A stretch of 14,982 nt of DNA. Origin: Rickettsia typhi (GTDB lineage: Bacteria > Pseudomonadota > Alphaproteobacteria > Rickettsiales > UBA1997). The notes under the pieces are model-generated. The model saw only the letters and a program-made list of their open reading frames with translations. It was not told where the DNA came from and made no database searches. The position numbers and the translations under genes were made by a program. Below are positions 1 through 14,982 of this stretch, in pieces (within the stretch, counting starts at the first letter, position 1; each line of letters begins with the position of its first letter). Where the stretch lies: positions 1 to 14,982 of the forward strand of contig CAMDAI010000179.1 of NCBI GenBank assembly GCA_945888585.1, in the 5' to 3' direction.

Positions 1-35
1 GATTGGTTTTCGCTGTTGTTAAAATCCATAGACAT
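1..35 (-). CDS. 5' end of an unidentified phage-type gene (partial)
   Basis: Reading leftwards, an ATG at 35-33 opens a frame that stays open to the window edge and gives MSMDFNNSENQ. A strong Shine-Dalgarno AAGGAGA lies at 46-40, four bases before the ATG. Its promoter-proximal neighbour is the P-loop ATPase gene that ends at 54, so it continues the same minus-strand operon. In many phages the gene after this kind of ATPase encodes a DUF669-type protein that starts with a similar M-x-F-D/N-F-N pattern. Only eleven residues are visible, so that identity is a guess. The presence of a real start is much better supported than the family. Confidence 0.6.
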   Translation of the reverse strand, partial: MSMDFNNSENQ

Positions 36-53
36 AAAATCTCCTTGTTGTTT

Positions 54-893
54 TTAGTTATTATTAAAAATGAGTTGTTCGTTGATTGGCTTGGCTTCAG
101 ACCTGATTTTCTCCATCAGATTGCCGAGGTGTGGTTCCTCTATTTGCTCAAGTCTTCTTGAGCGATCCTTAGCCGGATAATTGAACTGATTGATGGTGTG
201 ACAGATGAAGGCGCGATAAGATTGCCCTTTGTCTTCTGGCTGAATTTCTGCCATGGTGATCACCTGATCGACAATACCTGGAAGCTCCAATCCAGTTTTG
301 CTGCCTTCAATCTGCGGCTGATAATATTTGCGATTAAAGTCATCGAGTTTTTCATCCAAGATGCCGACAAACCAAATATTCTTGCTGCGGGTATGTTGAA
401 GGTGAGTTAGCCAAGAGATCATCTCGCGACCATGCAAACCATAAGCTCCGCGAGTATCCGGTTTTCCTGATTTTTCGCTGAATGCTTCAGGTTGACCTTG
501 GCAATATCCAAAACACAAACGACCGGCGACTGTTATGCTGTCGATGAAGATGGTCTCGTATTTATCGAGGAAGGAAGGATCGCCATATTTTTGACAAACC
601 TCGTCAAAGTGGCGCTGACTAAACTTTTGATCAGGACGAAGCGCGCGATTTGGTCCGCCGATAAAGACTGCAAAGTCGCAACATTCCTGCCAAGTTTTCG
701 GTCGGATTGTATCGCCTTGCCAGCCTTCAACAGCGAGATCACCAGCTTCAAGATCAAAAAATAAAGTGGTTTTTGGATTGAGAGTCCAAAGCAGAGAAGT
801 TTTGCCGATACCGGATTTTCCGAAGATGCAGCCTTTGATTCCTCGCGTTTCTTTTAAGCGCTCATCCGCACTGATGATTGGTAGATTACTCAT
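54..893 (-). CDS. Phage-type P-loop ATP-binding protein (AAA_24/Sak4-like)
   Basis: A 279-residue P-loop ATPase. The Walker A motif GKSGIGKT is at residues 25-32 and a Walker B-like strand TIFIDS at 114-119 (Asp118). The N-terminal placement of the P-loop and the total length fit the AAA_24 family of phage nucleotide-binding proteins. Some of these (Sak4-like) are RecA-fold proteins that help single-strand annealing or recombination during phage replication. The start is convincing: a near-perfect AAGGAGG lies at 905-899, inside the end of the upstream gene, which overlaps this one by eight bases, so the two are translationally coupled. By inference it acts in early DNA metabolism of the element. 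The family is fairly secure; the precise biochemical role is not. Confidence 0.8.
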   Translation of the reverse strand: MSNLPIISADERLKETRGIKGCIFGKSGIGKTSLLWTLNPKTTLFFDLEAGDLAVEGWQGDTIRPKTWQECCDFAVFIGGPNRALRPDQKFSQRHFDEVCQKYGDPSFLDKYETIFIDSITVAGRLCFGYCQGQPEAFSEKSGKPDTRGAYGLHGREMISWLTHLQHTRSKNIWFVGILDEKLDDFNRKYYQPQIEGSKTGLELPGIVDQVITMAEIQPEDKGQSYRAFICHTINQFNYPAKDRSRRLEQIEEPHLGNLMEKIRSEAKPINEQLIFNNN

Positions 894-1377
894 TTCTACC
901 TCCTTCAGTTAGAGGCTGAATCTTAAAAGTTTCGCCGCCGGTTTTTAAAACACGTGCTGGCTTGAAGATATTTTTGATATGCTCTGGCCAAGCGGTATAT
1001 TTGGTCTCAGAGATTTTGTAGGAGCTCTCAACATATTCGTCAGGGTTGTCGCCGTGTTTTCTGATAGCGGATACAACATCTTTTAATCTATCCTGATTCC
1101 ATTCGACTTTTTTTGTTAAAACCGAAGTTACTTTGAAATCGCCATCTGTAAAATGGACAGTTCCAGTATCTTTGGAATCAAGCCTGCGAATATTTGATGC
1201 AACATCGCGATATTTTAATGCGATGCTGTTATCAAGCCAATCTTTGAGCATTTTAGCTTTTTGCAGATGCTGAAATGCCTGTTCTTGAAGCGAGAGCAAT
1301 TGCTCTGGCGCTAGTTTTGATAATGTACCAATTGGAATATTTGGAACATCTTGTAAATTAATTTTGTTTTGATTCAT
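886..1377 (-). CDS. Conserved phage-type protein of unknown function (163 aa)
   Basis: The protein has no enzymatic motif that I can see. The first half (residues about 15-70) is helical, rich in Leu, Gln and Lys, and could form a coiled coil (LSKLAPEQLLSLQEQAFQHL is representative). The second half has mixed strands and helices and includes KISETKYTAWPEHIKNIF. The layout resembles small proteins encoded just before AAA_24 ATPases in alphaproteobacterial phages, but I know no assigned function. The start has GAAGG at 1390-1386, about eight bases upstream. It overlaps the HTH gene upstream by 20 bases and the ATPase gene downstream by eight, so it is an integral member of the operon. Confidence 0.75.
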   Translation of the reverse strand: MNQNKINLQDVPNIPIGTLSKLAPEQLLSLQEQAFQHLQKAKMLKDWLDNSIALKYRDVASNIRRLDSKDTGTVHFTDGDFKVTSVLTKKVEWNQDRLKDVVSAIRKHGDNPDEYVESSYKISETKYTAWPEHIKNIFKPARVLKTGGETFKIQPLTEGGRNE

Positions 1378-1621
1378 AATTTTTACCTTCGTTAAAGAGA
1401 ATTTTGTTGTAGGAAGAGCGGTTCTTGCTTCTGGTCATGTGCATGTGCTCTTCTTCATATTTTTTGACGCTTTCTGGAGAGTATCTGACAGCGATACCGA
1501 TTTTGATGTATGGCGGGCCTATTCCTTGCCAGCGCCATTTTTGAAGTGTTTTGAAATCAATGCCCCAACGCTTGGCTAGGGACTTTTCGGTGAAATATTG
1601 TTCTGGTTCTTTGTTTTGCAT
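1358..1621 (-). CDS. Small helix-turn-helix DNA-binding protein (excisionase/AlpA-type)
   Basis: An 87-residue protein. Residues 9-58 match the MerR-like HTH_17 fold of excisionase and AlpA proteins: a helix-turn-helix around YFTEKSLAKRWGIDFKTLQK (residues 9-28), then Trp-Arg and a wing ending in GIAVRYSPESVKKYEEE. Proteins of this type either direct excision by an integrase or switch on element genes. The C-terminus (residues 59-87) is basic and likely disordered. It is first in the block of overlapping early genes that runs off the left edge. Its ribosome binding site GGAG (1630-1627) and its ATG lie in one arm of a hairpin at 1621-1660, so translation may be regulated (see the separate entry). 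The HTH assignment is firm; excisionase versus transcription factor is open. Confidence 0.82.
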   Translation of the reverse strand: MQNKEPEQYFTEKSLAKRWGIDFKTLQKWRWQGIGPPYIKIGIAVRYSPESVKKYEEEHMHMTRSKNRSSYNKILFNEGKNYESKQN

Positions 1622-1660
1622 AATTACTCCTAAGTTGATTGGAAAAACTTGGAGTAATTA
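1621..1660 (-). promoter_or_regulatory. Hairpin enclosing the SD and start codon of the HTH gene
   Basis: TAATTACTCC (1621-1630) is the exact inverted copy of GGAGTAATTA (1651-1660). Inside these arms AAGTT (1632-1636) pairs with AACTT (1646-1650). On the minus strand this makes a stem of 15 pairs with one unpaired base and a nine-base loop. The downstream arm contains the Shine-Dalgarno GGAG and reaches the A of the ATG at 1621; the upstream arm carries the complementary ACTCC. If transcription starts upstream of 1660, the folded RNA would hide the ribosome binding site. The pairing is directly visible; regulation is inference. No T-run follows, so it is not a terminator. Confidence 0.6.
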
Positions 1661-1670
1661 AATAGGTATC

Positions 1671-1713
1671 AGGGGGAGGAGTTCGGGGGGAGAAAGGGGG
1701 AGGAAAAGGGAGG
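1671..1713. repeat. Purine/pyrimidine tract with repeated G-runs (plus) / CTCC runs (minus)
   Basis: The plus strand is almost purely purine here, with G-runs at 1672-1676, 1685-1690, 1696-1700 and 1708-1710, plus GG at 1712-1713. They are separated by gaps of 8, 5 and 7 bases. The minus strand, which would be transcribed into the leader of the HTH gene, therefore has repeated TCCTCCC-like C/T blocks. Such a stretch could form a quadruplex on the plus strand. As RNA it could act as a C-rich Rho loading site or as several anti-Shine-Dalgarno elements. The tract itself is certain; all roles are inferred. It fills most of the gap between the 320-aa gene and the hairpin. Confidence 0.5.
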
Positions 1714-1734
1714 AATTAAATTTTTTTGATGTTT

Positions 1735-2697
1735 TTAGTCGATTTTTTCGCCAGTGTTAAACCAAACGAATCCGTTTTGATGATTTATAGCTTCCAGCAC
1801 GGCGCTGTATTTGAAAAAATCTCTAAATCGTGAAGATGTTTCGATGTCGGCATCGTTTAATAAATCCGGCCATCTGATTTTTTTCTCAGGATTTTCAAGG
1901 TAATGATCACACATGAGCTTAATGATCTGACGCTGTTTGTCGCCTTTGATGCTCCAACTTTTATCACCAATAAAAAGAGTGCTGGCATCTTCGGTGCAAT
2001 AAACATCAGGTTTTGCCTCATCGCTACCAATTCCAAAAATTACATTGGCAACGTAATCCATGTTAAACAAAGCCTTACTGTTAGCCAGTCCAAGCAATTT
2101 TGGAATTGAAATAATTTTTGATTTATTTTTGAGAGATTCAGGAGAGAGATGATTTGACGAAGTGAGTATTAACTTGGTTAGAGATGATGTTGGCTTGATA
2201 AAAAATTCTTCAACTTTTTTAAGAACTTCATTGTCGTTTAGCCTACGAGCAAAAAATACTGCGACTTTCTTTTTGCTTATCCGCGCTTCGCCAACAAAAA
2301 ATAATAATCCTTCAAGATGTTGATTTTGCTTGGTTTTGCTGCTTTCAGAAACATCAAATTCTTTTGCTAAAAAACTGACAATTTTTTCAAAATTTGCATC
2401 ATATGTTTTGAGATCATCTTCTTTTACCGCGACAAATTTTCCGCTAGATGACACGTAAGCGAATGATTTAAGTTTTTCATTCCATTCAACATAAACATCT
2501 TTGTCTTCACTACCAAGCCAGTAGCTTTCAAGGCTTTCACCTTGCGTTAAATAATTTTGATCAATTAGAAATTTTGCTACATCTTTACCGAATTCTGAAA
2601 ATAAAACTGAGTGAGAAATATTAGGATTTTTTTGCTCAACTATCTCCATCAACAATTTGCATATTTGCGGCGTCAGATTCTTTCCATTAAACCCCAT
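1735..2697 (-). CDS. Hypothetical protein, 320 aa, with a possible C-terminal winged helix
   Basis: I do not recognise this protein. It has no signal peptide, membrane helix, P-loop or obvious catalytic triad. Residues 1-130 are mixed alpha/beta. A middle segment, around KKKVAVFFARRLNDNEVLKK and then LILTSSNHLSPESLK, looks like alternating strands and helices. The last 75 residues (from about GDKQRQIIKLMCDHYL to FVWFNTG) have the helix-helix-helix-strand feel of a winged-helix domain. The gene overlaps the 394-aa gene upstream by 25 bases (2673-2697), so the two are co-transcribed and probably work together. No Shine-Dalgarno is evident before its ATG, consistent with coupling. It sits between the recombinase cassette and the early phage-type genes, a common place for accessory cargo. 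Confidence 0.7.
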   Translation of the reverse strand: MGFNGKNLTPQICKLLMEIVEQKNPNISHSVLFSEFGKDVAKFLIDQNYLTQGESLESYWLGSEDKDVYVEWNEKLKSFAYVSSSGKFVAVKEDDLKTYDANFEKIVSFLAKEFDVSESSKTKQNQHLEGLLFFVGEARISKKKVAVFFARRLNDNEVLKKVEEFFIKPTSSLTKLILTSSNHLSPESLKNKSKIISIPKLLGLANSKALFNMDYVANVIFGIGSDEAKPDVYCTEDASTLFIGDKSWSIKGDKQRQIIKLMCDHYLENPEKKIRWPDLLNDADIETSSRFRDFFKYSAVLEAINHQNGFVWFNTGEKID

Positions 2698-3857
2698 TTT
2701 TCTAAATATTTATTTCCTATCATCTTTTCTCTTTCTGACCGGTCTTTCAAGTCGCATCCATTGGGATCAGTGATGTTAACATGCAAAAGTTTTCCGCGCG
2801 GATTTTTATCCGTTGGTTTGAATTTGATCGAAAGTCTGGCTTTCTTGATAGTAAAGGAGCCATGAAGCGGATTATACTGAGCATACCAATCTTGCGCCAA
2901 AGAGTAAATAGAGCGGTGGTCTCTAAAAAGCGCTTCAAGCGTTGTGGAGTTTCTGTTATCGAGCGGCTGCAGTTTGAGTAGCGTTACTTTTACATCGTCA
3001 ATCAAATCAGCCGGATCAACATCTTTCATAAAATTGTAAGGAACTTTCAGCTTTGAGAGATCAAATTTTTTGATCGGAATTTCATCAACTTCATCTTCTG
3101 CTTTTAGAAAAGTGTTAACGAATGCTTTGGCAAGTTTGCCGCGATTTTCTTTGCAATCAGAAACGACCTCAACAATGCCTGTGTGAGGTTCATAGCTAAT
3201 CGAAAATTCATTTACTGTTGGAAAATATTTCGTGACGACTTCTTCTTTTTCAAAAGTTTGAAGTGATTTGTGCAATCCGTCATGATAGGCGATAAGCTGG
3301 AAGATGGCTATTTCTTTGTCGGTATGATCGGTTTTGATGCGCTCAAAAATTTCAACTTTGATTTTTTTGCTGATGTTAAAGCACTCAAGCACCGCCTGCT
3401 TAAATTCCTCTAGATGCTCTTTGGTGTTATGAATTTCCATTTCCTTAGGCGCTACAAAAGAACTCCACTCACGCGATTTTCTTTTGTAATCAAGTGATGC
3501 ACAATATTCAGCTTTTTCAAATTCTTGCGGATGATTCTGCAACGCCCAAATGCAGCGTGAATGTTCGCTTTTTAAGCTGAGAAAATTGTCGTTACTGGCA
3601 ATTGCTGGTCGCGCTAGAAGGTTTGTCTGTCCAAGTTCGTCAATCATTTCATGGACGCGCTCAATTATTTCAAAGAGATGAGATTTACGCTCCTCATCAT
3701 CAAGATTCCAGATCGAATTAAAAAGCTGGGAGTAATATTTCTTCGTGCCATTCTGCCACTTAAAATCTTCGGGCAATTTTAGCTCATATTTATCAAGCAG
3801 GGATTTGAGGTCTTCCTCTGGGGTGCTGCGGATCATCTTTTTAATTTTCGCTTCCAT
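2673..3857 (-). CDS. Hypothetical protein, 394 aa
   Basis: This is the first gene of the minus-strand block, and I do not recognise it. It is predicted to be soluble and highly charged. The N-terminal third (residues 1-110) is helical; a middle helical region has IFERIKTDHTDKEIAIFQLI; and a C-terminal domain from about residue 205 has a strand-rich core with FSISYEPHTGIVEVVSDCKE and RLSIKFKPTDKNPRGKLLHV. I see no nuclease, helicase or methylase motif. Its ATG at 3857 has no clear Shine-Dalgarno, and a short inverted repeat AACGCT/AGCGTT (3864-3869/3881-3886) lies just upstream. The 25-base overlap with the 320-aa gene argues for a two-gene unit of element-specific function. Confidence 0.72.
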   Translation of the reverse strand: MEAKIKKMIRSTPEEDLKSLLDKYELKLPEDFKWQNGTKKYYSQLFNSIWNLDDEERKSHLFEIIERVHEMIDELGQTNLLARPAIASNDNFLSLKSEHSRCIWALQNHPQEFEKAEYCASLDYKRKSREWSSFVAPKEMEIHNTKEHLEEFKQAVLECFNISKKIKVEIFERIKTDHTDKEIAIFQLIAYHDGLHKSLQTFEKEEVVTKYFPTVNEFSISYEPHTGIVEVVSDCKENRGKLAKAFVNTFLKAEDEVDEIPIKKFDLSKLKVPYNFMKDVDPADLIDDVKVTLLKLQPLDNRNSTTLEALFRDHRSIYSLAQDWYAQYNPLHGSFTIKKARLSIKFKPTDKNPRGKLLHVNITDPNGCDLKDRSEREKMIGNKYLEKWGLMERI

Positions 3858-4127
3858 GTCGTTAACGCTTTAGGTGGCAGAGCGTTGTGCCGATCGGGTG
3901 ATAAACTTAGGACATTTAAAACATCAAAATCTCTCACTCGCCTACATGAGGTGTTTAAAAGGTACAAAACTCCAATCTTAAAATAACCTTAAAAATTTTA
4001 CCCGATTACAATAATTTTTGTAAATGTTTTGATGTGAGATTTTGCAAAGTGTCTCATTTTGTGTCTAAAAATGAACAAATTATTCAACTAGGTAATCTTA
4101 GAATATTTTTAGAATGTTTGCGATGGA

Positions 4128-4157
4128 TTGAGGTTTGGCGCGGACTTGGTCTAATAT
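4128..4157 (+). promoter_or_regulatory. Weak candidate sigma-70 promoter for the recombinase cassette
   Basis: TTGAGG at 4128-4133 and TAATAT at 4152-4157 are spaced by 18 bases; each matches four of six consensus positions. Transcription would begin near 4164, just before the 18-bp palindrome and about 30 bases before the first start codon. The placement is sensible but the match is weak, so this is a suggestion only. Confidence 0.28.
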
Positions 4158-4167
4158 GTTATGGAGA

Positions 4168-4185
4168 AATTTTGTTAACAAAATT
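4168..4185. promoter_or_regulatory. 18-bp perfect palindrome, candidate operator
   Basis: AATTTTGTTAACAAAATT is a perfect two-fold symmetric site centred on GTTAAC, ending eight bases before the ATG of the first cassette gene. Symmetry of this length is typical of binding sites for dimeric HTH repressors. Candidate ligands encoded nearby are the 129-aa HTH protein at the end of the cassette and the excisionase-type protein at 1358-1621. In RNA it could also form a short hairpin next to the start codon. The palindrome is directly visible; its function is inferred. Confidence 0.5.
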
Positions 4186-4193
4186 GCTACCAT

Positions 4194-4391
4194 ATGCAAA
4201 TACGAACCAATATCAAAAACAACCTCAAAAGAGAGGAGAAATTATCTGAAATTGCTGTAATTCTTGCGAGAGGAATTTACAGATTGGAAGGCAGAAAATC
4301 AACCAAAAAAGAGCAGATTCAACTTGATAAAGAACCGCTGCGAAGCCTTCATAGCACTGACTTTAATACTAACAAAGACTCGGTGCTATGA
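4194..4391 (+). CDS. Small conserved protein heading the DUF2924-recombinase cassette (65 aa)
   Basis: A 65-residue basic protein whose core SEIAVILARGIYRLEGRKS (residues 18-36) resembles the pattern 'LAEILARGLLRLRARKS' in short unnamed proteins encoded just before DUF2924 genes in alphaproteobacteria. This comparison is from memory. The best local evidence is the junction: its TGA (4389-4391) overlaps the ATG of the DUF2924 gene (4388-4390) in an ATGA arrangement, a classic sign of translational coupling. The start is uncertain, since no Shine-Dalgarno precedes the ATG at 4194. An internal AGAGAGGAGA at 4229-4238 has no ATG at the right spacing. Function unknown; it presumably serves the recombinase operon. 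Confidence 0.55.
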   Translation: MQIRTNIKNNLKREEKLSEIAVILARGIYRLEGRKSTKKEQIQLDKEPLRSLHSTDFNTNKDSVL

Positions 4392-4810
4392 ACAAATCAA
4401 TAATTCGTCAAATACTCGATCTCGAAAATCAGTCTGCTCCGGAGTTAAGGGAGCTTTACAACAGCATTATGCCAAAACCGGCTAGTCCTAGTGCAAACAA
4501 AGAATATCTTAAACCACGAATTTCTTATCGCCTACAAGAACTAGCTTTTGGTGGCCTGGAAGAGGAAACAAAAGACCGATTGCTGGAGATAGCAGAAGGA
4601 GCGCCAATAAGCTCACTTAATCGACAAACGGATTTGATGCCTGGAACTAAAATTTGTCGCGAATGGCAAGGCGTTATGCATGAAGTGATGATCCTAAAAG
4701 ACTGCTTTGAATATCAAGGACAGAAATTCAAAAGCCTTTCCTCAATCGCCAAAAAAATCACCGGCACAAAGTGGAACGGTCCGAAGTTTTTTAAATTAAG
4801 ATCAAACTAA
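4388..4810 (+). CDS. DUF2924 family protein
   Basis: The 140 residues fit DUF2924 along their length. An N-terminal helical part has LRELYNSIMPKPASPSANKE and ISYRLQELAFGG. The hallmark C-terminal half has PGTKICREWQGVMHEVMILK, then FEYQGQKFKSLSSIAKKITG and TKWNGPKFFKL. That C-terminal pattern (a short strand pair, 'a..ItGt.w.Gp.FF.L') recalls small DNA-binding or modified-base-reading domains, but the family has no established biochemical function that I can name. It is regularly encoded directly before a large serine recombinase, as here, where the recombinase ATG follows its stop by four bases. By inference it is an accessory factor of that recombinase. Confidence 0.88.
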   Translation: MNKSIIRQILDLENQSAPELRELYNSIMPKPASPSANKEYLKPRISYRLQELAFGGLEEETKDRLLEIAEGAPISSLNRQTDLMPGTKICREWQGVMHEVMILKDCFEYQGQKFKSLSSIAKKITGTKWNGPKFFKLRSN

Positions 4811-4814
4811 TCGT

Positions 4815-6164
4815 ATGAAAAATATCCCAGAAAACCAAGTGGCAGAAATTGATTTAGCAAAAAAGAAAAAAATTCGCTGCGCAATTTACACAAGAAAATC
4901 AAGTGAAGACGGACTTGAGCAAGATTTTAACTCAATTGATGCGCAAAGACTTTCGGGCGAAAATTTTATCGCCTCACAAGTTGCTAAAGGCTGGGTTTTA
5001 GTGCCTGAATATTATGATGATGGTGGATTTTCAGGAGGTAATTTAGATCGTCCGGCACTAAAAAGACTTTTTGAGGATATTGCCAAAGGGAAAATTGACT
5101 GCGTTATCATCTACAAAATTGATCGCTTGAGCAGATCACTTTTTGATTTTCAGCAGATCATCGAATTATTTGATAAATACAATGTTACCTTCGCATCGGT
5201 GACGCAGAGCTTCAGCACCGATGATTCAATTGGTAGATTGATGTTAAACATTGTGCTTAGTTTTGCTCAGTATGAAAGAGAACTAACAGGAGAGCGCATC
5301 CGCGATAAAATCGAGGCTTCAAAAAAGAAGGGAATGTGGATGGGCGGAACAATTCCGCTTGGTTATGACGCAAAAGAAGGAAAACTATTCATCAACAAAG
5401 AAGAGTCGGAAACAGTAAAAATTCTCTTTGAAATTTTCATGGAAAATGAGTCAATAACCGAGACTGCAAGGGAGTTAAATAAAAGGAATTTAAGCACCAA
5501 GACACGGATTTCAAACAGAGGTAATATTCAAAAAGGCAAAAATTTTAATAAATCCAATGTCAGAAGAATTATCGAAAACCCACTGTATGCCGGAAAAGTA
5601 AAGCACAAAGGAAAGGTTTATGATGGGATGCACGAGCCAGTAATTCCTTATGAAACTTGGCAAAACGCAAATCAAATAATCGAAAAAGAAAGAGAAGAAA
5701 AAATCGTAGCACCGATAGCGCGAGTTAATATGGTTCCTCTTTTAAAAGGCATCATGAATTGCGGAATTTGTGGTAGCAAAATGACCCCGACATACACATC
5801 TAAAGGTGGCGTTAGATATCGCTATTACATTTGCGCCGCCAGTCACAAGGGAAACAATGATGCGTGTAAAGTTGGCAGAGTGCCAGCTGGAGAGATCGAG
5901 AAATTGGTCGTTGGTCGTTTGCTTAATGTTCTAAAAAAACCAGAAATGGTTGCCAAAACTATATCAGAGATCAAAGGCGCAATAACCTCAAACACTGTCA
6001 TCGAGTATTTTCAAAATATCGAAAAAGTCTGGGATGAATTATTTCCAGTTGAACAAGCCAGAATAGTAAACCTGCTGGTGAAGCAAGTGGTTATTCAGCC
6101 CGAAGGATTAAACATTGATATCTTTAAAGAAGGACTTGGCTCTTTATCAAACGAATTTATTTAA
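4815..6164 (+). CDS. Large serine recombinase (site-specific integrase/resolvase family)
   Basis: A 449-residue serine recombinase with domains in the usual order. Residues 22-170 form the resolvase-type catalytic domain: YTRKSS places the nucleophile at Ser29, next to Arg27, and KIDRLSRS (101-108) carries the conserved arginines. A long alpha-E helix follows. A recombinase domain spans about 183-290 (IPLGYDAKEGK to NPLYAGKVKHKG). A zinc ribbon uses Cys316, Cys319, Cys340 and Cys351. It is shorter than many phage integrases of about 500 residues, mainly in the coiled-coil tail, but no key residue appears missing. It lies four bases after the DUF2924 gene and three before the HTH gene, so all three are coupled. 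It probably integrates and excises the element; no attachment site can be proven from this window. Confidence 0.93.
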   Translation: MKNIPENQVAEIDLAKKKKIRCAIYTRKSSEDGLEQDFNSIDAQRLSGENFIASQVAKGWVLVPEYYDDGGFSGGNLDRPALKRLFEDIAKGKIDCVIIYKIDRLSRSLFDFQQIIELFDKYNVTFASVTQSFSTDDSIGRLMLNIVLSFAQYERELTGERIRDKIEASKKKGMWMGGTIPLGYDAKEGKLFINKEESETVKILFEIFMENESITETARELNKRNLSTKTRISNRGNIQKGKNFNKSNVRRIIENPLYAGKVKHKGKVYDGMHEPVIPYETWQNANQIIEKEREEKIVAPIARVNMVPLLKGIMNCGICGSKMTPTYTSKGGVRYRYYICAASHKGNNDACKVGRVPAGEIEKLVVGRLLNVLKKPEMVAKTISEIKGAITSNTVIEYFQNIEKVWDELFPVEQARIVNLLVKQVVIQPEGLNIDIFKEGLGSLSNEFI

Positions 6165-6167
6165 ACT

Positions 6168-6557
6168 ATGAACACAGAAAGTGATGTAATAAAAATTTTC
6201 GTTCCAATGAAAATTACAAAGCGTGGTGGTGCAGCAATTGTGATCGTGCCAAAAAATATTGATAAGGACGACATGGAAAAAAACTTTGATGATAAAATCA
6301 TCAAGGCTTTTGCCAAAGCTCATAGATGGAAGAAGGAGTTAGACGAAGGAAAAATTGGTTCGCTTGCTGATATTGCGAGAAGAGAAAAAATCACAGGTCC
6401 TTATGTCAGCAGAGTTTTTAATTTAAATTTTATTGCTCCGGAAATAATCAAAGAAATTCTAAACGGCACTCAGCCAAGAACCTTAAAATTGCAAGACATG
6501 CTAATAGGAAAAGTTCCTGATTTGTGGCAAGAGCAAAAAGAGTTGTGGGGCTTTTAG
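6168..6557 (+). CDS. Small HTH protein of the recombinase cassette (129 aa)
   Basis: The last cassette gene starts three bases after the recombinase stop. Residues 64-86 (GSLADIARREKITGPYVSRV and FNL) form a helix-turn-helix like that of ParB/KorB or sigma-region proteins. The tail has FIAPEIIKEILNGTQPRTLK and ends in a conserved-looking DLWQEQKELWGF. Short proteins with this HTH and ending are known to me as partners of DUF2924 and serine recombinases in alphaproteobacteria. The N-terminal 30 residues are strand-rich (IKIFVPMKI, AAIVIVP). It may regulate the cassette through the palindrome at 4168-4185 or help the recombinase recognise DNA; both are inferences. Confidence 0.78.
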   Translation: MNTESDVIKIFVPMKITKRGGAAIVIVPKNIDKDDMEKNFDDKIIKAFAKAHRWKKELDEGKIGSLADIARREKITGPYVSRVFNLNFIAPEIIKEILNGTQPRTLKLQDMLIGKVPDLWQEQKELWGF

Positions 6558-6600
6558 TATTGATAATTTTTACTACACACACCGATTCAAAAGGGAATTG

Positions 6601-6641
6601 TAATCGTTTTTTCTTGTGTTGAGACGATTATGCTGTAAAAT
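6601..6641 (+). promoter_or_regulatory. Candidate promoter and dyad before the PP-loop gene
   Basis: TTGTGT (6614-6619) and TAAAAT (6636-6641, five of six matches to TATAAT) are spaced by 16 bases and would start transcription some 40 bases before the ATG at 6686. An inverted repeat TAATCGT/ACGATTA (6601-6607/6624-6630) straddles the -35 region and might be an operator. The 128-base gap is also where the right end of the element would lie if the cassette marks its boundary. Support is moderate to weak. Confidence 0.33.
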
Positions 6642-6685
6642 TTTCGCAACTAAATTGATGCTTTATCAAAACTTGCGAATGACTT

Positions 6686-7726
6686 ATGGCGGAAATAAAA
6701 ACTTGCACAAGATGCATCCTAACATCACAGATTCCAAACATTTCATTTAATGGTGATGGAGTTTGTAATTTTTGCACTGATTACGAAAAAGAAAAACAAT
6801 ATCTAGATCGCGACTATGTTGCCTTGGAGAAAAAGATGATCTCCACATTAAAGGTTAGCAAAAAACATCCTTACGATTGCATGGTTCTTTATAGCGGTGG
6901 CAAAGACAGCACCTACATGCTTTACAGGCTTGCTAATCACTACAAACTAAGAGTTCTTGCCTTCACCTTCGATAATTATTTTATCCCGCCAGAAACTTAC
7001 GCCAACATCGACAGAGTTCTTAAAAAAATTAACGTTGATCACATCGTTTACAAACCATCGTGGAATTTGAACAAAACCATGTTCAATGCCAGCTTTGAAA
7101 ATTCCGGACTCAAAGAAAGTTCAAAAGAATTGGCGTTTATGATCGGTCACGCATGCTGGCCTTGTTTCACTCAAATCGCTTTGCATTCAATCAGACTAGC
7201 TGCAGAAAAAGATATTCCAAACATTGTGGTCGGCACAACTCCAGGACAGTTAAGGCAGAAAAAATACGACATGAATTCGAAATTTGATGGGCTGACTGAT
7301 GTTTACAAAAACATGATTATGCCAATGATAAATCTGCTTAAAGCGCTTGGTAAAAATGATGTGATCGACAGCTTTAATATTTCGTTGTGGAAGAAGTTAA
7401 AAATTATGAGAATGAATCTTGTGCCGTTCTTCGAATACAACAAATACAACGAGCATGAAGTTTATGAAACAATCGAGAGAGAGCTTGATTGGCGGAAGAT
7501 GAAAAGCACCGATTCTTGCTCTACCAATTGTCAGTTAAATTCACTTGGCATCGCAATTCACCAAAAGAAATACAATTTGCATCCGTATGTTATTCCTTTG
7601 GCAAGAGATGTTAGAGAGGGATTAATGACCAGAGAAGAGGCTTTAACTGCTGTAGGTGGTCAAGTTAATGGAAAACTAGTTGATCACATCGCCGAGAGCT
7701 TCGGACTCGATTTGAATAAAATGTGA
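6686..7726 (+). CDS. PP-loop ATPase, N-acetyl sugar amidotransferase-like
   Basis: The 346 residues contain the ATP-pyrophosphatase signature SGGKDS at 70-75, preceded by the strand YDCMVLY. Two N-terminal cysteine pairs, CTRC (7-10) and CNFC (27-30), suggest a zinc site, and a further CWPC lies at 157-160, with CSTNC later. The N-terminal layout and the C-terminal ARDVREGLMTREEAL resemble the WbpG/WbuX-type family (TIGR03573), which amidates N-acetyl sugars in surface polysaccharide synthesis through an adenylated intermediate. No glycosyltransferase or glutaminase neighbour is visible here, so the substrate may be different. The ATG has no clear Shine-Dalgarno. Its last 51 bases overlap the end of the reductase-like gene on the other strand. 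The PP-loop assignment is firm; the sugar role is not. Confidence 0.78.
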   Translation: MAEIKTCTRCILTSQIPNISFNGDGVCNFCTDYEKEKQYLDRDYVALEKKMISTLKVSKKHPYDCMVLYSGGKDSTYMLYRLANHYKLRVLAFTFDNYFIPPETYANIDRVLKKINVDHIVYKPSWNLNKTMFNASFENSGLKESSKELAFMIGHACWPCFTQIALHSIRLAAEKDIPNIVVGTTPGQLRQKKYDMNSKFDGLTDVYKNMIMPMINLLKALGKNDVIDSFNISLWKKLKIMRMNLVPFFEYNKYNEHEVYETIERELDWRKMKSTDSCSTNCQLNSLGIAIHQKKYNLHPYVIPLARDVREGLMTREEALTAVGGQVNGKLVDHIAESFGLDLNKM

Positions 7727-8881
7727 ATCTGTGATTAATTTCGCTTGAGGAACATTTTTTATCATGTCGCCATTTTTTCCTGAGAATGGTCCAAGATTGA
7801 ATTTGTATTTATCCAAAAGGCGATCTACCAGATCGATTTTTTCAACATCAGGAATTCCAACCACAAAATCTTCGCTAATTCCTTCTTTCCAAGCGACGTA
7901 ACCTTCAGCGCAACAAGTATAACAATCCTGAGAAGTTGGTAATCTAAATGGGAATCCAGTGTTAAAACCTTCCGGTCCTCTTGCATAACATTCGACATAA
8001 AGGGTGTCATTTCTTGAGCCAAGCTCTGCCTCAAGACTGGCAGCGCGAGGGTGAGAATCATCGATCCAAAACCTTGCTGTTTTTAAATCGTTCTCAGTCA
8101 AGTAAGGAACGCTGTTATTACTTACTAAAATTGCGCCATCAAATTTCGGCATAGCGGTCGCGGCTTCAAAACAGTAAATGGAAACTTTTAAATCTTTGCG
8201 CTTTGTTATTTTAAGCAACTCTTCTGCCTGAGTTTTTAGCAGAGCCATTTTATCATAAAGGTCGATCAGGATTATTTCTTGGGGAGTAGATGAATAAGCA
8301 ATTGATTGACTGACGGCTTTTCCAAGTCTTCCAGCGGCTCCAAAAATTGCTAAACTAATTTTTTCGTAATCACAGTTTGTTTGTTTCGCGGCATGAACAG
8401 CCCATTTTTTTAGAGTAGCAGCAGTTGCGGCATGACCGGTTGTTATGAATGGATTTGCCAGAGGGCGCGGAAGTTTACCATAGTTGCAGACATAAGGAGT
8501 TGAAGCGCCCATTGCAACCATTCTCAAATTGCACTCCGCAGCAAGTTCTAAAGCTGGAAAAAATTGTTTTGCACGAAACTCTCTAAGACCACCGGAGCTG
8601 CCAATCCACATATCAATTGGAACTGGCATGGCAATATTAACGCCAATCATTTCATCGCCAACATACATTTCTGAAGCTACAAAAGGAGGTGTGTCCCATA
8701 GTTCTCTTTCAAATGATGGGCTTCTTTCTTTAACATTGTCGTAAGCAAATGATAGGGTTTCCCAGTCTGTTGAGTGAAACAAAAAACCAAGACCGCCTTC
8801 CTTAGGCAGCTTCGAGCGAACTTCTTCAGGAGAGATGTATCGTTTTAGTTTTAACTTTGGCGCTCCCATCAAACCTCTCAT
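7676..8881 (-). CDS. Rossmann-fold acyl reductase-like dehydrogenase (COG5322/AAR-like)
   Basis: A dinucleotide-binding site, FGAAGRLG (GxxGxxG), follows a conserved segment ITTGHAATAATLKKWAV. That segment resembles the 'TTGNSHTAY' region of cyanobacterial acyl-ACP reductase and the COG5322 'predicted amino acid dehydrogenases'. An Asp at the end of the second strand (IILIDLYD) would favour NAD(H) over NADP(H). AAR makes fatty aldehydes through a cysteine thioester near a conserved I-D element. Here the matching region reads ARFWIDDSHPR with no cysteine, so the chemistry may differ; that alignment is from memory. A CYTCC cluster lies in the C-terminal part. I chose the ATG at 8881; a TTG at 8893 extends it by four codons, and an ATG at 8869 behind GAGAGG is also possible. 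It diverges from the CqsS-like kinase gene. Confidence 0.68.
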   Translation of the reverse strand: MRGLMGAPKLKLKRYISPEEVRSKLPKEGGLGFLFHSTDWETLSFAYDNVKERSPSFERELWDTPPFVASEMYVGDEMIGVNIAMPVPIDMWIGSSGGLREFRAKQFFPALELAAECNLRMVAMGASTPYVCNYGKLPRPLANPFITTGHAATAATLKKWAVHAAKQTNCDYEKISLAIFGAAGRLGKAVSQSIAYSSTPQEIILIDLYDKMALLKTQAEELLKITKRKDLKVSIYCFEAATAMPKFDGAILVSNNSVPYLTENDLKTARFWIDDSHPRAASLEAELGSRNDTLYVECYARGPEGFNTGFPFRLPTSQDCYTCCAEGYVAWKEGISEDFVVGIPDVEKIDLVDRLLDKYKFNLGPFSGKNGDMIKNVPQAKLITDSHFIQIESEALGDVIN

Positions 8882-9100
8882 ATTTGTTACCAAAGATCGC
8901 TGTTACATTTGTCAATTCTGCACGATTACGAATAAATTTCATGGTATTTCGTGATTATGCTGGGCATGTAGCGATAGCTTGTATCAAAATACTTCAAGAA
9001 ATCGGTGTTTTTTTGCTGCCGGAGTAGTTGAGTCATCGTTTTAATTTGAGACAATATATCGATTTTTATCGAAAAAATCTTGGGTGAATTGGTCGTTTTT

Positions 9101-9127
9101 TTGACAATGTGTGCCTTATTTGATAAT
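9101..9127 (+). promoter_or_regulatory. Candidate promoter P1 for the kinase gene
   Basis: An exact TTGACA at 9101-9106 is followed, after 15 bases, by GATAAT at 9122-9127 (five of six). The spacer is shorter than the usual 16-18, which lowers confidence, but both boxes are strong. The transcript would carry a leader of roughly 145 bases that includes the CTTATC/GATAAG and CACTT/AAGTG dyads. Confidence 0.4.
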
Positions 9128-9208
9128 CTTATCCTCTTTCCACTTGATAAGAAGTGTCCAAAATAGCTACAATGCTGGCTGCGTAAGTGTTTTTGGTCTC
9201 GAAAGATT

Positions 9209-9235
9209 TTGAAATAACGAAGACCTAGTTATAAT
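9209..9235 (+). promoter_or_regulatory. Candidate promoter P2 for the kinase gene
   Basis: A perfect TATAAT at 9230-9235 lies about 43 bases before the kinase ATG at 9278. Upstream is TTGAAA at 9209-9214 (15-base spacer), or TTTGAA one base earlier with 16. The exact -10 and its distance to the start codon make this a reasonable proximal promoter. Confidence 0.45.
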
Positions 9236-9277
9236 GGATTTTTTTAAAATTTGTAATCAACGACCATATTAATTTTA

Positions 9278-11905
9278 ATGACTGAGAAAGTTCATAGTGT
9301 TTTAGTAGCTGTAATCGCTTATTTTAAATATGCTTTCACAAGAGGCACATTCATAACGAAGGATAACTTAAAAGCCGCAGTGCTTGTTGGAACAGTGGGA
9401 CACCCCTTGTTTGCTATTCTTCACCTTTATGTTTTTAAGATGCCGTGGGATACCATCCCCCTTAAAACATGCGCAGGTTTAATTTGTTTGTTGCTCGCAA
9501 CGAAAGATCACTGGCCAAAGCCATTTAAAAAACTCTTTCCTGCTTACTGGCATTTCATGCTGATATTCAATCTGCCATTTTTGATAACGCTTACAGCGCT
9601 AAATAATGACATGATTAAAACATGGCCTATGTGGGAATTAATAATGCTCTACATACTAATCATGTATGTTCCGCATTGGTTTGTGTTTTTGTTTGATCTT
9701 GCAATTGGTGTTGGATGTGCCTTTTTTGTCCATAGCGCTGTTAGCCTAACATTCTTTGTTCCTGATGTTGTTCAAAATCCAAATCTTGATCTGATTTTGT
9801 ATTTATCGACTTTTGCGTTTGCGATTGTGTCAGGATTGGTTTTTAGCTATAGTAATGCCAAGGGAATAGCCAATGAGGAAAGAGCGAAAATTTTTAAATC
9901 ACTTGCTGGATCAATTGCGCACGAGCTCAGAAACCCTCTCAACACAATAAACTTGATTGGAAGTCAAATTAACGATTTAGCAACCGATCTCGATAAACAA
10001 AACGGAAGCGGTAGCTATCAAGTCAAATACAACAGCGAAAGCCACATAGTTCCAGGTGTTAGTATAATTCCAACAGCAAAATCGAAACTATTAAATCTCA
10101 CATCTCACATAAGCGATTCAATCTCAAATGCCAACAATATCATCAACATCATCCTTGGAGATTTAAGCGAAAAGAGAATTGATCCCGAAGATTTTGTTTA
10201 TCTTGAGCCAGAGAAAATTTTGCCAGATATTGTAGAAAAATTCGGCTATCGAAACGATGAAGAAAAAGCAAAAGTTAAACTTCTGCCATCAAGACATGAA
10301 GATGATAACTTTTTATTCAAGGCGGTTCCTGATCGACTATCTTACATCGTTTTTAATCTGCTTAAAAACGCTCTTTATTACCTGAATCAATTCCCAGAAT
10401 CTCTCGTTACCATCGGCACTGAAAGAAGAACGATTGCCGGAACTGAGTATAATGTAATTTATGTTAATGATACTGGTCCAGGCATCCCACCGCACATCAT
10501 TCCAAAATTATTCGGTGATTTTTACACCTCTGGCAAAAAAGAAGGAACGGGTTTGGGTCTGTCATTTTGCAAAAGAAATATGCAGATGTTTGGCGGTGAT
10601 ATAATCTGCGAATCAGAATTTGGAAAATGGACAAGATTTTCTCTTTTGTTTCCCAAACTTTCAGAGGAAGAAGTCAGAAGAGCCAAACTGGAAGGTAAAA
10701 AGAAAAAAATATTGTTAGTCGATGATCAAGAAGTGAACTTAATTACCACAAAATCGAAGTTAGAAAAAATCCTGCTTTATGTTTCTTGTGATATTGCGAG
10801 AAGCGGTAAAGAAGCAATCAATATGGCAAAGCAGAATAAATATCAGCTGATTCTAATGGATGTGCAAATGCCAGAGATCAACGGAATTGAGGCTACAAAA
10901 AAAATCAGATCATATGATAAAGAAGTGCCGATAATTGCACTTACTTCACTCAACAGAGATTCTTTTTCTAAAGCAATTGACGATGCAAGCTCAAAGAATG
11001 ACTTCAGCCATTACCTCAGCAAATCATCGAGAGATAATTTGCTTTATCGTGGCGTAAGCAAGTGGATAACCGATCCGCAAGATGACATGTCTTATCTGGG
11101 TGCTAAAGAAGATTATCTAAAAATATTGCGTGGTAAAAAAGTTATTCTTGCAGACGACCAGCAAATGAATCGAATGATTACAAAAAGAAGTTTGGAAGCT
11201 GCCGGCCTTATTGTAGTCGAGGCAAGTGATGGAAAAGATCTGCTAGAGATTTATCAAAAGAGTCTCGATGCAAAAGGCAGATCAGACTTTGATGCGATTA
11301 TCACGGATGTTAACATGCCACCTCATGATGGCGATGATGCTGCTAAAGAAATCAGAACAATTGAAACGGCACACAAAATCAGCCATCATGATGAGATGCC
11401 AATTATTGCACTAAGTGGCGATGGCGACAAAGAAGACATCCACCATTTCTTTGAATGCCAAATGACGGATTATTTTATCAAAGGAACTAAACCTGAATTA
11501 CTGTTAAAAATTATCGCAAACTACCTGATTAAAAAAATCGAGAAACAAAATAGCGGTGAAGATTTAAGCGGTGGTGATGGATTGTTTAATCTAAATCAAA
11601 ATGCTCTTGGTGAACATTTTAGCAAAGAAGATCAGGCAACAATATTGAAATTATTTGTCAGAGATGCTGACGAGTTGATGGAAAAAATTATTGAGAAAAA
11701 AGAAGATGAAGATGCAAAAAGTTTATTGCTTTATGTCCACTCAATTAAAGGAACTGCCGCAAATATTGGAGCTGACAGATTATTTAATTACGCAAAAATT
11801 ATTGAGCCAAAAATCAAAGATAACAGCGCGCCAAAAAACTGGGTAGAAGAGATGCAGAAAATTTATTCCGATCTGAAAAACGAAATCAAAATCCTCGTTG
11901 GATAG
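9278..11905 (+). CDS. CqsS-like hybrid sensor histidine kinase (6TM-HisKA-HATPase-REC-REC-HPt)
   Basis: An 875-residue hybrid kinase. Residues about 32-192 form a six-helix membrane sensor with GHPLFAILHLYVF, DHWPKPFKKLFPAY and LPFLITLTALNND. These align well, from memory, with the sensor of Vibrio CqsS, which binds the alpha-hydroxyketone CAI-1. The H-box GSIAHELRNPL has His215; the N-box has Asn364; G-boxes are DTGPGIP (398-404) and GTGLGL (423-428). The stretch GDFYTSGKKEGTGLGLSFCK is especially CqsS-like. Receiver 1 has Asp482, Asp483 and Asp528, with Thr556 and Lys582. Receiver 2 has Asp626, Asp627 and Asp677, with Ser713 and Lys735. The HPt domain has HSIKGTAANIG with His821. CqsS has one receiver, so the second receiver and HPt are extra. 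The output regulator is not in the window. No Shine-Dalgarno precedes the ATG. A strong terminator follows the stop. Confidence 0.93.
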   Translation: MTEKVHSVLVAVIAYFKYAFTRGTFITKDNLKAAVLVGTVGHPLFAILHLYVFKMPWDTIPLKTCAGLICLLLATKDHWPKPFKKLFPAYWHFMLIFNLPFLITLTALNNDMIKTWPMWELIMLYILIMYVPHWFVFLFDLAIGVGCAFFVHSAVSLTFFVPDVVQNPNLDLILYLSTFAFAIVSGLVFSYSNAKGIANEERAKIFKSLAGSIAHELRNPLNTINLIGSQINDLATDLDKQNGSGSYQVKYNSESHIVPGVSIIPTAKSKLLNLTSHISDSISNANNIINIILGDLSEKRIDPEDFVYLEPEKILPDIVEKFGYRNDEEKAKVKLLPSRHEDDNFLFKAVPDRLSYIVFNLLKNALYYLNQFPESLVTIGTERRTIAGTEYNVIYVNDTGPGIPPHIIPKLFGDFYTSGKKEGTGLGLSFCKRNMQMFGGDIICESEFGKWTRFSLLFPKLSEEEVRRAKLEGKKKKILLVDDQEVNLITTKSKLEKILLYVSCDIARSGKEAINMAKQNKYQLILMDVQMPEINGIEATKKIRSYDKEVPIIALTSLNRDSFSKAIDDASSKNDFSHYLSKSSRDNLLYRGVSKWITDPQDDMSYLGAKEDYLKILRGKKVILADDQQMNRMITKRSLEAAGLIVVEASDGKDLLEIYQKSLDAKGRSDFDAIITDVNMPPHDGDDAAKEIRTIETAHKISHHDEMPIIALSGDGDKEDIHHFFECQMTDYFIKGTKPELLLKIIANYLIKKIEKQNSGEDLSGGDGLFNLNQNALGEHFSKEDQATILKLFVRDADELMEKIIEKKEDEDAKSLLLYVHSIKGTAANIGADRLFNYAKIIEPKIKDNSAPKNWVEEMQKIYSDLKNEIKILVG

Positions 11906-11921
11906 TTGACCTTTAAATAGC

Positions 11922-11967
11922 AAAAAGCCCCGCACAAATTTCGCTTTGTGCGGGGCTTTTTTAAATT
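11922..11967. terminator. Strong rho-independent terminator, probably bidirectional
   Basis: A perfect 17-bp stem (11922-11938 pairing with 11945-11961) with GCCCCGCAC in its core encloses a six-base loop. The plus strand ends in a T-run after GGGGC. The minus strand likewise gives GGGGC followed by five Ts. It starts 17 bases after the kinase stop codon, so it terminates that transcript. It also ends the proposed minus-strand small RNA. Confidence 0.92.
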
Positions 11968-12056
11968 CTGTTGCCAGGAGCCACCACCACGCAAACCCTG
12001 CGTGTTGACAGCCTATTTCCCGTGAAGAGTCTTGTATTCGGCGCAACTCCCAGCGC
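11922..12056 (-). ncRNA. Candidate structured small RNA, about 135 nt, family unknown
   Basis: Positions 11972-12056 are a GC island (about 59% by hand count) inside much more AT-rich DNA, with no sensible protein. On the minus strand a promoter-like TTGATT, a 17-base spacer and TATTTT (12089-12061) lead into GCGCTGGGAGTTGCGCC. The ends can pair as GTTGC/GCAAC, continuing as GCC/GGC past a bulge, and CACGCA/TGCGTG makes an internal hairpin. Transcription would stop at the shared 17-bp terminator. Promoter, structured body and terminator together suggest a small RNA gene. The paired ends with an open centre recall 6S RNA, but I cannot confirm a family. It is not a tRNA, and the SRP RNA tip motif is absent. 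Confidence 0.48.
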
Positions 12057-12060
12057 AAAA

Positions 12061-12089
12061 AAAATACCAATAATTAAGATTTTAATCAA
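12061..12089 (-). promoter_or_regulatory. Candidate promoter of the small RNA
   Basis: Reading the minus strand, TTGATT (12089-12084) is followed by exactly 17 bases and TATTTT (12066-12061). Each box matches four of six consensus positions. The predicted start, near 12056-12054, coincides with the edge of the GC-rich island, which is the main reason to take it seriously. Confidence 0.38.
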
Positions 12090-12102
12090 GAAAAAGATGT
12101 AA

Positions 12103-12159
12103 TTTTGCCTTGGAGAAAAGTTCGAGAATGAGACAAAACATTCTCACGGAGTGGCAAAA
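12103..12159 (+). repeat. Two-stem RNA-like structure
   Basis: TTTTGCC (12103-12109) pairs with GGCAAAA (12153-12159) and encloses a second perfect stem, GAGAATG/CATTCTC (12124-12130/12139-12145), with an eight-base loop. The arrangement of one hairpin inside a closing stem spans 57 bases. It could be part of a small RNA, a mobile palindromic element or a protein-binding dyad. A 64-codon frame starting with TTG at 12110 crosses it but shows no ribosome binding site and no known family. Nothing firmer can be said about 12160-12320, which holds no gene I can support. Confidence 0.42.
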
Positions 12160-12320
12160 AAATAATTTCGATAAAATCCTGCAAAGCCGCTATTTTGAGG
12201 ACTTAACCTTTTTAGTAAAAGTAAAGCCCATTCGGAGAAACGGAGAGAAAAATAGCAGATATTTTGAGAAAAATAAAAAAGTGGAGACAAAAAGGTTCAG
12301 CTGAAACCAAATTCTATAAT

Positions 12321-12354
12321 GCCCCCCTAAGCCGCTAACACTGGGCTTGGGGGC
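12321..12354. repeat. GC-rich imperfect hairpin without a T-run
   Basis: GCCCCC-CT-AAGCC (12321-12333) pairs with GGCTTGGGGGC (12344-12354), giving 11 pairs with a two-base bulge and a ten-base loop. No U-tract follows on either strand, so it is unlikely to be a terminator. A TATAAT lies immediately before it (12315-12320) but without a good -35 box. Possible roles are an RNA processing element or a palindromic repeat. Confidence 0.4.
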
Positions 12355-12360
12355 GGTAGG

Positions 12361-12392
12361 AAAAAACCCAAAAAATCGAGTGGAGATTTTGG
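12361..12392 (-). terminator. Weak candidate terminator after tRNA-Ser
   Basis: On the minus strand CCAAAATC (12392-12385) can pair with GATTTTTTGG (12377-12368) with two extra Ts, followed by a further G and six Ts. It begins 15 bases after the CCA end of the tRNA. The stem is AT-rich and imperfect, so it is only a plausible terminator. Confidence 0.35.
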
Positions 12393-12406
12393 TTTGTAGT
12401 AAATAT

Positions 12407-12496
12407 TGGCGGAGACGAGAGGATTCGAACCTCCGATACAGTCACCCGTATAACGGTTTAGCAAACCGTCGCCTTCAGCCTCTCGGCCACGTCTCC
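12407..12496 (-). tRNA. tRNA-Ser (anticodon GCU)
   Basis: The minus strand folds as a class II tRNA. The acceptor arm GGAGACG (12496-12490) pairs perfectly with CGTCTCC (12417-12411). The anticodon stem ACGGT/ACCGT encloses the loop TTGCTAA, giving anticodon GCU, which reads the serine codons AGC and AGU. A long variable arm and the T-arm GGTTCGAATCC are present. The discriminator base is G, as expected for serine, and the terminal CCA is encoded (12409-12407). It appears intact. tRNA genes are common integration sites, but no repeat of its 3' end is evident elsewhere in the window. Confidence 0.97.
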
Positions 12497-12600
12497 GTAA
12501 ATTAGTTTGCATAAAAATTGCAAGGGCAGAACTATAAATTTAAAGAAAAGATTTTGCAAGTTGCAAATTGCTGGTGTTGTCAAGAGATGTATAAATTCTA

Positions 12601-13104
12601 TTATTTACAAAAATCTGAATCATAATTGCTGCATTTGTCAGCAATTTCATTATTGCAATATTGGCACAGAGAATTTCTTTTTGGTAAGGTAATTTTGTTT
12701 TTATTTATATTTATTTTTTCCATTATTTTGTAGTTTTTGTAGAGTGCGAGATATTGTTTTTGGCCTCATTCCTAAATAAGAAGTTATAGTTGCTTTGTCA
12801 AATTTTAGATTAAAATCTTTTGTTTTATAGCCTTTTTTAAAAGAGTTTTTTAGTAAAAATTATCCTATTTTTCTTTGGCATTTCCTAATTTTAGTTGGCT
12901 TATTTGGTTGGTTAAATCCTGATTTTGTAGGGATGTATACAAAAATATATTTAACAATAAAACATTATTTTCTTTTGCTAATTCCTTAAATTTATCTAAA
13001 GCAAAGGTTAAAACTGTAACAGCTTCAATTGCCTTGGCATTAGTAAAAAATATATCGCTAAAAAAATCACTAAGACTATCACCGAAATCAGCAAGTAAGA
13101 CAAA
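12601..13104 (-). pseudogene. Decayed Crp/Fnr-family transcriptional regulator
   Basis: The minus strand has fragments in changing frames that together resemble a Crp/Fnr protein. From 13104 to 12865 one frame gives DFGDSLSDFFSDIFF, AKAIEAVTVLTFALDKFKEL and DLTNQISQLKLGNAKEK, then TAG. This matches the end of the cyclic-nucleotide-binding-like domain and the dimer helix ('ISDLKL.SA.ERLA'). After a further stop and frame change comes KFDKATITSYLGMRPKTISR and TLQKLQNNG, the family's HTH. A one-base change in the six-base run at 12714-12719 would continue into KININ, ITLPKRNSL and a four-cysteine tail ending at 12601. At least one stop and two frame changes are needed, and the N-terminal part is missing or unreadable. 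The gene is inactive unless assembly errors explain it. Confidence 0.72.
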
Positions 13105-13199
13105 TTGTTAGAGTAGTTAGTAGCTTCTTTGATAAGTTTTTTAAGTAGGATAATAAAAAACACTCAAAAATTTCCTAATCTAAATAGAATAATATCAGA
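13105..13199. other. AT-rich spacer
   Basis: This short stretch between the regulator remnant and the lipoprotein gene may hold the unreadable N-terminal part of the decayed regulator. For example, a minus-strand frame gives KKLIKEATNYSNNLSYL near 13095-13145. I see no terminator for the lipoprotein gene here. Confidence 0.3.
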
Positions 13200-14195
13200 T
13201 TATCTTATATTGGGATTGGTATGGTAATAGTAACCACCATTAACACTGCTAGCAGACGAAGCGTAGGTTAGGGCGCCAGCTACTATTATGGTGAGAATAA
13301 ATTGAGCGGTTAGAAGGGTAACGGTTCCAACCCCAATTAGGATATTTCTAGTGGTGTTTTTGGATGAGCTTTCATCAATTTTTTCTATATCATTGCGGAC
13401 AATGTCGCCATATGAAATATTATCATCCTTAACTTTGATCCAACTGTAATTATGGTTGATTTGATTGGTTACATAGGCTTTATCGGTGATTTTTTTTAAC
13501 TCTTTAGTTTCTTCATTGTAGCGATAAATTGATAATTTTTTATTTTCGACAATGCCATCACCGCTGCCTAAATCTATTTTAAAAATAGTATTTCCAGACG
13601 CATCAATTTTCTTTTCTAAAATTAATCCTTCTTTTAATTGACGAAAAAAATTATCAATAATTTTACCAATTTTATCTTCAACCATTTCGGAGGCACCTTG
13701 GGTAACTATGGTGCTTTCATCAAAAGCGCAATATTTATATTCTACTTTTTTAACTATCAGAGGTTCGTTTTTACTGGCAGAAAAAATTTTAATAAAGGCT
13801 AAAAAATTAACACAATTATTTCCAATATTTGCTTGGTTTATATCAATTTGAATTATGTAATCTGGAGTTTCTATAATTTTGGAAGATTCAGATAAAATTT
13901 CATATAATTTTAGTTCTTCTTCCAAACTGGCTTTTTTATTTCGGTTAATCAGCTTTAATCGAGTGTGACTGGAAATATAAGAATTAAGTGAATTTTCTAT
14001 AATATTGGCAATTTCACTTTCAGCTGATTTTTGATTGTTAGCAATGATAACAATTTTAGGGGCAGAGTTATTAGAAATATTTATTTTTCTTTTCAAAAAT
14101 GGAGCGTTCTTATAATTATCAATATTAACGGAATTACTGGTTTGACAGGAAGTTATAATTGAGAGAATTATTAGATGCTTTAATATTTTAATCAT
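13200..14195 (-). CDS. Predicted lipoprotein of unknown function, with a C-terminal membrane helix
   Basis: The 331-residue protein begins with a signal peptide and lipobox, MIKILKHLIILSIITSC, so Cys17 would be lipidated after export. Residues 45-75 (PKIVIIANNQKSAESEIANI) look like the strand-helix start of CsgG/LpoB/FlgT-type proteins. Residues 203-267 have TIFKIDLGSGDGIVENKKLS then IKVKDDNISYGDIV, resembling the C-terminal beta domain of FlgT-like proteins ('vdiGs.dGv..gd'). A hydrophobic helix (about 285-311, LIGVGTVTLLTAQFILTIIV) near the end is unusual for a lipoprotein. It is divergent from the cation transporter gene, with a 120-base gap. The envelope location is well supported; the function is unknown. 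Base composition looks even more AT-rich than the left half. Confidence 0.75.
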   Translation of the reverse strand: MIKILKHLIILSIITSCQTSNSVNIDNYKNAPFLKRKINISNNSAPKIVIIANNQKSAESEIANIIENSLNSYISSHTRLKLINRNKKASLEEELKLYEILSESSKIIETPDYIIQIDINQANIGNNCVNFLAFIKIFSASKNEPLIVKKVEYKYCAFDESTIVTQGASEMVEDKIGKIIDNFFRQLKEGLILEKKIDASGNTIFKIDLGSGDGIVENKKLSIYRYNEETKELKKITDKAYVTNQINHNYSWIKVKDDNISYGDIVRNDIEKIDESSSKNTTRNILIGVGTVTLLTAQFILTIIVAGALTYASSASSVNGGYYYHTNPNIR

Positions 14196-14315
14196 TATTT
14201 ATTATATCATTTGGATAATGTTTAAATAAAGTAATTTGAGAAAATGGAAAACTCAATTTCTTTTCTAAATTAACCAATTTACTTTTGATTTGCTTAATAT
14301 TTAAAATTTATATTT

Positions 14316-14982
14316 ATGACTGGAAGCCATGAAAATCATCAACATATCCATATACCAAAAAATTTCGTTAGAGCTTTTGTAATTGGAATTGTTCTCAACA
14401 TCATATTTATTATTGCTGAAATTATTTACGGATTGAAAGTTAACTCACTCGCTTTGCTTTCTGATGCTGGCCATAATGTCAGTGATGTTTTTGCTCTTGG
14501 TTTAGCTTTTGTGGGAGTAATTTTGGCCAAATCAAAACCTTCCGATCGATTTACTTATGGGCTGGAAAGTGCTTCAATTGTAATTGCTCTAACTAATGCA
14601 GTTTCACTTTTAGTGGTGGTTGGTGGTATTGCCTGGGAAGCGGTAAATCGTTTTAATAATCCTGATGTAACCGATGGATCTACGGTAATTATGGTTGCAA
14701 TGCTTGGTGTTGTAATTAATGGGGTTACTGCCATGTTATTTATGTCGGGCAAAAAAAATGATTTAAATATTCGTGGTGTATTTTTACATATGGCCACTGA
14801 TGCGCTGGTGTCACTGGGAGTAGCAATCTCTGGAATTATAATTTTAAATACCAGATTTACTTGGATTGATCCTTTAACCAGTTTAATTATTTCACTGGTA
14901 ATTATTATTGGAACTTGGGGATTGTTGAAAGATTCAATAGGGCTTTCCTTACATGCTGTGCCAAGAGGAATTGAAATTGCAA
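14316..14982 (+). CDS. Cation diffusion facilitator transporter, CzcD/ZitB-like (3' truncated by window)
   Basis: The frame opens at ATG 14316 and runs off the window after 222 codons. A His-rich N-terminus (MTGSHENHQHIHIP) is followed by membrane helices starting near residue 19. The second helix carries LLSDAGHNVSDV with Asp50, His53 and Asp57. The fifth carries FLHMATDALVSLG with His158 and Asp162. These two HxxxD sites form the Zn/Cd/Co-binding pocket of the CDF family. SLALLSDAGHN, FTYGLES, NIRGVFLHMATDAL and DPLTSLIIS closely follow ZitB/CzcD. The protein exports divalent metal, probably zinc, from the cytoplasm in exchange for protons. The visible end (LKDSIGLSLHAVPRGIEIA) is where the cytoplasmic C-terminal domain should begin. 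No Shine-Dalgarno is evident before the ATG. Confidence 0.95.
   Translation, partial: MTGSHENHQHIHIPKNFVRAFVIGIVLNIIFIIAEIIYGLKVNSLALLSDAGHNVSDVFALGLAFVGVILAKSKPSDRFTYGLESASIVIALTNAVSLLVVVGGIAWEAVNRFNNPDVTDGSTVIMVAMLGVVINGVTAMLFMSGKKNDLNIRGVFLHMATDALVSLGVAISGIIILNTRFTWIDPLTSLIISLVIIIGTWGLLKDSIGLSLHAVPRGIEIA

Follow-up and report, generated by a model that had tools for sequence, protein, structure and literature searches.

In the CqsA/CqsS system of Vibrio and the LqsA/LqsS system of Legionella, a six-helix sensor kinase is encoded beside a gene for an acyl-chain-using enzyme, and CqsA is a known autoinducer synthase. The locus studied here raises the question of which enzyme, if any, serves a sensor kinase of this type when neither synthase lies beside it. 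We analyzed a stretch of 14,982 nucleotides (the window), in which the kinase gene diverges from a gene for a reductase resembling cyanobacterial AAR, which in turn overlaps a PP-loop ATPase gene tail-to-tail (Table 1). This layout, given in a preliminary description of the DNA, was borne out by the coordinates and by the 51-base overlap (7676-7726) of the last two genes. The AAR-like gene likely starts at ATG 8869 (397 aa, with GAGAGG ahead of it) rather than at TTG 8893 of the longest frame; relatives were also compared for this choice. No motif conserved with L001 and L002, the two other loci of the Rickettsiales-type lineage, was seen in the region between the reductase and kinase genes.

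Table 1. Features of the locus (positions in the window).
Feature	Coordinates	Strand	Remarks
PP-loop ATPase, N-acetyl sugar amidotransferase-like	6686..7726	+	346 aa, intact
AAR-like thioester reductase	7676..8869	-	about 397 aa from ATG 8869
Divergent promoter region, reductase/kinase	8870..9277	.	between both genes
CqsS-type hybrid sensor kinase	9278..11905	+	875 aa
Membrane sensor domain of kinase	9278..9877	+	residues 1-200

The kinase carries a six-helix sensor, H215, a HATPase_c domain, two receivers and an Hpt domain; the phospho-accepting H215 and the Hpt residue H821 were assigned by motif. Modeled by AlphaFold (mean pLDDT 79), the sensor has six long helices (residues 28-52, 60-73, 87-109, 116-130, 134-155 and 168-194), which on this model would be membrane helices. 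The model and the HATPase_c and REC domains together give the six-helix sensor and histidine kinase of the CqsA/CqsS system. CqsS is likewise a hybrid kinase with a receiver, but the Vibrio protein has one receiver whereas the window kinase has two and an Hpt domain. The preliminary description had called the sensor and kinase core very like Vibrio CqsS. The six helices and the kinase domains agree with this wording but the degree of likeness does not, as the window sensor shares 17-18% identity with two Vibrio sensors, unannotated sequences that we took as CqsS from their position beside a CqsA-like gene. What that description reported as seen is thus confirmed only in part.

Our sensor profile A2 retrieved both Vibrio sensors (112 and 104 bits). 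Because one of its rows (L069) is CqsA-linked, this match implies distant kinship only, and since the window sensor is itself among its rows, that sensor's score cannot serve as an independent test. Among curated models, LuxN (NF041945) matched the whole kinase best, with 210.9 bits against a cut-off of 1550. A structure search with the sensor model retrieved nothing from the PDB at E 0.001 or below. F189 falls at the position for chain length in CqsS, which is C170 in V. cholerae and F175 in V. harveyi; that it is the same residue as in V. harveyi may bear on an alpha-hydroxyketone ligand, as a hint only.

The AAR-like protein, which we take to be of the COG5322 kind, has a predicted AAR fold, with a structural match over residues 34-380. 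Its C327 aligns with Cys294 of cyanobacterial AAR (CFAE motif) in a HMMER stretch that is weak (-1.1 bits) but has the support of the structural match; this cysteine was present in all 53 AAR-like enzymes (window and other pair loci). Against the curated AAR model (TIGR04058) the protein scored 21.5 bits, below the cut-off of 449.7. It differs from cyanobacterial AAR in an extra N-terminal part, a DCYTC motif and its linkage to a receptor. The TAD 9e4x matches the AAR-like profile (E 1.6e-15). The N-terminal domain of PigE (prodigiosin) and the TAD of carmabin synthase are thioester-reductase-like, as is the window enzyme, but they are parts of larger biosynthetic enzymes. Among the matches listed for the carmabin literature, there was no paper on the TAD enzyme. 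PigE is AAR-related and reportedly converts an acyl thioester into an aldehyde by reduction, although purified PigE alone showed no use of NAD(P)H and cell lysate was apparently required (PMC8341465). We count this last result, together with the weak alignment at C327, against the reductase reading. A search of a plasmid collection with the AAR-like protein gave no match.

Adjacency of reductase and kinase was kept across distant lineages, at 53 loci including the window (12 actinobacterial partial matches of 25-28% identity, L054-L065, are excluded from this count). Of the three genes that the preliminary description required to be neighbors in relatives, these two therefore are. Two gene orders occur, divergent and co-directional, and all three loci with the window-type kinase are divergent. 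The flanks have next to nothing in common, and no further gene was conserved beside the pair across lineages. One apparent enzyme-kinase fusion, a single frame of 1282 aa (L038), lacks the usual end of the enzyme at the junction; we therefore judged by eye that the frame changes there and did not use this locus's fusion as evidence. Such adjacency might reflect a gene pair frozen by horizontal transfer without any shared pathway, as the pair's patchy occurrence, in 6 of 200 and in 2 of 262 genomes, would allow. We consider this very improbable, as the two gene orders, an enzyme identity of about 54-62% between the window and other lineages and the nearly unshared flanks indicate a linkage that outlives rearrangement.

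No cqsA or lqsA was found beside the window kinase among the 10 window proteins scanned, which include every frame of 223 aa or more. A normal cqsA elsewhere in the genome, which the preliminary description had named as evidence against its interpretation, was present in 14 of 50 genomes. However, in each of the three checked (G002, G008 and G009) a CqsS-type sensor lies near cqsA, so that its presence does not refute the pairing; for example, the one cqsA of G002 has its own kinase. The nearest relative, G001, a MAG that may be incomplete, had no cqsA over the cut-off.

The adjacency in distant lineages, the catalytic residues and the parallel of CqsA near CqsS-type kinases support the idea that the reductase stands in the usual place of the synthase. 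The arrangement suggests that the reductase, instead of the synthase known from Vibrio and Legionella, makes the chemical message, and we predict that the AAR-like enzyme and the CqsS-type kinase are probably a signal synthase and its receptor. In this mechanism, an acyl chain would be moved from acyl-ACP or acyl-CoA onto C327 and reduced there, with NAD(P)H, to a product at the aldehyde level; in the Rickettsiales-type lineage, nitrogen may be added to it by the PP-loop enzyme. The product, or a derivative, would be secreted and act as the ligand of the six-helix membrane sensor. Its binding would set the kinase/phosphatase balance, and phosphate would travel by way of the two receivers and the Hpt domain until it reaches a response regulator that is not linked to the locus.

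CqsA is a PLP enzyme, whereas its counterpart in the window would be an AAR-like reductase. The PhcB/PhcS/PhcR system of Ralstonia and its relatives has the layout proposed here, a signal enzyme encoded beside a sensor kinase; its signal is reported to be a fatty-acyl compound made by that enzyme (PMC10653808). The Phc synthase is a methyltransferase, unlike the window enzyme, and no methyltransferase was matched in the two kinase neighbors or the other scanned window proteins (10 in all).

A different reading is that the kinase senses the state of membrane lipid or acyl-ACP within the cell and controls the reductase metabolically (wax, alcohol or aldehyde), with no exchange between cells. The enzyme is indeed of a general lipid-reductase kind, a regulator encoded next to its target could also show a divergent or co-directional layout, and hybrid kinases with Hpt require no adjoining response regulator. 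However, the lack of a conserved third gene means that no product-using gene travels with the pair, and the same sensor family occurs near CqsA, an autoinducer synthase, with sensors following enzyme type; we regard metabolic control as rather unlikely.

How closely sensors follow enzymes was examined in two sets of trees. In a quick tree of 98 sensors, the labels of neighboring enzymes required 23 changes in all, compared with 58.0 in shuffles (CqsA 6, AAR 5, KAS III 3, LCM 2). The clustering by enzyme label is strong, but there is not one clade per enzyme. In this tree Paraburkholderia AAR rows were thinned, the labels ThiO, AmOx and PP-loop were excluded, and a neighbor was a gene at a distance of up to 1.7 kb, so that L002b, a second kinase at L002, was labeled AAR; the label FAAL does not denote an acyl-ligase, as Pfam finds a phage tail-hub domain. 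The sensor and kinase trees of 33 proteins and the AU tests used a hand-chosen set from 133 non-redundant sensors of at least 75 bits, from which four Burkholderiaceae CqsA-linked kinases are absent (the histidine-box pattern missed them); 28 of the 33 entered the label counts, the labels "x", "unk" and "orph" being excluded. The window sensor fell outside the CqsA-linked sensors in both. In the larger tree it lies in a starred set of 36 rows containing none of the 33 CqsA-labeled sensors, which themselves are not one clade; in the smaller, all five CqsA-linked sensors included group in a single clade (100/98), to which the window does not belong.

The AAR-linked sensors of the window, L001 and L002 also lie apart from those of Burkholderia and gammaproteobacteria, and a single ancestor for all AAR-linked sensors was rejected (AU p 2.7e-5). 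One enzyme family would thus be paired with two sensor lineages, which we count against the pair reading. Another reading is that the window kinase is an orphan or eavesdropper, and that the true partner of the reductase is a second kinase (HKb) found in L002 and G001, whose sensor is nearer to the Burkholderia/gamma AAR-linked ones. The HKb sensors are L002b, encoded next to the PP-loop gene at L002, and L182 (G001). They do group with the Burkholderia/gamma AAR sensors (96/94), together with the methyltransferase-linked L189a, and the window-type sensor falls with sensors that adjoin NAD_binding_4 and methyltransferase genes (98/92). We nevertheless find this partnership improbable: it is the window-type kinase that is the divergent neighbor of the reductase at all three loci, an exclusive grouping of HKb with the Burkholderia/gamma sensors was weakly rejected (AU p 0.014), and in G001 HKb is on a separate contig from the pair, where linkage is not judgeable.

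Some sensors have no reductase. G224 has a sensor close to that of the window beside a KAS III gene, with no AAR found, but the upstream sequence reads N; L151 (G016) is an AAR-type sensor in a genome with no AAR-like gene. Among 369 gammaproteobacterial genomes (the class of G004), 17 had hits, with 20 sensors. Their neighbors were CqsA (4), an AAR-like gene (1, in a genome already from the scan), haem-oxygenase-like (3) and radical SAM (2) genes; for 10 none was seen, 3 of these being read with short flanks only. A rule that each sensor has its own enzyme beside it does not hold in this sample, and G224, L151 and these 10 sensors count against enzyme-receptor pairing. In the order of G001, sensor hits below about 100 bits include kinases whose N-terminus looks transporter-like by eye (L195, L200); they enter the per-genome sensor numbers and are not to be read as CqsS-type.

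More broadly, and tentatively, CqsS-type six-helix sensors could be a general receptor platform for acyl-derived signals, on which a sensor with its own synthase is plugged onto a kept or paralogue-copied host kinase core. The synthases would be CqsA, the AAR-like reductase, a KAS III-like ketosynthase, an NAD_binding_4 reductase, a methyltransferase and an unnamed family, the window being the reductase version. We hold this to be somewhat less than an even prospect. If it is true, many autoinducer classes would await description, and a single small Rickettsiales-type genome would hold several of them. Should the pairing of reductase and receptor hold, acyl reductases would add a class to the autoinducer synthases, and the CqsS sensor would be a readable marker whose adjoining gene tells the signal-making chemistry. 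Swapping of sensor and kinase would offer a route to grouping receptors by ligand before the ligands are known. As Paraburkholderia xenovorans LB400, a tractable species, carries the pair (L048), the prediction is testable at once.

The preliminary description had proposed, as one of two possibilities, that both neighboring enzymes may replace the usual synthase. The adjacency, the catalytic residues and the CqsA parallel favor this for the reductase, but the PP-loop enzyme does not extend beyond the Rickettsiales-type lineage, so the proposal is upheld in part. Apart from the window, only L001 and L002 among 52 pair loci have the PP-loop gene; it accompanies the pair at 3 of 3 Rickettsiales-type loci (window counted) and at none of the 50 others. 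A search of the order's 262 genomes (E cut-off 1e-20) found the full-length enzyme in 2, the genomes of L001 and L002. We therefore rejected the idea that the module always includes the PP-loop enzyme. In the window protein, SGGKDS is found at residue 70, and CxxC pairs occur at positions 7, 27 and 157; the PP-loop SGGKDS and the N-terminal CxxC motifs are shared with WbuX-type N-acetyl sugar amidotransferases. However, the protein scored 149 bits against the curated WbuX model (TIGR03573), below the cut-off of 203.2, and inspection by eye of the frames that flank the PP-loop gene in L001 and L002 showed no polysaccharide cluster, which the preliminary description had weighed as another home for these genes. 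A third match in the order, in G415, covers only about 119 residues. In L001, a single epimerase-like frame lies beyond the kinase.

The PP-loop, AAR-like (acyl-ACP-reductase-like) and hybrid kinase genes of the window lie where the preliminary description had placed them, and the tail-to-tail overlap it reported between the first two is 51 bases long (Table). The AAR-like protein had no Pfam match at E 0.001 and a single, weak NCBIfam match, to acyl-ACP reductase (21.5 bits; cut-off, 449.7). In the kinase, a six-helix sensor is followed by H215, HATPase_c, two receivers and an Hpt domain with H821. A mobile-element-like block ends 128 bases before the PP-loop gene. The nearest loci, L001 and L002, which form what we call the Rickettsiales-type lineage with the window, shared with it 90% and 75% identity in the enzyme, 93% and 85% in the PP-loop protein, and 67% and 55% in the kinase, respectively; a protein-database match at 85% identity was named Rickettsiales bacterium.

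When genome contigs were searched with a 20-enzyme alignment, 65 loci came up, 12 of which were weak, partial actinobacterial matches and were set apart. A CqsS-type kinase adjoined the enzyme in 52 of the 53 remaining full relatives. The exception, a 38%-identical enzyme in a Planctomycete MAG, had no sensor match within 10 kb. In 50 of 53 pairs (window counted) both genes ran in the same direction, and the median spacing between the stop of the enzyme gene and the sensor's first residue was 24 nt; the window, L001 and L002 were divergent. A comparison of the genes of six reference loci with the full set of 52 revealed no third gene that recurred across lineages in more than five loci; the widest-recurring was a frame 9 kb off in locus L032 that also matched locus L012. 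In two genome samples the enzyme was found in 6 of 200 and 2 of 262 genomes, always adjoining a sensor match as judged by coordinates, and the other 454 genomes held no enzyme without a sensor; seven of these eight genomes were already in the contig scan, so the samples are not independent of it. Since only a handful of a genome's thousands of genes are sensors, chance adjacency in even four separate lineages would be negligible. We conclude that the AAR-like enzyme and the CqsS-type kinase are a conserved enzyme/receptor module, which most likely works as a quorum-sensing-type system in which the AAR-like enzyme is the synthase. The enzyme probably makes the ligand of the sensor, or its precursor.

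The model NF005526, which we take to stand for the synthase CqsA, scored above its cut-off in 14 of the 50 pair-bearing genomes (4 of 12 and 10 of 38). The vicinity of CqsA was examined for a sensor in three of the 14. A CqsS-type kinase of its own stood next to the CqsA-like gene in G002, to which L002 belongs, and in Paraburkholderia xenovorans (G008, locus L147), and a sensor match lay about 2 kb from the gene in genome G009. The P. xenovorans gene was 43% identical to the CqsA-like gene adjoining the Vibrio sensor. CqsA is a system separate from the reductase pair. LqsA/LqsS clusters are already known in Burkholderia xenovorans, according to an excerpt of PMC3376566, but at a locus different from that of the reductase-linked kinase. 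Among the matches listed, the pair was undescribed in open-licence literature on CqsS-like receptors, CqsS/LqsS/PhcS and Rickettsiales quorum sensing; a search of open-licence papers does not prove it novel. No open-licence paper was found to treat quorum sensing together with both acyl-ACP reductase and a histidine kinase, and the single paper combining CqsS with Paraburkholderia concerns a coral Vibrio, judging from its title and abstract.

Separate trees of sensors and kinase cores were built from 33 kinases picked by hand, with 28 rows labelled. On the sensor tree the enzyme label required 6 changes and on the kinase tree it required 11, against a shuffle mean of 16.4 in either case; for the host label the counts were 4 and 2, against shuffle means of 10.8 and 11.0. 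Thus, sensors track the enzyme and kinase cores track the host, as expected if each sensor is tied to what its enzyme makes and travels together with that enzyme to join a local kinase core. KAS III-linked sensors from Burkholderia and the Rickettsiales-type lineage clustered at 83/77, which is not strong, and their kinase cores did not cluster (AU p 6.5e-91). The sensors beside an unnamed protein family formed one clade (100/98). A larger, quickly built sensor tree (98 rows) needed 23 changes for the labels taken together versus 58.0 in shuffles, and in it CqsA, AAR and KAS III were each not a single clade.

Other enzymes adjoin such sensors. In the P. xenovorans family, the sensor profile had 49 matches, spread over 40 of the 200 genomes; neighbours at the 31 matches read were CqsA (18, counted as near up to 1.7 kb, a receiver-type gene often lying between), AAR-like (6), KAS III-like (4) or none (3). 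The order of L001 had sensor matches in 39 of 262 genomes; the 20 regions read there had among their neighbours CqsA, KAS III, NAD_binding_4 reductases (L191, L199), an LCM-type methyltransferase (L189), the unnamed family (L184, L192, L198), a haem-oxygenase-like protein (L193) and SAHH-like proteins (Table). For L192, L194 and L199 the neighbour was identified from similarity or by inspection; L182, L185, L186, L195-L197 and L200 lacked a clear enzyme candidate. In the class of the SAR92 genome G004 (sensor matches in 17 of 369 genomes), 4 of 20 sensors were near CqsA, others adjoined AAR-like (1), haem-oxygenase-like (3) or radical SAM (2) genes, and 10 had no enzyme candidate. The KAS III-like enzymes are a candidate second new synthase class. 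A wider view, in which synthases for CqsS-type sensors are exchangeable, we hold tentatively, at slightly under even chances, and rank below the reading that the AAR-like enzyme makes the ligand. The 1.6-Mb genome G224 carries six CqsS-type sensors above 100 bits (L183-L186 among its loci), and several of its kinase cores are nearly identical despite differing sensors.

Features of the window and of compared loci (L numbers)
Feature	Location	Strand	Basis or remark
PP-loop gene	window 6686-7726	+	frame and domain scan; nearest WbuX amidotransferase, under that model's cut-off
AAR-like gene	window, stop 7676, likely start ATG 8869	-	frame reading
Hybrid kinase gene	window 9278-11905	+	frame and domain scan
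Mobile-element-like block	window 54-6557		AAA_24 protein, small frames, DUF2924, large serine recombinase
tRNA-Ser (GCT)	window 12407-12496	-	just beyond kinase
AAR-like, Planctomycete MAG	L052:9788-11197		DCYSCFAE motif
Two AAR-like frames, Thiosymbion symbiont	L007:6855-15126		kinase gene apparently interrupted by opposite-strand frame
CqsA neighbours, order of L001	L187, L190		
KAS III neighbours, order of L001	L183, L188		
KAS III (FabH-like) adjoining CqsS-type kinases	L132-L135, L098:4798-8547, L183, L188		Burkholderiaceae and Rickettsiales-type
NAD_binding_4 reductase (thioester or fatty-acyl)	L191:5906-7090, L199:3467-4657		adjoin CqsS-type kinases; L191 scanned, L199 by eye
LCM-type methyltransferase	L189:6159-7658		adjoins CqsS-type kinase; scanned
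Unnamed family, 313-379 aa	L184:7193-8332, L192:6183-7127, L198:2634-3575		each adjoins CqsS-type sensor; no Pfam or NCBIfam match (L184, L198 scanned)
SAHH-like proteins beside sensors	L194, L201		
Haem-oxygenase-like (Haem_oxygenas_2/CADD) adjoining LqsS-sized kinases	L193:4328-5080, L216:2041-2754, L217, L228		L193, L216 scanned; L217, L228 by similarity
Methyltransf_33 (histidine-type SAM methyltransferase) by sensors	L246:4596-5255, L247:4062-5090, L248:958-1950		Rickettsiales-type genomes
Kinases with transporter-like N-terminus	L195:3391-6228, L200:2604-5387		by eye; weakly matched by sensor profile
AAR-type sensor kinase	L151:276-2816		genome G016, without AAR-like gene

The AAR-type sensor kinase of L151 is possibly a listener. 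AAR-linked sensors form two lineages, a window type (window, L001, L002), which groups with sensors adjoining NAD_binding_4 and methyltransferase genes, and a Burkholderia/gamma type, which groups with HKb (a second kinase in L002 and genome G001) and one methyltransferase-linked sensor. A single clade of all AAR-linked sensors was rejected (AU p 2.7e-5). Therefore, one of two things holds for the lineage of the window: its ligand has been altered, perhaps by the action of the PP-loop enzyme, or the kinase of the window responds to a different signal. HKb adjoins the PP-loop gene in L002 and is on another contig in G001.

The window sensor had been called very like Vibrio CqsS; its identity to Vibrio sensors is 17-18%, and a likeness as close as that was not confirmed. 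An excerpt of PMC3285556 describes a chain-length position in CqsS, occupied by F175 in V. harveyi. F189 of the window sensor falls at this position and, if the CqsS rule carries over at such a distance, might favour a short tail.
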